Below are positions 1 through 64,000 of a stretch of DNA of 64,000 bases, one piece after another. Numbering within the stretch: position 1 is the stretch's first letter; the number at the start of each line of letters is the position of its first letter. Below the pieces are notes generated by a model. It did not search any database. It saw only the letters and a list, made by a program, of their open reading frames with translations, and was not told the DNA's origin. A program made the position numbers and the translations under genes. Source of the stretch: Phycisphaerae bacterium (GTDB taxonomy: Bacteria > Chloroflexota > Anaerolineae > 4572-78 > J111); the NCBI GenBank assembly GCA_028285035.1, contig JANQQF010000078.1, forward strand, positions 218,126 through 282,125, read 5' to 3'.

Positions 1-3000
1 AGGTCCACCAAGCCACTATCCTTCCACCCAGTTACATTATTACTAAAGCCTGTACGTACAGAAACCTGGAGCCGATATTGATTCTCAAAGGAGTCCCAAT
101 ATAAGTTGAATTCAATCTTTCGACTGCGTGAATTTAGGGTATCGCGTAGTTGCATCCCCCCTTTACTATTAAAAGTAACATCACCAACATCTGTCACCCT
201 AACTATAAAATCCACACCTGTCGAGGTTGTAATTGGATTCTGAAGATGCACATAGTAATGACCTCGATTACTAGCATCATCATTGTTTCCATACGTACTA
301 AATCCATCGCTAATCAACCGCAAACTACCATCTGCATTAGCAAAGCTACCGGCTTGTTTTTGGGTCCAGCCACTGTTGTAACGACGTTCTCCCCAAGTAA
401 ATCCATTGGTAATTTGTTGAGGGACACAAGTGACAGATACGACTGTGTTAGTAATGTTATTTGTCTCACTTGCCTCATACAAGATGTAGTCTGTTGTATC
501 TGCAAACCCATAGATATCAAAATCACCATATTCATTAAAGAAAAAGTCTGGGTGGGTAACCGTAACTGTATACCCTGGTTGCCCATTCGGAGCTAAGTAA
601 TTCTCCCAATACTTGGCATCACCAGGGAAATTAAAGTTGTTTGCATTATATTTTGGAATAAGTGGTGCTGGGTTTTGATAAAAATCAACATCAAAATAGC
701 GGCTTACTGTTACTGGTCTTAGGTTAGCAATGGTCAATGTAATTGGTGCTGTTGTATTGATCTCAACATTTGGCGGAAGCTCAACCTTTGTAATCGCTAA
801 ATCAGCGGGAGAGATAGCCATTTGAGTAAAGGCAACACGATCTAGATTAATGGCTTCCGAATACATATGATAGAAAACCCCATAACAGCCACAGGTATCA
901 GGTTTTGTGAAATCGGGAGCAGGGGTAAGCGGCAGGTCCTTCAAAGCATAAGTTCTTTCGGCCGAACCACTACCATCTGTAATCATTGTAAACAGAAACT
1001 TACCTGAGTCCGTATCAATACCTACATCTTTCCCATAATATATTTTATAGCTTGTATTAGGCGAGTGGTTGTCGATACGAATGGTAATCTCTGAATTAGG
1101 AAGAACTGTATCACCTTCGAGCACCCGAATCACTGGCACAGGTAAAACAGTTACATCTCGCGTTGCTTGTAAAGCCCCTGTACTATCGTGGTGAGAGGCA
1201 ACCTCATAAAGCTTGGGTCCTGTAGACGCGGTTGCGGCTGTAATCGGAATTCGGTACGGTAATACCACTGCGCCTGATGAACCTGAGTCGAACGTATCTC
1301 CACCACCTGATACTTTAACCCGTATATTACCGAAGTTAAGATAATGAATCACATTCGGATCGTGTTGGAACAGACGAATATTGATTGTGGAATCGATTGG
1401 CCAGGTATATCCCCCATCAACCGTGATATAAGGACCTGCAGGGGTATTGATAGTGAAGTCGACACTAGCAATCGGGGTCGAGGTATCTCCAGGCTCATAG
1501 GTTCTCAGCTTATAAGCCCCATCAGTCCAACCAATTTGAATAAATTCTTCGATCGGACTAAATTGACCAATACCATCAGTGGAGACGTTCGCAACAAGGG
1601 CATCTATTCCTGAGGTTACTCCTTCAATACGAATATCATAATTACTATTCGGGGTGTGTCCTTGTAAGAAGGCTGTTAATAAAGCCCCACGTGGGTATTC
1701 ATCCACCGCTTGAGACAGAATAATCTCTGGGGTATTCACATAAAACTCGCCCGAAGCATGGATTATCCCACCAGGTGAAGGCTCGCTACTTTTTCGAGTA
1801 ATCAAAGTACAAGGGGTTGAACTCCCCTGTGGACATTTTCCTTCCAGAGATTTAGGAATTCTCCAATTGGTGATATCCAAATCGGGAGTTGTATCCGTAA
1901 TGCCCCCCTGAATTAAGGTCTCATTTGTGCCATCTGAATAATACACATCAAATGGACCATCAAGTGCATCTTGGTGGTTTACCAGCTTAATTGAAACATT
2001 TGAATTACTGGCCCAAACATCTCCGCCATCAATTTGCACGAGAGGGGTGTCACCCTTTAGAACGGTAAATGTACTTGGATTGCTAGCCTCACCATACCAA
2101 CCGATGGCAACCTGATCAGTCGTCTTTGTTGAATAAAGAAGATAGTCGCCTGCCGTAACACCCTGAGTGATAACACAGGTAGCAGCAACTTCGACACTGG
2201 GCGAAGTGACATTATACTCAGTCGCCCCCCCGTCTACTTCACAACCTATCGTATATTTGACGCCAGTCCCAGCGGCAGGGTTAGAACCTGGTACTTTTTC
2301 TTCTAGCACAACATGATAGGTACCTATTTGATGGGTACGCAAAGTGATTTCAAGTGGCAAATTCTGCTGTTGTTCGCTACGTTCAGGTACAACAGCAGCA
2401 CCTGACGAAAAAACACCGCCAGCTTCTTCAGGATCAAAGCTAATGTTGCTAGGGGGCGGAGGGAAGCCTAATGATTGGTCGAGTCCTTCATTCTGCATTT
2501 CAACTTCCCCGCGAACGCGGATAAAGTTGCCCCCCAGAATGGTATCAAAAATAGGGTCAATCATCTCCACATTATAGTAAGTGGCCACGACCACATTCAA
2601 CCCCTGATCCCCAGCATAGTCAGCCTTAATTCCGACTGAAGTTGGATCTGTACTTGTATCGACAAATTGCCCCGAGACAACGACACCAAATGCCCCCCCT
2701 AAATCTCGACAGGCTGGATCAATATATTCGGACGATGGGGGTACCCCATCATCACCACAAATTTCACTAACAAATAAGGTCTCACCCCGCTCAATCGCCA
2801 CGGCTCGAATGGCTGCCGCTCGATCTTCAGGATCACACACCCACGGTTCCCCATTAACTTCACCCTCGGGTGTTGTACAATCCCCGGTGGCAGTGGACAA
2901 TAAGTTGGGACGACCAGAGATTGCGTAACGAGCTGCTTCGCGGGCAGCGGTTTGGACTGTGATATAGGCCCAGACAATCCGTGACGCTTCTAAAACCCCT

Positions 3001-3080
3001 AAAATTAACATGAGTAAAATGGGGAGAATAAGGGCAAATTCTGTTAAGGCTTGAGCTTTTGATTTCCGTCGTGAGAGCAC
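1..3080 (-). CDS. TadE-like surface protein with long extracellular region (partial, 3' end off window)
   Basis: Open frame from a GTG at 3078-3080 to the window edge, over 1,020 codons with no stop. AAGGAG sits 7-8 nt upstream of the GTG. The N-terminus (residues 5-45) is TadE/TadG-like: basic SRRKSKAQ, then ALTEFALILPILLMLILG, a Glu followed by a single membrane helix, then a helical stretch ending in AAREAARYA, as in Tad pseudopilins. Ordinary TadE proteins are about 150-200 aa; here the helix anchors a very long Ser/Thr/Gly-rich outside region. Residues ~755-885 resemble a CARDB-type beta sandwich (starts ADLAITKVELPP). The last ~130 residues resemble a concanavalin-like sandwich (GGMQLRD). 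Inferred role: pilus-associated or anchored adhesin. The neighbouring kinase/regulator trio may control it. No short-frame break was seen, so it is not a pseudogene here. Confidence 0.8.
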   Translation of the reverse strand, partial: MLSRRKSKAQALTEFALILPILLMLILGVLEASRIVWAYITVQTAAREAARYAISGRPNLLSTATGDCTTPEGEVNGEPWVCDPEDRAAAIRAVAIERGETLFVSEICGDDGVPPSSEYIDPACRDLGGAFGVVVSGQFVDTSTDPTSVGIKADYAGDQGLNVVVATYYNVEMIDPIFDTILGGNFIRVRGEVEMQNEGLDQSLGFPPPPSNISFDPEEAGGVFSSGAAVVPERSEQQQNLPLEITLRTHQIGTYHVVLEEKVPGSNPAAGTGVKYTIGCEVDGGATEYNVTSPSVEVAATCVITQGVTAGDYLLYSTKTTDQVAIGWYGEASNPSTFTVLKGDTPLVQIDGGDVWASNSNVSIKLVNHQDALDGPFDVYYSDGTNETLIQGGITDTTPDLDITNWRIPKSLEGKCPQGSSTPCTLITRKSSEPSPGGIIHASGEFYVNTPEIILSQAVDEYPRGALLTAFLQGHTPNSNYDIRIEGVTSGIDALVANVSTDGIGQFSPIEEFIQIGWTDGAYKLRTYEPGDTSTPIASVDFTINTPAGPYITVDGGYTWPIDSTINIRLFQHDPNVIHYLNFGNIRVKVSGGGDTFDSGSSGAVVLPYRIPITAATASTGPKLYEVASHHDSTGALQATRDVTVLPVPVIRVLEGDTVLPNSEITIRIDNHSPNTSYKIYYGKDVGIDTDSGKFLFTMITDGSGSAERTYALKDLPLTPAPDFTKPDTCGCYGVFYHMYSEAINLDRVAFTQMAISPADLAITKVELPPNVEINTTAPITLTIANLRPVTVSRYFDVDFYQNPAPLIPKYNANNFNFPGDAKYWENYLAPNGQPGYTVTVTHPDFFFNEYGDFDIYGFADTTDYILYEASETNNITNTVVSVTCVPQQITNGFTWGERRYNSGWTQKQAGSFANADGSLRLISDGFSTYGNNDDASNRGHYYVHLQNPITTSTGVDFIVRVTDVGDVTFNSKGGMQLRDTLNSRSRKIEFNLYWDSFENQYRLQVSVRTGFSNNVTGWKDSGLVD

Positions 3081-3269
3081 CGTTTTACTCCTTCAAAATA
3101 CATCTGATCTTCTTAAAAAATTTCAAAAAATCAGATTTATCAGGTTCTGTCTTATTACACTTATTAGAGTCTCTCGTTTTAAGGAAAGGATACGGGGTAA
3201 CTCAATAATGTTGAAGATTATGTTTTATTAGGGGTTAGTTATTAGTCTTAACCATTAATCGAAACTGCT

Positions 3270-3308
3270 AAAAATTTAAAAACACCCCTGTTTGTAACAG
3301 GGGTGTTT
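3270..3308 (-). terminator. Rho-independent terminator of the 3351-4472 kinase gene
   Basis: An 11-bp perfect stem, AAACACCCCTG / CAGGGGTGTTT (3280-3290 with 3298-3308) and a 7-nt loop. On the minus strand it is followed by TTTTTAAATTTTT. It lies 42 nt past the kinase stop, so it ends the three-gene regulatory unit and separates it from the TadE-like gene. Confidence 0.88.
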
Positions 3309-3350
3309 CTCATAATCATGTACCAACAAAAAAAGGACAAATTATTCCTG

Positions 3351-4472
3351 TTAAAGAGGTAACCAAAAATCTATTCGTGTGCCTCGACCGGGAGCACTAT
3401 CAATATTTAGTTCACCACCCAGCATCTGGGTTCGTTCCCGCATTGTACTGAGACCCATTGTTTTACGATGTTGAAGAGAGGCACTCATTGCTTGATCTGC
3501 ATCAAATCCACTACCATCATCTTCAACCGATACAGAAACTCGATCGTCACCAATATTCATCTCAATCTGAATATGGGTCGCATTGGCATGTTCTCGAACA
3601 TTATTCAGGAGTTGCTGAACCACACGGAAAATTGTGATTTCAGCGTGTGAGGGCAATCTTTGATCCTTGCCAGTGATTGTTAAATTACAAGCCAGCCCCG
3701 TCTTTTGTTCATAATCTTCAATCGCCTTCTTCAAAGTTGGGGTCAACCCTAAATCATCCAGCATCATTGGACGTAAATCAAAGATAAATTCGCGAACTTT
3801 TTGGAAGGTGCCATTTACAGCATTCTTTAGTTCGGTTAGCTCTGTTCTCGCCCGAACCGGATCTGAGTCAAATAAGCGTTCACAAATTTCCGCTTGAAGA
3901 ATTAGGTTGGTTAAGGACTGCGCTGGCCCATCGTGGAGGCGAATAGAGAGGTCTTGTCGCTCAGATTCTTGGGCGTTGATAATTTTGACAATTCCAGTGG
4001 TTTCACCTGAAATCGCTGAAGAACTGCTACTTTCAGCCGCTGCAACACGGCTAGAGTCATCAGATGATATCAATGTACCAGAAACATCTAAAACCTGTCG
4101 CAAACTGTTGGAAAACCGATTGAGATTTTCCTGACGGCTTTGCAACTGCTCAACCTGACCTCGCATCATAAAAAGACGCATCTGGGCCTCTTGAGCTGCC
4201 GTGTAAATCTCTTTAATATCCTGACGAGGCAAGGTATCGATATTCTCTTCAACCATACGTACTTTATTGGTTAATTGAGCATTACGCTGAGCCAACTTCT
4301 CAACTTCCGAGGCACTTTGACTAATGAGAATCTCAATTTCCTTTAATTCCTTTTGAACCTGTTCGTACTCCTGGTTTGTTTGCTCCAGAATGTCTGCCGC
4401 TGTAGGCGGTCCCGTCGGCTGTTCTGGTTCCTCTACGATAGGTTCTTCAGGGGGCAAGCTTTGTATATCCAT
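3351..4472 (-). CDS. Cytosolic sensor histidine kinase, DegS/LiaS (HisKA_3) type
   Basis: 373 aa, no membrane segment. Residues 1-25 are Pro/Glu-rich; ~28-125 form a long coiled coil; a Ser-rich linker follows (~132-156). The dimerisation/phospho-acceptor helix reads SIRLHDGPAQSL with His180. The HATPase_c domain has an N-box (QQLLNNVREHA), G1 (EDDGSGF) and G2 (MGLSTMRERT), all intact. It should autophosphorylate on His180 and phosphorylate a NarL-type regulator, most likely the one encoded just upstream (139-bp gap). The input is probably cytosolic, through the coiled coil. The ATG at 4472 is preceded by GAGGGATGT. DegS-type kinases beside Tad pilus genes are typical in Chloroflexota (known pattern; the link to pili here is inference). 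Confidence 0.9.
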   Translation of the reverse strand: MDIQSLPPEEPIVEEPEQPTGPPTAADILEQTNQEYEQVQKELKEIEILISQSASEVEKLAQRNAQLTNKVRMVEENIDTLPRQDIKEIYTAAQEAQMRLFMMRGQVEQLQSRQENLNRFSNSLRQVLDVSGTLISSDDSSRVAAAESSSSSAISGETTGIVKIINAQESERQDLSIRLHDGPAQSLTNLILQAEICERLFDSDPVRARTELTELKNAVNGTFQKVREFIFDLRPMMLDDLGLTPTLKKAIEDYEQKTGLACNLTITGKDQRLPSHAEITIFRVVQQLLNNVREHANATHIQIEMNIGDDRVSVSVEDDGSGFDADQAMSASLQHRKTMGLSTMRERTQMLGGELNIDSAPGRGTRIDFWLPL

Positions 4473-4611
4473 ACATCCCTCATCTAATAATCACCAAATA
4501 TTTAGGGTTTTCAAGAAATAAACTGGACAAAGTAATCAAACGCATACATTCTATTTTAACCACTTCAGTCTAACTCATTTATTTTCTTGCACACCCTTAA
4601 GGTTACAAGCT

Positions 4612-5307
4612 CTAAGGTTGCTCTTCATCGTCATGAAGACGAATCCAGCCACGTCGAACCGCATACAGAGCAGCCTGTGTTCGATCATTCACAGCCAATT
4701 TTCGTAAAATACTAGTCATATGGTTTTTCACAGTCTGGCGACTGATGCCCAATTCATATGCCACTTCTTTATTACTTTGACCACGAGCAATATGTTGCAA
4801 AATTTCCATCTCACGCGGTGAAAGCGGGGCAAACATATCGTTAGGCATACCATCAACATAAGCGACTTTGTCAAACTGTTGTAATAACCAAGTAGCCACT
4901 TCAGGCTTATTAAGCACTTCATCATCAACAACATAGTTCCCCTTGCTTACCTGCCGAATGGCCTCTACCAAGCGACGGGGTGTAACATCTTTAGGGAAAT
5001 AGGCAGCTGCCCCAGCCCGAACAGAATGAAAAATTTGTTCATCATCGTGATAGGCGGTCAACATAATGATAGAAACTTCAGGCACAGCTTGCTTCAGCTC
5101 GCGGGTTACTTGCAACCCATTCATCCGGGGTAAGTTGATGTCCATCAAGATGACATCCGGCGTCAACTGTTTAGCCAGTCGCAGTGCCTCTTCCCCATCC
5201 GAAATTTCCATGATGACCTCTAAATCCTCTTCAGCTTCGAGAACTCGACGAAGCCCTTGTCGAAATAACGGATGATCATCAACTAACATTACACTTGTTT
5301 TGGCCAT
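4612..5307 (-). CDS. NarL/FixJ-family response regulator
   Basis: 231 aa. The receiver domain (~3-120) has the acidic pair D10/D11, phospho-acceptor D56 (ILMDINLP), T84 and K106, all canonical. A LuxR-type helix-turn-helix spans ~163-220 (LSPREMEIL, SNKEVAYELGIS, QTVKNHMTSI). It is a DNA-binding transcription regulator activated by phosphorylation. GGGAG lies 8 nt before the ATG. It sits between two kinase genes on the same strand (gaps of 114 and 139 bp), so both probably act on it, one possibly without phosphotransfer (see the next gene). The target genes cannot be read from the sequence; the adjacent TadE-like gene is an obvious candidate. Confidence 0.95.
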   Translation of the reverse strand: MAKTSVMLVDDHPLFRQGLRRVLEAEEDLEVIMEISDGEEALRLAKQLTPDVILMDINLPRMNGLQVTRELKQAVPEVSIIMLTAYHDDEQIFHSVRAGAAAYFPKDVTPRRLVEAIRQVSKGNYVVDDEVLNKPEVATWLLQQFDKVAYVDGMPNDMFAPLSPREMEILQHIARGQSNKEVAYELGISRQTVKNHMTSILRKLAVNDRTQAALYAVRRGWIRLHDDEEQP

Positions 5308-5421
5308 TTTCTTACTCCCGTCAAGAAAGTTTATTCAAAAAAGGAAATTCCAGAGAAGTATTTTCCTAGTGGGCGGACCCCTTTAGAAATTTAGAAGAGT
5401 CCTATGAAAAATTTAATAAAA

Positions 5422-6345
5422 TCACAAAGTTGGGTAGGCTACTCGTAAAATTACTTGTGTACCATGTCCCGGTTCACTGAGTACTTTTAGTTTGCCATGC
5501 AAGAGTTCAGCGTAATCAACCATTCGGGCTAAACCCAAATTACGCCGAGAATTACCCAATTTTTCTGAAACAAGACCATCCCCGTTATCAACGACACTAA
5601 ACTGTAAGACCCCTTGATCTTCTTCAACGATAACATCAACCTGGCTTGCGTTAGCGTGTCGATGTACATTGATCAGGGCTTCTTGTAAGACCCGAAAAAT
5701 AGCATTTTCCATAATACTAGGCAGGCGGCCTATATTGGTCTGGATACGTAGTTGGGTGGTTAAGCCTGTTTGTGTTTCATACTGCTCAAGATATCGACGA
5801 ATGCCTTCTCCAAGTCCAAAATTACTTAATATCGCGGCTGGTTCTAAATTTGTGATAAAATGACGAATATCCGTCAAACCTTGTTCTAATTCAGCCTGAA
5901 GTGCATCCAATCCTTCAGATACAGAGTCTTGGCCTCCAGCAAGTAAGTGCCGACAGGAGGCTAATTCGAAGATTGCATTTGCCAAAAGCTGACCAACGCC
6001 ATCTTCTAATTCACGAGCAAGCTGAGCACGTTCTTCCTCTTGGCTTTGTAAAATCCTTATGCGCGGCCAATGATTATCATCAAGTTGAGAGACATCTTGT
6101 TTGGTATGTAGTGCTTTTTGAATAAATTCGCTTTTAGCAGCCAAGCGCAACAAATGTTGACTTAATTCTTGCAAATATTCGCTATCCGAAGTTACAGAAG
6201 CATGACCATTACCAACATTATTGGTCACTACACTTTGAATATTCAAAGCATCTTGCGCTAACAGTGATAATTTCTGATCAATGTCTTGTAAGGTATGAGA
6301 GGCTCTAGACAGAAACTCTTCTAATGTGGCAGTTTCATCGTTCAT
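5422..6345 (-). CDS. Degenerate DegS-type sensor kinase lacking the phospho-acceptor histidine
   Basis: 307 aa from the ATG at 6345, which has GGGAG at 8-nt spacing; an in-frame ATG at 6351 is too close to that site. No membrane segment. The HisKA_3 helix reads EERAQLARELEDGVGQLL: where the family has His (ELHDGxxQ) this protein has Glu114 (codon GAA, 6004-6006). The ATP-binding domain is complete: N-box QEALINVHRHA, G1 DNGDG, G2 LGLARM. Known biology: such proteins can bind ATP or heterodimerise but cannot carry the phosphoryl group on that His. Inference: a regulatory pseudokinase partner of the 3351-4472 kinase, or an allosteric controller of the regulator between them. It is first in the trio and has its own promoter. 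Confidence 0.88.
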   Translation of the reverse strand: MNDETATLEEFLSRASHTLQDIDQKLSLLAQDALNIQSVVTNNVGNGHASVTSDSEYLQELSQHLLRLAAKSEFIQKALHTKQDVSQLDDNHWPRIRILQSQEEERAQLARELEDGVGQLLANAIFELASCRHLLAGGQDSVSEGLDALQAELEQGLTDIRHFITNLEPAAILSNFGLGEGIRRYLEQYETQTGLTTQLRIQTNIGRLPSIMENAIFRVLQEALINVHRHANASQVDVIVEEDQGVLQFSVVDNGDGLVSEKLGNSRRNLGLARMVDYAELLHGKLKVLSEPGHGTQVILRVAYPTL

Positions 6346-6376
6346 TAACATAACTCCCGCAAAATTGCGCCCCTAT

Positions 6377-6385
6377 AGTATACCA
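6377..6385 (-). promoter_or_regulatory. Extended -10 promoter for the regulatory trio
   Basis: On the minus strand the sequence reads TGGTATACT, an extended -10 with TG, about 30 nt upstream of the ATG at 6345. No good -35 box is visible at the usual spacing, as is common for extended -10 promoters. Confidence 0.5.
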
Positions 6386-6604
6386 CAGATGTTTGAAAAC
6401 AAAGAAGTTCTGTATGATAATCTTACATAACAAAGTAGTTTTAGTGATTTGTGAAAGTAATGCTCAACAAGAATTTTGAGCTTCATCTGAATAGACAGAA
6501 AGTTGAGTAACTCTCAACGGATCATAACAAGGTAAATTGATTTATGTATCCGCTTCAACACAGCTTTCATCATCTAAACTTTTCACTTGTTTCAGGAAGT
6601 TCTT

Positions 6605-6616
6605 CGGTTTACTTAA
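6605..6616 (+). repeat. Dispersed motif CGGTTTACTTAA, copy 1
   Basis: Preceded by GAAGTTCTT and followed by GTACTTGGCAA. The left context resembles copy 2 and the inverse of the copy at 49774, so the shared unit is about 25-30 bp rather than just the 12-bp core. Confidence 0.55.
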
Positions 6617-6778
6617 GTACTTGGCAAAAAATTTTGTGAAATAAAAGATTACTCAAAAACTGGAAATAGTTCCAAATATTGCCAATTTCGCGCCAAATCT
6701 AGAAGTAAACGGCCAGATTGCTCTTGTTTTGAGCAAAAATCCCTAATCAATATTCATCCATTTTTCTAAAACTTCTTG

Positions 6779-6790
6779 CGGTTTACTTAA
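6779..6790 (+). repeat. Dispersed motif CGGTTTACTTAA, copy 2
   Basis: Context TCTAAAACTTCTTG before the core closely matches the reverse complement around 49774-49800 (CTCAAAACTTTTT before the core). A regulator site or a relic of a small mobile repeat are both possible. Confidence 0.55.
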
Positions 6791-6863
6791 CAATAATACC
6801 ACTTCCCAAAATGATTGGCAAGCACATTTTTACATAACGAGTTTTCGTGAACATTGAAGGGAT

Positions 6864-8402
6864 TTACTCTTCGCCAATACTGTAAACAGTCATCGGGTCA
6901 TTTGTTATTTCGCCATTCGTTTCAAACTGTATGGTTAGCCGCTTATTCTGCACCATATTTGGATACCACATCGGAAAGGTGACAAGGTAATCAGCTTCTT
7001 TTATCAAGATATAATCGAATAATGCTGACTCATCACGGATAAAAGGAATGACCTCAGGTGTAATCAACCCAGCTAAATCAATTAAAGGCCGTTGGGCAAA
7101 ATATCCAATTGCTCCAATATCGTGAGCAGCAATTAACGAATTTGGCTGTGTGTTTTGATCGATCCAGTGGGCCACAGCAACCATCTCAGTTTCAATAAAT
7201 CGAACATCTCGTTGGTAGGCCTGAGCACCTAAACCAATGAACCCAATAACCAGCAGAAATAGTGATAATCCAACAACACGTTGTCCGATACGGCCTAAAA
7301 ATCGAGCCTGTTTTGTCTGCCATTTTTGAGCCAAAACGTGATGAGTCCCCCATAGCCCAAGAAGGACGAGCCAGACAATTGCAGGAATTTGATATCGACC
7401 GTGTTGATAAGTGACTGGCAGTCGAATTGCATACAAAATCAAAAAGCTAATCCACCAGGCCCAGATCAAAAATAATTCGGTTTTTCGCTCCCTTATTGTT
7501 AGCCAGCCAGCCCAAACTAAACCCGGGAGTAACAATAATTGTGGTCCGATCAGAATTACACGAAACACACCTTGTACAGAGTCGATAGTTGGACCGAAAT
7601 TACCAAATAGACGCCACCATAATGGATACGTCTGTAATATTGCCCCATACTCGGCCTGTTTGGCGTAAAGTGTATTTGGAAAGGGGTGTCCTGTCAGCCA
7701 TAAATGTAAGCCAATGTATGGTAGGAGTAGAAGCCCTAAACCAACAACCAACCAAAACCAATTTCGCCAAAATTGCCTCATCTGCCCTTTATTGACTCGA
7801 ATAGCCACATCTAGACCAATTAAACCAATTAGGCCAAGCCCTTCTGGGCGAGTCAAGGTCAAAAGACCGGCGAGTACCCCCAAACCGACAAGATATCTTG
7901 GCTTGAACAAAATAGGGGCAACCTGAAGCGTCAAGGCTAAATATCGCTCAACTAAAAACAATGAAAGCCAAATAAAAAGAATTGTTTCCATTCCCGAAAC
8001 AGCTACCCACAAATGATGCCACTCGGCTAAACAAAATAGACCAATCCATAAATCAAGATTGCGTTGTTTTGGAAAAAGTAGCTTAGCTAGTCGAGAGGCA
8101 GTCCAGGCGATTAACGCCAGGAAAAGCAGCCCTAAGCCATATGTCCATAATTTAAAGGGCACATTCAGAAGATAACCAATTCCTAATAAAAGCGACCAAA
8201 GCGGAGATGTCGAGCCTGCGCTGGGTGCCCCAGGGACAAAGGCAAGTTGCCCGCTATCAGCAAGATTACGGGCATAGGTTTGATGAATCCAGGCATCATC
8301 AAGGGGGAAGCCTAGATTTCCAGAATCCAGCATGGAATAGAGAAGATACACGCTCCCCAAGACAATAGCTCCCAGAAACCAAAGCAAGATCGACTTTATC
8401 AT
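6864..8402 (-). CDS. GT-C fold membrane glycosyltransferase
   Basis: 512 aa, hydrophobic along most of its length. After the first membrane helix comes the loop FPLDDAWIHQTYARNLA, with paired Asp35-Asp36, then SAGSTSPLW. An acidic pair in the first external loop is the catalytic signature of GT-C enzymes, which move sugars from polyprenyl-phosphate donors on the outer face of the membrane. The C-terminal soluble part (~400-512) has the NSLIAAHDIGAIGYFA pattern seen in this family. The ATG overlaps the stop of the upstream gene by 4 bases (ATGA), so translation is coupled. It is the last gene of the glycan block. Sugar and acceptor cannot be told from sequence. Confidence 0.82.
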   Translation of the reverse strand: MIKSILLWFLGAIVLGSVYLLYSMLDSGNLGFPLDDAWIHQTYARNLADSGQLAFVPGAPSAGSTSPLWSLLLGIGYLLNVPFKLWTYGLGLLFLALIAWTASRLAKLLFPKQRNLDLWIGLFCLAEWHHLWVAVSGMETILFIWLSLFLVERYLALTLQVAPILFKPRYLVGLGVLAGLLTLTRPEGLGLIGLIGLDVAIRVNKGQMRQFWRNWFWLVVGLGLLLLPYIGLHLWLTGHPFPNTLYAKQAEYGAILQTYPLWWRLFGNFGPTIDSVQGVFRVILIGPQLLLLPGLVWAGWLTIRERKTELFLIWAWWISFLILYAIRLPVTYQHGRYQIPAIVWLVLLGLWGTHHVLAQKWQTKQARFLGRIGQRVVGLSLFLLVIGFIGLGAQAYQRDVRFIETEMVAVAHWIDQNTQPNSLIAAHDIGAIGYFAQRPLIDLAGLITPEVIPFIRDESALFDYILIKEADYLVTFPMWYPNMVQNKRLTIQFETNGEITNDPMTVYSIGEE

Positions 8403-10042
8403 AAGGAGGACACCTCAAAGATAAGAAATCCGTTAAACGTTTTGACTAATTTTAGTCGAGGGTGTGTCTCTTCTTGTTCGTAAATCTCAGCTAACGGGGC
8501 GGGACGATTGGGGCCTAGAATTAAGTAATCAACCGCATACTTATCCACAACTTGCAAGGTTACCTCTACATCCTCATAAGGAACAACAACACTTAAACCA
8601 CCGCCATGATATTGATAGGCTGGGGGGTTATTAATCATCACCAACGCCTCGGCATTCTGCTCAGTTACCCAATTTGCAATTACCGGATATTGCTGATCGG
8701 CTTGGTTCCAGACATCATTTTTTAGAACTCGATTGTAGTAAACAAGACCACTTAGTCCCATGGCTATGAAGAGCAAGCCTATGCCGAGAAATTGTTTAGC
8801 AAATGTCGTCCGCCAGTGATAACGCCACTGCCCTACCCAATTTAATGTAGTATCAAGCCCAACCATCGCTAGGGCATAAATAAAAGGAAGTAAGGCCGCT
8901 CCTGAATGAAAAAGCCCACCGAGGGCACCAGGAAAGGCAAAAATGAGGGTCATCGCAATAAAGAGCAATACCCCATAAAGGGTAATCAATTGCACTAAAT
9001 GATGCTGTCGTAAACGCCACAAACCAGCGAGGGTTAATGGCGTGAGAAAAATCATGAACCATTCGGCAAGCACCCGTTGTGCATTTGCAGACAAGACCCA
9101 TAAACGCCCTTGCCAAATTTTGGGCCACCCTTGATCAATAAAATTTTGCAAGGTCAATTCTTGATTATAACCAAAGAGGCCGTTGTACGAGCTAAATAAA
9201 TCGGTTGAAGTTAGAAGCCATATCGTTTTTGTACCGCCCGTTGGGAGGGGGGTACCGATAGCTAACCAGTTGCGGATGAGCCAGGGAGCAATAGTCAAGC
9301 CATAACCAAGTAGAATCACTGTAAAAACCCGAAGGATTACTGAATATTTAGTAAGCAAGAGAGGGAGCAGAACAAGACAAATTGTGATGAACAAAAGGGG
9401 ACCATCAGCCCTGGCTAGATGCCCTAAACCGATAAAAATTCCAGATAAAAATGGGTAGAGGTAATGATGGCTTGACCGCTTATCATTTTCAGCTTGGGAC
9501 GCCACTTCACTGTCAGCGGTCAAGCCAAGCCAAGCAAAAAATAGAGCCAATGCGCCAGCTAGGGCAAAAGGGGTGAAATTGTCAATGGCGGTCCAAAAGG
9601 GAAAATAAAAAGCGCTAAATAACATAAATAACGAAGCTAAACGAGCTTGCCAGCGCTGCTTTGACAGTGAAAAAGAGATCCAATAAGTTAGGGGGATCAA
9701 GAGAGCCGAGAGAATAATGAATGGGATTTGAGCCGTTCGATAACTCATTCCGCCAAAAATCATGCCAGTTGCCGCAATCATTGAGGTGAGGGGCATCCAG
9801 TAAAGATGGCTGGGACGAGGAGGAGCCAGAGCATCTCCCAGGTAATTCCAAATAAATTTTTCCGTAAACCCTTCGCCTTCCACTAAATTCACAGCGTTGA
9901 CGTAGGAGTATGAGGCGTCCATATAGTTAGGTTGTTGTTGGGGGAGCGCCGCGAGGGTGCGAATAAGTAGCGCACAAATAAATAAAATGATGATTTCTCG
10001 CCGGATAGGGGGAGATAAAATTTTTTGATAATTAGATGCCAT
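8399..10042 (-). CDS. GT-C / GT39-like membrane glycosyltransferase
   Basis: 547 aa polytopic membrane protein. The first external loop has NYMDASYSYVNAVNL, with the likely catalytic Asp42, and later PPRPSHLYWMPL. A C-terminal soluble segment (~455-547) includes a PAPLAEIYE patch. It is similar in layout to ArnT/PMT-type transferases that use polyprenyl-phosphate sugars. The ATG at 10042 follows the upstream stop by one base and shows no strong ribosome site, so it probably depends on coupling. Confidence 0.78.
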   Translation of the reverse strand: MASNYQKILSPPIRREIIILFICALLIRTLAALPQQQPNYMDASYSYVNAVNLVEGEGFTEKFIWNYLGDALAPPRPSHLYWMPLTSMIAATGMIFGGMSYRTAQIPFIILSALLIPLTYWISFSLSKQRWQARLASLFMLFSAFYFPFWTAIDNFTPFALAGALALFFAWLGLTADSEVASQAENDKRSSHHYLYPFLSGIFIGLGHLARADGPLLFITICLVLLPLLLTKYSVILRVFTVILLGYGLTIAPWLIRNWLAIGTPLPTGGTKTIWLLTSTDLFSSYNGLFGYNQELTLQNFIDQGWPKIWQGRLWVLSANAQRVLAEWFMIFLTPLTLAGLWRLRQHHLVQLITLYGVLLFIAMTLIFAFPGALGGLFHSGAALLPFIYALAMVGLDTTLNWVGQWRYHWRTTFAKQFLGIGLLFIAMGLSGLVYYNRVLKNDVWNQADQQYPVIANWVTEQNAEALVMINNPPAYQYHGGGLSVVVPYEDVEVTLQVVDKYAVDYLILGPNRPAPLAEIYEQEETHPRLKLVKTFNGFLIFEVSSL

Positions 10043-10043
10043 C

Positions 10044-11138
10044 TTAGATAAAAAACCGGAGATACACTAATGAGGCTAACCACAATAATGTATAGTTGAG
10101 AATAGTATGCTGATGATGTACTGCTGCAAAAAGAATAGTAGCTACAACAAGGCCGCTGGTCAAACGCAACACTCCAGGTAAATCAACATAGGTTGAAAAT
10201 GGTAAGGTAATCATCAATAAAAGATGTAGCCCCAAAATAATAGCAGTAGCTGAGATTGGTTGTTTGAAGAAAAATTTAACTAATGTGAAAGATAAACCAA
10301 GACAGGGAATTAAAATCAATGGCCCAAGCAGTAGAAGTACAATCAAAAGAGTCTCAGTATTCTGCAATCCAAATGACAGTAATCCCCCAAAGGGTATGAT
10401 ATTAAAGCTTGTGGCACCAGCCCCCCCTGAACGAAGACCAAAATTGCCCAAGGTTATCCACAGAATTAACTGTAGAAGTAAAAACGGTGTCAAACTAATA
10501 AAGCTGATTTCAACCCATATGCGCCATTGGCGTTTTGCTAGGTAGTACAACAAATAACCGGCAACAAACAAAATGGCCGTTTCTTTTGCCAGAATAGCCA
10601 GAGCAAAAAAAGCCGCCCCAATTCGATAACGTTTTCCTTCCAGAAGGTATATGCTAAATAAGGAAAATGTTAAAGACAGTGGTTCATTGAGGTCCAACCG
10701 TAGGCTCACTAATTGGCCAACAAAAAGTCCAACAGGGAGAGCATACCAAGTACTCAGTCGATGTGAGGCTAAAATTAAGGCCATTGTCTGAGTTCCTGCA
10801 GTCAAAGCGACGATATTTATCCCAATCAAAATCCAGGGCAATAGTGAAACTTGCCCAAAACTCAAGGCTAAAGCCAGAAGCGGGTACAAAATGCGTTGGT
10901 ATCGATACGCAGGGACATCCAAGTATGGAACGGCCCCTAATGGATCACGTGCAATTTGGTAGACAAATTGGCCATCATAGCCAACAGTGCCATTAGGGTC
11001 ACTTTGTCCGTAGAGCGTGCCGAGACGGACAAAAGCCATTGGATCCCATTGATTAGTGGCTAAGATGATTAAGGTAAACACAACAGTAAAAATCAAAACA
11101 AGAATGGTTGGCCAAAATGTACGTCTCGATATAGACAT
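10044..11138 (-). CDS. GT-C type membrane protein, copy A of a duplicated module
   Basis: 364 aa from the ATG at 11138, which has GAAGGA 12 nt upstream and starts 16 nt past the previous stop. Longer in-frame starts would run back into the upstream gene. The first loop carries GTVGYDGQFVYQIARDP with Asp55, then PYLDVPAYRYQRILYPL. The rest is a chain of hydrophobic helices. A second gene with the same motifs lies at 25748-26857, and both directly follow a DUF2079 gene, so the pair is a duplicated two-gene module. Probable polyprenyl-phosphate-sugar-dependent transferase, substrate unknown. Confidence 0.75.
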   Translation of the reverse strand: MSISRRTFWPTILVLIFTVVFTLIILATNQWDPMAFVRLGTLYGQSDPNGTVGYDGQFVYQIARDPLGAVPYLDVPAYRYQRILYPLLALALSFGQVSLLPWILIGINIVALTAGTQTMALILASHRLSTWYALPVGLFVGQLVSLRLDLNEPLSLTFSLFSIYLLEGKRYRIGAAFFALAILAKETAILFVAGYLLYYLAKRQWRIWVEISFISLTPFLLLQLILWITLGNFGLRSGGAGATSFNIIPFGGLLSFGLQNTETLLIVLLLLGPLILIPCLGLSFTLVKFFFKQPISATAIILGLHLLLMITLPFSTYVDLPGVLRLTSGLVVATILFAAVHHQHTILNYTLLWLASLVYLRFFI

Positions 11139-11154
11139 TGGTAAATTTTTTCCT

Positions 11155-12663
11155 TCAAAAATCGCAAGGTTGAGTAGGTGTGAAACTTGTCGTTGTGCGT
11201 GGGACACCTCGTTTGAATAAAAGTAGCCCATCATCATTAAAAATTAAACCATAATTTTCATTTGAGAGAAATTGATTTAGTTGTAAACAATAGTCCTCAA
11301 TATAGTCGTACGGAATTAAATCACCTTGCAAATCAAAAGCGACATAATCGGCAGATATATTTTCTTGGGATACCTTGGGTAGAATAAAAATCCATGTTCG
11401 CTGACTTAAATGCGGGGCCAAATTATTTTGAGCCGCTACAGATGCATTTGGCGGAATTTTAGCAAACATCGTGTGGGCTATCCGATGATGTTCGGTCACC
11501 TGTGGCCACTCAAAATAATTACCAATAGGGGTATAACCAAATTGGACTTGGTAAACCATAGTAACAATAAGTATCATTGCAAGAAGCGCATTTTGCACAA
11601 AGGTAGACGAAGCATATCGCAATCTTGAGCTGGCAAAATTTACCACATGTCTGACCCCATTGATACTTGCCACCACAACGAATGGCACAATTGAAGCTGA
11701 GTAATGAAATCGATCTAGCTGATAATTAGGAGGATAGGCTGAAAGTGTATTAATCAATATTTCAGGGAGAGCGATCAGCAAAACTAGAGGGTTAAGTAAG
11801 GCTGTGAAAGCCACTGGCATAGTAAGACGTATCCAATAATTTAATCGATCTCCTGAAAAAATAAATTGTAATACGCCAATGGGATTGAGCATCAAGCTAA
11901 TTATCACTTCCCCCAAACTGTCTCCCCACTGACCATAGCGCCCAAGTTGAATATTATCACCAATCGGGCTAAGCGCGGGAATAATAAAAAAGTTCGCTAA
12001 AAGAAACCATAAAGCAGCTATACCTCCAATTATAAAGCCCCAACGAATTTGCCGTTGAACAAAAAAAATATATCCACCCAGCAAAAGTATCAATAACGGT
12101 ATATTCTCTTTACATCCCATCGCCAGTAAGGCCATCAGCAAGACCCATCGATACTGTTGACGATAAACAAACCATAAAGTCCAGCTTAACAGGGGTGGGG
12201 CCAAGGTAACACCGTGAAAATCAAATAGTATCGCTCCTTGCAAGGCAGGAAAGAGAAGATAAATAATTGTGTAAACGATTCCAGCTAGGCCACTGTCTAA
12301 TTTCTCATAAGCTATCAAAAAAATGGGGAGCGCGCCTGCAGAGACAATAATGACTTGGACAGCTAATAAGGTTTGAGGATAAGGAGCCAACGCATAAATG
12401 GGTGTCAGCAAAAGAAGTGTTGGTTCAAGATGTGCTGCCCACCGACTCGTAATATTTTCTACGGTTGTCATGGCTAAGGGATAGCCATGCACAGTATTCC
12501 ACATTGCTTGACTATAGTTTCCCAGATCAAAACCAGCTGTCTGAAACGCTCTATGCTTTTGCAGCGCATAACGAATAAAGAAAACGTTATAGATTGCTAA
12601 AATTAGGCCTAACCCAATTAGCGCAAATGTGATTGATTTCAGGGAACGCACATTATTTATCAT
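11155..12663 (-). CDS. DUF2079 membrane protein, copy A
   Basis: 502 aa, polytopic. It shows the DUF2079 signature in the first loop: AGFDLGNYSQAMWNT (Asp46), then SRWAAHLEP (His77, Glu80) and FDFHGVTLAPPLL. DUF2079 belongs with the GT-C-like membrane proteins and has no assigned reaction. The C-terminal soluble tail has VAAQNNLAPHLSQR and ends with LLLFKRG, patterns shared with its paralogue at 26854-28365. Followed directly by the GT-C gene above, as in the other copy. ATG start; upstream gap 97 bp. Confidence 0.85.
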   Translation of the reverse strand: MINNVRSLKSITFALIGLGLILAIYNVFFIRYALQKHRAFQTAGFDLGNYSQAMWNTVHGYPLAMTTVENITSRWAAHLEPTLLLLTPIYALAPYPQTLLAVQVIIVSAGALPIFLIAYEKLDSGLAGIVYTIIYLLFPALQGAILFDFHGVTLAPPLLSWTLWFVYRQQYRWVLLMALLAMGCKENIPLLILLLGGYIFFVQRQIRWGFIIGGIAALWFLLANFFIIPALSPIGDNIQLGRYGQWGDSLGEVIISLMLNPIGVLQFIFSGDRLNYWIRLTMPVAFTALLNPLVLLIALPEILINTLSAYPPNYQLDRFHYSASIVPFVVVASINGVRHVVNFASSRLRYASSTFVQNALLAMILIVTMVYQVQFGYTPIGNYFEWPQVTEHHRIAHTMFAKIPPNASVAAQNNLAPHLSQRTWIFILPKVSQENISADYVAFDLQGDLIPYDYIEDYCLQLNQFLSNENYGLIFNDDGLLLFKRGVPRTTTSFTPTQPCDF

Positions 12664-12760
12664 CAGGATAGTCTCAGGTGTTAGCGTGAGGGTTGGTCCA
12701 ATGAAATCAAATAGAGAAAATAAGATCGAGCCATTGTGAGGATCAGTTGAATAGGGTATT

Positions 12761-14320
12761 TCATAGATAGGGTTGGTTAACCATTTGTAGTTTTTCTTTC
12801 AACACCTTTTGTCTATCTTGAAGTGCGGCCTGAACATCGCTGGGCAGTGTCTCTCTAGCTAAATATAAATCCTCAGTCTCCTCTGGATCATTAACTAAAT
12901 CATACATTTCATACTCATCTTCAACATCATCATACCCAAAGTAATGGATCAATTTATATCGCCCTGCAATCATCACGACACTGGCATTGGTCAAAGCGGT
13001 CTGTTTCGGATTTTGTTTAGCCTCAACTGAATAAATAACACGCTCCTCATCCCTCTGCAAGTTCACAAATGGAGGCATAATCTGACCTTCAACCCAGTTT
13101 GGTATGGGTTGATCTGTGGCGTGTAGCAATGTTGGTAATAAATCAATACAACTGGTTGGGGTATAAATATCTTCTTGTTCTTGCTGGTTCGGCTTGGAAA
13201 TTATTAATGGTACATGGATGAGCGACTCATACATTGTCGGTGTAACGTGACCGTGAATACCTCGTTCAAACAACTCCCCATGGTCGGATGTGAAGACAAC
13301 ATAGGTATTATCTAAAATCTCTGTCTCCTCCAGGAAATCATACAATCGTCCAAACTCTGCATCAGCATAGGCTAGATGTTGGTCATACTCTCGCCTCTGA
13401 AAAATCAGCTCCTCTTCGGACCGATACCCTGAAAAAAAGCGAGGGGATTTGGTCTGAGGGAGCCAATCATCATCAAACAATTCCGTGAATTCACGACGAG
13501 GCCGATAAGGATCGTGCGGGGGATATAAATGGAAATACCCTAAGAAGGGCCGAGGCGAATTAGAGATTAACGCCATAATCCCATTAATAGCGTGCTCAAG
13601 AATAAAAAGCATTGTTGTCCGGGTAGTCTCTTGTACTCCTTTTGGAAACAGATCTAAATATTGTTGATTGAAATTATTCTGTTGCATACGTAATCTTATT
13701 CTGTCTAAAATTCCGAATAAGAGCGACCCTCGAGATGGATATCCAGTTAAATCGTGATACAAGTAGTCATCAGTCAGGTAAGCGGTACGGGCATCATTGG
13801 GGAAGATATGAGGCAACATTTGACTATCGAATAAGGCAAATTTGCTAGGATCAAGCAGAAGATCAATGTCCTCCCTAAATTGATCAAGGAATAATTGAAC
13901 CATCAAATTATGAGTGTAAGCCATTTTATAATAGGTGTCACCAGCAAATGCATTAAACAGATTTTTCTGACGATAAGCGGCAGAGACTGTACTATCGAGC
14001 GAAAAGGCGCGATGCGACCAGGGATAACTGCCAGTCAAGAGGGAAGCTGTACCAGGGACAGTATAATTCCCTGCAGCGTAGTGGGCGTGATAAACTGTCG
14101 ATTTCTCGGCAAACCGAGCTAAGTGGGGGGTTGTCTCACGCTGATAGCCGTAGAGTGACATATGTTTGGCTGAAAGTGTGTCAAACACAATGATTAAAAT
14201 ATTTGGCACATTTTGTGTCTGGAATAAAGGGTTGGCTTTGCCAACAAAAGTTGGCTCCTTATCTAGGAAAGGGAAAAGCGGTATCAAGGATAATAATTTA
14301 AGAAAATCACGTCTATTCAT
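12761..14320 (-). CDS. Sulfatase-fold (alkaline phosphatase superfamily) exported enzyme with Thr nucleophile
   Basis: 519 aa from the ATG at 14320, with AGGAG 7 nt upstream. The N-terminus MNRRDFLKLL plus a hydrophobic stretch looks like a Tat signal, so it acts outside the membrane. Metal ligand Asp47 lies in IIVFDTLSAKHMSLYGY; the sulfatase box CxPSRxxLLTG is replaced by TVPGTASLLTG, with Thr87 at the nucleophile position; the second metal site is FTSDHGELF (~346). Lacking the Cys/Ser that becomes formylglycine, it should not be a type I sulfatase. Thr is used by LTA synthase and phosphoethanolamine transferases, so a phosphotransferase or phosphodiesterase acting on surface glycans is more likely (inference). 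Confidence 0.82.
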   Translation of the reverse strand: MNRRDFLKLLSLIPLFPFLDKEPTFVGKANPLFQTQNVPNILIIVFDTLSAKHMSLYGYQRETTPHLARFAEKSTVYHAHYAAGNYTVPGTASLLTGSYPWSHRAFSLDSTVSAAYRQKNLFNAFAGDTYYKMAYTHNLMVQLFLDQFREDIDLLLDPSKFALFDSQMLPHIFPNDARTAYLTDDYLYHDLTGYPSRGSLLFGILDRIRLRMQQNNFNQQYLDLFPKGVQETTRTTMLFILEHAINGIMALISNSPRPFLGYFHLYPPHDPYRPRREFTELFDDDWLPQTKSPRFFSGYRSEEELIFQRREYDQHLAYADAEFGRLYDFLEETEILDNTYVVFTSDHGELFERGIHGHVTPTMYESLIHVPLIISKPNQQEQEDIYTPTSCIDLLPTLLHATDQPIPNWVEGQIMPPFVNLQRDEERVIYSVEAKQNPKQTALTNASVVMIAGRYKLIHYFGYDDVEDEYEMYDLVNDPEETEDLYLARETLPSDVQAALQDRQKVLKEKLQMVNQPYL

Positions 14321-14331
14321 CCAAGTTCTCC

Positions 14332-14862
14332 TCAAATATTACGAAATACCACAATTGCAACACCAATCAAGGATAGGGGGACGTAGATATACAAAAATAT
14401 CGTTAATCTTTCGAGAAAGAAATACAGCCGCTCTTCTATTTGTTGATAGCGATAGAGAAGATAGGAGATTAATAAAGCAACCAGCACCACTTCACTCCAT
14501 AGCCACACTTCTCCAGGTAATATGAGATACCAATCAGTGCTGTACTGAAAAATGGCCAATAAAATAGCAGTAATTAAAACTAGGGTACCCCCACGAGTCC
14601 CAAATTTATTCCGCAATAAATCCGCTGGTAAGATAGCAGCCAGAATGATCAGGCAACACAAAATCACCAGACTCTCCAAAAGATTGAGAGTAAAGGTATA
14701 AGCAGCGATATTCAAAATATCCCAAACGGTTAAGTGGAGTAGCCAAGCAGGTAGCCGATAGAAAAATATGAGGATTGACCAGCTATAAATTGCCACAACA
14801 CACGAAGCAAAAACAAGCGTAATATCTTGAAGCGAAGCAAGCCGATCTTTAAAAATAGCCAA
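14332..14862 (-). CDS. Small polytopic membrane protein of unknown function
   Basis: 176 aa with about five hydrophobic helices. No family recognised. The start is a TTG inside the end of the upstream phosphodiesterase gene (14-bp overlap), and no in-frame ATG follows. It sits between two alkaline-phosphatase-superfamily genes. The downstream enzyme has only a signal sequence and lacks the membrane bundle found in LTA-synthase-like proteins, so this protein could supply a membrane anchor or partner. That role is a guess from position. Confidence 0.65.
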   Translation of the reverse strand: MAIFKDRLASLQDITLVFASCVVAIYSWSILIFFYRLPAWLLHLTVWDILNIAAYTFTLNLLESLVILCCLIILAAILPADLLRNKFGTRGGTLVLITAILLAIFQYSTDWYLILPGEVWLWSEVVLVALLISYLLYRYQQIEERLYFFLERLTIFLYIYVPLSLIGVAIVVFRNI

Positions 14863-16684
14863 GGCTCTCTAATCTTTCTTCAATGACTTTTTGATCTTCA
14901 TCAGTAAACGCAGGGGGAGGCTGTGAGCCATTTGAGCCAAGATAGTTATCAATAGCCAAGGCTGGAAAATCGCGATAAGATGGGTTAGGAAAGTTATGTA
15001 GCCCTTGATTCGAGAAGATGACACCAGGCACAGCCTGTGGGGCAATGCAATGATCAGCTCCCCAATGATCGTTATTTGATTCAAGGGTATCTTTTGCCCA
15101 ACCTCCCAACCCTGTTTGCGCGGAAGCCCGGTAGCCTGGCGAGAAGCCAATTACAAGGTCTGGTCCATAATTAGTAAATGGGCCTTCAAAAGCTTCTGCC
15201 TGAGACCAAACTTGTTGTATGACTGGCCGACCATCCGGTCCTCTCCAAGCTAATAACAAGTCTCGGAGCTTATTGAAAATTTCCTCTTTCTGATCCGCTT
15301 GAATCAAGCCTTGCCCTTCTCGATCCTTCAGATTTAAGTAGATACTATTGAGACCAATTGCATAAGCTTGTGTTTGTGACCAATTTACATGCTTGAAACT
15401 GCCCGTCTCATGGGGTTCAGTGATCGTCAGAACTCCTTGTTCAATTAACCAACGATTGAGATGTACTTTGTAGTTAAAATCGGCAAAGCCATGATCAGAG
15501 ACCACAATAACTCGAGTTTGGCTATGATTTAGGTCGGCAAGACGTTGTGTCACTCTTCCCACTAAGACATCCAATTTTACATACCAATTTTCAAGAACAT
15601 CTGGGCGATCCCGCCAAAACATATGTTGTACTCTATCAAGAGAGTCGAAGACTGAAGCTAGAATACCCTCCTGAAAATGTTGCAATTGATTGAATAATAT
15701 TTTTTGACGAGTTTCAAAGATCGAGTCACATAAATCAAGAAATTGATCATCAGAAATACAGTTATCTTCCAAACCAATGGTATCTTGAGGCCACCCTAGG
15801 GTAAGAAATGGCCCGTCTTGCTGCCAAGTTCGCTTAACAAATCCTCGTGGGGTGGCATATGGCCAAGGGGAGTGCAAGGGATGTAGTTGCAGGGGCAAAG
15901 CATACAACTTAACTTCAGGGTGTATCTGGGTAAGAATGATACGCGTCAAAACCCGAATCGTCAGATAAAAATTTGGTTTAAATGGAATGGATAAAATTGG
16001 ACTCCACTGTCCTGTAATTAACTCGACAGATTGTTTACCCACCGTCACCCGAGCTGATCTATCACTCACCACATCCACCTGTAAATTAAGGCTCATTTGC
16101 TGAGCGCCCCTACGTTTCTTTTGCACTGGTCCCCGCAGTACACCTGTGTAACGATTTGATGTCTGTTTGTTTAGCAATTCGACGGCCGTTTTATGACTTT
16201 CGGAAAATGGATCAGCCTCTGATGAGAATAGTATGCCCACACCTAGCCGACCATGAATGTCAGGTGTACCTAATCCGGGGAAGGTTCGAACGGGTGACCC
16301 TAAACGCGCTGGAAAGGTAACAGGCCACCATAAAGCTGTTGCTGGAAATCCTTTATCCACTGCGTAATCGAAGATAGTCTGGGCACTAAACGGAGGAACA
16401 AATTGTGTTCCAGCCAACCCTTTTTTTGTTGGTAGTAAAGACACATTTAAGGCATATGATTTTGGATCACGATGAACAAAATCAAAAATGCCGTGTGCTC
16501 CTGGATTGAGGCCTGTAGCGATACTTGTCCAAGAAACCTCACTTTGGGGTGGGTTAGTCACCTCAAAACGGCTATATCCTTTCGCCGCCACGTACTTGGT
16601 CAGGTTTGGCAATTTACCCTGCTCTACCAATTGTTCAAATATGGTCGGATCAAAAGCATCAAAGCCTAATACTAACGTTTTCAT
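14849..16684 (-). CDS. Type I phosphodiesterase / nucleotide pyrophosphatase family protein
   Basis: 611 aa, alkaline phosphatase superfamily. Metal site LVLGFDAFDP (Asp9) at the N-terminus; nucleophile region SEVSWTSIATG followed by HGIFDF; second metal site VVVSDHGFADF (~396); a C-terminal NNDHWGADH segment. No signal peptide or membrane helix is seen, so it appears cytosolic. These enzymes hydrolyse phosphodiester or pyrophosphate bonds, and in polysaccharide loci they occur beside flippases and glycosyltransferases. Its ATG shares one base with the stop of the small membrane protein gene upstream (TAATG), so the two are coupled. Confidence 0.85.
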   Translation of the reverse strand: MKTLVLGFDAFDPTIFEQLVEQGKLPNLTKYVAAKGYSRFEVTNPPQSEVSWTSIATGLNPGAHGIFDFVHRDPKSYALNVSLLPTKKGLAGTQFVPPFSAQTIFDYAVDKGFPATALWWPVTFPARLGSPVRTFPGLGTPDIHGRLGVGILFSSEADPFSESHKTAVELLNKQTSNRYTGVLRGPVQKKRRGAQQMSLNLQVDVVSDRSARVTVGKQSVELITGQWSPILSIPFKPNFYLTIRVLTRIILTQIHPEVKLYALPLQLHPLHSPWPYATPRGFVKRTWQQDGPFLTLGWPQDTIGLEDNCISDDQFLDLCDSIFETRQKILFNQLQHFQEGILASVFDSLDRVQHMFWRDRPDVLENWYVKLDVLVGRVTQRLADLNHSQTRVIVVSDHGFADFNYKVHLNRWLIEQGVLTITEPHETGSFKHVNWSQTQAYAIGLNSIYLNLKDREGQGLIQADQKEEIFNKLRDLLLAWRGPDGRPVIQQVWSQAEAFEGPFTNYGPDLVIGFSPGYRASAQTGLGGWAKDTLESNNDHWGADHCIAPQAVPGVIFSNQGLHNFPNPSYRDFPALAIDNYLGSNGSQPPPAFTDEDQKVIEERLESLGYF

Positions 16685-16941
16685 TATTCAGGTTCCATAT
16701 CGCCGGCTTGTTGCTCAGATCGGCCCAATCGCTCACGGAAAAACCGTTTACTTCGAGCGAATGCCTGTCGGATTTGAGCCGAAAAAAACAGGATAATGCC
16801 AGAGAAAAAAGTAAAGACAACAGCCAGAAGTTGGAACAGCATTCCGCCTGAATTAGGATCAATATAAGCTAATGCAGCTTGAGGCCATAGTATTGTGATG
16901 ATAAATGCAAAGCTAACTGATTTAATGAGTATATGTTTCAT
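16684..16941 (-). CDS. Small membrane protein paired with the phosphodiesterase
   Basis: 85 aa: a signal-like or first helix ending in AALA, then YIDPNSGGMLFQLLAVVF, a second helix and a basic, charged tail. Short proteins with a Y[IL]DPxxGxxLxQ motif recur next to type I phosphodiesterase genes in bacterial glycan loci (recalled, not checked). Function unknown; perhaps a membrane tether for the enzyme encoded immediately downstream with a 1-bp overlap. Confidence 0.72.
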   Translation of the reverse strand: MKHILIKSVSFAFIITILWPQAALAYIDPNSGGMLFQLLAVVFTFFSGIILFFSAQIRQAFARSKRFFRERLGRSEQQAGDMEPE

Positions 16942-16962
16942 AATTAATACCTTTCGAAATCA

Positions 16963-17373
16963 TCAAATATCCCGATGCGCCCCTTCCAGACTGTCGTAGG
17001 GTTGCTCAGCAGATGAGGATTTTTCTTGTTGGTTGGTAAGTTGTTCAACTTGCCATGTCAGTAAGGCCACCTGTTGCGCGAGTTCAGTTTCTCGCTCAGA
17101 TATTTGTGAAATAACAGTTGAGTAGTGAAGTACAATCAAAAAGAGAAATGATGAAATAACCATCTGCATTGTTGTCAGATGATGGAGCTGAAGCAAGATT
17201 GAAATCTGATATAACACTTCAGGAAAAATGGTAAACAGAAAAATAACAACTCCTGACAAAATCCACAACAATGAGTATTCCTCGCGCAGCCGACGACGAC
17301 GAATTAATTCAAATGTCATAGACAACACAAATGTACTTAAAACAATTAAAACAATTCTTTGAATTACAGTCAT
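16963..17373 (-). CDS. DUF2304 membrane protein
   Basis: 136 aa. Three hydrophobic helices with the DUF2304 pattern FELIRRRRLREEYSLLWIL, then a C-terminal coiled coil (~88-118). DUF2304 genes are routinely coupled to a GT2 polyprenyl-phosphate glycosyltransferase, as here: the ATG overlaps the GT2 stop by 4 bases and has AAGGAGA upstream. Likely the membrane partner of that enzyme (family knowledge plus position). Confidence 0.88.
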   Translation of the reverse strand: MTVIQRIVLIVLSTFVLSMTFELIRRRRLREEYSLLWILSGVVIFLFTIFPEVLYQISILLQLHHLTTMQMVISSFLFLIVLHYSTVISQISERETELAQQVALLTWQVEQLTNQQEKSSSAEQPYDSLEGAHRDI

Positions 17374-18101
17374 TTTGTATCTCCTTCCCAGACAGTGGCT
17401 TTAAATACATCAATTGATACAGCTAACAGCACTTTTACCATATAGTAAAGACCCTTAAAGAATGAGATAGATGAGATTCCCCCCATACGTTCCCGCATAA
17501 ATACTGGTACCTCTATAATATGAAATCCTTCTCGGAGTAACATAACAATTGCTTCAGGTTCTGGATAATCACGAGGATACATGTAGGCCAAAAAATTAAT
17601 AACATCTCGATTAACGGCTCGAAAGCCCGAGGTAGTATCCTTAATGGTTTGGCCTGATAAAGCAGATATAATAGTCGCTAGAATACGAATACCAATTAAA
17701 CGTGTCCACGGAGCATCATACTCACCACCCTCAACAAATCGTGACCCAATTACCATACCAGCCTTTTCTTGAATGAGTGTGGTTACCAAGCGTTCAATCT
17801 CCTGGGCAGGGTGCTGTCCATCACCATCGACCTGAACTGCAATATCATAATCCATTTTAGCCGCAAACTTATATCCTGTTTGAACCGCCCCCCCAATACC
17901 AAGATTGTATGGTAGATTTAGCACCGTTACACCTTTCGCTTGGGCAATATCAGATGTCGCGTCTTTAGAACCATCATTAATGACAGCGATATCAGCCCAA
18001 GGTACATTAATTCGTATTCGATCAATAACATGCCCCAAGCTTTCGGCTTCGTTATAAGCAGGAACAATAATTAAAGTTGTTAGTAGATGCTTTTGGTTCA
18101 T
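17370..18101 (-). CDS. GT2 glycosyltransferase, polyprenyl-phosphate sugar synthase type
   Basis: 243 aa from the ATG at 18101; a TTG three bases earlier is less likely. It shows the GT-A fold: IIVPAYNEAESL, INDGSKDAT, metal/nucleotide-binding QVDGDGQHP (Asp92/Asp94), then GSRFVEGG and TTSGFRAVNR. This resembles dolichyl-phosphate mannose/glucose synthases, which load a sugar onto undecaprenyl phosphate at the inner face. Such products are the donors for the GT-C enzymes around it. The C-terminal ~30 residues are amphipathic, so DUF2304 next door probably holds it at the membrane. Confidence 0.88.
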   Translation of the reverse strand: MNQKHLLTTLIIVPAYNEAESLGHVIDRIRINVPWADIAVINDGSKDATSDIAQAKGVTVLNLPYNLGIGGAVQTGYKFAAKMDYDIAVQVDGDGQHPAQEIERLVTTLIQEKAGMVIGSRFVEGGEYDAPWTRLIGIRILATIISALSGQTIKDTTSGFRAVNRDVINFLAYMYPRDYPEPEAIVMLLREGFHIIEVPVFMRERMGGISSISFFKGLYYMVKVLLAVSIDVFKATVWEGDTK

Positions 18102-18113
18102 CAATCAAGATTA

Positions 18114-19715
18114 CTATTCTGTCTTGTAGATTCTGTAATATTCATTTTCATAGACAAGCTCAAATTCTGACAAAATTAATTTGGCCATTACAATTACATA
18201 GTCAGCATCATATTGATTAGTAGCTCGGACAAATTCTGCCGGGGTTGGGGATTGATACAAGTTTTGAGCATCTCCATAATACTCAGCCCATCCCTGCCAA
18301 CTCGTCCCTTTCCAGCTAACCACCATGCTTCGCTCGGCATAGACCCGAAATAAATTCCAATCAGGTGGAGCGAGGAACAAAGCATCTTCAGAGGTATTCA
18401 TCTTTGTCCAAGTTGATAACTCTGTAAATGCTTCCCAATTCCAATCTAAACTTACCAACTCTTTCTTACTAGATGTTTGTATAACAGGCTTTGGCTCGGG
18501 ATTTAACCATTGAAATCCAACCAGAATAAGACCGGATCCAACTTGTGGTCGGGAAAGAAGTATGATGGTAGCAAGAAGAAGTGGTGATAAAAAAAATAAA
18601 TATCTTTTACCAGATTTCATCCAGGATGATAGCAACACCGACACAGGAATTATCGACAATAAAAAATAATATCGGGTCAGCCTAAGAAGCTCTAATTGAA
18701 CCAGTGACAAGGTAAGCATATTAATAAGTACCCCAAGCCAGGGCAGGATCAAGACGATCAAACAGAATACAATATATAAACGATAATTTGTGGCAGATGT
18801 CTGATTTAAAAATTTTTGGGATTGCAAAGCCAAAAGTGCTAACACCGCAAAGGGTAAGAAATTTATAAGGAAAAGAATGATGTCAATATTTGAAGGTTTA
18901 AGCGCAAAAGCAAAACGATCAGCCAGAATAGCTGCTTCGTATTCTGTAACAGCTACAACACTACCCAATGATGTCAAAAAAATCATTGCTGCCGGAAGGG
19001 CAAAAATCGTTGCAGCAAGCCCAGCCAAAACAGTTTTCTTTGTCGTTGACCACGAGATTCCCAAGCCTGTAAATTGGGTTAAGCCCAATACTAAGACCAA
19101 GTGAAAAGGGGACAAAAGATGAAAGTTTGCAAGCAATCCGATACCAGCAAATAGAAAAAATAATTTCTTACTCTCTTGCCAATGAAAGAACAAAGCTATA
19201 ATGAGTGGTGCAATTGCAATCACGAACGTTCTAGGCAGAACTGTTTCCGGGATGAACGCCAATTGAACCCCACCCAATACTTTGTAATTCAGTGAACCTA
19301 ACACAGCTGCAATAACTCCGGCTAGTGGATCACCAGACACATAATAAGTTAAAAGAAATATTCCTCCAACAAAAATTATTCCCAAGATAAATGATAATAC
19401 AATTAAGGTTGGGCGAATACCCCCCAACAAAGGCATCATTCCATTAAGTAAGAGTGGAAAGGGGAGACTATCTAGTCGATTGCTAAAAGAGCTCCAACCG
19501 AATGTCGCAAAAACAGGATCACGACTATATAAATTTGGATTGTTCAATTTAAATGCACGTGGCACATGTACAGTTAAATCACTAGCATGGGGAAATGGGG
19601 GATTATACCCCTGTTGTGAAAAAGCCAGGCCAAGGTATAGTAAAACAAATAATATCAAAGCAAAAATCAAATAGGAAAGATCATATTTTCTTATTTTTAG
19701 GCTCGGCTTCTTCAT
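18114..19715 (-). CDS. Large polytopic membrane protein, GT-C-like
   Basis: 533 aa with many hydrophobic helices. The first loop contains PPFPHASDLTVHVPRAF, placing His and Asp where GT-C enzymes keep their acidic residues; the C-terminal soluble part has LDWNWEAF and LFLAPPDWNLFRVYAERS, like other bacterial GT-C proteins. No exact family recognised. The ATG overlaps the upstream methyltransferase stop by 4 bases (ATGA). Probably a sugar transferase of the locus. Confidence 0.65.
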   Translation of the reverse strand: MKKPSLKIRKYDLSYLIFALILFVLLYLGLAFSQQGYNPPFPHASDLTVHVPRAFKLNNPNLYSRDPVFATFGWSSFSNRLDSLPFPLLLNGMMPLLGGIRPTLIVLSFILGIIFVGGIFLLTYYVSGDPLAGVIAAVLGSLNYKVLGGVQLAFIPETVLPRTFVIAIAPLIIALFFHWQESKKLFFLFAGIGLLANFHLLSPFHLVLVLGLTQFTGLGISWSTTKKTVLAGLAATIFALPAAMIFLTSLGSVVAVTEYEAAILADRFAFALKPSNIDIILFLINFLPFAVLALLALQSQKFLNQTSATNYRLYIVFCLIVLILPWLGVLINMLTLSLVQLELLRLTRYYFLLSIIPVSVLLSSWMKSGKRYLFFLSPLLLATIILLSRPQVGSGLILVGFQWLNPEPKPVIQTSSKKELVSLDWNWEAFTELSTWTKMNTSEDALFLAPPDWNLFRVYAERSMVVSWKGTSWQGWAEYYGDAQNLYQSPTPAEFVRATNQYDADYVIVMAKLILSEFELVYENEYYRIYKTE

Positions 19716-20362
19716 TTCAGTTTCCGAATAATAACCAAAGCGGAACTACGCTCGTACCAGCTCAATTTTCGAATTTCACAGAACTCCACATTTAGCGATG
19801 CTAAATCTTGTCGAAGCTCTTTTTCAATAAGTGGGTACGGGGAACAAAGATGGCTACGAAACATTTTGTTAAAAAGTAGTAGAGGTGTATTAACATCAAA
19901 ATGATAATTTAGAACCAACACTTTTTTCGTGACCCTTAACATTTCTAAAAGAACGGTCCGCCGAATTTCGGCAGGCAGATGACACATCAAACGAAAACTA
20001 ACTAAATAATCAAACGCATTATCAGAAAAGTCCAAGGCTTCAGCATCACACCTCTCAAAGGAAAATAAAGGATTAGATTTAAAGCGCTCTCTGGCAACAT
20101 CCAACATTTCATTAGAGATATCTCCACCTGTAACCTCAAACTCTCCAGCCTGATACGCCTGAAGCAAACGGCCTGTGCCACAAGGCAAATCAAGGATGGT
20201 GCCCCCACGATCAAAATAGTGATTAATCGCGTAGTTTAGGGCATTAAGCTCGATTTGATGGGCCATCTTACCGTACCAACTCTCAAACCGATCGCTATCA
20301 TAGGCTTGTACAATACTATCATCCTGATAATAATTTTTAGCTTTATATTTTTTGGCTTCCAT
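19712..20362 (-). CDS. Class I SAM-dependent methyltransferase
   Basis: 216 aa. Motif I ILDLPCGTGRLL (~57-67), acidic post-I GGDISNEML, and motif II/IV FDYLVSFRLMCHLP. Methyltransferase_11-like fold, cytosolic. In a glycan locus it likely methylates a sugar or lipid-linked intermediate; the substrate is not readable. GAGGT precedes the ATG. Coupled to the downstream membrane protein by a 4-base overlap. Confidence 0.88.
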   Translation of the reverse strand: MEAKKYKAKNYYQDDSIVQAYDSDRFESWYGKMAHQIELNALNYAINHYFDRGGTILDLPCGTGRLLQAYQAGEFEVTGGDISNEMLDVARERFKSNPLFSFERCDAEALDFSDNAFDYLVSFRLMCHLPAEIRRTVLLEMLRVTKKVLVLNYHFDVNTPLLLFNKMFRSHLCSPYPLIEKELRQDLASLNVEFCEIRKLSWYERSSALVIIRKLK

Positions 20363-20467
20363 AATACCTCACGCAATTGCTATCATTTTTACCAGCAAGT
20401 ATTTATCAAAAAGATTTTATCATTTTTGAAATTAGCTTCTACAGTCGCTCATTGGGTTGAAAATCAG

Positions 20468-21706
20468 TCATTGCCCAGCTTTCAATGTCTGAATAATAAA
20501 GATTGAACCTAAATATACAATCCAAGCTATACCTGGTACGACAATTAAAGTGGTGATTGACAGATTTGAAAAAAAGATAAGCGTAGAAACTATCAAAACA
20601 GGGATAAGAAAGGTACCTAAAACAACTGTATCCTGGGCAGTTTGACGAAACATGATTGTCAGGCTCACCATATGCAAAAATAGATACAGACCATAAGGTA
20701 TTAGATAATTAGCAATTTCTATAAACGCATTACCGTACAAAACGCGGATAAATATTTGAGGGAAAAAATAGCCAATTGCTACAAATAAAGTAGCAATTAG
20801 CGTAATCAGGGTCAATGCCTTTAGAAAAATGGATTGCTCCTCTTGCTGAGTCACGGTATGTGAGTACAACGGTAGAGCAATAGCAAAAGCGAAAGGAAGT
20901 ACTATATTTCTTAGTGAAAATAGCCCACCAAATAAACCAGCCATTTCTTCAGTTAACCGGATTCGCGCCACAATCATGGGGTAGTTCTCTACAAACTGGA
21001 GGGTTCCAAACATAATTAGAGGCTTTCTCATAAGCGTTAGATTGTTATCAAAGGAATAGTTATTCTGACGAAGATTAATCACCTGTTCTTTGGAAAAAAG
21101 AAAGACAACGATAATCAACATCCCGAGTCCATATCCTAGTACAGCCCCGGTCACCTTCAAACCCAACACAACCAACAATGTGCCGATTCCAAAAATCAAA
21201 AAAGACTCTACAGTTTTAGATTGTGAGAAAAAGACATAGCGATTTTGCCCTTGTAATCCGCCATAAAATGTGGTCAATAATAGACTTGTGATCAGAAGCA
21301 ACCCTACCGCTAGGAAAGGATAAACGGTTTCTACCCCAAACAACGATTTTAGGTATGAGGCAAATATAATAATAAGTGCGGAAAAACCTATACCTATCCT
21401 AAGCGCGACGCGAATAAATATCCCCAACACGTAGGACTTAAGATCAGGATTAGCTTTGGCGACATAGTGTAAAGTGACAATATTCAAGGGAGAACCAAAG
21501 ATGATGAGTAGACCGTAAAGTCCCATAACCGCCTGAAAAAGTCCGTAATCGTTAGGGCCTAGCAATCTAACTAAAATAAACATATAAGAAATTAAGGCCA
21601 GCCCTGCAATACCTTGAGCTAATGAGAAAACAGCTACATCTTTCAGGAAAAGCAAACGATTAGAGAATATTTTTTTTATTTGAGATGAGCTATATTTTAT
21701 TAACAT
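20468..21706 (-). CDS. Wzx-type oligosaccharide flippase
   Basis: 412 aa, polytopic. The N-terminal pattern FSLAQGIAGLALISYMFILVRLLGPNDYG matches the polysaccharide biosynthesis protein family (MOP superfamily), where LLGPxDYG ends the first helix pair. It should flip lipid-linked saccharides across the membrane. Shorter than the typical ~480 aa, so the last helices may be missing or compact. The stop of the HprK-like gene is 11 nt upstream. Confidence 0.85.
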   Translation of the reverse strand: MLIKYSSSQIKKIFSNRLLFLKDVAVFSLAQGIAGLALISYMFILVRLLGPNDYGLFQAVMGLYGLLIIFGSPLNIVTLHYVAKANPDLKSYVLGIFIRVALRIGIGFSALIIIFASYLKSLFGVETVYPFLAVGLLLITSLLLTTFYGGLQGQNRYVFFSQSKTVESFLIFGIGTLLVVLGLKVTGAVLGYGLGMLIIVVFLFSKEQVINLRQNNYSFDNNLTLMRKPLIMFGTLQFVENYPMIVARIRLTEEMAGLFGGLFSLRNIVLPFAFAIALPLYSHTVTQQEEQSIFLKALTLITLIATLFVAIGYFFPQIFIRVLYGNAFIEIANYLIPYGLYLFLHMVSLTIMFRQTAQDTVVLGTFLIPVLIVSTLIFFSNLSITTLIVVPGIAWIVYLGSIFIIQTLKAGQ

Positions 21707-21717
21707 TACGATGATGA

Positions 21718-22719
21718 TTACTTATCGTGGAAAGATTTATTCTGATTGGGCAGGGCTAAAATTTTTTCTATCGTTGAATCGGTTGGTAACTCCCAGATGG
21801 TTATTTTTGCAAAAAGCGAAATCATATTTTGTTCAAGTTTATAACGCTCGGTTAAATTAGATCCAAAAAAAATATTACCATATAATTCTTGATACCAATC
21901 CTCATACCCCAAGATAAGAGATATCATCTGCTTGGGGGGCAATTGAACACACTCGTCACAATTTTTAGACAGATTTACTATGATGAGATTTTCGCCAGGT
22001 CTGGTTCCACAAAGATCCATTTTCGGCTTAATATTTAAAGCATCTGGGGGAACTGATATGTTAAATGATATGAATTGCAGGGTAAGTAAGGAGATCAGTT
22101 GGTAAATTAATAACCGGATTTTTTGGGCAATCGATAAATATGACCAAAAACAGGTATCTCGGACAGTTTTATAACGAAGTTCAACTTCCGAAAATAAAGG
22201 AAGAATTTCTCCTGTAGGGGTAATGAGTAACTCATTATCCCCTATAAATTCACCCTCCAACTCCAAGGCATTTAAGGTTAGTTTAGTTTTACCAGAACCA
22301 GGCTGACCATAGAGTAGAAATGTCTTATTCTCAAAGTGAAATACTGACCCGAGTAAGGCAACACCACCCTGTTTTACTAAAGCTTGTTTTATAAAAGGGA
22401 CCAAAACCTTTCTAACGACAAGAAATGTCACAAAAAATGGAGCACAGAAGTATATTCGAGAAAACTCATTGTCAGACACACGTTCAAAGGCGAGTTCCCA
22501 AGGGATACCTTTGTAACTACCTACAGCACTGTCATAAACCGTATCGGGAATATCTTGCTTATGACGACACAAAATCAGTTCAAGGAGGTACTGTTCAGAT
22601 TGATCGACTTGAAAGGGAGATAGTAAATTTCGCAATAAGTCTGCTCGCACCCCGTTGTCATCCAACACAAAAGATGTAATACCATAAATATTGTATACTG
22701 TCCTCACGATTTTATACAC
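21718..22719 (-). CDS. HPr-kinase-like P-loop protein
   Basis: 333 aa. Walker A GQPGSGKT (138-145) is preceded by a short beta hairpin (FENKTFLLY) and followed by FIGDNELLITPTG, with Asp161 where HprK-fold enzymes keep an acidic residue. This matches the C-terminal kinase fold of HPr kinase/phosphorylase, but the N-terminal HprK domain is absent, so it is not the catabolite enzyme. HprK-like proteins occur in several exopolysaccharide and peptide clusters with unknown phosphate acceptor. The start is a GTG at 22719 that overlaps the upstream methyltransferase by 16 bases. Confidence 0.75.
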   Translation of the reverse strand: MYKIVRTVYNIYGITSFVLDDNGVRADLLRNLLSPFQVDQSEQYLLELILCRHKQDIPDTVYDSAVGSYKGIPWELAFERVSDNEFSRIYFCAPFFVTFLVVRKVLVPFIKQALVKQGGVALLGSVFHFENKTFLLYGQPGSGKTKLTLNALELEGEFIGDNELLITPTGEILPLFSEVELRYKTVRDTCFWSYLSIAQKIRLLIYQLISLLTLQFISFNISVPPDALNIKPKMDLCGTRPGENLIIVNLSKNCDECVQLPPKQMISLILGYEDWYQELYGNIFFGSNLTERYKLEQNMISLFAKITIWELPTDSTIEKILALPNQNKSFHDK

Positions 22720-23426
22720 AAAAATCCTGTCATATAGTGATATCTAACCGGAGAAAATGTGCTTACTAATTTGATAAACATATTTTTCATTTTTGTCATC
22801 AGACCTCCGTACCACACGGGTCGTAATGAAGGTTGTAAGGATACAATTCGAAATCCTGATCCAGTCAAGATTTGGCACCATTCTTCATACGTAAAATCCT
22901 GAAAACCCTCAGCTTCATAAGGGACAATTAAACCAACTCTAGTTAGAATTCCTGTCAAAGGTGCAAATACTTTAAAGAGTAGAAAGTCAGCATTTCTGAC
23001 CTCAAGGTAGACCTTACCTGTATCGGATAGCATCCTGTCAATATTTTTTAGAGCCGCATTTTTATCATAGCAAAATTCAAGAGATGTCATGGCGAGTACA
23101 AAATCAAATGATGCTGAAAAAGGGATTGAGGTCATATCTGCACAAACAAAAAGACTATCTGGATTTTTCGTTTTAGCGACTTGTAAAGATGCAGTCGAAA
23201 TATCAATACCAACGTAATGTTTGACGCTGGATCGTATCGCATGAGACATTTCTCCGGCACCACACCCTAGGTCGAGAATCGTGGTTGACTCTGTTAGTGA
23301 TACTCGGTCAAGTAATTTTTTATAAGCCTGAGTAAACCGTTGATAACGTTCTTGCTCTTGCTTAAGGTACGCTTCTCGGCCGTAAAAGTCCTGAGCACTT
23401 TGGCTCCACCGATCTTGATTCCCCAA
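22704..23426 (-). CDS. Class I SAM-dependent methyltransferase
   Basis: 240 aa. Motif I TTILDLGCGAGEM (~48-60), VGIDISTASL, and FDFVLAMTSLEFC. Methyltransferase_11-type fold. The start appears to be a TTG at 23426, with GGTGGAG upstream inside the end of the aminotransferase gene; no ATG is available until well into the conserved part. It lies between a DegT aminotransferase and an HprK-like gene, so an amino- or deoxy-sugar modification is possible. Confidence 0.85.
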   Translation of the reverse strand: MGNQDRWSQSAQDFYGREAYLKQEQERYQRFTQAYKKLLDRVSLTESTTILDLGCGAGEMSHAIRSSVKHYVGIDISTASLQVAKTKNPDSLFVCADMTSIPFSASFDFVLAMTSLEFCYDKNAALKNIDRMLSDTGKVYLEVRNADFLLFKVFAPLTGILTRVGLIVPYEAEGFQDFTYEEWCQILTGSGFRIVSLQPSLRPVWYGGLMTKMKNMFIKLVSTFSPVRYHYMTGFLCIKS

Positions 23427-23431
23427 TGCCC

Positions 23432-24562
23432 TTACGCTCCACCTTGAAAAAATGTCTTGACCAAGTCGACGATTTGTTGAACATTATCATCACTCAAATT
23501 TTGATGCAGGGGCAGGTTTAAGGTTGTTTCATTGACCCCTTCAGCAACAGGGAGCTTTGATGTATCATTAAATTTCTTGACCAAATGTAAAGGGAAATAA
23601 CGATACGTTGTATACACTCCATTCTCCGCCAAATAGGCTGCTAATGCATCTCGCCGCTTTGGCGTTTGAATCCAATACAGGTAGTATGATGTTGTCGTAT
23701 CAGGAAGTGGTTCCGGGGGACAGCTTATCTCAGCCAGATTTTGAAACTCTTGTTGATAATAACCCCAAATTTGCTTTCGTCTGGCGATAAAATTGGAAAG
23801 CTTCTGAAGCTGTACGCGGCCAATCGCGGCCAACACATCATTCGAAATAAAACGTCCCGATGTCTCGTCCAACTCAAACTCCCACCATCGATTTTGCTTC
23901 TCATTCATTGCATCCATGCCCGACGTCGTTTTTGGAGCCAATCCCAGATAACGAAAAACTTTGGCCCGTTCAAAAGCTTCGTCGTCCGATAAATACAAAG
24001 CCCCGCCATCTGTCATCACCAAGATTTTCATAGCGTCAAAACTAAAAACGCCTGCATCACCCAATGTGCCACACATATTGCCTTTGTATGATGAACTAAC
24101 GGCATTAGCACTATCTTCCAAAATGGCGATATCATCACCACAGGCTGCTCGAATTTCATCCATTGGGCAGGGATGTCCCCCATAGTGCAAAATGAACACA
24201 GCTTTGGTACGACTAGTTTTCAATCGCTCAATTTCACTAGGCAGGATATTCAAGGTATGGGGATCAACATCTGCGAACACTGGTTTTGCTCGAAGTTCAA
24301 GAACGGCGCTCGCACAAGCCACAAAGTTTACTGTTGAGACAATCACTTCATCGCCAGGACCTATGTCAATGGCTCGGAGGGCTGTGTAGATTGCAGCCGT
24401 ACAACTGTTCAATAACAAGACTCGGAGAACCTTTAGATGTTGCGCAAATTCAGCCTCAAATGCATCACATTGTTTTCCTTTGCCCAGCCATTTTGAAGCA
24501 AAAACTTCAGATATAGCCGACAGTTCCTCTTCGCCTAATGAGTTAGAAAATATAGGTATCAT
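23432..24562 (-). CDS. DegT/DnrJ/EryC1/StrS-family PLP aminotransferase
   Basis: 376 aa. Cytosolic fold type I PLP enzyme: TWLGK-like start (SKWLGKGKQCDAFE), LNSCTAAIYTAL, PLP-ring Asp150 in LEDSANA, and Schiff-base Lys179 in FSFDAMKILVMTDGG. Full family length. It converts a nucleotide-linked keto-sugar into an amino sugar (family knowledge), giving a building block for the glycan made by this locus. The keto-sugar-forming dehydratase is not in the window. Stop and next start are only about 5 bases apart. Confidence 0.93.
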   Translation of the reverse strand: MIPIFSNSLGEEELSAISEVFASKWLGKGKQCDAFEAEFAQHLKVLRVLLLNSCTAAIYTALRAIDIGPGDEVIVSTVNFVACASAVLELRAKPVFADVDPHTLNILPSEIERLKTSRTKAVFILHYGGHPCPMDEIRAACGDDIAILEDSANAVSSSYKGNMCGTLGDAGVFSFDAMKILVMTDGGALYLSDDEAFERAKVFRYLGLAPKTTSGMDAMNEKQNRWWEFELDETSGRFISNDVLAAIGRVQLQKLSNFIARRKQIWGYYQQEFQNLAEISCPPEPLPDTTTSYYLYWIQTPKRRDALAAYLAENGVYTTYRYFPLHLVKKFNDTSKLPVAEGVNETTLNLPLHQNLSDDNVQQIVDLVKTFFQGGA

Positions 24563-24577
24563 AATAAGGTCGCCTAT

Positions 24578-25618
24578 TTATTCATATAAAGCCATTTCAC
24601 GAGCCGTTGTGCCAAAATGATCAAAAAGCCCTTCAACATCTTTCCTGGGCAGTCGCCAAATAGATTGATACGTCTGGCGTCTTCGCAACATAGTTGGGGC
24701 CATCCGAATCGCATCAACATGAGCACAAACCAATACTTTTACTCCTTGCCAAAGGCTGGCATCCTCCCGATATTTGGCAAGAGATCCTTGACCTTTTCTG
24801 GATAGCCAAACCTGACTCACATATCTAAAAGCTGCATAGAAGAAACTGGCAGCCAGATTCCTGACAGGAAAATACTTTAACGCAATAAAAATCCGATTTC
24901 GTTCGACATGATACGCCTTAAAATCAGAATAGCTTCCCGCTGCTCTCGAATGGGCGTGATAGGCAATAGCGTGTGGGGTATAGATACATTTCCAGCCAGC
25001 AATTTGGTGTCGCCACCCCATATCAGTCTCATCTGCATAAATAAAAAAATCTGGATCGTATAGACCGATCTGATCAAGCATCTCACGCCGATACAAACAG
25101 CAACAGTCATTGGCGCAGAACACTTCTTCAATTTCATTATAGTTTTCTGCAGACTCTAACCGTCCACGCCCAACTGACAAACCGTCTCTATAGATAACTA
25201 AACCTGCAACTTCGATCGTATCAGGTTCATCCCACAAAAGAATTTTACTTGCACAAGATCCATATTGCTCACCGAGTTCAATCGCTTCCACCATTTTAGC
25301 CAGGCATTGTTCATCTAAATATGCATCATTGTTAAGCAAGGCTACATACTCGGTATCTGTTGCTTCGATGCCAATATTACAAGCCACCCCCCACCCCGCA
25401 TTGTATCCATTTTCGATAATTCGTACTGTCGGAAATTGCTGACGAATTTCTGCGACCGATCCATCAGTTGACTCATTATCGACAACAATGACACAATGAT
25501 TAGTATATGTCTGCTTTTCTAAAGAGCGTAAACATTCAATGATCTGTTCACCGCCATTATAATTAATAATAATTACGGCAATTTGTCCGCTTTTTGTTGT
25601 ACCAGTGCGATTTATCAT
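24578..25618 (-). CDS. GT2 family glycosyltransferase (rhamnosyltransferase-like)
   Basis: 346 aa. GT-A fold with IAVIIINYNGGEQI, VVDNESTDGS, NAGWGVACNIGI, and the DxD-equivalent LLNNDAYLD (Asn97-Asp98). Two Cys-rich residues follow (CANDCCCLYRREM), then a C-terminal helical region. This is the dTDP-rhamnosyl or related transferase branch, acting on lipid-linked glycan at the cytosolic face. AGGGA precedes the ATG. The 129-bp gap upstream has no clear promoter. Confidence 0.9.
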   Translation of the reverse strand: MINRTGTTKSGQIAVIIINYNGGEQIIECLRSLEKQTYTNHCVIVVDNESTDGSVAEIRQQFPTVRIIENGYNAGWGVACNIGIEATDTEYVALLNNDAYLDEQCLAKMVEAIELGEQYGSCASKILLWDEPDTIEVAGLVIYRDGLSVGRGRLESAENYNEIEEVFCANDCCCLYRREMLDQIGLYDPDFFIYADETDMGWRHQIAGWKCIYTPHAIAYHAHSRAAGSYSDFKAYHVERNRIFIALKYFPVRNLAASFFYAAFRYVSQVWLSRKGQGSLAKYREDASLWQGVKVLVCAHVDAIRMAPTMLRRRQTYQSIWRLPRKDVEGLFDHFGTTAREMALYE

Positions 25619-25747
25619 CTATTTCCCTGAAAAAATTATTGCTTCCGTTAAGTACGGTCAAAGTATCATACGCGACTCTTATGATCAATAGTTATAATTG
25701 ACTATGAGACGACGTATGCTGATTGAGCTATAAAAGCTTAACTTCAC

Positions 25748-26857
25748 TCAACCAGTTTCTGTTACCCCACCAACCCATAACACATTCGTTGCCAGCCAGA
25801 ACATCGCATAGTTTAAAGTGCGCCAAGAGCGAATATACGCGGCAAACAATAACATACTAACCGCCAGCCCTTGTGTTAGACGTAACATAGCGACCGGTTC
25901 ACGAAAGGTTGAAGTGGGCAAGGCAAGCATGACCAATGAATTTAATAGTAAACACAAAACAAAAGGATGGTTGACGCCAGCCAGTAAGCGCCGAACACTC
26001 AGCCATATCCCAGCTAGACTAGGCAATATTGACATCGGTAGAACAACCAATGAAATTAGCCAGAAGGCCAGAACATTGATTTGTAAAATTGCGAGCCATC
26101 CACCTAACGGGATCAGACTAAATGAGGTGGCACCAGCTCCCCCTGAGCCTATACCAAAATTACCCAGCCACCACCACAAAAAGAGCTGGTAGACAATAAA
26201 AGGAATGCCGCTCAAACTTAATAAAACAAAATTACGCCATTGCCGTTGACTCAACGTGTAGAGCATATAGGCACCTAAAAAAATCAGCGTTGTCTCTTTA
26301 GTAAGAGCCGCTAGGGCGAAGGCTACAATCGCCCAGCGAGGTCGCTCTTTGGCCCAAGCCAATATTGCACCCTGCACGAGCGCCTGAGCCAGCGGCTCAT
26401 TCAAATCGGTACGGAGCGCTAAGAGTTGTCCCCCGTACAAACCATAAGCCAACGCATACCAACGATTCACGCGTAATAAATGTAACAACTGCTCCGTCGC
26501 CCAAGTTCCCCAGCCAATTGCTATAACATTGACTAAAATTAATGTCCAGGGAATCCAGGCTAATTGTCCAACCGCCAATAGACGTGCAGTCAATGGATAG
26601 AGGATACGTTGATATCGATAGGCTGGCACATCGATGTAGGGGGCTGCACCAGTGGGACTCAGCGCAATTTGATAAGCGAATTGCCCATCATACCCTTCTG
26701 TGCCTTGAGGATCACCTTCGCTAAACTGCGTGCCAATCAAGACAAAGGTTTTCGGGTCACCATTGTTTTGCCATAAAACGCCACAGACATAAATTAGACA
26801 GATAGCAATAACAATAACGGTAGGTGTTAATTTGAAGTGATCTCTAAAAAATCTCAT
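25748..26857 (-). CDS. GT-C type membrane protein, copy B of the duplicated module
   Basis: 369 aa from the ATG at 26857, which overlaps the upstream DUF2079 stop by 4 bases. First-loop motif TEGYDGQFAYQIALSP (Asp57) then APYIDVPAYRYQRILYPL, nearly the same as in copy A at 10044-11138; the inner LALRTDLNEPLA and GSGGAGATSF motifs are also shared. Polytopic to the end. Being fused by overlap to its DUF2079 partner in this copy argues that the two proteins work together. Confidence 0.78.
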   Translation of the reverse strand: MRFFRDHFKLTPTVIVIAICLIYVCGVLWQNNGDPKTFVLIGTQFSEGDPQGTEGYDGQFAYQIALSPTGAAPYIDVPAYRYQRILYPLTARLLAVGQLAWIPWTLILVNVIAIGWGTWATEQLLHLLRVNRWYALAYGLYGGQLLALRTDLNEPLAQALVQGAILAWAKERPRWAIVAFALAALTKETTLIFLGAYMLYTLSQRQWRNFVLLSLSGIPFIVYQLFLWWWLGNFGIGSGGAGATSFSLIPLGGWLAILQINVLAFWLISLVVLPMSILPSLAGIWLSVRRLLAGVNHPFVLCLLLNSLVMLALPTSTFREPVAMLRLTQGLAVSMLLFAAYIRSWRTLNYAMFWLATNVLWVGGVTETG

Positions 26858-28365
26858 TGAGTTTGTTGCAGGCAATTAATCAAAGATGTGTCGATACGGT
26901 CACGCGTGCCCTTTTCGAAAAGCAATAGATCATCCTCAAAGTAGATCAGGCCATAATTTGGATTGAGCAGAACTTTATCGACATGATCACAAAATTCTTG
27001 TGGTGTTAGACTGGGAAAGAAGTTACCTGTTAAATCCAAAGCAATGTAGTCTGCATCTTCACTTTTTTTAGGAAAAATATAAATTTCGGAGCGGTTAGCT
27101 AAATGAGCCGTTAAAGAGTTTTGGGCTGAAATCGAAACCTCGTTCGAAATCGAACGATGTATCATTTGCGCGGCTAGTATATCGTGCCGATCAAAATTGG
27201 GCCACTGTAAAGAAAGACTCAGAGGTGTGTACCCTGCCAAAATATGATAACTTAAACTAGCCCCAAGTACAATCATCAGTAACCGATTTTTCCAGCGTCT
27301 ATAATGTGGTTTAGATTGATTACTCAGCTTACGGCTCAACCACGCTACTCCGTTAATACTTGAGACAATGATAAATGGAACGATGGGTGCCGTGTAATGA
27401 AAAACGTCAGGACGATAAACCAACGGATTATTGCTTAATGTATTGATAGCTAAAGAGGGGAGTGCGAAAAGCAATGTGACAGGATTAAAGAGAGAGGTAA
27501 AAGCAACTGGCATCGTTAGCCGAATCCAGTAAGGCAATCGAGAAGGACTAAAAGCGATAGCGATAACATCAAACGGGCGAATTATAAAGGCAGTGATTAC
27601 TTCGCCCATACTGTCCCCTAATTCACCATATCGTTCAATGTGGATGTTCTCTTGAACAGGGCTGTTAGCGGGAATAATAAAAAAGTTAGCCAAAACAAAC
27701 CAACCTAAACTAACCGTGATCGTTATGAACCCATTTTTCCATCGCCGCTGAAACAAAAGCATATACCCTCCCATCATCATCACCAATAAAGGCATATCCT
27801 CTTTACAAGCCATCGCCAAGAGTGACCAGATCAAAAATGTAACAAATCGCTCTTTATATAAGGCCCATAATGCAAAGGCGAGGAATGTCATCGCTAAGGT
27901 GACACCATGAAAATCAAACACAACTGCGGCTTGTAATGCTGGGAACATAAGATATAGCGCTGCATACAAAACGCCAGCCCATTCGCTAGATAGCCATTCC
28001 TTCGCTAACCAGTAAATTGGCACAGCACCAAAACTAACAATCACGGTCTGGGTAATAACTAAGGTTAAGGGTGAGGGGAAAAGTGTGTAGAGTGGGGCAA
28101 ATAGTAGTAGAATTGGCTCAAAATGAAGGGCCCAACGAGAAGACAGATCCGCCATTGTTGTCATTCGTAGTGGCTGCCCCTGAGTCGTGCTCCAAATTGC
28201 CTGGCTAACATTCCCTAAATCATAGCCAAAACTCTCAAACGCCAAGTGTCTCAGGGTAACGTAGTAGCCAAAGTAGCTTACAAAAGTCAAAATGAGGAGA
28301 AGCAAACTCCAATGTGAGGCACGCCGGGGTTTCCATTTGAGATAAACTGAGGTGTTTTTATTCAT
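26854..28365 (-). CDS. DUF2079 membrane protein, copy B
   Basis: 503 aa from the ATG at 28365, which sits inside the end of the upstream GT39 gene (8-base overlap); in-frame starts further up would overlap more than 80 bases. Signature FGYDLGNVSQAIWST (Asp49), SRWALHFEP, FDFHGVTLAM; tail ISAQNSLTAHLANRS and LLLFEKG. Paralogous to 11155-12663 across the full length. No Shine-Dalgarno is visible, so translation probably depends on coupling. Confidence 0.85.
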   Translation of the reverse strand: MNKNTSVYLKWKPRRASHWSLLLLILTFVSYFGYYVTLRHLAFESFGYDLGNVSQAIWSTTQGQPLRMTTMADLSSRWALHFEPILLLFAPLYTLFPSPLTLVITQTVIVSFGAVPIYWLAKEWLSSEWAGVLYAALYLMFPALQAAVVFDFHGVTLAMTFLAFALWALYKERFVTFLIWSLLAMACKEDMPLLVMMMGGYMLLFQRRWKNGFITITVSLGWFVLANFFIIPANSPVQENIHIERYGELGDSMGEVITAFIIRPFDVIAIAFSPSRLPYWIRLTMPVAFTSLFNPVTLLFALPSLAINTLSNNPLVYRPDVFHYTAPIVPFIIVSSINGVAWLSRKLSNQSKPHYRRWKNRLLMIVLGASLSYHILAGYTPLSLSLQWPNFDRHDILAAQMIHRSISNEVSISAQNSLTAHLANRSEIYIFPKKSEDADYIALDLTGNFFPSLTPQEFCDHVDKVLLNPNYGLIYFEDDLLLFEKGTRDRIDTSLINCLQQTQ

Positions 28366-29857
28366 TGGGGTTAACAAGTTTTGGTTGATAGAGGTGTAAC
28401 TCAATTGGATGCGTTGCTTCCCATATCCATTGATCCTGCAGCACAAAGTGGTCTTCCACTTGGGTCAAAAAAGTTTGCTGTTTCTCATTAAATCGTGTTG
28501 GTCTAACCACAATCCATAATCGTGATTGAGTTAAAATATTTTCATTCAGCGAGTCGATACGCTGGCCAGCCCAAGCCCACGTAAAGGCAGGAATCCAAGT
28601 GTCTGGGTCATTATTGAGCAAATAACTCTCTAAGTCAGGGGCATAGTAACTCATTGATAAATAGGAACTGTCATGCAGATTTACAAGGACATCCTGCTGT
28701 TGCCATTCCTCCTGTAAAAATTGGGCCGTATCCCGAAAAGGTGGTTTGGCTGGGTCGGGCACGAAGTAATGATTCCCCAATGCAATAATTATTGCCAAGG
28801 CCAAACCAAGGTACAACAGCGGCAAAGGGGAGCGATAGGGGGGATGAGCTAATCCCCAACCGAGCAACAGAATGTACGCTGGGGTAATCAGACTAAAAGA
28901 GCGATCAAGATAAACAGGGCCAATAAGCCAAGACAACAAAAGAACTAGCACAATCGGGCCAATTGTCAACGTGAGCAACAAATACAATTTTGGACGAGTC
29001 TCATCGCGTTGCCGTCGAAATGATACAATGATTAAGGTCAATATGGCTATTGTCAAAAAAAGAGTCACGGGGATCAGCCATGTCGGAGCTGTATGACTGA
29101 AGAGTAGATAGTTCAAAGTAATCATGGGTTGAAGGGGGGAAGGGGGAGGCAGCCAAAAATTAGAGACGACACGGGTTGTTTGAGTCCAGGCTAAAGGGAT
29201 GAGTGGAATAACAATCAGCAGTGTTAAAAGATTACTCGCTAACAGTCGTGACCAGGTCGAGCGATGCCATAACATATTTTCACGATAGAATCTGATGAGG
29301 ATAAAACCTTGTAAAATGAGCAAAGAGAATAGAACAAAATAGTGGGCATAAAAGCTGATCCCCGACACCAAACCAAACATCAACCAATCTTTATACGTGT
29401 GATCCTTTATCATCCGGGCAAATGCCCACAAAATCAAGCTAGATAAGAGAATGACTAAACTATAGGGGCGAAGCTCTTGCGAAAAGTATATCTGAAAGGG
29501 GAGTACGGCTGTTAAAAATGCAGCCGCTAACGCTGTCCCTGGGCTGAGTAGCTCGCGGCCAGCGAAGTAGATGACAGGGATTGTGAATACCCCGTACAAT
29601 GCTGATAACGACCTAATCATCACCTCACTATTGCCCAGAAAGGACCAAAAGTGGAGCGTTAAATGATGCAGCGGAGGCATAATAGGGATTAGTCCTTCGG
29701 AAACTATATCTAAAGCAGGTTGTTGAGAAACCGTCCAGCTAAATGCTTCGTCAAACCAAAGGCTGTTGGCCCCAAGATTTAGCCAACGCAACCCAATTCC
29801 ACCAATAAAAATTAGCAAAAGGATAGTTAGATGATGCTTACTCGTTGTTATATTCAT
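28358..29857 (-). CDS. GT39-family membrane glycosyltransferase
   Basis: 499 aa. First loop SLWFDEAFSW, with the GT39 acidic pair Asp36-Glu37, then MPPLHHLTLHFW and FSQELRPYSL, all typical of protein-mannosyltransferase-like enzymes using polyprenyl-phosphate sugars. About ten helices, then a soluble C-terminal domain (~370-499). First gene after a 144-bp gap that holds no feature I can name, so a promoter for the 25.7-29.9 kb group may lie there. Confidence 0.85.
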   Translation of the reverse strand: MNITTSKHHLTILLLIFIGGIGLRWLNLGANSLWFDEAFSWTVSQQPALDIVSEGLIPIMPPLHHLTLHFWSFLGNSEVMIRSLSALYGVFTIPVIYFAGRELLSPGTALAAAFLTAVLPFQIYFSQELRPYSLVILLSSLILWAFARMIKDHTYKDWLMFGLVSGISFYAHYFVLFSLLILQGFILIRFYRENMLWHRSTWSRLLASNLLTLLIVIPLIPLAWTQTTRVVSNFWLPPPSPLQPMITLNYLLFSHTAPTWLIPVTLFLTIAILTLIIVSFRRQRDETRPKLYLLLTLTIGPIVLVLLLSWLIGPVYLDRSFSLITPAYILLLGWGLAHPPYRSPLPLLYLGLALAIIIALGNHYFVPDPAKPPFRDTAQFLQEEWQQQDVLVNLHDSSYLSMSYYAPDLESYLLNNDPDTWIPAFTWAWAGQRIDSLNENILTQSRLWIVVRPTRFNEKQQTFLTQVEDHFVLQDQWIWEATHPIELHLYQPKLVNPNE

Positions 29858-30001
29858 ATCTAATTATCTTATTGCTCAACCAGAGTTAAACGAAAAATCA
29901 TTACCCTTTGCTGCCTCATTCTCCTAGAGGAACTATTCGTGAGTTTGAACAACGATAATAACAAGCGTAAAAATAGCGGACAGATTCTCAGCTATGCAAC
30001 G

Positions 30002-32185
30002 TTATTGAATCTTAGGCACAGCATAAACTTGATAAGAACCAATAACATCAATAACTTGATCAAAATAATTATCTTCCAGATCACTTAAAATCATCTCATC
30101 AACCGCTTCAGGCTCTGAAACCAGTAAAGCATTTACACCAGAGCGATGGACGAGAACGTGAGTTACGTTACTTGCCTGCCAGTGTTGGACAATTGCCTCT
30201 GCCGAATGATGCTGTTCAATCAAATGAGGCAGCGTATCCAGAATGCTATCGGGACGGCAATCGCGAGGGCAATAGTAGGCCCGTGGTTCCCATAAAAAAA
30301 CTATTCGTGCGTCAGCGGGTAGCGTGTCATCGATTTCTTGCATTGTGGCGTAGTGGGTGCCCAGTTGACGGATTAGATATTCATCGCGTTGTTCTAAGCC
30401 AGCTAAAAAGGGCAATGGGTTGATTGCAAGGACGCGAAGCCCCGTATCCAGCAATGTCAACACCAGTATCAAGCCAACTGTAATATTGAGAAATCGTCTT
30501 AGAGAAAAAACAGGCAAATCAAGCTCCGATAGGTTTTCCCACGCCCAGCTTGCCAGAGGGATTAGAGCAATTAGCCCTGGTAACAACAATCGTGATTGCC
30601 ACAAGGATTTGGACCACAACACCCCTACTGTCCAGAAGCCATAATGCGTTAGAGCGTAAATACCTAGTGTACCGATGACCATCGCGTGAGAGGCACGGGC
30701 ACGACGTGACAATGTGTACCCTATTATCGCTGGGAGAAATAGCAACAGTAGGGGGCCGGTGCGGCCATCCCAAAAGTTGGTATCCCGAATACCTAAAGTC
30801 AATAGCCAGGGCAGTGAAAGCATCGTGAGCAAAAATGAATCAATATTTTCAACACCTGCTTGTTGACTAGGCGGTCCCACACCACTAAACTCGCTCAACA
30901 AATTATTAAAATTAACTGGGTTTGTCAAAATACCCGTGCCTGCTGCGCTATACCACTCAGCCCGAAAATCATCCCACAAAAGACCACCAAAGACATCATG
31001 CAAAAAAGGATAAACTGGATTGCCAGTGAAAGCCCAATTTTTGAGGTACCAAGGGGCAGCGATGATGAAAACCGAGATAGTGAAAGTTAGAAGAGGCATA
31101 ATGAGTAATCGGTAATTTGTAATTAGTGCATCCTGCTTGGTACGTAGGGCATAGACGGAGGCCCAAACAATGAGAAAAGTGATTAGAACAGGTGTAATGA
31201 AGCTAGTATATTTGAGGCCCATCGCGAGGCCAGCACAAAAACCACTGACAATCAACCAGGGCGGTAGCACAATTTTGGTCGATGATGAGGAGGCAGCCTC
31301 ATTAGGTTGAGGATTGAGATTTAAGCGCCATTTGATAAAGGCATAAAGACTAGCTAATTGATAGAAAGCAAGAGTCAAATCATTGTAGGCCCAACTACCG
31401 AGGGTGCTAATCAGTGGCATACTCGCAAAAATGAGGAGGGTTGGTTGAGCCAGCTTTTTTGTAAAAAAGGTTGTTGTTATTTGATAGAGCAGTCCAGCCA
31501 AAAGAATAACAAATATGGTATGGAGCAGTTTAGCAGCAATGTCACCGCGTAAAAGCATGGCCCAGGCAAAAAGCATCTCCATCAAGGCTGGGAAGCTAAA
31601 ATGGGGCACATCAAACCCACCTACAATTTGACCAGTCTGTATATAAATTTTCGGAGCGGTCAAGTGATAAAACAAGCCATCAAAATCGGTGGGAGGCAGA
31701 AGGGCCAGTGAGAGTGTTAAGAGACCCATCACCCCTAGATAGATTATCGAAACCGGATGAAATTCATCCAGCGAAACCCTGCGTCGCCACCGTTGTGCTT
31801 GACGCATCAGCAACCAAAGTTTCGGGGTCACTAACACAGTTAGAAGTAAGGTAATACCATATGCAATGAACGAGGTAAACAGGCCAAGTAGTCCGACAGC
31901 AAAGCTCAACAACGAAAGTAACCCAAGCCCTAGGCTGACCCCAAATAGAAGAGTCTCTGGCAAATCTTGGGTTAGAGTAGGGCTAATCCAGCGCAATATC
32001 CAAGCTCCCAGGCCCAATGATACCACGAGTAACCAGCCAACAGTCAATACATCAAGGGCGATGTGGACAAACGCAATAGCAAAGGGTAAATCAAACGGCT
32101 TTTGTACCGCATAGAAGCTAACCAATACAAAAAATACCCATAGGGTGAACGCTGTAATCGCGAGAGTCGTACCAAGTTTTTGCAT
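30002..32185 (-). CDS. Large GT-C membrane glycosyltransferase
   Basis: 727 aa, the largest membrane transferase here. Three or four helices precede the catalytic-type loop PPTDFDGLFYHLTAPKIY, after which GTs of this kind have LLPxxDxDxxxYH. A soluble C-terminal part (~615-727) contains DARIVFLWEPRAYYC with four nearby Cys or acidic residues. Start ATG overlaps the upstream stop (TGATG). Donor is probably a polyprenyl-phosphate sugar; acceptor unknown. Confidence 0.75.
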   Translation of the reverse strand: MQKLGTTLAITAFTLWVFFVLVSFYAVQKPFDLPFAIAFVHIALDVLTVGWLLVVSLGLGAWILRWISPTLTQDLPETLLFGVSLGLGLLSLLSFAVGLLGLFTSFIAYGITLLLTVLVTPKLWLLMRQAQRWRRRVSLDEFHPVSIIYLGVMGLLTLSLALLPPTDFDGLFYHLTAPKIYIQTGQIVGGFDVPHFSFPALMEMLFAWAMLLRGDIAAKLLHTIFVILLAGLLYQITTTFFTKKLAQPTLLIFASMPLISTLGSWAYNDLTLAFYQLASLYAFIKWRLNLNPQPNEAASSSSTKIVLPPWLIVSGFCAGLAMGLKYTSFITPVLITFLIVWASVYALRTKQDALITNYRLLIMPLLTFTISVFIIAAPWYLKNWAFTGNPVYPFLHDVFGGLLWDDFRAEWYSAAGTGILTNPVNFNNLLSEFSGVGPPSQQAGVENIDSFLLTMLSLPWLLTLGIRDTNFWDGRTGPLLLLFLPAIIGYTLSRRARASHAMVIGTLGIYALTHYGFWTVGVLWSKSLWQSRLLLPGLIALIPLASWAWENLSELDLPVFSLRRFLNITVGLILVLTLLDTGLRVLAINPLPFLAGLEQRDEYLIRQLGTHYATMQEIDDTLPADARIVFLWEPRAYYCPRDCRPDSILDTLPHLIEQHHSAEAIVQHWQASNVTHVLVHRSGVNALLVSEPEAVDEMILSDLEDNYFDQVIDVIGSYQVYAVPKIQ

Positions 32186-33471
32186 CAGGCCTGCTCGGTT
32201 GCTACCATTGGTGTAGCCAAAAATCGAGGCTCAATTTTCTGAGCTGTATGCCATAACCCACGCCAATCAATCACATAAAGTAGGAGCATCAGGGCGGGTA
32301 ATAACCCGTGCATCATCACGTGTTCCCAATTACCGTCCAGGGTAATGGCAAAAACGCCCCACATAAACACCATCAGCCCCAATTGAATAAATAAAGAAAC
32401 CAAGGCTGGCTGATGAGCCAGTTGAATTCTTCGGAAAAAGAAGAAGAGGGGCAAGTACAAAATCGCCTGATTAGCAGTGGCAGAACGGAAGGTGATTAAA
32501 CTCCCAACAATCAAGGTCGTCATCACAGCCCAGGTAAACGCACCCGGCCGATTACGCCAAGCAAACCACCACCCAGGCAACAACATTAGGAAAAACAATC
32601 CTGAAAGTATTACCGTAGTCGGGGCCGCAATTTGAGCTGGTAGTAAATAATGCAATAGATTTTCCAACGGTGTGCCAAAGGCAACATAGTCGGTGTATTC
32701 AATGGCATTACGAATAAAGTCAAAAGGCCAGGTGGGCACCAACAACATACTACTTAGCACAAGAAGCAACATCGTTACGCTAAAGCTGATGATAATGCGC
32801 CACCGTTGTTGAAACAAGGCCCATATCATCAAAAAGGCCAATAAGAGAAACACCATTTGGGGTTTGATGGTCGTCACAGCGAGAAATATACCTGCCCAAG
32901 CATCCCATTTCTGCTGAATGGACCAAAAGGCCAGAAATAGAGCCAGCCCAACCAACAGTGAAAATTGGCCCAATAGAATAGCTCTCGCTCCATTATAAAA
33001 AAAGATACCCCAAAGCAGGGTGACAATCATCAGCCATTTTGGTGGTCGCCAGTCGGATAGATAAATGGTCAAGGCAGTGATGCCTAGCAACATAAATTGC
33101 AATAATGTCATCCAAATTGCTTGAGCTTGAGCATAGGGAATGAGGCTCAAAGGCCAGAAAAAGTAAAGGGTATATAGCGGATAAGCAAAATAGGCTTGAT
33201 CCTTGTCCTCGGGTAGGGCCAAACGACCAAACATGGCCCGTTGCGCATCTTCGGCTACAGATTGGTCATACGGATTTATGCCCTCCACAAGATAGGCTCG
33301 CCCCCCTAGCCAACGCACAAAAAAGTCATTGCCGCTGGGATATTTGGAGGTAAAAACCGTGTAAAGGGCAAAGGACTCAGCGGCGATAATAATAACTAAA
33401 AGTACCGCCAGGATAAACCAAGGGAGTAATTGGGATGTTGCTTTTGGAAATGATTTTGTAGCCTTTGCCAC
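32185..33471 (-). CDS. GT87 (DUF2029) membrane glycosyltransferase
   Basis: 428 aa. First loop GNDFFVRWLGGRAYLVEGINPYD, then YPLYTLYFFWPLSLIPYAQA and TIKPQMVFLLLAF; the KPQ motif in an inner helix is the hallmark of DUF2029/GT87, the family of mycobacterial polyprenyl-phosphate mannosyltransferases. GTG start at 33471 with AAGGAG upstream. A relative lies at 37704-38915. It probably adds mannose or another hexose on the outer face. Confidence 0.88.
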   Translation of the reverse strand: MAKATKSFPKATSQLLPWFILAVLLVIIIAAESFALYTVFTSKYPSGNDFFVRWLGGRAYLVEGINPYDQSVAEDAQRAMFGRLALPEDKDQAYFAYPLYTLYFFWPLSLIPYAQAQAIWMTLLQFMLLGITALTIYLSDWRPPKWLMIVTLLWGIFFYNGARAILLGQFSLLVGLALFLAFWSIQQKWDAWAGIFLAVTTIKPQMVFLLLAFLMIWALFQQRWRIIISFSVTMLLLVLSSMLLVPTWPFDFIRNAIEYTDYVAFGTPLENLLHYLLPAQIAAPTTVILSGLFFLMLLPGWWFAWRNRPGAFTWAVMTTLIVGSLITFRSATANQAILYLPLFFFFRRIQLAHQPALVSLFIQLGLMVFMWGVFAITLDGNWEHVMMHGLLPALMLLLYVIDWRGLWHTAQKIEPRFLATPMVATEQA

Positions 33472-33486
33472 GTTGTTATTTTGCTC

Positions 33487-33507
33487 CTTTGTTACTCTGC
33501 GACCTTG
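33487..33507 (+). repeat. Copy of a 21-bp dispersed repeat overlapping a gene end
   Basis: Reads CTTTGTTACTCTGCGACCTTG; 57947-57967 is the same except one base. On the minus strand it supplies the last codons and stop of the 33492 gene and sits just ahead of the ribosome site of the next gene, which suggests a repeat inserted at the gene boundary. Confidence 0.5.
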
Positions 33508-35024
33508 TCATTTAGATTAACTAGCCACACCTCAACGCCCCGAAAATGCTGATAATCGACAATATTTGCCTGATGTTGCTCAAGCCAAGCTACTAACTCC
33601 GGATTTCGATCTGGATCATCCTGCCAATAGCCATCTGGCAACAAAGGTTGCATGGGATAGTGAGTGGGGCGGCGGGTGTAGGGATAGACCAGCCAAGCAC
33701 GTTGATGCCCATCAACGAGAGGGTCAATGGCAAAGTTTTGTAAATTTAGGCTGATCGGGGTTGGGGTGGACGTTCCTTCATAGTAATAATCAAAAACAAA
33801 TTTTATATGGGTGCTATAAAGGAGAACCGCATCCTCTGCTCTCTGTTGTTGGCTAATATAGCCAGCCACTTGACGCCAATCATCCTTCCAAAACGCTGGG
33901 TCATTTCGCATGGTCAACGCACCATACCCACTGATTAGCACAAAGGCAATAGTAACACTCCATTGCCAGCGTGGGGTTTTGATGCGGCTCAGAGCAAATC
34001 CAAATAACAGTAGGAAAGCGGGTATGGCAAAAGATAGATAACGATCAGCATAAAAAGCACGGCGTTGAGAGACAATCCAAGTGATGGTGATGGGAAAGAC
34101 TCCCCAAATTAGTATTAACCAGCGAGCTTGTTTTACTCGCACTTGATGTGGTGGTATTGGGCGAGATGCGAACCAAAGTGTAACACCTATCAGTAATACA
34201 GCAATCACAAAAATCGGCCATATCATTTGAACACTACCAAGCAGCAAATTCCACAGGGTCAGCCCAAAATCCAGAAGGTTTGGTCGTTCTAGAAATCCAA
34301 TACCAAAGGTTTGGGCATCACGTAACGCTGTTAGAATAAGCCAAGGCAGAAGCGGGATAAACGCACCGATTTGAGTTAAAGTCCAAGGGCGTAATCGAGT
34401 GTAAGTATGACCAAAATTCACAAGGATAAAAACGAATTGAATGGTCGGAATTAAGAATCCAAAGTAATGTAGCCCAAAAATAATAGCGTGGATGAGGGTT
34501 AGGCCAAACCAATAGACACGTTTGTTGCTTCTTATTGCCTGCCAAAACAAGATGAAGCTCATCAGCGTTAACGCTGTTAGCAAAGTGTACATTCGGGCTT
34601 CTTGAGCCAACCATAGCTGGACTGGATTGAGGGCCAATAATAAGGCCCCAAACATCCCTACCCACCGATTTTCAAAAATCAAGTGACCCGCTTTATAGAT
34701 CAACGCCACGGAGATGATGCCAAACAATGTTGCCGAAAAGCGCTGACCAAACTCTGTCGTGCCCCAAAGGGCTAAAGCACCCTTATGAATAATGTAAAAT
34801 AAAGGCGGATGAACCCCATCACTGAGAATAGCCTCAAAGAGAACAGCCCATTCGGCTAAGCCAACCACAAGGCTAAAACTCTCATCAAAGGCAATACTTT
34901 GGACTGAGAGCCAGGGTAATCGTAATATGGAAGATAATAAAAAAATAAGTATCATCAACCACAAGGCAACTTGTTTACTTTGGACAAACGGTGCTTGCGT
35001 AGAAATTCTCGGTATCGTTTTCAA
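33492..35024 (-). CDS. GT39-family membrane glycosyltransferase
   Basis: 510 aa. First loop SIAFDESFSLVVGLAEW with Asp47-Glu48; DGVHPPLFYIIHK; WLAQEARMYTLLTAL. All are typical of the GT39/ArnT-like group. The start seems to be a TTG at 35024 with GAGTTGG upstream; the next possible starts lie inside the first helix. The C-terminal soluble part ends in a Leu/Asn-rich strand (GVEVWLVNLND). The stop codon lies in a dispersed repeat (see 33487). Confidence 0.83.
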   Translation of the reverse strand: MKTIPRISTQAPFVQSKQVALWLMILIFLLSSILRLPWLSVQSIAFDESFSLVVGLAEWAVLFEAILSDGVHPPLFYIIHKGALALWGTTEFGQRFSATLFGIISVALIYKAGHLIFENRWVGMFGALLLALNPVQLWLAQEARMYTLLTALTLMSFILFWQAIRSNKRVYWFGLTLIHAIIFGLHYFGFLIPTIQFVFILVNFGHTYTRLRPWTLTQIGAFIPLLPWLILTALRDAQTFGIGFLERPNLLDFGLTLWNLLLGSVQMIWPIFVIAVLLIGVTLWFASRPIPPHQVRVKQARWLILIWGVFPITITWIVSQRRAFYADRYLSFAIPAFLLLFGFALSRIKTPRWQWSVTIAFVLISGYGALTMRNDPAFWKDDWRQVAGYISQQQRAEDAVLLYSTHIKFVFDYYYEGTSTPTPISLNLQNFAIDPLVDGHQRAWLVYPYTRRPTHYPMQPLLPDGYWQDDPDRNPELVAWLEQHQANIVDYQHFRGVEVWLVNLNDKVAE

Positions 35025-35081
35025 ATAACCAACTCTATATTGATGAACTTACTCAACAACCCTAGGTAACACGATGCTTGA

Positions 35082-37601
35082 TTACCTCATTCGCCGATAA
35101 CCTGGGGGAAGTTCGGGGTAGCCACTATCCTGTAATGCAGATTTGGGTTGAGGTGATGTTGCTTTTGGAGATTTCCCTTTCGGTGATTGTAAAATTCGCT
35201 CAATAATTTCATCACGATTAGCAACGATCGCTAAATCCAGACATTGGATAAGAAATTGATTTCCTGCAAAGTAGTCTGTGAAATAGTTCCATTGCGGGCC
35301 TTTGATCGATACAGTTTGACCAAGATCAAAATGAGTCTGTAACACCTGTAATAGGTCTGCCGCAAATTTTCGCCAAGCTTGAGCTGAGCCATTGGTCCGG
35401 GGCATCGTCACGATTACTCTTGCCAAAAGACTGACGATTTCAGCCTCATTTATTTTTTCACTTAATTTCAGCAAATCTCCAATGTACGATTGAAATCGGT
35501 TAATTTGCTCCCTAAAATTCGTCAAATCATAATCATCAACCGCCCCAAACATATCTGCGGTTTGCCAGGCATAAAACCAGCCTACTTCAACCCCAACTCG
35601 CTGGCTCACCCGTTCAGCCAAATCCTGCACACACATCCAATCTTGAACAAGATCAAGCTCTGAGGCCCGTTTACGGGCATTCTCCCGATCCAACTTCTGC
35701 GCGAACACAATAGCCCGGTCTCGATTGAAATTACGCTGGAGAGCTTCGTTGACCGTCGTATCAAGCGTTTGGTTGAGATCAAGCGCCCGAGCCAATGTGC
35801 GGGCTAGGGCGCGGTCCAGAGCCCGATCCAAATTCAGGTCACGCGCTCGATCAAAATCACAGGTGAGGTGCAAAGCTTGGTCGAGGGTATGGGTAAATTG
35901 AACAGCCAAGGTTTCATCCAGGCTTCTAAAACGATCAAGGGCCTGATCCAAAGCCTCTTCCAGGGCCTCTTCCATATCTCGATCCAAAGAACGAACAAGT
36001 GCTAATCCAATATAAAAAGCGCGTAACAAAGGCACTGATGCGCCCTGAGCCTTCCAAGCTTTGAAAGAGGCCCACACCAACAATTCACTTAGCACCATAT
36101 CGTTAATCGCCATATCCTCGAGCATCTTCACAAATTGAGCAATAAAATCATCTGCTTCATCCAACAGACGCACAATCATCAAAAATACTTCACGCCAGCG
36201 TGGATCAGAGAGATGGGTCATCAAACGATTCAGATTCCGTCCTTGATTACTAGAAATGTATTGAGCGGTAAAATATTCATGAAAGGTAAGGTGGGTAAAA
36301 CGAAACCGCCCATCATCCTGCCTCATAAGTATATTGTGTTGATGGATAATGGCATGCAAAATCATATGCCCATCCACTTCTCCTTGCCGGTCAGCGGGAG
36401 GTAATCGATGAATATACTCTTCAATCAACTCGGCCAAATGATCTTCTTGAAATATATATTCACCCACCTCAAATGTTGGGGCAGCAATATGGGCAAACAG
36501 ACCATGCTTGAAGCGAAGAGGTAAATTTTGATAGATTTCATCATGACCATTGCTTTTAACAGGATCCCATTGTCGAAAAACAGTTGTTAAAGCACTGGCA
36601 ATTGCTTCAACCTGACGACGTGGTAAGTTTTTGGTATTCACAAATGTGCTACACAGCAGGATAATCATCAATGGATTACTACCATAATCTCGGGTTCGTT
36701 TGTTGTGGGAGGCAAAGAATTGATTACAAAAGAGATTTTCAAGATCAGCCGGATAAGCTTCAGGTTCAATCTGAAACCACTTGTAGACCAATTCTCGAAT
36801 TTGAGCCTCGTTCAAATCAACCAGTAGAACTTCTCGAAAATCAGGTAGGGTATGTTCAATGGTTGCCGCTCGGCGCGTCACCAAACATTTGCAACGAGGA
36901 TATTTACGATCGAACTCCTCAATTTGATTGATCATCCAACGCTGTAAATCCGCCGTTGAGTCAGCTTCATCAAAACCATCAAGCATAAAAAGAAGGTGCC
37001 CCGAATTCAGGAGGTATTCAACAAACGTTTTGGCATTTGGCAATTCACAAAGAGAAAACTGCTGAGCAATATAATCAACCAGTCGCACCCGCTCCATTGA
37101 CCAGGCTTTAGCGCTGATAAACACCGGGATTTTTTCCAAATCTCCTTGAACGGCGAGCGTGGTAAGATAACAAAGCATTGTCGTTTTACCCGCGCCTGGC
37201 CTACCACTAATATAAAATCGTTGATATTCTTGATTGTGAACGATCTCGACTGGGGTAAAGCTCTCGGCTTGAGATAGATGCCGATTGGGATGATTGGGGA
37301 GGCTCTCCTGAAGTTCATCAGTATCATAAGTCAAACGGCCAACCATCTCATCTATCAGGGTCACATCAACATAAATATCATTTGGCGGGAGAGGGGATTG
37401 GGGCTTTCCAACAACAGTAATATTGCCATATGTTGCAAACAGTGCTTCGCGATATTTCTGGGCCGCTTCATCCCACTGTTGTTCCGTATTGAAAGATTGC
37501 CAACGCGTTTGGGCCGCTTCATTCATACTGGCCATCATTTCAGGAGCAAATTGGCTCCATTGCCAAATACCTGTCGGCTCTGAAAGTGTTTGAGAATTCA
37601 T
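35082..37601 (-). CDS. NACHT-domain (STAND) NTPase with a repeat-rich helical C-terminus
   Basis: 839 aa, no membrane segments. Residues ~50-125 are the usual pre-NACHT region; Walker A GRPGAGKT (133-140); Walker B LLFMLDGFDEAD (203-214) with the doubled acidic pair; sensor VTRR (241-244). A helical mid-part (~265-540) includes FTHLTFHEYFTAQYI, as in NLR-like proteins. Residues ~545-660 are highly charged with repeated LDxALDRA-type units, such as LDRALDRALARTLARALD. C-terminal tail KGKSPKATSPQPK is basic. NACHT proteins often sense phage or stress. No effector domain is visible, so a regulatory role is equally open. AGGAG precedes the ATG. It interrupts a run of glycosyltransferase genes. 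Confidence 0.88.
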   Translation of the reverse strand: MNSQTLSEPTGIWQWSQFAPEMMASMNEAAQTRWQSFNTEQQWDEAAQKYREALFATYGNITVVGKPQSPLPPNDIYVDVTLIDEMVGRLTYDTDELQESLPNHPNRHLSQAESFTPVEIVHNQEYQRFYISGRPGAGKTTMLCYLTTLAVQGDLEKIPVFISAKAWSMERVRLVDYIAQQFSLCELPNAKTFVEYLLNSGHLLFMLDGFDEADSTADLQRWMINQIEEFDRKYPRCKCLVTRRAATIEHTLPDFREVLLVDLNEAQIRELVYKWFQIEPEAYPADLENLFCNQFFASHNKRTRDYGSNPLMIILLCSTFVNTKNLPRRQVEAIASALTTVFRQWDPVKSNGHDEIYQNLPLRFKHGLFAHIAAPTFEVGEYIFQEDHLAELIEEYIHRLPPADRQGEVDGHMILHAIIHQHNILMRQDDGRFRFTHLTFHEYFTAQYISSNQGRNLNRLMTHLSDPRWREVFLMIVRLLDEADDFIAQFVKMLEDMAINDMVLSELLVWASFKAWKAQGASVPLLRAFYIGLALVRSLDRDMEEALEEALDQALDRFRSLDETLAVQFTHTLDQALHLTCDFDRARDLNLDRALDRALARTLARALDLNQTLDTTVNEALQRNFNRDRAIVFAQKLDRENARKRASELDLVQDWMCVQDLAERVSQRVGVEVGWFYAWQTADMFGAVDDYDLTNFREQINRFQSYIGDLLKLSEKINEAEIVSLLARVIVTMPRTNGSAQAWRKFAADLLQVLQTHFDLGQTVSIKGPQWNYFTDYFAGNQFLIQCLDLAIVANRDEIIERILQSPKGKSPKATSPQPKSALQDSGYPELPPGYRRMR

Positions 37602-37703
37602 GACAAGTTCTCCTAGGGATTCCGAAATAGTCAGATAAAATCAGTACAATGATTTCAGTACGTATAGTTATTGTGCCAGACTTAATAAATTACAACAAGG
37701 TCT

Positions 37704-38915
37704 CTAACGATCAAATTCGAGTCTTAGGGACAACATCAACCCAGCCGCAGCTATGGCGAAGGTAAGCGGCATCAGAACCCGATAGACCCACTCAGACACT
37801 GTAATTTGTAACCCGGTTGCCCCAACCACCAAAAGTGGGGCAATAAATGTAACCAGTCCGGCAATAAACATGAGAACAATCAACCACCAGATTTGTTGCT
37901 CACGTTGTTGTACCGCTATATATCCAATCATCACAATCACAGCCACTGGCCCCATACTGATAATGTGCAACATCCCCCATAACGGCACGACCAAGGCATT
38001 AATTGATACAGCCCAAGCCAGCAAAATAGCAAAAGGGAGGGTATGAGCAGATAAATTCCGATAACGCCAAGTGAACCAAATTGTTGCCAAGGTCAATAAA
38101 CCACTCACCAGAGGAAATCCAAGGAGGCGATCAGCGATTGGCGAAACAGAAGAATACGCTCCCAAAGCATTCAGAAAGTTTAAGACCCAATTGGGTTCAA
38201 AAATTTCTGCAATACCCCAAAACAGCAAACCAATCACGGCTAGACCGTAACCTACAGGCCAACGACGCTTGTCAAATACGCTCCAGAACAAAATGACAAG
38301 GAGGGGAAAAATCATCGTTTGTGGCTTAAATAAAAAGCCCCCAGCCAAGAGACCTGACAAAAAGTAATGTTGTTTCCCTAACGCCAGAAATACAAGTACG
38401 AGGGATAAGACCCCAATGGCATTAAATTGAGCGGCGAGGGTGTGTTGCAAGGTTGGTGGAGCCGTTGTGATCAAAATGAGCAAAACGGTCAGTCGATTAA
38501 GTGATAGATGGGGCGCAAAATATCGGGCTAAGATACCCATCGCCAGCCATAGCCCCCACAAACCCGCCATCGTCCAAATCAATCGAGCTGTCTCATAAGG
38601 CAGTAAGGCTAGGGGAACAGTAACGATCATCAAGTAGGCAGGATAGTAGTAACGTAGATGATCGACAATGGGCCAACCTGTAATCTCAGTCAGTTCCAGC
38701 GCATTTTCAATATCGTAGATACTTCGCCCTGTCTCTAACAACTGGCCCGAGGCATAGACTCGAGGATACATATCATCAGTAAAGCGTTGATTGGGATTGG
38801 TGATAAACACATAAGAAATCCCAAAGCTGTAGACAAATCCGACAAAAATCAACACTAGCCATTTGAAATACTCTTCTCTTTCCTCAGGAGACATCTTGGA
38901 AAAATCTGGCATCAT
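37704..38915 (-). CDS. GT87 (DUF2029) membrane glycosyltransferase
   Basis: 403 aa. First loop RFTDDMYPRVYASGQLLETG with acidic Asp-Asp, YYPAYLMIVTVPLALLPYETA, and the inner FLFKPQTMIFPLL (KPQ) motif of DUF2029. The ATG at 38915 overlaps the upstream stop (ATGATG). About ten helices. Related in plan to 32185-33471. Polyprenyl-phosphate-sugar donor assumed from the family. Confidence 0.87.
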   Translation of the reverse strand: MMPDFSKMSPEEREEYFKWLVLIFVGFVYSFGISYVFITNPNQRFTDDMYPRVYASGQLLETGRSIYDIENALELTEITGWPIVDHLRYYYPAYLMIVTVPLALLPYETARLIWTMAGLWGLWLAMGILARYFAPHLSLNRLTVLLILITTAPPTLQHTLAAQFNAIGVLSLVLVFLALGKQHYFLSGLLAGGFLFKPQTMIFPLLVILFWSVFDKRRWPVGYGLAVIGLLFWGIAEIFEPNWVLNFLNALGAYSSVSPIADRLLGFPLVSGLLTLATIWFTWRYRNLSAHTLPFAILLAWAVSINALVVPLWGMLHIISMGPVAVIVMIGYIAVQQREQQIWWLIVLMFIAGLVTFIAPLLVVGATGLQITVSEWVYRVLMPLTFAIAAAGLMLSLRLEFDR

Positions 38916-40438
38916 TGCAATTCACTCTCACGGACAAAAATAGCAGCCATATTATCTTGATAAACTTCTTGCCAATCGGCATCTCGTCGCAAAAATTTGG
39001 CAAGAATGCTGTTTTGTTCAATAAAAATTGTGTTGATACCATCTTCATCCATCACATCTCGCCAGTCATCATCAGCCACCATGACGCCCAAATAACGTCG
39101 AATGAACACGTCATCATACAAATCTGTCCGTCCGTCAATGTAAACCGGATAATCAGGTGACAATTTAAAGATAAGGTAGCCCCCCCAATTGTAGCTATTA
39201 AATATAGGTCCGGGTGGTTGCTCCATTTTGATAAACTCTACTGCTTTGTATGGTTGACGGCTCTGCTCAACTTGTAGGTTGATTTCAGGCTGCAGGGGTA
39301 AGGCAATCTTCACTAGTGCAGCTCCTAGAAGGATAAGGAGGAAAACCCAATTAAAGACCAAGGTAAATCTGTTTTGATATGTTCGTTCAACAGCAAAGGG
39401 GACTCGTTTATAGCCCCAAGCCTGCCACTGTTGGGTCCAAACACTGTCAGCGTAACGCGCCAAAATTGGTGTTACAACCAAGGCAAACAGACCAATATTC
39501 CGACCAGCAAACAGTGACCACCCTGTCCATAGAGCAATCAGCGCTAAGTCGGTCCAATCTGCCAAGCGCTGGCTACGTCCCAAGGCCACCATTACGAATA
39601 GCAACATCAACAGGAAAGGATAAACATCGCGTGTATGAAAATTTGGGCTTTGCCACTCCTGAATAAAATCTCGCAAAGCTCCAATACCCACCGTCTGAAA
39701 TGGATACAGCCACATACGCCAACCATAGGGGTTGAGAGCCACCACAGCTAAACTGATCAGAATGACGATGAGCAATTGTCTAAGCTTGGCCCAACTAACA
39801 ACTTGATCGTCTTGGTGACCTGTCAGTTGATTTACGATTTCACCGACCAAATAAGCCAACATTAACATAAATCCAATCGCAAAACCGCCGTGAATGTTAG
39901 CCCAAACAAGCATAACCAAGGGTAACCAGGGTAATAGCTTCCTATCATGTCGTTTAAATCGATGCAATTGATAGGCTGCCACAGCAGTTAGGGTAAACGA
40001 AATAAGCTGTGGACGCGCTACCCAGACTACAGCCGAGACAACTGCCCCTAAAATCATTGTAAATGTAGCAATGAAGAGGTTGGCCTCAATCTGCTTCCAC
40101 ACAAAGTAAAAGGCAATCGTCACTAATGAAGCCACTCCTAAGGCCAGCGCCCCCCAGCCCCCGACAGAAAAAAGGGAGTACCAAAAAATTTGGGCTAACC
40201 AGCTATGATTGATCCAGGCCGCACCAAATTTTGTATGTGAAAATATATCGGTGGTGGGCAGGGTCCAATTTTCAAAGATGTATTGCCCCGTTCGTAAATG
40301 CCACCACGTATCTGGTGTTGTTGAAACCCGGGTGGCCATTGTAAAAATACCAAGGAAAGTGATGGTAATGAGCAAATTCTTAGTTGACAGGAAAAATTTA
40401 CTTTTTTGTCGTTTAGAGCGATGAGGTTTAGTTGCCAA
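38912..40438 (-). CDS. Polytopic membrane protein of a tandem pair, copy 2
   Basis: 508 aa from a TTG at 40438, which has GGAGG 8 nt upstream inside the end of the previous gene; an earlier TTG at 40453 would destroy that site. Motifs TPDTWWHLRTGQYIFEN, DIFSHTKFG and WANIHGGFAIGFMLML, then a soluble C-terminal domain with FNSYNWGGYL and VYIDGRTDLYDDVF. All are shared with the next gene upstream. Function unassigned; the D-x-WWHL loop looks like a GT-C active site. Confidence 0.82.
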   Translation of the reverse strand: MATKPHRSKRQKSKFFLSTKNLLITITFLGIFTMATRVSTTPDTWWHLRTGQYIFENWTLPTTDIFSHTKFGAAWINHSWLAQIFWYSLFSVGGWGALALGVASLVTIAFYFVWKQIEANLFIATFTMILGAVVSAVVWVARPQLISFTLTAVAAYQLHRFKRHDRKLLPWLPLVMLVWANIHGGFAIGFMLMLAYLVGEIVNQLTGHQDDQVVSWAKLRQLLIVILISLAVVALNPYGWRMWLYPFQTVGIGALRDFIQEWQSPNFHTRDVYPFLLMLLFVMVALGRSQRLADWTDLALIALWTGWSLFAGRNIGLFALVVTPILARYADSVWTQQWQAWGYKRVPFAVERTYQNRFTLVFNWVFLLILLGAALVKIALPLQPEINLQVEQSRQPYKAVEFIKMEQPPGPIFNSYNWGGYLIFKLSPDYPVYIDGRTDLYDDVFIRRYLGVMVADDDWRDVMDEDGINTIFIEQNSILAKFLRRDADWQEVYQDNMAAIFVRESELQ

Positions 40439-41921
40439 GCTGAGCGCCTCCAATCTCGATCTTACGCTTAAAAAGTACAGCTAAATCATCCCGATAGATC
40501 TCCAGCCAAGCCGACTCCTGCCGCATCACATTGGCAATCACACTCCTATCCTCGACCAAAACAAGATTGACACCATCGTCCTCTAAAATTTGAGACCAAT
40601 TTTCACTCGCTGTCATCACCTGTAGATACCGATTAATGAACTCATCTTGATACAAATCTGTGCGTCCATCAATGTAAATGGGATAGTCGGGCCATAATTG
40701 AAATAACAAATAACCACCCCAATTGTAGCTATTAAAAATGGGGCCAGATGGCTGATGTTGCTCGATAAACCCTACGGCCTCAACTGGCAAGCCGCTCTCA
40801 GCAATAGCTTTTTCATTCTGGGCAATCATCAGCCCTGTCCAAAGCAGCGCTAGAAACAAAATCAGACCCAATAAGAGATAATTGAGACGAAACAGAATAG
40901 GGTATTGTCTTTGGGTAGGTTCAGGCAGATAATGTCCGAAGGCAGCCGTGCCATATCGCACCAAAATGGGGGTGATGAGTAAGCCATACAGTCCGATATT
41001 TCGTACGGCAAAAAAGCTCCAGGCACTCCATAAGCCAACCAAGGTAATGTCACTCCAATCAGTTTGACGTGACGAACGCCCCATCACCAATAGGGTAGCA
41101 GAAAACATTAGGACAAAAGGCCAAGTGATTGGGGTATGAAAATTAGGACTCTGCCACTCCTGAATAAAATTACCCAGCGCATTTATGTTAATCGTCAAAA
41201 AAGGATAAAACCACATTTGCCAGCCATACGGATTAATAACCACCGCCACAAAGGCGACAATCCCCAAAACACACAACCAACCAATTTGTTGCCAGTTTAA
41301 GGTTGGATCTTGATCATGTTTTGTGATGCGATTAAGACTCTCCCCAACGATATAGGCACCAAGCAACATAAATGCAATGGCAAACCCACCGTGAACATTA
41401 GCCCAAAAAATCATCAGTAAAGGTAGGCCAAAAATCCAGCTTTCACCCTGGCGTTTATATCGTTCCAACCACAGCAACTGTAGCGCAGCCAATACAAAAG
41501 AGAACATCTGGGGGCGGGCCACCCAAATTAAGGAGGATGTCACAGCACCCAGGATAAACACAAACGCCTTGATAAAGGCATTGCCCTCGGCAACCTGCCA
41601 GACTAAAGCAAACGCAGTGGTTACACTGACAGCTAAAAGTAGACTCAGCGCGGTCCAACCACCCAGGGCAAAAAACCCATACAAAATAACTTGCCCCAAC
41701 TTAGGATAAATCCAGCGCTCACCAAATTGGGTATGAGAAAATGGATCGGCAGAGAAAAAGGCCAAATTTTCCACAACATACTGCCCTGAGCGTAGATGCC
41801 ACCACGAGTCGGTATCAACGGGAACACGGACAGCCATTGTGAAAATGGCGATAAAGACTAAAGCAACCAAAAGTCGATCCATAGTTAATCTTGTTGTCCA
41901 GTGGTATTTGGGTTTCGGCAC
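40428..41921 (-). CDS. Polytopic membrane protein of a tandem pair, copy 1
   Basis: 497 aa from a GTG at 41921 (AAGGA 7 nt upstream). Same arrangement as the adjacent copy: TDSWWHLRSGQYVVEN, DPFSHTQFGERW, FWANVHGGFAIAFMLLG, FNSYNWGGYLLF, IYIDGRTDLYQDEF. Clear tandem duplication, diverged between motifs. About ten hydrophobic helices, then a ~115-aa soluble domain. Likely sugar transferase (inference from GT-C layout and context). Confidence 0.82.
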   Translation of the reverse strand: MPKPKYHWTTRLTMDRLLVALVFIAIFTMAVRVPVDTDSWWHLRSGQYVVENLAFFSADPFSHTQFGERWIYPKLGQVILYGFFALGGWTALSLLLAVSVTTAFALVWQVAEGNAFIKAFVFILGAVTSSLIWVARPQMFSFVLAALQLLWLERYKRQGESWIFGLPLLMIFWANVHGGFAIAFMLLGAYIVGESLNRITKHDQDPTLNWQQIGWLCVLGIVAFVAVVINPYGWQMWFYPFLTININALGNFIQEWQSPNFHTPITWPFVLMFSATLLVMGRSSRQTDWSDITLVGLWSAWSFFAVRNIGLYGLLITPILVRYGTAAFGHYLPEPTQRQYPILFRLNYLLLGLILFLALLWTGLMIAQNEKAIAESGLPVEAVGFIEQHQPSGPIFNSYNWGGYLLFQLWPDYPIYIDGRTDLYQDEFINRYLQVMTASENWSQILEDDGVNLVLVEDRSVIANVMRQESAWLEIYRDDLAVLFKRKIEIGGAQLGN

Positions 41922-41924
41922 GTA

Positions 41925-43133
41925 TTATCCTTCGGCGTGTTTCTTTGGAGCGACTGTGAGGACTTGATACAGCTCAAACGCGATCAAAGCGTGCAGCAAT
42001 GTTCGAGCCAACACGGTTACAGGTAGAAATTGGGTTAACCCTCGTGAAAGTAAGACAGGCCACTCCAAAAAATTGATAAAGCTAAGCACAATGATAAAAA
42101 GAATGGCGCGACGTTCTGGAAAGGCTAATAGTAATAATGGAATCAAAAATGTTTGCCACTGGGGACTCCAGCCAGGAGACCATAAGAAAAAGATGACAAA
42201 TGTAATTGTTGTAAAAAGAAGAATATCGTCTGTTTTTGGTAAGACCACCGGCCGGGTTAGTATAAATAGTCCTAACAAACCAAACGGAATAAAAGTGAGC
42301 CAAGAGGGAATCCGGGCTGGATTCCCCAACAGTTGGGTAGCTTTATCCGCATCAAAATGATCAGCTAGGGGGCCGAACGACCCAGTTGTGTAGTTCCCAT
42401 CAATCAAGGCCCAAATCGTTTCGTAGGACGACTTATTTGGCTGGGACAAAAGTGAGGCTTGGGTCATTGTTGGGTTAGCCCAAGCAAAGGGCAATAGCAC
42501 CAGTAAAGCAATGGCCAACGCGCCAAGACCATAACTCACCGCAGCCCGCCAACCACGGCTACGAAAAATCGTGGCAACCAGAAAAATTGGTAAAATCTTG
42601 ACCATAGCCCCGATCCCCATCGCCACGACAAGCATTCTATTTTTCTGTTTGACCAGGGCATAAACACCGAGCAGAAGAAAAAATGTGGTCAAGCCATCAA
42701 AGCTTCGAAATAAAAAATAAATCGGCACAAAAAGCGCTGTATAAATCCACGCCAACTGTAAAGCGCGTTCCGGTCCTCGCGAGAGCACTCCTAAGCGATA
42801 AATCAAATAGAGGTTTGCCCCATCAACCACCAACATAAATGTGGCTAGGATAATAATGTAATTGTTTATTTGTTGACCCGCTAACTGATAAAGCAACAAA
42901 TTGAGATAAGGAAAAACAGGTGGATACTCTTGCCAATAATCCAAAAAGGGGAAAAAGTTCTGACTGGATAAATCGGCTAGGGCAAAGTAGTAGGGAAAAT
43001 CGCCGTATGTGATTAAATCCTCGGGGGGATAGGAGAGGATCAACATAAAACGGCTGGATAAAAAGATAAAAAGAATTAACCAAAAATCTATACGAGTGGA
43101 TGATTTGGGGGTCACTGGAAATGATTTAGACAT
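41925..43133 (-). CDS. Polytopic GT-C/GT87-like membrane protein
   Basis: 402 aa, hydrophobic throughout. First loop ITYGDFPYYFALADLS with Asp, then WQEYPPVFPYLNLLLYQ, a pattern seen in GT87-like and PIG-M-like mannosyltransferases. It ends in a short charged tail. The next gene's GTG follows the stop by one codon, so it is coupled to the tandem pair. Exact family uncertain. Confidence 0.72.
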   Translation of the reverse strand: MSKSFPVTPKSSTRIDFWLILFIFLSSRFMLILSYPPEDLITYGDFPYYFALADLSSQNFFPFLDYWQEYPPVFPYLNLLLYQLAGQQINNYIIILATFMLVVDGANLYLIYRLGVLSRGPERALQLAWIYTALFVPIYFLFRSFDGLTTFFLLLGVYALVKQKNRMLVVAMGIGAMVKILPIFLVATIFRSRGWRAAVSYGLGALAIALLVLLPFAWANPTMTQASLLSQPNKSSYETIWALIDGNYTTGSFGPLADHFDADKATQLLGNPARIPSWLTFIPFGLLGLFILTRPVVLPKTDDILLFTTITFVIFFLWSPGWSPQWQTFLIPLLLLAFPERRAILFIIVLSFINFLEWPVLLSRGLTQFLPVTVLARTLLHALIAFELYQVLTVAPKKHAEG

Positions 43134-43193
43134 GTTATAAAGATCATATCCAGCTTTGGGTTGAACGTCAACCTGATCACAGGGGTTAGATGT

Positions 43194-43991
43194 TTAGGGC
43201 GAGGCCGTTTCTTCTCGCAAGTTGCCCGAATTATCGGTATCAACGCTTGATGGAGGTAACTTCGAAACTTCTACATTCGGTTTGCGACGAATAATTCGAC
43301 TGACTGAAAGACGCCCCACCGTATACATCGCCTTGTAAATCTCAGTCCGTGAAATTTTTGATTGACCTCTTTCTCGATTGGCAAAAATAATCGGAATTTC
43401 GCCGACGGTGTAACCAATGCGTTGGCAGCGAAACAACATTTCGACCAAGAATGAGTAGCCATTTGAGAAAATACGATCCAAATCTATATTTAGCAAAACT
43501 TCACGATGATAACATCGAAAGCCAGCCGTACAATCATTTGCTTTAAGGCCTAACATGGTCCGGGCAAATAAATTTGCTCCCCAGCTTAAAAAACGGCGTT
43601 GCCATTCCCAATTACGCACCCCACCTTCAGGAATGTACCGTGATCCAATCGTAATATGGAAGTGATTGGCCAAGGCGACTAAATTTGGCAGATAAGAGGG
43701 ATCGTGCGAGAAATCAGCATCCATCGTGATAAGCCGGTCAGCCCCAAGGCTCAGTCCCTTCTTAAATCCGGCAATATAGGCTGTGCCTAAACCGAGTTTA
43801 CCACTCCGATGAATGACCGTCACTCTATCAGTTTCTTTAGCCAATTCGTCAGCAATCTGACCTGTGCCATCTGGCGAATTATCATCAACAATGATAACCT
43901 TCGCCTCAATATCCAGGGCCAGGATTTGTTTGACTAAGTCTGAAATATTTTCTCTTTCGTTATAGGTTGGAACGATAACCTGAATGTTCAA
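43194..43991 (-). CDS. Polyprenyl-phosphate mannose synthase (DPM1-like GT2)
   Basis: 265 aa. IVPTYNERENI, VDDNSPDGTGQIAD, GLGTAYIAGFKKG, metal site MDADFSHDP, GSRYIPEGG, TAGFRCYHR and RERGQSKIS are the full set of signatures of bacterial/eukaryotic Dol-P-Man synthases. No C-terminal membrane helices, so it is the DPM1-only type. It should make polyprenyl-phosphate mannose from GDP-mannose at the inner face, which is the donor for the GT-C/GT87 enzymes that follow. TTG start at 43989-43991. It is the first gene of the 37-kb block and divergent from the esterase. Confidence 0.93.
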   Translation of the reverse strand: MNIQVIVPTYNERENISDLVKQILALDIEAKVIIVDDNSPDGTGQIADELAKETDRVTVIHRSGKLGLGTAYIAGFKKGLSLGADRLITMDADFSHDPSYLPNLVALANHFHITIGSRYIPEGGVRNWEWQRRFLSWGANLFARTMLGLKANDCTAGFRCYHREVLLNIDLDRIFSNGYSFLVEMLFRCQRIGYTVGEIPIIFANRERGQSKISRTEIYKAMYTVGRLSVSRIIRRKPNVEVSKLPPSSVDTDNSGNLREETASP

Positions 43992-44283
43992 TACAATTAC
44001 CTAAATATGGATGAGTTAGAGGAGTAGAATTGGGCGGCTCGACTCCAGGCTCAAAAATCAGGAAGTTTATGTTACCACAAAGATCAGTAAAGAGCTATTT
44101 CAATGGCATCTTAAATGGACAAATCTTTGATTGTTAACTCACTGTATCCTAGCTCCAGAAAATGATCTTGCCAACGATGAACGTGAACTAAAATGAATGC
44201 AGAAATGACGAAATATTCGTATTAATGATGGATGTGAAAGATTATTCTATTCTAAAATTTATTCCGAATTATGAGGTCATATT

Positions 44284-45300
44284 ATGACAGGCTCAATTGT
44301 TATTGAACAAATCACTAGTCAGATCCTACAAAATAATGCATTAGGTGATCCCACCACGCGACAAATTCCTGTGTACTTGCCTCCAAACTATCATCGTAGT
44401 GACACCCGCTTTCCAGTTGTGTATTTATTGACTGGCTTCACAGGACGGGGTACTTTGATGATTAATGACTCGGTTTTTGACGAAAACATTCAGGAACGTC
44501 TAGATCGCCTTATTCTCTCCAAGACAATCCAGCCAATGATCGTGGTGATGCCAGATTGCTTTACCCGTTATGGGGGGAGCCAATACCTTAACTCAACGGC
44601 AACGGGGCGTTACGAGGATCATCTTATCGCGGAATTGGTGCCGAGAATCGATCAACAGTTTCGCACAAAGGCGGAAGCACCGTATCGAGCGATTGGGGGT
44701 AAATCCTCGGGCGGATATGGCGCATTGATCCAGGGGATGCGACACCCAGATGTCTTTGGGATTATCGCCTCGCACAGTGGCGATCTTTGGTTTGACTACG
44801 CCTATAAGCCCGACTTTGTGAAATTTCTCAACGCAACAGCGAGAAATAATATCACATCCTACGAAACCCTCCGAGATTTTCTCGACGTATTTTCGCCAAA
44901 AATGCATCCCAAGCCCAGAGATTTCTTTGATGTGATTCATATGGCGGCGATGGCAGCTTGCTATTCCCCAAACCCTGCCTCACCCACAGGATTTGACTTA
45001 CCTTTCCGATGGCATACCGGTGAGGTACGACCAAATGTCTGGCAAAGATGGCTTAATCAAGACCCACTGGAAATGTTAGCCATCCCCACCAATGTAGAGG
45101 CATTGCGTCAAATGAAGCAGATTTTTATTGACTGTGGGAATCGTGATGAATACGCCTTACATCTGGGGGCGCGCTTGTTTAGCCAGCGATTAAGCCAGCT
45201 GCGGATTGAGCACCATTATGAAGAATTTGATGGGGGGCATCGTCATACCCAATATCGTTACGACACCTCCCTAAAAGTCATTTCGGAGGCATTTATCTAA
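44284..45300 (+). CDS. Alpha/beta-hydrolase esterase of the esterase D / antigen-85-like family
   Basis: 338 aa, no signal peptide. PVYLPPNYHRS at the start; nucleophile elbow GKSSG with Ser141 (GGKSSGGYGAL); acid region DCGNRDEYALHLGARLF; catalytic His in FDGGHRHTQYRY. This is a putative esterase fold acting on small esters or S-formyl-like substrates; specificity unknown. GAGGT lies about 7 nt before the ATG. A 292-bp divergent region with the DPM1-like gene precedes it; I see no strong -35/-10 pair there. Confidence 0.88.
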   Translation: MTGSIVIEQITSQILQNNALGDPTTRQIPVYLPPNYHRSDTRFPVVYLLTGFTGRGTLMINDSVFDENIQERLDRLILSKTIQPMIVVMPDCFTRYGGSQYLNSTATGRYEDHLIAELVPRIDQQFRTKAEAPYRAIGGKSSGGYGALIQGMRHPDVFGIIASHSGDLWFDYAYKPDFVKFLNATARNNITSYETLRDFLDVFSPKMHPKPRDFFDVIHMAAMAACYSPNPASPTGFDLPFRWHTGEVRPNVWQRWLNQDPLEMLAIPTNVEALRQMKQIFIDCGNRDEYALHLGARLFSQRLSQLRIEHHYEEFDGGHRHTQYRYDTSLKVISEAFI

Positions 45301-45381
45301 ACATTTTTCTTTAAAAGTAAAGGTTTTTCTAGTGAACCGTGTATCATTAGGAATGCCACATTTTATTGGAGGAGTGTTGTC

Positions 45382-46830
45382 ATGATCTGCCACATCAGGA
45401 CTCGAAACCCTATTTTTGGAGTAGGGATTTCATTATCTCTTTTACTTGTGTTTACCGCTTGTTCATTTACCGATCTCCCGCCAGCAACACCGACTCGCAT
45501 CACCCCGCCGACCCTTATGCCAACCCCAACCCAAGTTGAAGCCACGCCATTGGCAAACTCACCAACCGCAACCCCCTCGCCAACATTACTCCCAACACCA
45601 ACTGCTGCTCCACCAACACCTACCCCCATTACCCAGCAGGGCGATCGATTTTTACAATCGTCTACGGGTGACACAATCAGGTCCACTATCACCCCGGTTT
45701 TAAGTGTTGACCATAGCAACATTCTTACCATAGAGTGTGAGGTTGTTGACAACGGCCTCAATTTGCGAGAGGGGCCTGATGCAACATTTAATCCGATTAC
45801 AACCTTGTCATCTGGCACAATTCTTTCGGCTCGAAAATGCTCTCCCGCCGCCGACTGGCTCTTAGTTGAAACATCGGATCAAATGATCGGTTGGGTCAGT
45901 GCCAATTTTATCGCCTGTCAGCGTGACCCTATCATTCTGCCCACGGCCAACGGTCTACGACCGGCCCCGCGACCAACATCAACCTCAACAGTAGTCCCAA
46001 CATCAACCCCATTACCGATTGTTACCAACGTAGAGAGTCCGCTGATGCCTGGGTTAATCAGCCAGGATTATTGGCAAGGGGAGTACTACGACAATCCCAG
46101 TTTGTTGAATGAACCTGTTCTGGTTCGTCAAGATGCTGAGCTTAATTTTGACTGGATTTTAGATAGCCCTGCCCCAGAAATTCCAGCCGATGATTTTTCT
46201 GTGCGTTGGACCCGCGTGTTTGATTTTATCGAAAGTGGGGATTATCGCTTTTATGCCGAGGCCGATGATGGTATCCGGCTCTATATTGATGGGTGGCAAA
46301 TTATCGACGCTTGGGGAACAGGACCAGCGACCACCCGTATTGGCGATTTTGCCGACATCCAAAAAGGTCTACATACGGTAACTGTCGAATATTTTGAGTC
46401 GGGCGGGCACGCTCGGATCAAAGTTTGGGGCGAACGGCGAGATATTCCTAGCACGGGCTGGCAGGGTGAATATTACGATAATGAGGATCTACGGGATCCG
46501 ACTGCTTTTATTCGCCAACACGATACCCTTGATTTTGATTGGGGGGATAGCTCACCTGGTGACGGCTTAGGCGGAAACAATTTCTCGGTCCGGTGGACCG
46601 GCGAATTTTACTTCCTTCAAGATGATTATCGGTTTTACGCCACAATTGCGGATCGAGATCGTGTTAAGATTTATCTGGATGGTTGGCTGATCCTTGATGA
46701 GTACGCTGAGGAAGAAAAAACAGTTGAAGGCTTCTTTGACAATGTTGGGGCGGGCAATCATACCGTTGTGGTTGAATATCAGGAAAATGTTGGCGAGGCA
46801 AAGATTAAAGTCGGCTGGGAACAGGACTAA
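45382..46830 (+). CDS. Lipoprotein with SH3b domain and two PA14 domains
   Basis: 482 aa. Signal sequence ending LLLVFTAC, with Cys27 as lipidation site; Thr/Pro/Ala stalk (~32-90); SH3b-type domain (~113-178: NGLNLREGPDATFNP, GWVSANFIAC); second Thr/Pro linker; two PA14 beta-barrels in tandem (~222-355 and ~358-480), each beginning W[QG]GEYYDN and having FSVRWT and VKIYLDGW-like strands. PA14 domains bind glycans or proteins. Suits a cell-surface glycan-binding adhesin. GGAGGAG precedes the ATG. Confidence 0.9.
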   Translation: MICHIRTRNPIFGVGISLSLLLVFTACSFTDLPPATPTRITPPTLMPTPTQVEATPLANSPTATPSPTLLPTPTAAPPTPTPITQQGDRFLQSSTGDTIRSTITPVLSVDHSNILTIECEVVDNGLNLREGPDATFNPITTLSSGTILSARKCSPAADWLLVETSDQMIGWVSANFIACQRDPIILPTANGLRPAPRPTSTSTVVPTSTPLPIVTNVESPLMPGLISQDYWQGEYYDNPSLLNEPVLVRQDAELNFDWILDSPAPEIPADDFSVRWTRVFDFIESGDYRFYAEADDGIRLYIDGWQIIDAWGTGPATTRIGDFADIQKGLHTVTVEYFESGGHARIKVWGERRDIPSTGWQGEYYDNEDLRDPTAFIRQHDTLDFDWGDSSPGDGLGGNNFSVRWTGEFYFLQDDYRFYATIADRDRVKIYLDGWLILDEYAEEEKTVEGFFDNVGAGNHTVVVEYQENVGEAKIKVGWEQD

Positions 46831-46850
46831 GTGGGATTCAAAAATCAATA

Positions 46851-46890
46851 AAAAACGGGCGCAACAGGCAATACATTGCGCCCGTTTTTT
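46851..46890. terminator. Bidirectional rho-independent terminator
   Basis: A 14-bp stem AAAAACGGGCGCAA / TTGCGCCCGTTTTT with an 11-nt loop (46851-46864 pairs with 46876-46889). T-tracts run on both strands, between convergent genes (PA14 lipoprotein, plus; small secreted protein, minus). Confidence 0.93.
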
Positions 46891-46906
46891 ATCTTCAAAA
46901 CAATCT

Positions 46907-47371
46907 CTACTCCAAAGTCACCGACACATTTTGAACTTGATTTGCACCTGTCGGTAACATAAATTCGCTACTGGTTCCTAAAACATTGCCATCTGGCCCA
47001 TCTTTGACGACCCAGCGAAATGGACCCGTACCAAAATCCTTTACTTCAACAATCCAGGTTTGACTACCCGACGTCGACCCTTGCCAGCCATCGACCAGCT
47101 GCCAGCCGCCATCGGAGTCTTCCCATTCTACGCTGGCCCACAGGCCACCCTGCACAGGCTGGGCACTTAATACAATTGCTGCGGTAGGTGGATCGCCATC
47201 ATCGTCATCATCATCCGACTCCTTCGGCTCCTCTGTTGGGATTGGATCCCGGGGTGGCAACTCTGGGCCAGCCTGGACAAAGTGGGGTCCAACCAACAAA
47301 AATGCAACTGTACTAAAGATAAAGAGGGTCAAACCCAATCTGAATAGCTGGGATTGGCATTTATCATTCAT
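46907..47371 (-). CDS. Small secreted protein with acidic linker, unknown function
   Basis: 154 aa. Signal peptide ending HFVQAG; Pro/Asp-rich linker with a run of Asp (SDDDDDDGD); then ~85 residues of Gly/Trp-rich beta structure (WASVEWEDSDGGW, TWIVEVKDF, FRWVVKDGPDG), reminiscent of a small carbohydrate- or protein-binding beta sandwich. AAGGAGA is 7 nt before the ATG. It is 53 bp after the glycine-rich protein gene, probably in one transcript. No family recognised. Confidence 0.75.
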   Translation of the reverse strand: MNDKCQSQLFRLGLTLFIFSTVAFLLVGPHFVQAGPELPPRDPIPTEEPKESDDDDDDGDPPTAAIVLSAQPVQGGLWASVEWEDSDGGWQLVDGWQGSTSGSQTWIVEVKDFGTGPFRWVVKDGPDGNVLGTSSEFMLPTGANQVQNVSVTLE

Positions 47372-47424
47372 TGAAAGGTCTCCTTAAAGTAGGTTCATTG
47401 TTTCTCATTTTATCAACAACCCGC

Positions 47425-49662
47425 CTAATTTGAAACTGTGGTTGATGAGATATTATTGTATGCATCACCCGTGACCTCGTGCTTTTCTAGGACAGCTCCA
47501 TAGGTCGTCGCGCTATTTGAGGTGTCAACCTGAACATAAACGGTTGTTCCAACAGCGATTGGCGTCACAAAGTTGCTCTCAGGCGCAGCTCTGTAGAAGG
47601 CATCATCAATGGTCAAGGTTATCAATCCCCCGGCCTCAATTGGCACGGAGGTTACTCCCCAAACGGCCCCTTGGGTGCCTACATCAAACCATTCCTGATT
47701 AACCCCTGTTGGTACTGTTGTTGGGTTGACATACAGGTCGATAAAGAAGGCATCTGCCACCGCCGCGTCCCCAACATTCTGGATCGTCACGGTGATTGCG
47801 TCTGGTTTGGCGTCAATGTTGGCCACGACCAAATCTGGGGCCACAGCATAATTTCGGTAAATTGCAGGCAAATACGTTTGTCGGATATTGTATTCGTAGG
47901 CTCCGATGTCACAGCTTGTTTGCTGAGGTCGAGTCACCTCACGTTGATCTGTCGCTGGACAAACGAGATCATTACCCGCATCAATCGCCGGGCTGCCGCT
48001 CATTAAAGAATTGACCAACGTTTTACCACCATTTTTGCCAAGAACACCTGTATTTGGATCGCTGGTCACCGAGATAGCCCCCGCGCCTTCACACCCCGAA
48101 TGACTTTCGACCAAATTATTCGAGCCAGCGATAACCGGTGTTCCGGTGAAAATCGAGGCGCTGATACAATCTGAGACCCCATTTGCGGTATTGGCCATAA
48201 TCGTATTGGCATAAGCCAGTCCGGCAAAATTAGCAAACCCGTCGGCTAGGTTATACATGGCCCCACCGCCATTGGCCGCTGTGTTATCAACCAACGTAGC
48301 GTTCAAAATAGCAATGTTGCCATTCAAATTAAAAATGGCACCGCCTAAACCTTGGCCAGCCTGGGCATCACTACCACCAGACGCACCACCAATGGCTTGG
48401 TTACTGGATAACGTACTATTGGTAATAAGCAAGGTACCGGTCATATTGAAGATCGCGCCACCAAAACCGGCACCACCACCACCGGCCGCGTCGCCTAATG
48501 TTGCACCATTACCAGCACCAAAACCGCCAAGGCCATCATAACCACCGCCGCCCCCGCCAAAGCCGCCGTCACCACCAAACCCAACAACACCAACATCACT
48601 ACCACCGCCGCCGCCAAAACCGCCAAAGCCGCCTAAAGCAGCGCCGCCGCCGCCAAAGCCGCCATTACCACCCTCGAAGAAGATACCGCCGCCGCCGCCG
48701 CCGCCGCCAAAGCCGCCAGCACCACCGACACAGCAGCCAAGCACAGCACCGATACCACCACCGCCGCCGCCGCCGCCATCGTTACCCACACCGCCATCAC
48801 CACCAGCCCCGGCCGTAGTTCCATCGACACCGATACCAAATTCACCGCCGCCAAAACCACCGGCCCCGCCATCACCACCAGCCTGATCGCCACCATCGGC
48901 GCCATCGGTCATCCAGCCACCGCCACCGCCGCCGCCGCCTTCAGCAAAGCCGCCGCCGCCGTCACCGCCGTCACCGCCGAAGCCGCCACCGCCGCCACCG
49001 CCAGTTATGTTATCGAGCTCATCAACCGAACTACCACCATTTCCACCCATACCACCGCCACCAGCGGGGGTGGCCCCACCAGCCCCGCCCACAGCCGCGT
49101 TACTATAGATTGTGGTTCTATTTAGGTGAAGCTGACCATTATTAAAGATCGCACCCCCCATACCAGCCCCACCACCACCGCCGGTACCACCTTGGGCGTG
49201 GCCATTCGTTAGCATAACATCGTACAATCGCAAATCACCGCCGGGAATAACCACTGTCCCACCAGTTGAGCCATTAATCTCATTATCTATCTCATCACCA
49301 ACAACCGAGAAAATACGGAAGGTCTCTGTTGCGCTGGTCGAGCGCATAATTGTCGCCCCATTCCCTGAAATGATAATCGTACTGGTAATGGCCGGTAATC
49401 CGGTTGGGCCAAACCAGTAATTATCAGGATTGGTCAAGGTATAGTCACAGGTGGACAAGCCCGTTGGATTGAGCACGATGGTATCGCCTGCCGGGTCCAC
49501 ATTCGCATCGTTAATGGCTTGTACTAATGCGGAAACATCACCGCAAGTGACATTAAATGTTGCAGCTTCAGCTACGGGGAGTTGAGATTGGAACAAAACG
49601 AGGGTCATGAGAGCCAGAGTTAGTCCAAAAAATAGGCTCAAAAATAAACGCTTCAGTGGCAT
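47425..49662 (-). CDS. Large secreted glycine-rich beta-helix protein with CARDB-like domain
   Basis: 745 aa. Signal peptide ends VAEA|AT; FNVTCGDVSALVQAINDAN starts a right-handed beta-helix of the choice-of-anchor Q / polymorphic outer-membrane type. Residues ~158-405 are extremely Gly-rich (GGGGGGFGG repeats). GAIFN-type turns and LVNSLMSGSPAIDAGND then CDIGAYEY close the helix; YLPAIYRNY at ~597-605; a CARDB-like sandwich to ~735. Exported surface protein, possibly adhesive or scaffold; no enzymatic motif. AAGGAG precedes the ATG and a good promoter lies at 49720-49748. Confidence 0.85.
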   Translation of the reverse strand: MPLKRLFLSLFFGLTLALMTLVLFQSQLPVAEAATFNVTCGDVSALVQAINDANVDPAGDTIVLNPTGLSTCDYTLTNPDNYWFGPTGLPAITSTIIISGNGATIMRSTSATETFRIFSVVGDEIDNEINGSTGGTVVIPGGDLRLYDVMLTNGHAQGGTGGGGGAGMGGAIFNNGQLHLNRTTIYSNAAVGGAGGATPAGGGGMGGNGGSSVDELDNITGGGGGGGFGGDGGDGGGGFAEGGGGGGGGWMTDGADGGDQAGGDGGAGGFGGGEFGIGVDGTTAGAGGDGGVGNDGGGGGGGGIGAVLGCCVGGAGGFGGGGGGGGIFFEGGNGGFGGGGAALGGFGGFGGGGGSDVGVVGFGGDGGFGGGGGGYDGLGGFGAGNGATLGDAAGGGGAGFGGAIFNMTGTLLITNSTLSSNQAIGGASGGSDAQAGQGLGGAIFNLNGNIAILNATLVDNTAANGGGAMYNLADGFANFAGLAYANTIMANTANGVSDCISASIFTGTPVIAGSNNLVESHSGCEGAGAISVTSDPNTGVLGKNGGKTLVNSLMSGSPAIDAGNDLVCPATDQREVTRPQQTSCDIGAYEYNIRQTYLPAIYRNYAVAPDLVVANIDAKPDAITVTIQNVGDAAVADAFFIDLYVNPTTVPTGVNQEWFDVGTQGAVWGVTSVPIEAGGLITLTIDDAFYRAAPESNFVTPIAVGTTVYVQVDTSNSATTYGAVLEKHEVTGDAYNNISSTTVSN

Positions 49663-49719
49663 AAACCTTCTCCTTAAGGTGAGTTATGGTTGGTATTGGG
49701 TAGATATGCACCATATTTC

Positions 49720-49748
49720 AATTTAACATAGTTGAAATTGACTGTCAA
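49720..49748 (-). promoter_or_regulatory. Promoter of the glycine-rich protein gene
   Basis: Minus strand: -35 TTGACA (49743-49748), 17-nt spacer, -10 TAAATT (49720-49725). The -35 lies in a short palindrome AATTGACTGTCAATT (49736-49750), which could be an operator. Confidence 0.55.
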
Positions 49749-49773
49749 TTGGGCTTGCAGTACCAAAATAGCT

Positions 49774-49785
49774 TTAAGTAAACCG
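49774..49785 (-). repeat. Dispersed motif CGGTTTACTTAA, copy 3 (minus strand)
   Basis: Plus strand reads TTAAGTAAACCG. Its flank resembles copy 2 at 6779 (AAAACTTxTTxCGG). Confidence 0.5.
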
Positions 49786-49848
49786 AAAAAGTTTTGAGAA
49801 AACGAAGGCCTGAAATGATGAAGATCATGCCTATTCAGGGCTATGAAT

Positions 49849-49859
49849 CGGTTTACTTA
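49849..49859 (+). repeat. Dispersed motif CGGTTTACTTA, copy 4
   Basis: CGGTTTACTTA followed by TTAATGATTCGCC. It lies 63 bp from copy 3 in opposite orientation, in the 393-bp space between the glycine-rich and DUF3179 genes. Nothing else in that space shows coding character. Confidence 0.5.
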
Positions 49860-49971
49860 TTAATGATTCGCCAAAATGTGGCCAGTCTTCGAGCCATTTG
49901 GACGAAGTCCTAAATTTTTATTTCGCATTATTTTACGAATCACTTAAGTACAACCAGGAATATATCCATGT

Positions 49972-50007
49972 TCAAAGAAAAGACCTCTTTTGTCAAGAAA
50001 GAGGTCT
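49972..50007 (-). terminator. Terminator of the DUF3179 selenoprotein gene
   Basis: 11-bp stem AAGACCTCTTT / AAAGAGGTCTT (49979-49989 with 49997-50007), 7-nt loop, then TTCTTTG on the minus strand, about 50 nt past the stop codon. The T-tract is modest. Confidence 0.7.
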
Positions 50008-50055
50008 TACATAAGATAAGGATTTTATTTTGGAGCAATCATATAGACCCTAGAC

Positions 50056-51675
50056 TTAGGGATCAACGCCATACAACTCCGTTTGGGGATAGAAACTAAA
50101 CCAGCCAAACCAATACGCCATATGCCCAGGTAAACGTTCCAACGTCTCACCATCTTCTCGGACCAACGCATCATCAGTCACCTCCCAGGTCTGACCGGTG
50201 TCATCAACCAATATCGCAGTTGAGTCTGCCGCAGACGCTGTGAAGGTATAATCGGCGCGATCATACGCGACCGCCCCGTGCCCCCCATCGCTGTGAACCA
50301 CAACCAAGCTTTGTCCACCATGCGTATCATTAACCACCTGCTCATCCGACAGGGTGGAGAGCGCATAAGCTTTGGGTTTATCATCAATCAGTTGCGTAAA
50401 TACCCAACTCTTGGTGGGCAATAATTCACTTCGTCGCCAAACCGGGAACATTGTTCCGGGATCGGCAAAGTATGCCGCATAGGCCGCCCCCGCCCTGTAA
50501 TCTCGGGTGAAGCCCGTTTCAAAGGACATCACTTTTGTATCTGGATTATTGGCATACCAATCTTCCCACGTGGTCAGGGTAACCGGGAGTCGTTCAAGCT
50601 GAATGCCACTACCGACCAAGCTACCAAACGCAGGCGTTCCCCACAACTGATGCCACAGGGTATCCGTCTGGCGATCATACATCAATTTGTTACTCCGATA
50701 GAGAAAACCGGAGGAACCAAAGGTAAAGTAATCTTCTGGCTTTGGCTGAGGCCCGGCCCCACCCGTTATTTCATAATCTTCAGGAATGTCGAGGCCATCC
50801 AGGCTCGTCTTGTACAGCACCGCTGCACCACAGAGCGTTCAGTAGGCCAGGGAGACAGGCTCGCCTCCCACCACATCATTGAACATTTCGTGCCAGTCCA
50901 GGAAACGGGCCGGATAGGCTCGGGTATCGCCATTGATGCTGACTCCAAACACCCGCTCGTCTGCCTCAAGATAGCTCGCTTCCTCTGGGCTAATCATCTC
51001 AGGGTTATCGAGGGCTGGAATACCGTCAACTCGAACGCCACCCCAAACAATTTCCTCCACCCTAGAGTCAGGATCAACTGACACATCCTGATAGACAAAC
51101 CGCAGAAAAGCCGGATCAATTTGGGCAAAAAGATTTGCTTTCCAGCCAGGATATCCCTCAAAACTCTCAATTTCAGGATGATTTCCGGCCCACTCTACCC
51201 ACGTAAACCAATCGCCATTAACAATATCGGCCCCAGTCAACGTACTCAACGCAAAACTTAATTCATCCTGCATATTCCGTTGGTAGCGCATCACATCAAC
51301 CAAGCCAGCCACAAACCGTTGATCGCCCGAATCACGAATGATAATTAAGGCTTCTTCGAATCGTGCGGGAGCATCGGTAAACAAAAGCTCATTGAGCAAT
51401 TCACCGTGAGGCAAATCTGCCACTTCTGTTTCAACCTCTTCTGTCGCAGTTGCCACCTCGGCCTCAGTAGCTGTAGGCTCGGGTGCGTCGGTTGCCGTCG
51501 CTGGAGCTTCCGTTTCCGCCACCTCGACCACCACTTCCTCTGTCGGCTCAACTTCGACTTCTTCTTCTACCTGTGTTGCCGTGGAATTATCCACAGGCTC
51601 GACTGTCGGAGTCCCTGCCACACTGTTACACCCTACAAGCAGCAGAGTTACTCCAAGCCACAATTGTTTTTTCAC
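50056..51675 (-). CDS. DUF3179 lipoprotein, probable selenoprotein (in-frame UGA at 50839-50841)
   Basis: One reading frame of 539 residues from a GTG at 51675 (AAGGAG 8 nt upstream) to a stop at 50056, broken only by a TGA at 50839-50841. Residues 1-16 are a lipoprotein signal (LLLVGC), then a Glu/Thr-rich stalk (~25-95), then DUF3179: RVFGVSINGDTRAYPARFL, WHEMFNDVVGG, VSLAY, UGA279, TLCGAAVLY, and after it SSGFLYRSNKLMYDRQT and GFTRDY. The family normally has Cys-x-x-Cys here, so decoding UGA as Sec gives U279-x-x-C282, a redox motif. A 7-bp hairpin (GUGCAGC/GCUGUAC, loop GGU) begins 10 nt and reaches its loop 17 nt after the UGA, fitting bacterial SECIS rules. Both halves stay well conserved, so a pseudogene is unlikely. 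Function of DUF3179 unknown; extracytoplasmic redox role inferred. Confidence 0.82.
50812..50841 (-). promoter_or_regulatory. Sec UGA codon and candidate bacterial SECIS hairpin
   Basis: UGA at 50841-50839; stem GUGCAGC (50828-50822) with GCUGUAC (50818-50812), one G-U pair, apical loop GGU (50821-50819). UGA-to-loop distance is 17 nt and the loop starts with G, as recalled for the bSECIS consensus (16-37 nt, G in the first two loop bases). Confidence 0.68.
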
Positions 51676-51732
51676 GCCATGATCTCCTTTATCACTAAAT
51701 GTATTTGGGCTCCGCCTCACCCTACCAACCAA

Positions 51733-52123
51733 TAATTACGGAAAAGTTACCAAAAGATGAGGATCAGGTTAAGCAAAATGAAAGAAGTCAGCATTTATGC
51801 TAAAGATGGCTCTGTATCAAACGCAGTTAACTACAAATTGGCAACAAATTGATCGAATTGACCCGAAAAAGATAAAAAATTAGTGGAAATTCGTATAATT
51901 CGTTGCAAAAAATAATCGACCACAATTTAATGCTGTCATACCGTGTTTAAGTGTGTCTAAAATTCTGTGCATTTAACCCATAGGTCCTTATGCTACCCAA
52001 AAGTACCTAACGGGGCCTTGCCTTGGTCAAGGCTATTTTGATAGAGTCTGTTAAGACTGTTTTAAGATAGGGTAACGAGTAAATCTAAAAAATTAATAAT
52101 TGACCAAGAAAAGGAGCAACCTT
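51733..52123. other. Divergent intergenic region
   Basis: About 390 bp between the minus-strand selenoprotein and the plus-strand lectin-like protein gene. It holds a TATAAT at 51894-51899 without a matching -35, a GCCTTGGTCAAGGC palindrome (52020-52033), and TTGATA (52038-52043) followed at 19 nt by TAAGAT, a possible promoter for the 52124 gene. No coding frame seen. Confidence 0.4.
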
Positions 52124-53362
52124 ATGAAAGGCATTTCAACTTCTGACTTCCTACTCTTCACCGTTTTCATCGGTGCTGCCTTGTTCTTTTTCGGTGGGGG
52201 ACTCCCACCGAGCTTAACTGAGCAAACAGCCGCCAGCGAACCGATTGCAGTGCAAGCTGTGGTCGGGTCGACGTTTAGCTACCAGGGCTTTCTTGAACAA
52301 AACAGTTCACCGATCGATGGCCAAAATCAATGTGATGGACAATTTAGTCTGTGGAATGCAGCCAGTAGCGGTAGTCAGTTTGGCAGTACCCAAACGATTA
52401 CCAATATCGATTTTAATGATGGCTATTTTACCGTCGACTTAAATGACAGTGACCAGTTCGGATCAAACCCCTTCACCGGCACCCCGCTATGGTTACAAAT
52501 CGCTATTCGCTGTCCCGCAGGTAGCGGTAGCTACACCACTTTGGGCCGTCAAGCCTTAAACGCAACACCCTACGCGTTACACAGTCTGTCATCCAGCGGC
52601 CCCAACGTTACCCAAATTTCAGCAAACACAACCCTGACCGACGACCAGGCGGGGATGATTGAGATTTCAGGAGCCACCACAGTCACGCTCCCAGATGCCA
52701 GTACCGTCAATGTGGGCACAACCTTTATCCTCAAAAATGTCGACACCTCTGGCAACACTGTAACGATCAGCGGTACGCTTGATGACCGAGACAACCCTAT
52801 CCTCGCGCATCAAGACGCCAGCATCACGATTGTTAGTGATGGCTCACGCTGGAATATTACGGGGCAGTACGAACCATTGCCGATGATTTTATACAACAAT
52901 GGCACAGCCACCACGGGTCAAATTGCCGCTAGTCTTGGTGATGTAAGATCAGCGGCTGATGCCCTCTGCGCGGCTGAAAAGCCTGCGGGCTACACCAATG
53001 CCAGAGCATTGATTTCGGTTCAGGATAGTGATGAGATTCGGGATATGCCAGGAAACTATAATGTTCCGGTTGGTCGGGAAATTCGCTCAAAAAGTGATCA
53101 AATTATAGCGGACACCTGGAATGAGTTGTTAGATGGGGACATTGAGATTGAACTAGAAAACGCGGGGATGAACGTTTCAGCCTGGTACTCTGGCTCAAAT
53201 TCGGATGGTAGCCTCAGTTCAAATAACTGTAGCAACTGGACCTCAGCCAGCAACTTGGCAGATGGTCAAATTGGTCGAGATGACCAAGTTGATAATCGTT
53301 GGATTTCCGACGGAAACTTTAGCTGTGATTTTGACTTCCAACTCCTTTGTATTGCGCACTAG
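52124..53362 (+). CDS. Secreted protein with tail-fibre-like module and DUF1554/lectin-like C-terminus
   Basis: 412 aa from the ATG at 52124, with AAGGAG 7 nt upstream. Hydrophobic export segment (LLFTVFIGAALFFF). A ~110-aa module FSYQGFLEQN, CDGQFSLWN, LWLQIAIRCPAG, TLGRQALNATPYALHS is a widespread secreted-protein unit. A short beta region (~165-255) follows. The C-terminal ~150 residues (ADALCAAEKPAGYTNARAL, AWYSGSNSDGS, NCSNWTSAS, FDFQLLCIAH) with six Cys look like the DUF1554 / C-type-lectin-like fold. Likely surface or released ligand-binding protein. The next gene follows by 15 bp. Confidence 0.82.
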   Translation: MKGISTSDFLLFTVFIGAALFFFGGGLPPSLTEQTAASEPIAVQAVVGSTFSYQGFLEQNSSPIDGQNQCDGQFSLWNAASSGSQFGSTQTITNIDFNDGYFTVDLNDSDQFGSNPFTGTPLWLQIAIRCPAGSGSYTTLGRQALNATPYALHSLSSSGPNVTQISANTTLTDDQAGMIEISGATTVTLPDASTVNVGTTFILKNVDTSGNTVTISGTLDDRDNPILAHQDASITIVSDGSRWNITGQYEPLPMILYNNGTATTGQIAASLGDVRSAADALCAAEKPAGYTNARALISVQDSDEIRDMPGNYNVPVGREIRSKSDQIIADTWNELLDGDIEIELENAGMNVSAWYSGSNSDGSLSSNNCSNWTSASNLADGQIGRDDQVDNRWISDGNFSCDFDFQLLCIAH

Positions 53363-53377
53363 AAAGGAGCCATCATT

Positions 53378-53662
53378 ATGAAACGTATAAAATGGCAATT
53401 AATCGGCGTCACCCTTATCATTGCAATGTCTTTCGCCTCATTGACCCAAGCCCAAAACGGCTACACCCTAAGCCGAGGCACCATAGACAACGGGGGCGGA
53501 ACATTAACAGCGAGTAATTTTTCGCTGACCGGATCTATTGGTCAGCCTGATGCTTACTCAACCTTGAGCAATGGTGATTTCACCTTGGTTGGGGGTATCT
53601 TTGCTGGAAATTCAATTCAAACCGGCCGGATTAACTACTTACCAGCTATTTATAAGAATTGA
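53378..53662 (+). CDS. Small secreted protein ending in YLPAIYKN
   Basis: 94 aa. Signal peptide (IAMSFASLTQAQ), then ~60 residues of Gly/Ser/Thr beta-rich sequence (GYTLSRGTIDNGGGTL, LTGSIGQPDA, FTLVGGIFAG), then a basic patch and the C-terminal YLPAIYKN. The same short motif (YLPAIYRN) is found inside the 47425 protein. AAAGGAG precedes the ATG. Cotranscribed with the lectin-like protein gene. Short proteins of this pattern occur widely in Chloroflexota with no known role (recollection). Confidence 0.8.
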   Translation: MKRIKWQLIGVTLIIAMSFASLTQAQNGYTLSRGTIDNGGGTLTASNFSLTGSIGQPDAYSTLSNGDFTLVGGIFAGNSIQTGRINYLPAIYKN

Positions 53663-53682
53663 TAAAGCTAATCTTTGCAGTT

Positions 53683-53726
53683 CAAATACCTCAGGTGTCA
53701 ATGTGTACATTTGGGGTATTTGTTTT
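53683..53726. terminator. Bidirectional terminator between convergent genes
   Basis: 10-bp stem CAAATACCTC with GGGGTATTTG (53683-53692 with 53713-53722, one G-T pair), 20-nt loop, followed by TTTTAT on the plus strand. Confidence 0.7.
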
Positions 53727-54906
53727 ATCTGAGGGGAATTCGAGCGACCAATTGCACGCCACTGCCGGGGCTGGTATCCATCTCCAACTGACCGCCCAAA
53801 AGTTTTACCCGTTCACTCAGACCGATTAAGCCAAATCGACCTTTTCGAACTTTACTCGGATCAAAACCAACACCATTATCAAGGATAGTTAGGGTCACCA
53901 GCTTGGGGAGAATGACAAGATCGAGGGTGACTTCGGTAGCTTCAGCGTGGCGAGCAATATTGTTAAGGGCTTCTTGGGCAATGCGATACAGGCCTACTTC
54001 GAGTCGAACCGGCAGGGGCGTATCTCTCCCACTCACCGAAAAATTAATGGGCATATTGTGGGTCTGTGATATATCCTCTTGCAGCGCCGTCAGGGCCTCG
54101 ACCAGATTACGTCCTTCCAAGGGTGCGGCCCGTAAATCCAACACAGAGCGACGCACTTCCTCAAGATTAGTCTGCGTCAAGGCCAAGGCATCCTGCACGG
54201 TCTGACGCGTTTGGGTCGGATTTACCTCCATTTCCAACAGCGCATCAGCAGTCTCCAGCTTCAGAGTAACCGCCGTTAAGCCTTGAGCAATTGTGTCATG
54301 AATCTCGCGAGCGAGGCGATTACGCTCCTCTAGAATGCCTAACTGAGTACTCTTGGCAAAGAGTTGGGCTCGTTCAATGGCAATGCTGAGCAAGTCGCCA
54401 ACCGTGTGCAGCAGACGTAAGTCATCGGGCGAAAGCAGCCACCAACGATCCTCCTCACTCGCAACATTGAGTACCCCCAATGCCTTGTTTTGGGTGTTCA
54501 AGGGAATAGTCGCGTGATAACGTAATCCATCTGTACCGGATAACAATCCTTCCAACCGGCTACAGGTAATCACATTCGCCCGATCTTTATTATCCATCCC
54601 GCCATCTTGATAAGCACTCAAACAGGTGCAGCCTCCTTCCATCAACTGACACGAATTCTCCAACAGCGCCGGGGGAAGATTTTGAGCAGCTGCCAAATAA
54701 AATTTCTGTGTTTCTTCATGTTGCAGATAAATCCAGCCTGTATTTAGATTGAACAAGGCAGCTACTTGATGAAGGGCAGCTTGTAAGGCAGGGGTGAGGT
54801 CAATCTCACGATTGAGGGCTTCAGCGATGGTATTAAGAATGGAAAGTTCACGGTTACGCCGACGTAATTTTTCAGCGTCCGACAATTGATTTTCTGTTTG
54901 AGCCAT
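53725..54906 (-). CDS. GAF-domain sensor histidine kinase (HisKA_3 type)
   Basis: 393 aa, no membrane helix. Residues ~20-185 form a GAF-like sensory domain with a Cys-rich patch (GGCTCLSAY, ITCSRLEG), possibly metal or redox sensing. His in LAREIHDTIAQGL is the phospho-acceptor. ATPase motifs QEALNNIARHA, DNGVGFDP and FGLIGLSERV are intact. Cytosolic DegS/NarX-like kinase. No response regulator sits beside it, so its partner is elsewhere. Confidence 0.92.
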   Translation of the reverse strand: MAQTENQLSDAEKLRRRNRELSILNTIAEALNREIDLTPALQAALHQVAALFNLNTGWIYLQHEETQKFYLAAAQNLPPALLENSCQLMEGGCTCLSAYQDGGMDNKDRANVITCSRLEGLLSGTDGLRYHATIPLNTQNKALGVLNVASEEDRWWLLSPDDLRLLHTVGDLLSIAIERAQLFAKSTQLGILEERNRLAREIHDTIAQGLTAVTLKLETADALLEMEVNPTQTRQTVQDALALTQTNLEEVRRSVLDLRAAPLEGRNLVEALTALQEDISQTHNMPINFSVSGRDTPLPVRLEVGLYRIAQEALNNIARHAEATEVTLDLVILPKLVTLTILDNGVGFDPSKVRKGRFGLIGLSERVKLLGGQLEMDTSPGSGVQLVARIPLR

Positions 54907-55006
54907 AGATATTTACGGGGGGTATACTCAAAATGACGTCAAAAAATTTCCAATTTGGTATTGAGTGAGGTGCAGACAGCCTAGACAGAGTGAATTCTAC
55001 CTGTAC

Positions 55007-56011
55007 TTAATCAGGCAGAGGATATTCTTCGAGTAGTTGCTCAGCCTTCTCAACGACTTCGGACAACACATCATATAAAGCTTCGCCCGACACGGTCGCT
55101 CCTGCAGCCGAGGGATGGCCTCCCCCACCGTATTCAGCCGCCAGCTTATTAATGGGGCAAGTGCCATCACTACGAAGGCTGATTTTTATTTTGCTGCGTG
55201 AACTTTCAGCGCAGAAAACAACAATGCGTACCCCACCAACAGTCTGTCCCATACTCGCAAAACCATCCAATTCCGATGTCTGCACCTTGTAAGCCTTTAG
55301 CGTGTTGAGATCAAGGGCGTAGTAAGCAATTTGTCCAGCCGAGGTCGTCTTAATCAAATTCATAACGTGTCCTTTGAGACGGACTCGCCGCAAAGGATTC
55401 TGCTCATAAATTTTTCGGTATGTGCCTAACGGATCAGCTCCGTTAGAAACTAAGGCTGCTGCCACTTGATGGGTATGGGCGCTGGTTTTGGGAAAGCGAA
55501 AATTTCCTGTGTCGGTGATCACCCCAGCATAAAGGGCTGTCGCCATTGTAGTAGATAGGATTACACCATGGTCGATCAATAAATCATAGATGAGTTCAGC
55601 CGTAGCCGCCGCATCGGTATCAACGACCGCGACATCAACAAAATCAATGGCATCTGGGTGATGGTCGATACATAACTTAAGGGCATTACTTTGCGCGAGC
55701 GCAGTCCCAACCGGACCGATTCGTTGCCAACCACCAGACGCATCAAGCACAATCACCACCTCAGCTTTATCGATGACAGCTTGGTGCTTCTCAACTTGAT
55801 ACTGCTCAATCATCCGATGAGGGTCAAGAAAACGGTAATTATCTGGCACACCATCACTGTTGATGATTGACACCTGCTTATTTTGGTTATGTAAAAATTC
55901 AGCTAATGCTAACTCTGAACCTAACGCATCACAATCGGGATTGACATGGGAAGTGATGATGAATTTTTGATTGTGTTTTAGATGAGGTGCGATATTATCC
56001 CACAAAGGCAA
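55007..56011 (-). CDS. DHH-family phosphoesterase (NrnA / bifunctional oligoRNase-PAP type)
   Basis: 334 aa. Metal motifs SHVNPDCDALGSE, VVIVLDASG, CIDHHPDA (DHH), and DTDAAATAEL; DHHA1 C-terminal domain with GGGGHPSAAGA. Matches NrnA, which degrades short RNAs and pAp; hydrolysis of other phosphodiesters is possible. TTG start at 56011 with GGAG 7 nt upstream. A lone unit between a kinase gene and an amidase gene. Confidence 0.92.
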   Translation of the reverse strand: MPLWDNIAPHLKHNQKFIITSHVNPDCDALGSELALAEFLHNQNKQVSIINSDGVPDNYRFLDPHRMIEQYQVEKHQAVIDKAEVVIVLDASGGWQRIGPVGTALAQSNALKLCIDHHPDAIDFVDVAVVDTDAAATAELIYDLLIDHGVILSTTMATALYAGVITDTGNFRFPKTSAHTHQVAAALVSNGADPLGTYRKIYEQNPLRRVRLKGHVMNLIKTTSAGQIAYYALDLNTLKAYKVQTSELDGFASMGQTVGGVRIVVFCAESSRSKIKISLRSDGTCPINKLAAEYGGGGHPSAAGATVSGEALYDVLSEVVEKAEQLLEEYPLPD

Positions 56012-56096
56012 ACAAAAACTCCGACTTAAATTTTTTATTTGGTGCTATTTGACCTCAAAATAGACCAAATGTCAAGGATTTATATAAATTTTATGC

Positions 56097-57389
56097 TTAA
56101 AGAATATTTTCGAACAGAGTGGCCCAGATCAAAAGCTGCTCATCCTGCTGCCAATTGGCGATTAACTGCACCCCCATCGGCAAGCCCGCTTCATTTAAGC
56201 CTGCGGGCACATTCACCGACGGTAATCCCGCATAGGTCCAAGGCAGATTCATAACCGGGTCTCCCGTGCTTTCCAAGGTAGCTGGGGCAGGTCCTGGTGC
56301 AGAAGGTGCCATCAACAATGAGACACCGTGTTTTAACATTAAGTCACTTAAATTTTGGCGTAACATCGTGCGGCCTGATCGATAGGTTTCCACAGCCTCT
56401 AGCGAGACGTTTTGCCCTCGGCCAATCAAATCAGCCGTTTTGCTATGATACAAGCCGGAAAAATCAGCAAACCAGTTTTTATGGACTGCTGCGGCATCTG
56501 CTGCGACCAAGGCATTATGATCAGCATAAATCTGATCAAAGTTTGACATGGCTGGAATGGGTTTAACTTCAAAACCCGCTGACTTCATCCGACTCTCTAC
56601 ATCTCGGAAGTAGGTCAAGCCTTCGGCACTAGCCCGCTCGAGATAAGGCCCCTCGGGGATACCGACGACCGGTTTATCATCGGTCACAACAGTTGAATCC
56701 CAATTCTCACATAAAGCGCTAGCTACGAGTTGTGTACCCGCCACATCCTGACTAAAACAACCGATATGGTCAACTGAAGGCGACAACGGAATAACCCCCT
56801 CAGTTGAGATGCGACCAAAGCTTGGTTTGTAGCCAACAATCCCACAAAATGAGGCGGGACGGACGACTGACCCAATGGTTTGGGTGCCCAAGGAAAGCGG
56901 GCAATGTCCAGCCCCAACGGCTGCGGCAGAGCCACTACTTGATCCCCCTGGCGTGTGGTTCGGATTATACGGATTTCGAGTCGGCCCTGGCGCAAAATAA
57001 GCAAACTCGGTTGTTACTGTTTTGCCCAAGATCAAAGCCCCGGCTGCTTTAAGCTGCGTTACAGAAGCAGCTTCCGGTCCAGCGATAATGTCGGCTGGGA
57101 CACGGCTTCCCGCCTGAGTGGCAAAGCCATCAACATGAAAAATATCTTTAACCCCAACCGGAATACCATACAGGGCTGGGCGTTGGCTAGGCTCGGGAAA
57201 TCGCGCCGCCAAAGTAGCAGCGTCTGCTCTTAAGCGAGCAAATCGATTTTGCTCTGGGAGAAATGCTTTTACAGCCGCTTCCTTTTCGGCAAAGGAAGCC
57301 TCAAGTTGATCTAAATATGTTGTCAAGTCTAGGGCACCGCTGCGCAGGGCTTCAGCCAAAGGGGCTAATTTAGTTTGAAGTTGAGCCAT
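56097..57389 (-). CDS. Amidase signature family enzyme
   Basis: 430 aa from the ATG at 57389. Catalytic triad: Lys in GIPVGVKDIFHV, cis-Ser in GGSSSGSAAAV, nucleophile Ser in GTQTIGSVVRPA. Cytosolic amide hydrolase of the amidase signature family; substrate unknown. The C-terminal LMGVQLIAN segment is GatA-like, but no gatB/gatC is present and the length is that of small-molecule amidases. A TATAAT-like -10 at 57434-57439 (minus) lies upstream. Confidence 0.9.
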   Translation of the reverse strand: MAQLQTKLAPLAEALRSGALDLTTYLDQLEASFAEKEAAVKAFLPEQNRFARLRADAATLAARFPEPSQRPALYGIPVGVKDIFHVDGFATQAGSRVPADIIAGPEAASVTQLKAAGALILGKTVTTEFAYFAPGPTRNPYNPNHTPGGSSSGSAAAVGAGHCPLSLGTQTIGSVVRPASFCGIVGYKPSFGRISTEGVIPLSPSVDHIGCFSQDVAGTQLVASALCENWDSTVVTDDKPVVGIPEGPYLERASAEGLTYFRDVESRMKSAGFEVKPIPAMSNFDQIYADHNALVAADAAAVHKNWFADFSGLYHSKTADLIGRGQNVSLEAVETYRSGRTMLRQNLSDLMLKHGVSLLMAPSAPGPAPATLESTGDPVMNLPWTYAGLPSVNVPAGLNEAGLPMGVQLIANWQQDEQLLIWATLFENIL

Positions 57390-57433
57390 CAATTTGTTCC
57401 CTTGATTATTTCCGCTGTCACGGAATTCGGCCC

Positions 57434-57439
57434 ATTATA
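57434..57439 (-). promoter_or_regulatory. -10 element of the amidase gene
   Basis: Minus strand TATAAT, about 45 nt upstream of the ATG at 57389. The -35 at 17-18 nt spacing (TTCGCC/TTTCGC) is weak. Confidence 0.45.
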
Positions 57440-57470
57440 CCCAATTGACTTATTTTGGCGAAAAAGGGGG

Positions 57471-57499
57471 TTGACAATCCTGAATTTCAATGATACACT
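57471..57499 (+). promoter_or_regulatory. Promoter of the ArsR-family gene
   Basis: -35 TTGACA (57471-57476), exactly 17 nt, -10 TACACT (57494-57499) with a TG one base before it. The predicted start of transcription lies inside the operator palindrome that follows. Confidence 0.8.
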
Positions 57500-57503
57500 A
57501 TTC

Positions 57504-57519
57504 ATCGTAAAAATACGAT
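57504..57519 (+). promoter_or_regulatory. ArsR operator palindrome, copy 1
   Basis: ATCGTAAAAATACGAT: 6-bp arms ATCGTA/TACGAT around AAAA. It covers the expected +1 of the regulator's own promoter, so binding would block initiation (autoregulation). Confidence 0.85.
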
Positions 57520-57526
57520 AAACAAT

Positions 57527-57874
57527 ATGAGCCTAAAAACTGCTAAACCAAAATTATCTTATACACCTGATTTAGAGCCTTGCTGTACCTTGGACATTAC
57601 CGGGGATGAACAGGTTCGTTTGGTCACAATGTTCAAAGCCTTGGGAAACCCAACCCGCTTTGAAATCTTGAAATTTTTGGTAACCCATCCCCAATGCATC
57701 ACCGGGGATATTGTCCGAGCCTTACCCATTGCCCAAGCCACTGTATCGCAGCACTTAAAGGTGTTGCGAGAGGCAGGCTGGATCGCCAGCGAGCAGCAAT
57801 GTCAGGCCACAGCTAACTGGCTTGATGCTGAAAATATCGCTTGGTTTAAGTCTAAAGTCGGGGACATTTTTTAG
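57527..57874 (+). CDS. ArsR/SmtB-family metal- or metalloid-responsive repressor
   Basis: 115 aa. Winged helix: ALGNPTRFEILKFL (~38-51), then CITGDIVRALPIAQATVSQHLKVLREAGW. Cys pair C19-C20 at the N-terminus, plus C57 and C92, are candidate ligands for As(III) or a soft metal. A perfect operator copy sits both at its own promoter and upstream of the permease gene, so it represses both and releases on metal binding (inference). The leader is only about 20 nt with no Shine-Dalgarno. Confidence 0.92.
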   Translation: MSLKTAKPKLSYTPDLEPCCTLDITGDEQVRLVTMFKALGNPTRFEILKFLVTHPQCITGDIVRALPIAQATVSQHLKVLREAGWIASEQQCQATANWLDAENIAWFKSKVGDIF

Positions 57875-57877
57875 AGC

Positions 57878-57975
57878 AAAGTGACAAGGTAGCGATGTCG
57901 CAGGGTACCAAGGTAAAAAGGATTTTACCCTCTTGCTACTTTGTTTCTTTGTTACTCTGCTACCTTGCCAAGCTG
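57878..57975. repeat. REP-like inverted repeat between regulator and permease
   Basis: Arms built from GTAGC/GTAAC-AAGG units: the left arm resembles the reverse complement of the right (CAAGGTAGC on both). Central hairpin GGTAAAA (57912-57918) / TTTTACC (57923-57929). The right arm contains the 21-bp repeat also found at 33487. It may end or weaken regulator transcription. Confidence 0.6.
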
Positions 57976-58005
57976 CCACACTGAAAAAATTTTTTGCATT
58001 AGTTA

Positions 58006-58021
58006 ATCGTAAAAATACGAT
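58006..58021 (+). promoter_or_regulatory. ArsR operator palindrome, copy 2
   Basis: The same 16-bp sequence as 57504-57519, 14 nt before the permease ATG; a TTGCAT at 57994-57999 lies just upstream and could be the -35. Two identical copies 500 bp apart tie the two genes into one regulon. Confidence 0.85.
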
Positions 58022-58035
58022 AGAAAGGGTTAACG

Positions 58036-59466
58036 ATGTTCACAGAAATTCTTGCTATTACAAACTTTATTGTTGAGGCCTTTATTCATATTTGGCCATA
58101 CTTGTTGATTACCATTCCTTTAGCTGTCGCCGTGCAGATGTCCGGAGCATCCAAGTATATCAGCACCGCCTTACAAGCCCGTCCAGCCACGGCTATTCTA
58201 GCGGCCACGGCGGTCGGAGCCTTCAGTCCGTTCTGCTCCTGCGGTGTCATTCCAATGGTCGCCGCCCTGTTGATCGGCGGTGTACCTCTTGCCCCAGTGA
58301 TGGCCTTCTGGATTTCATCGCCATCGATGGACCCAGAGATTTTCTTCCTCAGTGTCGCGACCCTGGGCTGGGAGTTAGCAGTCTGGCGCTTAGTAGCAAC
58401 CTTGATTTTGAGCCTCGTTGCTGGCTTCGGTACCCATCTGCTGGTGCAACGAGGTTGGTTGGGCGAAAATATCTTACGCCCCCAAATCTTGAATGGTCAA
58501 TCGGCTCCAGTTGTAGGAACCACCTGGAGTATGCTTAAAGGGGGCTGGCAACGATTGCGACAACGCCTGACTGTTGCCCCAACAATGGGGATTGTCAGCG
58601 GCGGGTTTAGTCGCCCTAGCCCCTCCGCCCAAGATAATGAGCCAGTTCCCGTGGCTGAAACATCCAGTTGCTGTAGCAGTGAGCCAATTACAGTGAGTCA
58701 GCCAGCCGAGCTCACTCTAACTGCCGCCGAAAGCAGTTGCTGTTCACCCGCCCCAGCTACTGTGGCGATTGAACCGAATGTTAGTCTGAATCCCGAAGTA
58801 GCGGAAAGCTCCTGCTGTGGGAATAGTAACGCACCGATGGCAACGTCCGTGAACTTGCTCGCCATCCAACCAGTTGAACCCGCATCAACGGCTGATAGCT
58901 GCTGTACACCCGCGCCAACGGTGGCCCAAGCCGTCAATCTGGAGTTGAATAGTACGTCTGATTGCTGTACCCCAGCGCCGATTCAACTCGCTAGTGATAG
59001 CTGTGGCTGTGGCGACGCAACCGAAGGGGCAACTTGTGCACCCAAGCCCGCTAGTTTCCGCCAGCGGCTCTTAAAAGAAACCTGGGTTGCCACGGCAATG
59101 GTGGTCAAATTTATGGCCTTAGCCTTCTTCCTGGAAGCACTCATCACCCTTTACGTGCCTTCTACGTGGATCATCGGCATACTCGGCCCACAAAATCCGC
59201 TGGCCATCCTCACCGCTGCCTTGATTGGCGTACCATTCTACACCAGCAGCTTGGCGGCCTTGCCACTCATTAGTGGCTTGCTGGCTCAGGGAATGAACCC
59301 GGCGGCGGGTCTGGCCTTCCTCATTGCTGGCCCAACCACCACACTCCCGGCAATGGCTGCCGTTTGGGGCTTAGTTAACCGCCGAGTATTTGGCCTGTAC
59401 GTTGCCTTCTCAATGGTCGGCGCGGTTGCGTTGGGGTATGTGTATGGGTTGGTCGCGATGTTTTAG
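58036..59466 (+). CDS. Permease (ArsP / DUF318 type) with repeated Cys-Cys loop
   Basis: 476 aa. Two membrane halves (~10-140 and ~345-476) flank a long hydrophilic loop. The first half has FSPFCSCGVIP (C67, C69), the motif of the SO_0444/ArsP permease family that exports arsenicals or Cu/Zn-type metals. The loop carries five separate Cys-Cys pairs (212, 235, 260, 289, 310), each in a [ED]S[SD]CC-like context 21-29 residues apart, and a final SCGCGD plus C334. Most family members have no such loop. It likely binds soft metal or As(III) and feeds the pore, or senses it (inference). Controlled by the ArsR protein upstream. Confidence 0.9.
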   Translation: MFTEILAITNFIVEAFIHIWPYLLITIPLAVAVQMSGASKYISTALQARPATAILAATAVGAFSPFCSCGVIPMVAALLIGGVPLAPVMAFWISSPSMDPEIFFLSVATLGWELAVWRLVATLILSLVAGFGTHLLVQRGWLGENILRPQILNGQSAPVVGTTWSMLKGGWQRLRQRLTVAPTMGIVSGGFSRPSPSAQDNEPVPVAETSSCCSSEPITVSQPAELTLTAAESSCCSPAPATVAIEPNVSLNPEVAESSCCGNSNAPMATSVNLLAIQPVEPASTADSCCTPAPTVAQAVNLELNSTSDCCTPAPIQLASDSCGCGDATEGATCAPKPASFRQRLLKETWVATAMVVKFMALAFFLEALITLYVPSTWIIGILGPQNPLAILTAALIGVPFYTSSLAALPLISGLLAQGMNPAAGLAFLIAGPTTTLPAMAAVWGLVNRRVFGLYVAFSMVGAVALGYVYGLVAMF

Positions 59467-59525
59467 ATGTGTGATAGGTGGTTTGTTAATCGAATAATGT
59501 AAGCTTTGGAAGATTGGAAGGTTGG

Positions 59526-59560
59526 AAGGCTGATTTAGAACTAGCTTTCCAGCCTTTTTT
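59526..59560 (+). terminator. Terminator after the permease gene
   Basis: Stem AAGGCTG / CAGCCTT (59526-59532 with 59550-59556), continued by TTTT. It lies about 60 nt past the permease stop and overlaps the left arm of the inverted-repeat element. Confidence 0.6.
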
Positions 59561-59589
59561 GTGGTGATCAGATAGGTCTTGCTTTTCGT

Positions 59590-59624
59590 TTCCTTGGGTC
59601 AACGCAAAGCATTGACCCAAGGAA
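59590..59624. repeat. Perfect 13-bp inverted repeat
   Basis: TTCCTTGGGTCAA (59590-59602) and TTGACCCAAGGAA (59612-59624) with a 9-nt spacer. It sits in the middle of the element at 59515-59693. Too GC-poor at the base to be sure of a terminator; no T-tract. Confidence 0.65.
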
Positions 59625-59789
59625 GTAATGACTACTCTCAGCAGTGACTGATGACTTGTAGAGCAAAAAGTTCCCCACCCTTCCAACCTTCCATCATTCT
59701 CCCATCCATTCGTCCTATTACCCTCAACAATTTCATCATCCTGCGTTACAATAGGCCATAGAGAATCAGATGAACAAGGAATGAGCACA

Positions 59790-60743
59790 ATGAATGAATG
59801 GCTATCGACCTACCTCACTATGGATTTGCCTCTATCACTCAAGTTAATAGATACAGTCGTCATTATTCTTCTACTTTGGCTACTTCGCTTGTTGATTGGT
59901 CGGCTAGTGATCAAGCGGATTGACGATGTAAGGGTTGAATACAATTGGCGAAAAAGTTTATCGTATGGCGTTGTAGCCTTGGGCTTGGTGATTATCGGGC
60001 GGATTTGGCTGACCGATATCCAATCACTGGCCACCTCCGTCGGCCTGATCACAGCGGGGCTGACTATCGCCCTACAAGGCCCAATCACTAATTTTGCCGC
60101 CTGGATCTTCATCATCTGGCGACGCCCCTTTGAGGTCAGTGATCGGATCGAAATTGGTGACCACACTGGCGATGTGATTGATGTCCGAATCTTTGAGTTC
60201 AGCATCCTAGAGCTGGGCAATTGGGTCGACGCCGACCAAAGCACCGGCCGGATTTTACACATTCCTAATGGGATGGTCTTTAGTAGACCGATGGCGAACT
60301 TCACCAAAGGCTTTGCCTACATCTGGCACGAAATTCCGGTGCATATCACCTTTGAGAGCGACTGGGAAGCAGCCAAGGCCACGTTGCTTGAGATTGTCAA
60401 CCACCACGACTCCTATCTCCGCAAAGACGCCGCCAAACAAATCCGCGAAGCCGCTCATCACTTCTTCATTCGCTACACGAAGCTAACACCGATTGTCTAC
60501 ACCCGCGTCGACGAACGTGGCGTCCGCCTCACCGTCCGTTATCTAACCAATCCCCGCCAACGCCGCTCCAGCGAACAGGCCATCTGGGAAGACATTCTCC
60601 GCGCCTTCAAAGCCCACCCCCACATTGAGTTCGCCTACCCCACCCAACGGTTTTACCATCGTTCGGTTGAAGTAGAATCTCAGCCCGTTCCCACTGCCGT
60701 GGTCGAGAGTCGAGTCAATGGGCCGGGGGCTGAGATGGGATAG
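59790..60743 (+). CDS. Small mechanosensitive channel (MscS family)
   Basis: 317 aa from the ATG at 59790 (AAGGA 9 nt upstream); an ATG at 59781 abuts that site. N-terminal helices (~15-75), then the pore helix region SVGLITAGLTIALQGPITNFAAW and FEVSDRIEIGDHTGDV, the MscS beta-domain signature. C-terminal cytosolic domain (~170-300), with ILHIPNGMVFSRPMANFT. Opens under membrane tension to release solutes. Near-standard length. Confidence 0.92.
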   Translation: MNEWLSTYLTMDLPLSLKLIDTVVIILLLWLLRLLIGRLVIKRIDDVRVEYNWRKSLSYGVVALGLVIIGRIWLTDIQSLATSVGLITAGLTIALQGPITNFAAWIFIIWRRPFEVSDRIEIGDHTGDVIDVRIFEFSILELGNWVDADQSTGRILHIPNGMVFSRPMANFTKGFAYIWHEIPVHITFESDWEAAKATLLEIVNHHDSYLRKDAAKQIREAAHHFFIRYTKLTPIVYTRVDERGVRLTVRYLTNPRQRRSSEQAIWEDILRAFKAHPHIEFAYPTQRFYHRSVEVESQPVPTAVVESRVNGPGAEMG

Positions 60744-60753
60744 GTAACATTTT

Positions 60754-61932
60754 CTACACCGCCCACCGCACCTGCAGCGCCTGGGGCTTGCGAAAAACCA
60801 GCCCACGCGGACGTGCCGACTCCACATCGACCAACTGCAAATTGGGCAGGGTGGCTAACACCTGTTCCAAAGCATAGATGGCCTCAAGGCGGGCGAGATG
60901 GAGGCCGAGGCAGACATGGGGGCCTTGGGCGAAGGTAACGTGGGAACGAAGATTGGGACGAGTGGGATCAAAGCGGTCGGGGTCGGGGAAGGTGACGGGG
61001 TCGCGGTTGGCTCCGGCGAGTGAGACCCGGACCAGCTCGCCTTCTTTGATGTGAGCATTGCCAAGCTGCACGTCCCGCGTGGCGTAGCGGTCGACGACAG
61101 CGGCGGCGGGTTCGAGCCGCAGAGTCTCTTCGACTACGTCGGGCACCAAAGCGGGATTGTCAATGACAGTTCGTAGAACATCAGGGTGGGTGAGTAGGAA
61201 GTAGAGGGCATTGGCAATCATCCCCTCGGTGGTTTCAATCCCACCAAAGAGTAACACTGCTGCGTTGGATACGACCTCATCCTCGCTCAAGCCTTGCGCC
61301 ATTCCCCCGGCTGCGGCCAGTAAACTAGACTCGGGCTGTCGTTTTAGTGAGGGCAGTAGGTTCTCACGAAGCGCGGCGAAGGCAGCTTTCCCCTCCTCGC
61401 TCACTGGCTCGCCAGCCGTGACACGAACCACGGCCTCGACAATGGTATCATACCAACCCAGCACCGCATCAACTGAGGAGCCTTCCATTCCCAAGGCCAC
61501 GATCATCGTTTTGACCGCAATCGGTCCGGCAAAGTCGCGCCGCAACTCGGCCTGTCCATTGGCCACAAAGCCATCCAACAACTGTCTCACATCGCGAGCC
61601 ACCACCTCGCTAAAACGGGTCTCGACTTCACGCCGCCGGAAAGGCATCTCAAACGGGGTGCGATGGCGCACGTGTTCTGACCCATCCAGTGAGAGCATAC
61701 TCGGGCCGACCACTTGAGCGGTGGAGAAGCCGGGGTGATCGACCGTATAGGTTTTGGCGTCCCGCATCACCTCGATGTTGAGATCACGAGACGTGACCAG
61801 CCAAGCTTGCAGGGCTGGAATCCAGGAAACCGGCTCGGCCTCCCGCAGCCGATGGAGAATCGGATGGACATCATTTTCCAAATCGGTCAGCGTCAGACTG
61901 ACTCCGATGGGGAATTGGGTTTCTTTGCTCAT
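60754..61932 (-). CDS. Bacterial cytochrome P450
   Basis: 392 aa from the second ATG (61932), which has AGGA 7 nt upstream. I-helix LLFGGIETTEG (Thr for O2 activation; Gly-Glu-Thr order), ExxR in EETLRLEP, and heme-ligand Cys in FAQGPHVCLGLHLAR. Soluble class I P450 that needs ferredoxin partners encoded elsewhere. Substrate unknown. Codon use is more GC-rich than in the glycan block, but so are its neighbours, so a recent transfer is not evident. Convergent with the channel gene (10-bp gap). Confidence 0.95.
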   Translation of the reverse strand: MSKETQFPIGVSLTLTDLENDVHPILHRLREAEPVSWIPALQAWLVTSRDLNIEVMRDAKTYTVDHPGFSTAQVVGPSMLSLDGSEHVRHRTPFEMPFRRREVETRFSEVVARDVRQLLDGFVANGQAELRRDFAGPIAVKTMIVALGMEGSSVDAVLGWYDTIVEAVVRVTAGEPVSEEGKAAFAALRENLLPSLKRQPESSLLAAAGGMAQGLSEDEVVSNAAVLLFGGIETTEGMIANALYFLLTHPDVLRTVIDNPALVPDVVEETLRLEPAAAVVDRYATRDVQLGNAHIKEGELVRVSLAGANRDPVTFPDPDRFDPTRPNLRSHVTFAQGPHVCLGLHLARLEAIYALEQVLATLPNLQLVDVESARPRGLVFRKPQALQVRWAV

Positions 61933-61938
61933 CGTCAT

Positions 61939-62099
61939 ATCCTAAAGTTGGTCTCATCCCTCTACATTTATGCACATTCAGTCAAAACGGTCCATCAACA
62001 CTGTATTTCGTATTGCGTAGAGCGTAAGGTGAATTATTTATGAAATACGGAATACGCAATACCGTCCTGACAAAGACTCAGGAAACAATGCATAATCGA
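61939..62099. repeat. Intergenic tract of GTATTxC-type repeats
   Basis: GTATTTCGTATTGCGTA (62003-62019) faces TACGCAATA (62053-62061) and GAAATAC (62042-62048), which are inverse copies in altered order. It lies between the P450 and PolX genes and probably can fold. Confidence 0.5.
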
Positions 62100-63833
62100 T
62101 TATTTACTTTTCAACAACGCCTCAAAGGCCTCCAGGGGCTGGGTGTTAAACACATTCGCGGCAGTGGCCCAGCCTCGGTTGGCGGTAGCGATGCCAAATT
62201 GCAGATTGTTGAAATGGTCAACGTGATGAGCATCGCAGTTGATCATCAAGGTGACTCCGACCTCGATGGCTCGCCGGACGTGGGCGGCGTTCAGATCGAG
62301 CCGATCAGGGGCTGCGTTCACCTCAAGCATCGTGCCTGTTTCGACTGCTGCCTCAAAGATCGCTTCCATATCAAAATCACCTGGTTCCCGACGAGTCAGC
62401 AGTCGACCCGAGGGATGGCCGATCAGATTGACGTAAGGGTTACGAATAGCGTTGAGCATCCGCTGGGTCAGGGTCTCCCGATCCTGACGTAAACCGGTGT
62501 GAACCGAAGCCACAACAAAATCAAGCGTAGCCAACACCTCATCATCGAAATCAAGTGAGCCATCTGACTTGACCTCCATTTCGGTGCCTTGAAATAACCG
62601 AATTTGAGGCACACGGGCTTGGGCCTCATCGATTTCGTGCCGTTGTTGACGCAAACGTTCCGGGGTGAGACCATTGGCAACCCCAAGGCTCTGGGAGTGG
62701 TCGGTGATGACCAAATATTGATAGCCCCGCTCTAGAGCAGCCCGCGCCATCTCTTCGATGGTGTGCACGCCATCACTCCAGGTCGAATGACAATGCACCT
62801 CGCCTTTGATGTCTCTTATCGACAAGCCACTTGGCATCTCACCTGCCAAGGCCGCATCAATCTCCCCTAAATCCTCACGCAAATGCGGCGGAACGTAGGG
62901 CAGTCCTAAAAATTCATAGAGGCTCTCCTCATCTTCAAAAAAGAGATCCTCGCCATCTTGGTTACGGGTCAGTGAATACTCATTCAAACTGTAGCCTTGT
63001 TTCAGAGCCAGCTCTCGGATTTTGACGTTGTGATTTTTGCTACCAGTGAAGTATTGTAAGGCCGTGCCCCACTGTTGTGGTGGCAGGGTACGCAGATCGG
63101 CCTGCACCCCGCTAACAAAGCGAACCGAGCTTTTAGTCTCACCCGCAGCAATTACCTCTTCCACTTGAGGCAGTCGTTGAAAAGCACTCATAATTGGTTC
63201 CGGGTTTTCGGTGGCGACCAAGAAATCCAAATCACCGATGGTCTCTCGCATTCGTCGTAGACTGCCTGCCGACTCAATCTTGAGAACCTCTGGCATCACC
63301 TGCAAGGCCATCAGCACCTCCTGCGCCAAAGGCCAGGCTACCCCCAGATGCACCCGATCTGTGATGCGTCGCTCCAAAGCTTCGATGCTAGCCAAAATAC
63401 GAGCCTCGCTCTTGGCCCCCATCCGAGGCAGATCGCGCAATTTGCCCGCTTGAGCCGCAGCTTTCACCTCGGCCACGGTGGTCAGGCCTAGCTCCTGCCA
63501 CATCGCCTTGGCCAGCTTGGGACCGACATCGGGAATGGCCAGCACCGTGGTCAAGCTCTCCGGCACCTCGGCCCGTAGCTTCTCCCAAAAGTTGAGCTGA
63601 CCTGTTTCAAATAGTTCGCTCACTTTGTCGGCAATGGCCTTCCCCACGCCTTCCAACTTCTGCAAATTCTCACCGGCCTGCCACAGCCCATACAAGTCCT
63701 GGCCCATCTCGGTAATGTTGTCCGCTGCCTTGCGATAGGCCAGAATCTTAAAGCGATTTTCACCCTTGATCTCAAGCAGATCGCCAATATCCGTCAATAA
63801 CTTTGCCACTTCTCTATTTGTAAATCGGGTCAT
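62100..63833 (-). CDS. polX: Family X DNA polymerase / 3'-5' exonuclease (PolX with PHP domain)
   Basis: 577 aa, full length. N-terminal helix-hairpin-helix 8-kDa region (KLEGVGKAIADK, IPDVGPKLAKAM); palm with AGSLRRMRETIGDLDFLV (catalytic Asp pair); a C-terminal PHP exonuclease domain from ~345 with EVHCHSTWSDG, ITDHSQSLG, NCDAHHVDH. It carries out gap-filling repair with proofreading. Same organisation as bacterial PolX such as that of Bacillus or Thermus. Confidence 0.95.
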   Translation of the reverse strand: MTRFTNREVAKLLTDIGDLLEIKGENRFKILAYRKAADNITEMGQDLYGLWQAGENLQKLEGVGKAIADKVSELFETGQLNFWEKLRAEVPESLTTVLAIPDVGPKLAKAMWQELGLTTVAEVKAAAQAGKLRDLPRMGAKSEARILASIEALERRITDRVHLGVAWPLAQEVLMALQVMPEVLKIESAGSLRRMRETIGDLDFLVATENPEPIMSAFQRLPQVEEVIAAGETKSSVRFVSGVQADLRTLPPQQWGTALQYFTGSKNHNVKIRELALKQGYSLNEYSLTRNQDGEDLFFEDEESLYEFLGLPYVPPHLREDLGEIDAALAGEMPSGLSIRDIKGEVHCHSTWSDGVHTIEEMARAALERGYQYLVITDHSQSLGVANGLTPERLRQQRHEIDEAQARVPQIRLFQGTEMEVKSDGSLDFDDEVLATLDFVVASVHTGLRQDRETLTQRMLNAIRNPYVNLIGHPSGRLLTRREPGDFDMEAIFEAAVETGTMLEVNAAPDRLDLNAAHVRRAIEVGVTLMINCDAHHVDHFNNLQFGIATANRGWATAANVFNTQPLEAFEALLKSK

Positions 63834-63850
63834 GATTTTCTCCGAAAATT

Positions 63851-63904
63851 AGTGAGTAGTGGTTAGCGGCTAGTGACATCTCTAATCACTAACCACTAGT
63901 CACT
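63851..63904. repeat. Imperfect inverted repeat upstream of polX
   Basis: AGTGAGTAGTGGTTAG (63851-63866) against CTAACCACTAGTCACT (63889-63904), 15 of 16 pairs, 22-nt loop. REP-like hairpin in the polX upstream region. Confidence 0.6.
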
Positions 63905-63914
63905 ACCTGTCAGA

Positions 63915-63981
63915 CATCAATGGATCGTGTGAAAATGAAAGAACATTAACAAACAAATAAGCATCAATGGATCGTGTGAAA
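63915..63981 (+). repeat. Two direct copies of a 20-bp sequence, 47-bp period
   Basis: A 20-bp sequence beginning CATCAATGGATC occurs at 63915-63934 and again at 63962-63981. The window ends 19 bases later, so more copies may follow. Confidence 0.6.
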
Positions 63982-64000
63982 CACTCGGTTTGCAAATCGG

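What the first reader, a model, noticed from the sequence alone, without database searches (positions are those of the whole stretch)
50056..51675. DUF3179 lipoprotein with in-frame UGA: a likely selenoprotein with a UxxC motif
The two halves are in one frame with nothing but a TGA between them, and the TGA replaces the first Cys of the conserved YCxLCG motif of the DUF3179 family, giving U-T-L-C. Downstream conservation is strong (SSGFLYRSNKLMYDRQ), there is no second start with its own ribosome site of note, and a 7-bp hairpin with a GGU loop lies 17 nt past the UGA, as a bacterial SECIS needs. TGA is used as a normal stop elsewhere in the window, so this is a local recoding. An exported selenoprotein lipoprotein in a Chloroflexota glycan neighbourhood would be unusual. 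I recall that some DUF3179 proteins may be annotated as (seleno)proteins, so novelty of the family assignment needs checking.
Basis: partly seen in the sequence, partly recalled or inferred. Interest (0 to 1): 0.93.

Follow-up and report, generated by a model that had tools for sequence, protein, structure and literature searches.

The report
Exported DUF3179 selenoprotein with UxxC site
A bacterial gene for a predicted lipoprotein carries a stop-type UGA codon where most relatives have cysteine, followed by a conserved RNA hairpin, so the codon is likely read as selenocysteine, which would make this a new member of an already listed but uncharacterised selenoprotein family.

Summary
Confirmed. 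Window 50056-51675 (-) is one DUF3179 (PF11376) gene interrupted only by a UGA at 50841-50839, giving Y-U-T-L-C-G. In the 156 related genes that I fetched and aligned (window included) the codon at this column is TGC 108, TGT 18 or TGA 30. The 7-bp GGU-loop hairpin at 50828-50812 meets all four published bacterial SECIS constraints. Synonymous codon choice favours the hairpin in the TGA genes (mean z -1.78, n=30), much less in the Cys genes (-0.34, n=126); in 16 chosen rows the stem covaries. SelB is over cut-off in 5 of 5 first-found TGA genomes, tRNA-Sec(UCA) found in 4 of 5. No genome is held for the window itself. DUF3179 is already listed as a selenoprotein (UxxC/T), so the class is known. 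New here: Sec forms in several separate clades, mostly Chloroflexota-type (tree needs 7 U/C changes); DUF3179 is an internal duplication whose repeats are predicted, not proven, to be Rieske-like without the cluster motif; His262, predicted opposite residue 279, is His in all 125 scorable Cys rows and replaced (by Arg) only in Sec rows (7 of 29). Likely function: extracytoplasmic thiol/selenol oxidoreductase; substrate unknown.

The parts
50056..51675 (-). DUF3179 lipoprotein gene, GTG start, one in-frame UGA, TAA stop; 539 residues when read through
51684..51688 (-). AGGAG ribosome-binding-site-like sequence 8 nt before the GTG start
   Evidence: sequence; function inferred
51628..51675 (-). 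Signal peptide with lipobox LLVG-C (Cys16)
   Evidence: read by eye from the sequence; lipidation inferred, not tested
50839..50841 (-). UGA codon, predicted selenocysteine 279 (UxxC with Cys282)
50812..50828 (-). SECIS apical hairpin GUGCAGC-GGU-GCUGUAC; loop at 50821-50819
   Evidence: C-G to G-C compensatory change in L002
50803..50836 (-). Possible longer SECIS stem: GCUC (50836-50833) pairs with GAGC (50806-50803) around the apical hairpin
   Evidence: minimum-energy fold only
50521..50994 (-). Repeat 1 (residues 228-385) carrying His262 and Sec279/Cys282; predicted Rieske-like fold
50077..50433 (-). Repeat 2 (residues 415-533), homologous to repeat 1 but without the His and the UxxC
   Evidence: hhalign 99.4%, E 6e-22; fold match within the whole model

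Best explanation
The gene is a DUF3179 family member whose in-frame UGA is likely decoded as selenocysteine with the help of the hairpin that follows it, which would yield a predicted exported lipoprotein whose Sec-x-x-Cys pair likely works as a thiol/selenol redox centre. Shown by sequence: one family member split only by UGA; Cys or UGA codons at that column in all 156 genes aligned; a hairpin favoured by synonymous codon choice in the UGA genes and covarying in 16 chosen ones; Sec machinery in relatives' genomes. Inferred: Sec insertion in this organism; lipidation and export; a catalytic pair in which His262, predicted to sit across a two-strand hairpin from residue 279, activates the Cys thiol and becomes dispensable when the residue is Sec; two predicted Rieske-like repeats form the scaffold, with repeat 2 catalytically dead. 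The substrate (a disulfide, peroxide or other oxidant outside the membrane) is unknown.
For: PF11376 spans the UGA. Codons at the column: 108 TGC, 18 TGT, 30 TGA of 156 (L108 was misaligned there as TGT and is TGC); each TGA gene has exactly one stop in the matched stretch. Cys282, Asp334 and Trp341 each 155/155 of aligned rows; besides masked residue 279, Cys282 is the only query column that is Cys in more than 15 rows. bSECIS constraints of PMC13188914 all met. Synonymous resampling: TGA genes mean z -1.78, 16 of 30 p<0.05; Cys genes -0.34, 13 of 126; Mann-Whitney 3e-8; three stretches further downstream in the TGA genes 0.57, 0.08, -0.19. Covariation on 16 chosen rows: 93.8% of cells paired, 18 cells changed on both sides, score 0.435 against 0.117 shuffled and at most 0.044 slid. 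SelB over cut-off 5/5, SelA 4/5, tRNA-Sec UCA 4/5 of the first TGA genomes; SelD over cut-off in 19 of 21 TGA genomes tried (of 24 known here), 18 of them with an in-frame TGA in selD itself. His262: 125 of 125 scorable Cys rows, 22 of 29 Sec rows, Arg only in Sec rows.
Confidence: 0.82

Rival explanations
1. A nonsense mutation or sequencing/assembly error in an ordinary Cys-type DUF3179 gene.
For: The metagenome protein P0002, 64% identical, shows Cys at this column, although that display may stand for U.
Against: TGA at the same column in 29 other genes, from separate assemblies and clades; the window's nearest two relatives with DNA, L001 and L002, also have TGA; the part after the TGA is still 68% and 65% identical to them; hairpin favoured by synonymous choice.
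Confidence: 0.02
2. Two separate proteins: the upstream half ends at the UGA and the downstream half starts at GTG 50820.
For: An ORF from GTG 50820 exists.
Against: That GTG lies inside the hairpin with no ribosome-binding-like sequence before it (by eye); the halves would cut the PF11376 domain and leave the second half without a signal peptide; in 126 relatives the two parts are joined through a Cys codon.
Confidence: 0.02
3. UGA is read as another amino acid: genome-wide reassignment, or a tRNA-Cys with a UCA anticodon (the existence of such tRNAs elsewhere is recalled).
For: The relatives have Cys at the column, so Cys insertion would also work.
Against: TGA ends 13 of the 43 other long window ORFs counted; a position-specific hairpin is not needed for such decoding yet is present; SelB, SelA, SelD and tRNA-Sec occur in most TGA genomes tested.
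Confidence: 0.03
4. A genuine selenoprotein, but the Sec/Cys pair binds a metal or an iron-sulfur centre (in the manner of the Rieske fold its repeats resemble) instead of doing thiol redox chemistry.
For: Both repeats match Rieske-fold entries; His262 and Cys279/Cys282 look like possible ligands.
Against: The Rieske C-x-H...C-x-x-H motif is absent; residue 260 is not conserved; by alignment ranges the Cys pair falls before the cluster loops (inference); His262 is replaced by Arg in 7 Sec rows, which a ligand would hardly tolerate.
Confidence: 0.12

Closest known systems
DUF3179 (PF11376) selenoproteins, listed as UxxC/T (ref. 63 of PMC9312934, the Olavius algarvensis symbiont study of 2007; ref. 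60 of PMC13188914)
   Same: Same Pfam family and a UxxC motif.
   Different: The window form is a long version with a lipoprotein signal and an extra helical N-terminal part; its Sec clade (window, L001, L002) is separate from the other Sec clades in my tree. The 2007 paper was not held, so its members could not be compared.
Cys-type DUF3179 proteins (126 genes here)
   Same: Same domain, same conserved His262, Glu263, Asn266, Asp267, Cys282, Asp334, Trp341.
   Different: Cys in place of Sec; His262 in all 125 scorable rows; much weaker hairpin signal after the codon.
Rcas_1661 family thioredoxin-like (seleno)lipoprotein, NF041057 (listed as DsbG-like, UxxC, in PMC13188914)
   Same: Exported (seleno)lipoprotein with a UxxC motif.
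   Different: No support for homology: 12.5 bits (13.8 for the first half) against a cut-off of 190, and only over residues 6-80, the signal peptide and linker.
Rieske ferredoxins and NirD (nitrite reductase small subunit)
   Different: No cluster motif, no detectable sequence kinship.

Membership tests
Bacterial selenoprotein | In-frame UGA at a position held by Cys in homologues | tested here: met
   126 of 156 related genes have Cys codons, 30 have TGA
Bacterial selenoprotein | bSECIS: 3-9 nt loop, 4-16 bp stem, G in the first two loop positions, 16-37 nt spacing, energy -7.5 kcal/mol or lower (PMC13188914, section 5) | tested here: met
   3-nt GGU loop, 7-bp stem, 17 nt; -9.3 kcal/mol for the hairpin stretch, -7.9 for the bare hairpin
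Bacterial selenoprotein | SelA, SelB, SelD and tRNA-Sec in the same genome | not testable with these tools
   No genome is held for the window; relatives tested instead: SelB 5/5, SelA 4/5, tRNA-Sec 4/5, SelD 19/21
Bacterial selenoprotein | Sec shown in the protein (75Se, mass spectrometry) | not testable with these tools
   Experiment
DUF3179 (PF11376) | Whole-protein score over the gathering cut-off of 27 bits, full-length domain | tested here: met
   263.4 bits, profile 2-292 of 292
Lipoprotein | Signal peptide with lipobox Cys | tested here: met
   LLVGC at residues 12-16, read by eye; no signal-peptide program was run, lipidation itself not tested
Rieske [2Fe-2S] proteins | C-x-H...C-x-x-H cluster motif | tested here: not met
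   Cys282 is the only Cys column besides 279 and position 260 varies, so no CxH partner; no PF00355 hit for either repeat
Rieske [2Fe-2S] proteins | Rieske (ISP) fold | tested here: inconclusive
Rcas_1661 (NF041057) thioredoxin-like (seleno)lipoprotein | NCBIfam cut-off 190 bits | tested here: not met
   12.5 bits for the whole protein, 13.8 for the first half

The most novel reading that the evidence does not exclude
DUF3179 is a duplicated Rieske-like fold that has lost its iron-sulfur cluster and been turned into an extracytoplasmic thiol/selenol oxidoreductase: residue 279 (Cys or Sec), poised opposite His262 in repeat 1, is the attacking residue, Cys282 resolves it, and swapping Cys for Sec frees the enzyme from its otherwise invariant His. 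Bacteria have switched this site between Cys and Sec about seven times.
Probability: 0.35. Interest if true: 0.68.

Novelty: new member of a known kind. Interest (0 to 1): 0.5.

Why it matters
It adds comparative evidence (fixed column, hairpin kept by codon choice, covariation, machinery in relatives) for an uncharacterised selenoprotein family, and gives the first fold and catalytic-residue hypothesis that I could find for DUF3179 (papers found for DUF3179: 3; for PF11376: 1; none of the passages I read discusses its fold). Repeated Cys/Sec exchange with a linked His loss offers a natural test of what Sec changes in an enzyme.

Tried and rejected
Rieske ligand-swap motif. I first read D260-W-H262-x16-C279-x-x-C282 as the Rieske C-x-H-x(15-17)-C-x-x-H with swapped ligands (spacing recalled). 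Rejected: residue 260 is not conserved, and the structural alignment ranges (model 21..143 on chain about 2..96) suggest that the Cys pair falls before the cluster loops; the residue-level alignment was not shown to me.

Sequence kinship with Rieske: hhalign of repeat 1 or repeat 2 against 13 Rieske domains gave 1% and 0.5%. Solved-structure sequence searches found nothing for the whole protein and only weak lectin hits for the repeat 1 profile (E 0.63 and above). Foldseek with the whole model gave no hit at E 0.001, its top rows being unrelated folds.

Conserved gene neighbours: clustering of flanking ORFs of the window and the fetched DUF3179 loci gave no specific partner. Two larger clusters (19 and 18 loci) are the upstream halves of TGA genes and antisense frames, as I judge; the next (11, 10 and 8 loci) look like generic metabolic enzymes by their N-termini.

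SECIS by free energy alone: not distinguishable from shuffles. The first synonymous test with 20 TGA and 97 Cys genes is superseded. One Cys row (L108) was misaligned, as found; its true codon is TGC and it stays a Cys row.

Rfam on the window: no match at gathering score; ARAGORN found no tRNA in the window.

Full report
Observation. The minus strand of 50056-51675 encodes a single DUF3179 protein broken only by TGA at 50841-50839. A GTG start at 51675 lies 8 nt after AGGAG, and the product begins (GTG as M) MKKQLWLGVTLLLVGC, a lipoprotein-type signal read by eye. The read-through product matches PF11376 end to end (263.4 bits); the halves match consecutive parts. TGA ends 14 of 44 long window ORFs counted, this UGA included (4 overlapping ORFs's 48 left out), so the code looks standard.

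The column. A scan of public genomes kept the best 80 of 90 relatives: at residue 279, 69 have TGC, 6 TGT and 5 TGA. With loci added from whole-genome searches the tally is 156 genes, window included: 108 TGC, 18 TGT, 30 TGA, no other codon (L108 was misread there through misalignment and corrected; the other 155 all read [YFW]-[C/U]-x-x-C). These are the genes fetched as loci; further matches, among them four more rows with one TGA (G461, G535, G559 and a second G403 gene), were listed but not fetched, so their column was not read, and a few unfetched rows have a TAA or TAG inside. All 30 TGA genes have exactly one stop in the matched stretch (for L140 that is only residues 217-341); 124 of 126 Cys genes have none (L074 and L129 have one each elsewhere). 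The two nearest relatives with DNA, L001 and L002, carry TGA. A 64% identical metagenome protein, P0002, shows C there; whether that is a real Cys codon could not be checked.

SECIS. The window hairpin is GUGCAGC-GGU-GCUGUAC, 17 nt after UGA, -9.3 kcal/mol. It meets the four constraints printed in PMC13188914 (section 5 read in full). Energy against dinucleotide shuffles is ordinary (z -0.14). Holding the protein fixed and resampling synonymous codons gives window z -3.4; over all genes the TGA set has mean z -1.78 (16 of 30 at p<0.05) and the Cys set -0.34 (13 of 126, one of the 126 misaligned), Mann-Whitney p 3e-8, and three stretches further downstream in the TGA genes give 0.57, 0.08 and -0.19. 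Rows are related, so p is optimistic. By clade the means are -3.43 (window), -1.84, -1.15, -0.37 (Nitrospinota), -1.67, -1.63 and -2.19; the Nitrospinota pair gives no support. In 16 rows chosen for one hairpin register, 93.8% of 112 cells pair, with 18 cells changed on both sides and covariation score 0.435 against 0.117 shuffled and at most 0.044 slid; the number of pairs with a double change (3) and of further pair types (6) does not exceed shuffles. In the window's own clade of three, L002 shows a compensatory C-G to G-C closing pair: one codon changes Ala to Gly (GCG to GGG) and the next changes GTG to GTC without changing Val.

Machinery. No genome is held for the window. In 12 relatives' genomes SelB is over cut-off in 5 of 5 TGA and 3 of 7 Cys genomes and SelA in 4 of 5 and 3 of 7. 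ARAGORN, run on the eight best RF01852 loci, calls tRNA-Sec (UCA) in 4 of 5 TGA and 3 of 7 Cys genomes; the best hit in G001 is a tRNA-Ser; Rfam confirms the four. Other near-threshold RF01852 hits were not examined. In the class of G001 SelB is over cut-off in 160 and tRNA-Sec in 146 of 199 genomes. Of the 10 genomes of that search with a TGA gene that I took out as a locus (G001, G059, G062, G063, G081, G096, G155, G179, G188, G198), 9 have SelB and 7 tRNA-Sec in those tables. SelD is over cut-off in 19 of 21 TGA genomes tried (of 24 that supplied TGA loci), in 18 of them with an in-frame TGA of its own. A window neighbour (55007-56011) matches 9 of 199 genomes of the class at E 1e-60; all 9 also appear in the order-of-G001 list, so the window probably belongs to or near that order. 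L001's title says Anaerolineae.

History. A tree of 155 genes, with residue 279 masked, needs 7 U/C changes, 4 forced by starred branches (FastTree, midpoint root for drawing). The window, L001 and L002 form an all-Sec group with support 100. Sec also appears in a short-form group (W/F/Y-U-P-L/I-C), two groups from the class of G003, the Nitrospinota pair, and L144 alone on a long branch.

Active site. Across 155 aligned rows Cys282, Asp334 and Trp341 are invariant, Glu263 and Asn266 153, Asp267 151 and His262 147. His262 is His in 125 of 126 Cys rows, the last (L107) being a gap; in Sec rows it is His in 22 and Arg in 7 of 29, the seven lying in three places of the tree. Strands 264-269 and 272-279 form a hairpin, which by pairing arithmetic puts 262 across from 279; I could not measure this. 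The reading that His activates Cys and is spared by Sec is inference.

Known or new. PMC9312934 (table passage) and PMC13188914 (table passages and section 5) list DUF3179 as a UxxC/T selenoprotein family, the first citing a 2007 paper that is not held. NCBI names for P0016 (Dehalococcoidia) and P0055 (Anaerolineae) read '(seleno)protein'. Hence a new member of a known kind. Searches for DUF3179 (3 papers), PF11376 (1 paper) and selenoprotein with Rieske (listings only) showed me no account of its fold or function. PMC9230427 lists a DUF3179 protein in a table (passage). PMC5424206 (passages) concerns tRNA-Cys charging in Chloroflexi and other groups and holds no occurrence of the term UGA.

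Noticed in passing
L139 (G179 contig 152), 5.6-9.3 kb: Three DUF3179 genes side by side: one Cys form and two Sec forms of the short type (TWUPICYTG); L145 has three Cys-type genes in tandem.
   Followed up: partly
18 of the 21 TGA genomes tried: selD itself carries an in-frame TGA in these genomes, so SelD is probably a selenoprotein there too.
   Followed up: no
L002 (G002), class of 47 genomes: At E 1e-50 only G002 in its class holds a close relative of the window gene (one other distant hit, G267), although L002 groups with the window and the Anaerolineae locus L001: horizontal transfer or a binning error.
   Followed up: no
L144 (G096 contig 98), about 2.5-3.7 kb: A very divergent DUF3179 gene with U-A-A-C in place of U-P-L-C, with Arg-His at residues 262-263 where the others have His-Glu (Arg-Glu in six Sec rows), and with its own hairpin signal. 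The genome search counted 2 TGA in it; one search shows one inside and one at its end.
   Followed up: partly
window 47425-49662 (-): A 745-aa glycine-rich secreted-looking protein with long GG-rich tracts and no Pfam match at E 0.001, followed by a 154-aa ORF (46907-47371, -) also without one.
   Followed up: no
window 58036-59466 (+): ArsP_1-type predicted permease (PF03773, 128 bits) a few genes away; no evidence links it to the selenoprotein.
   Followed up: no
L074 and L129: Two Cys-type genes whose match contains one stop elsewhere (TAA in L129's genome search row); decay, frameshift or alignment artefact.
   Followed up: no
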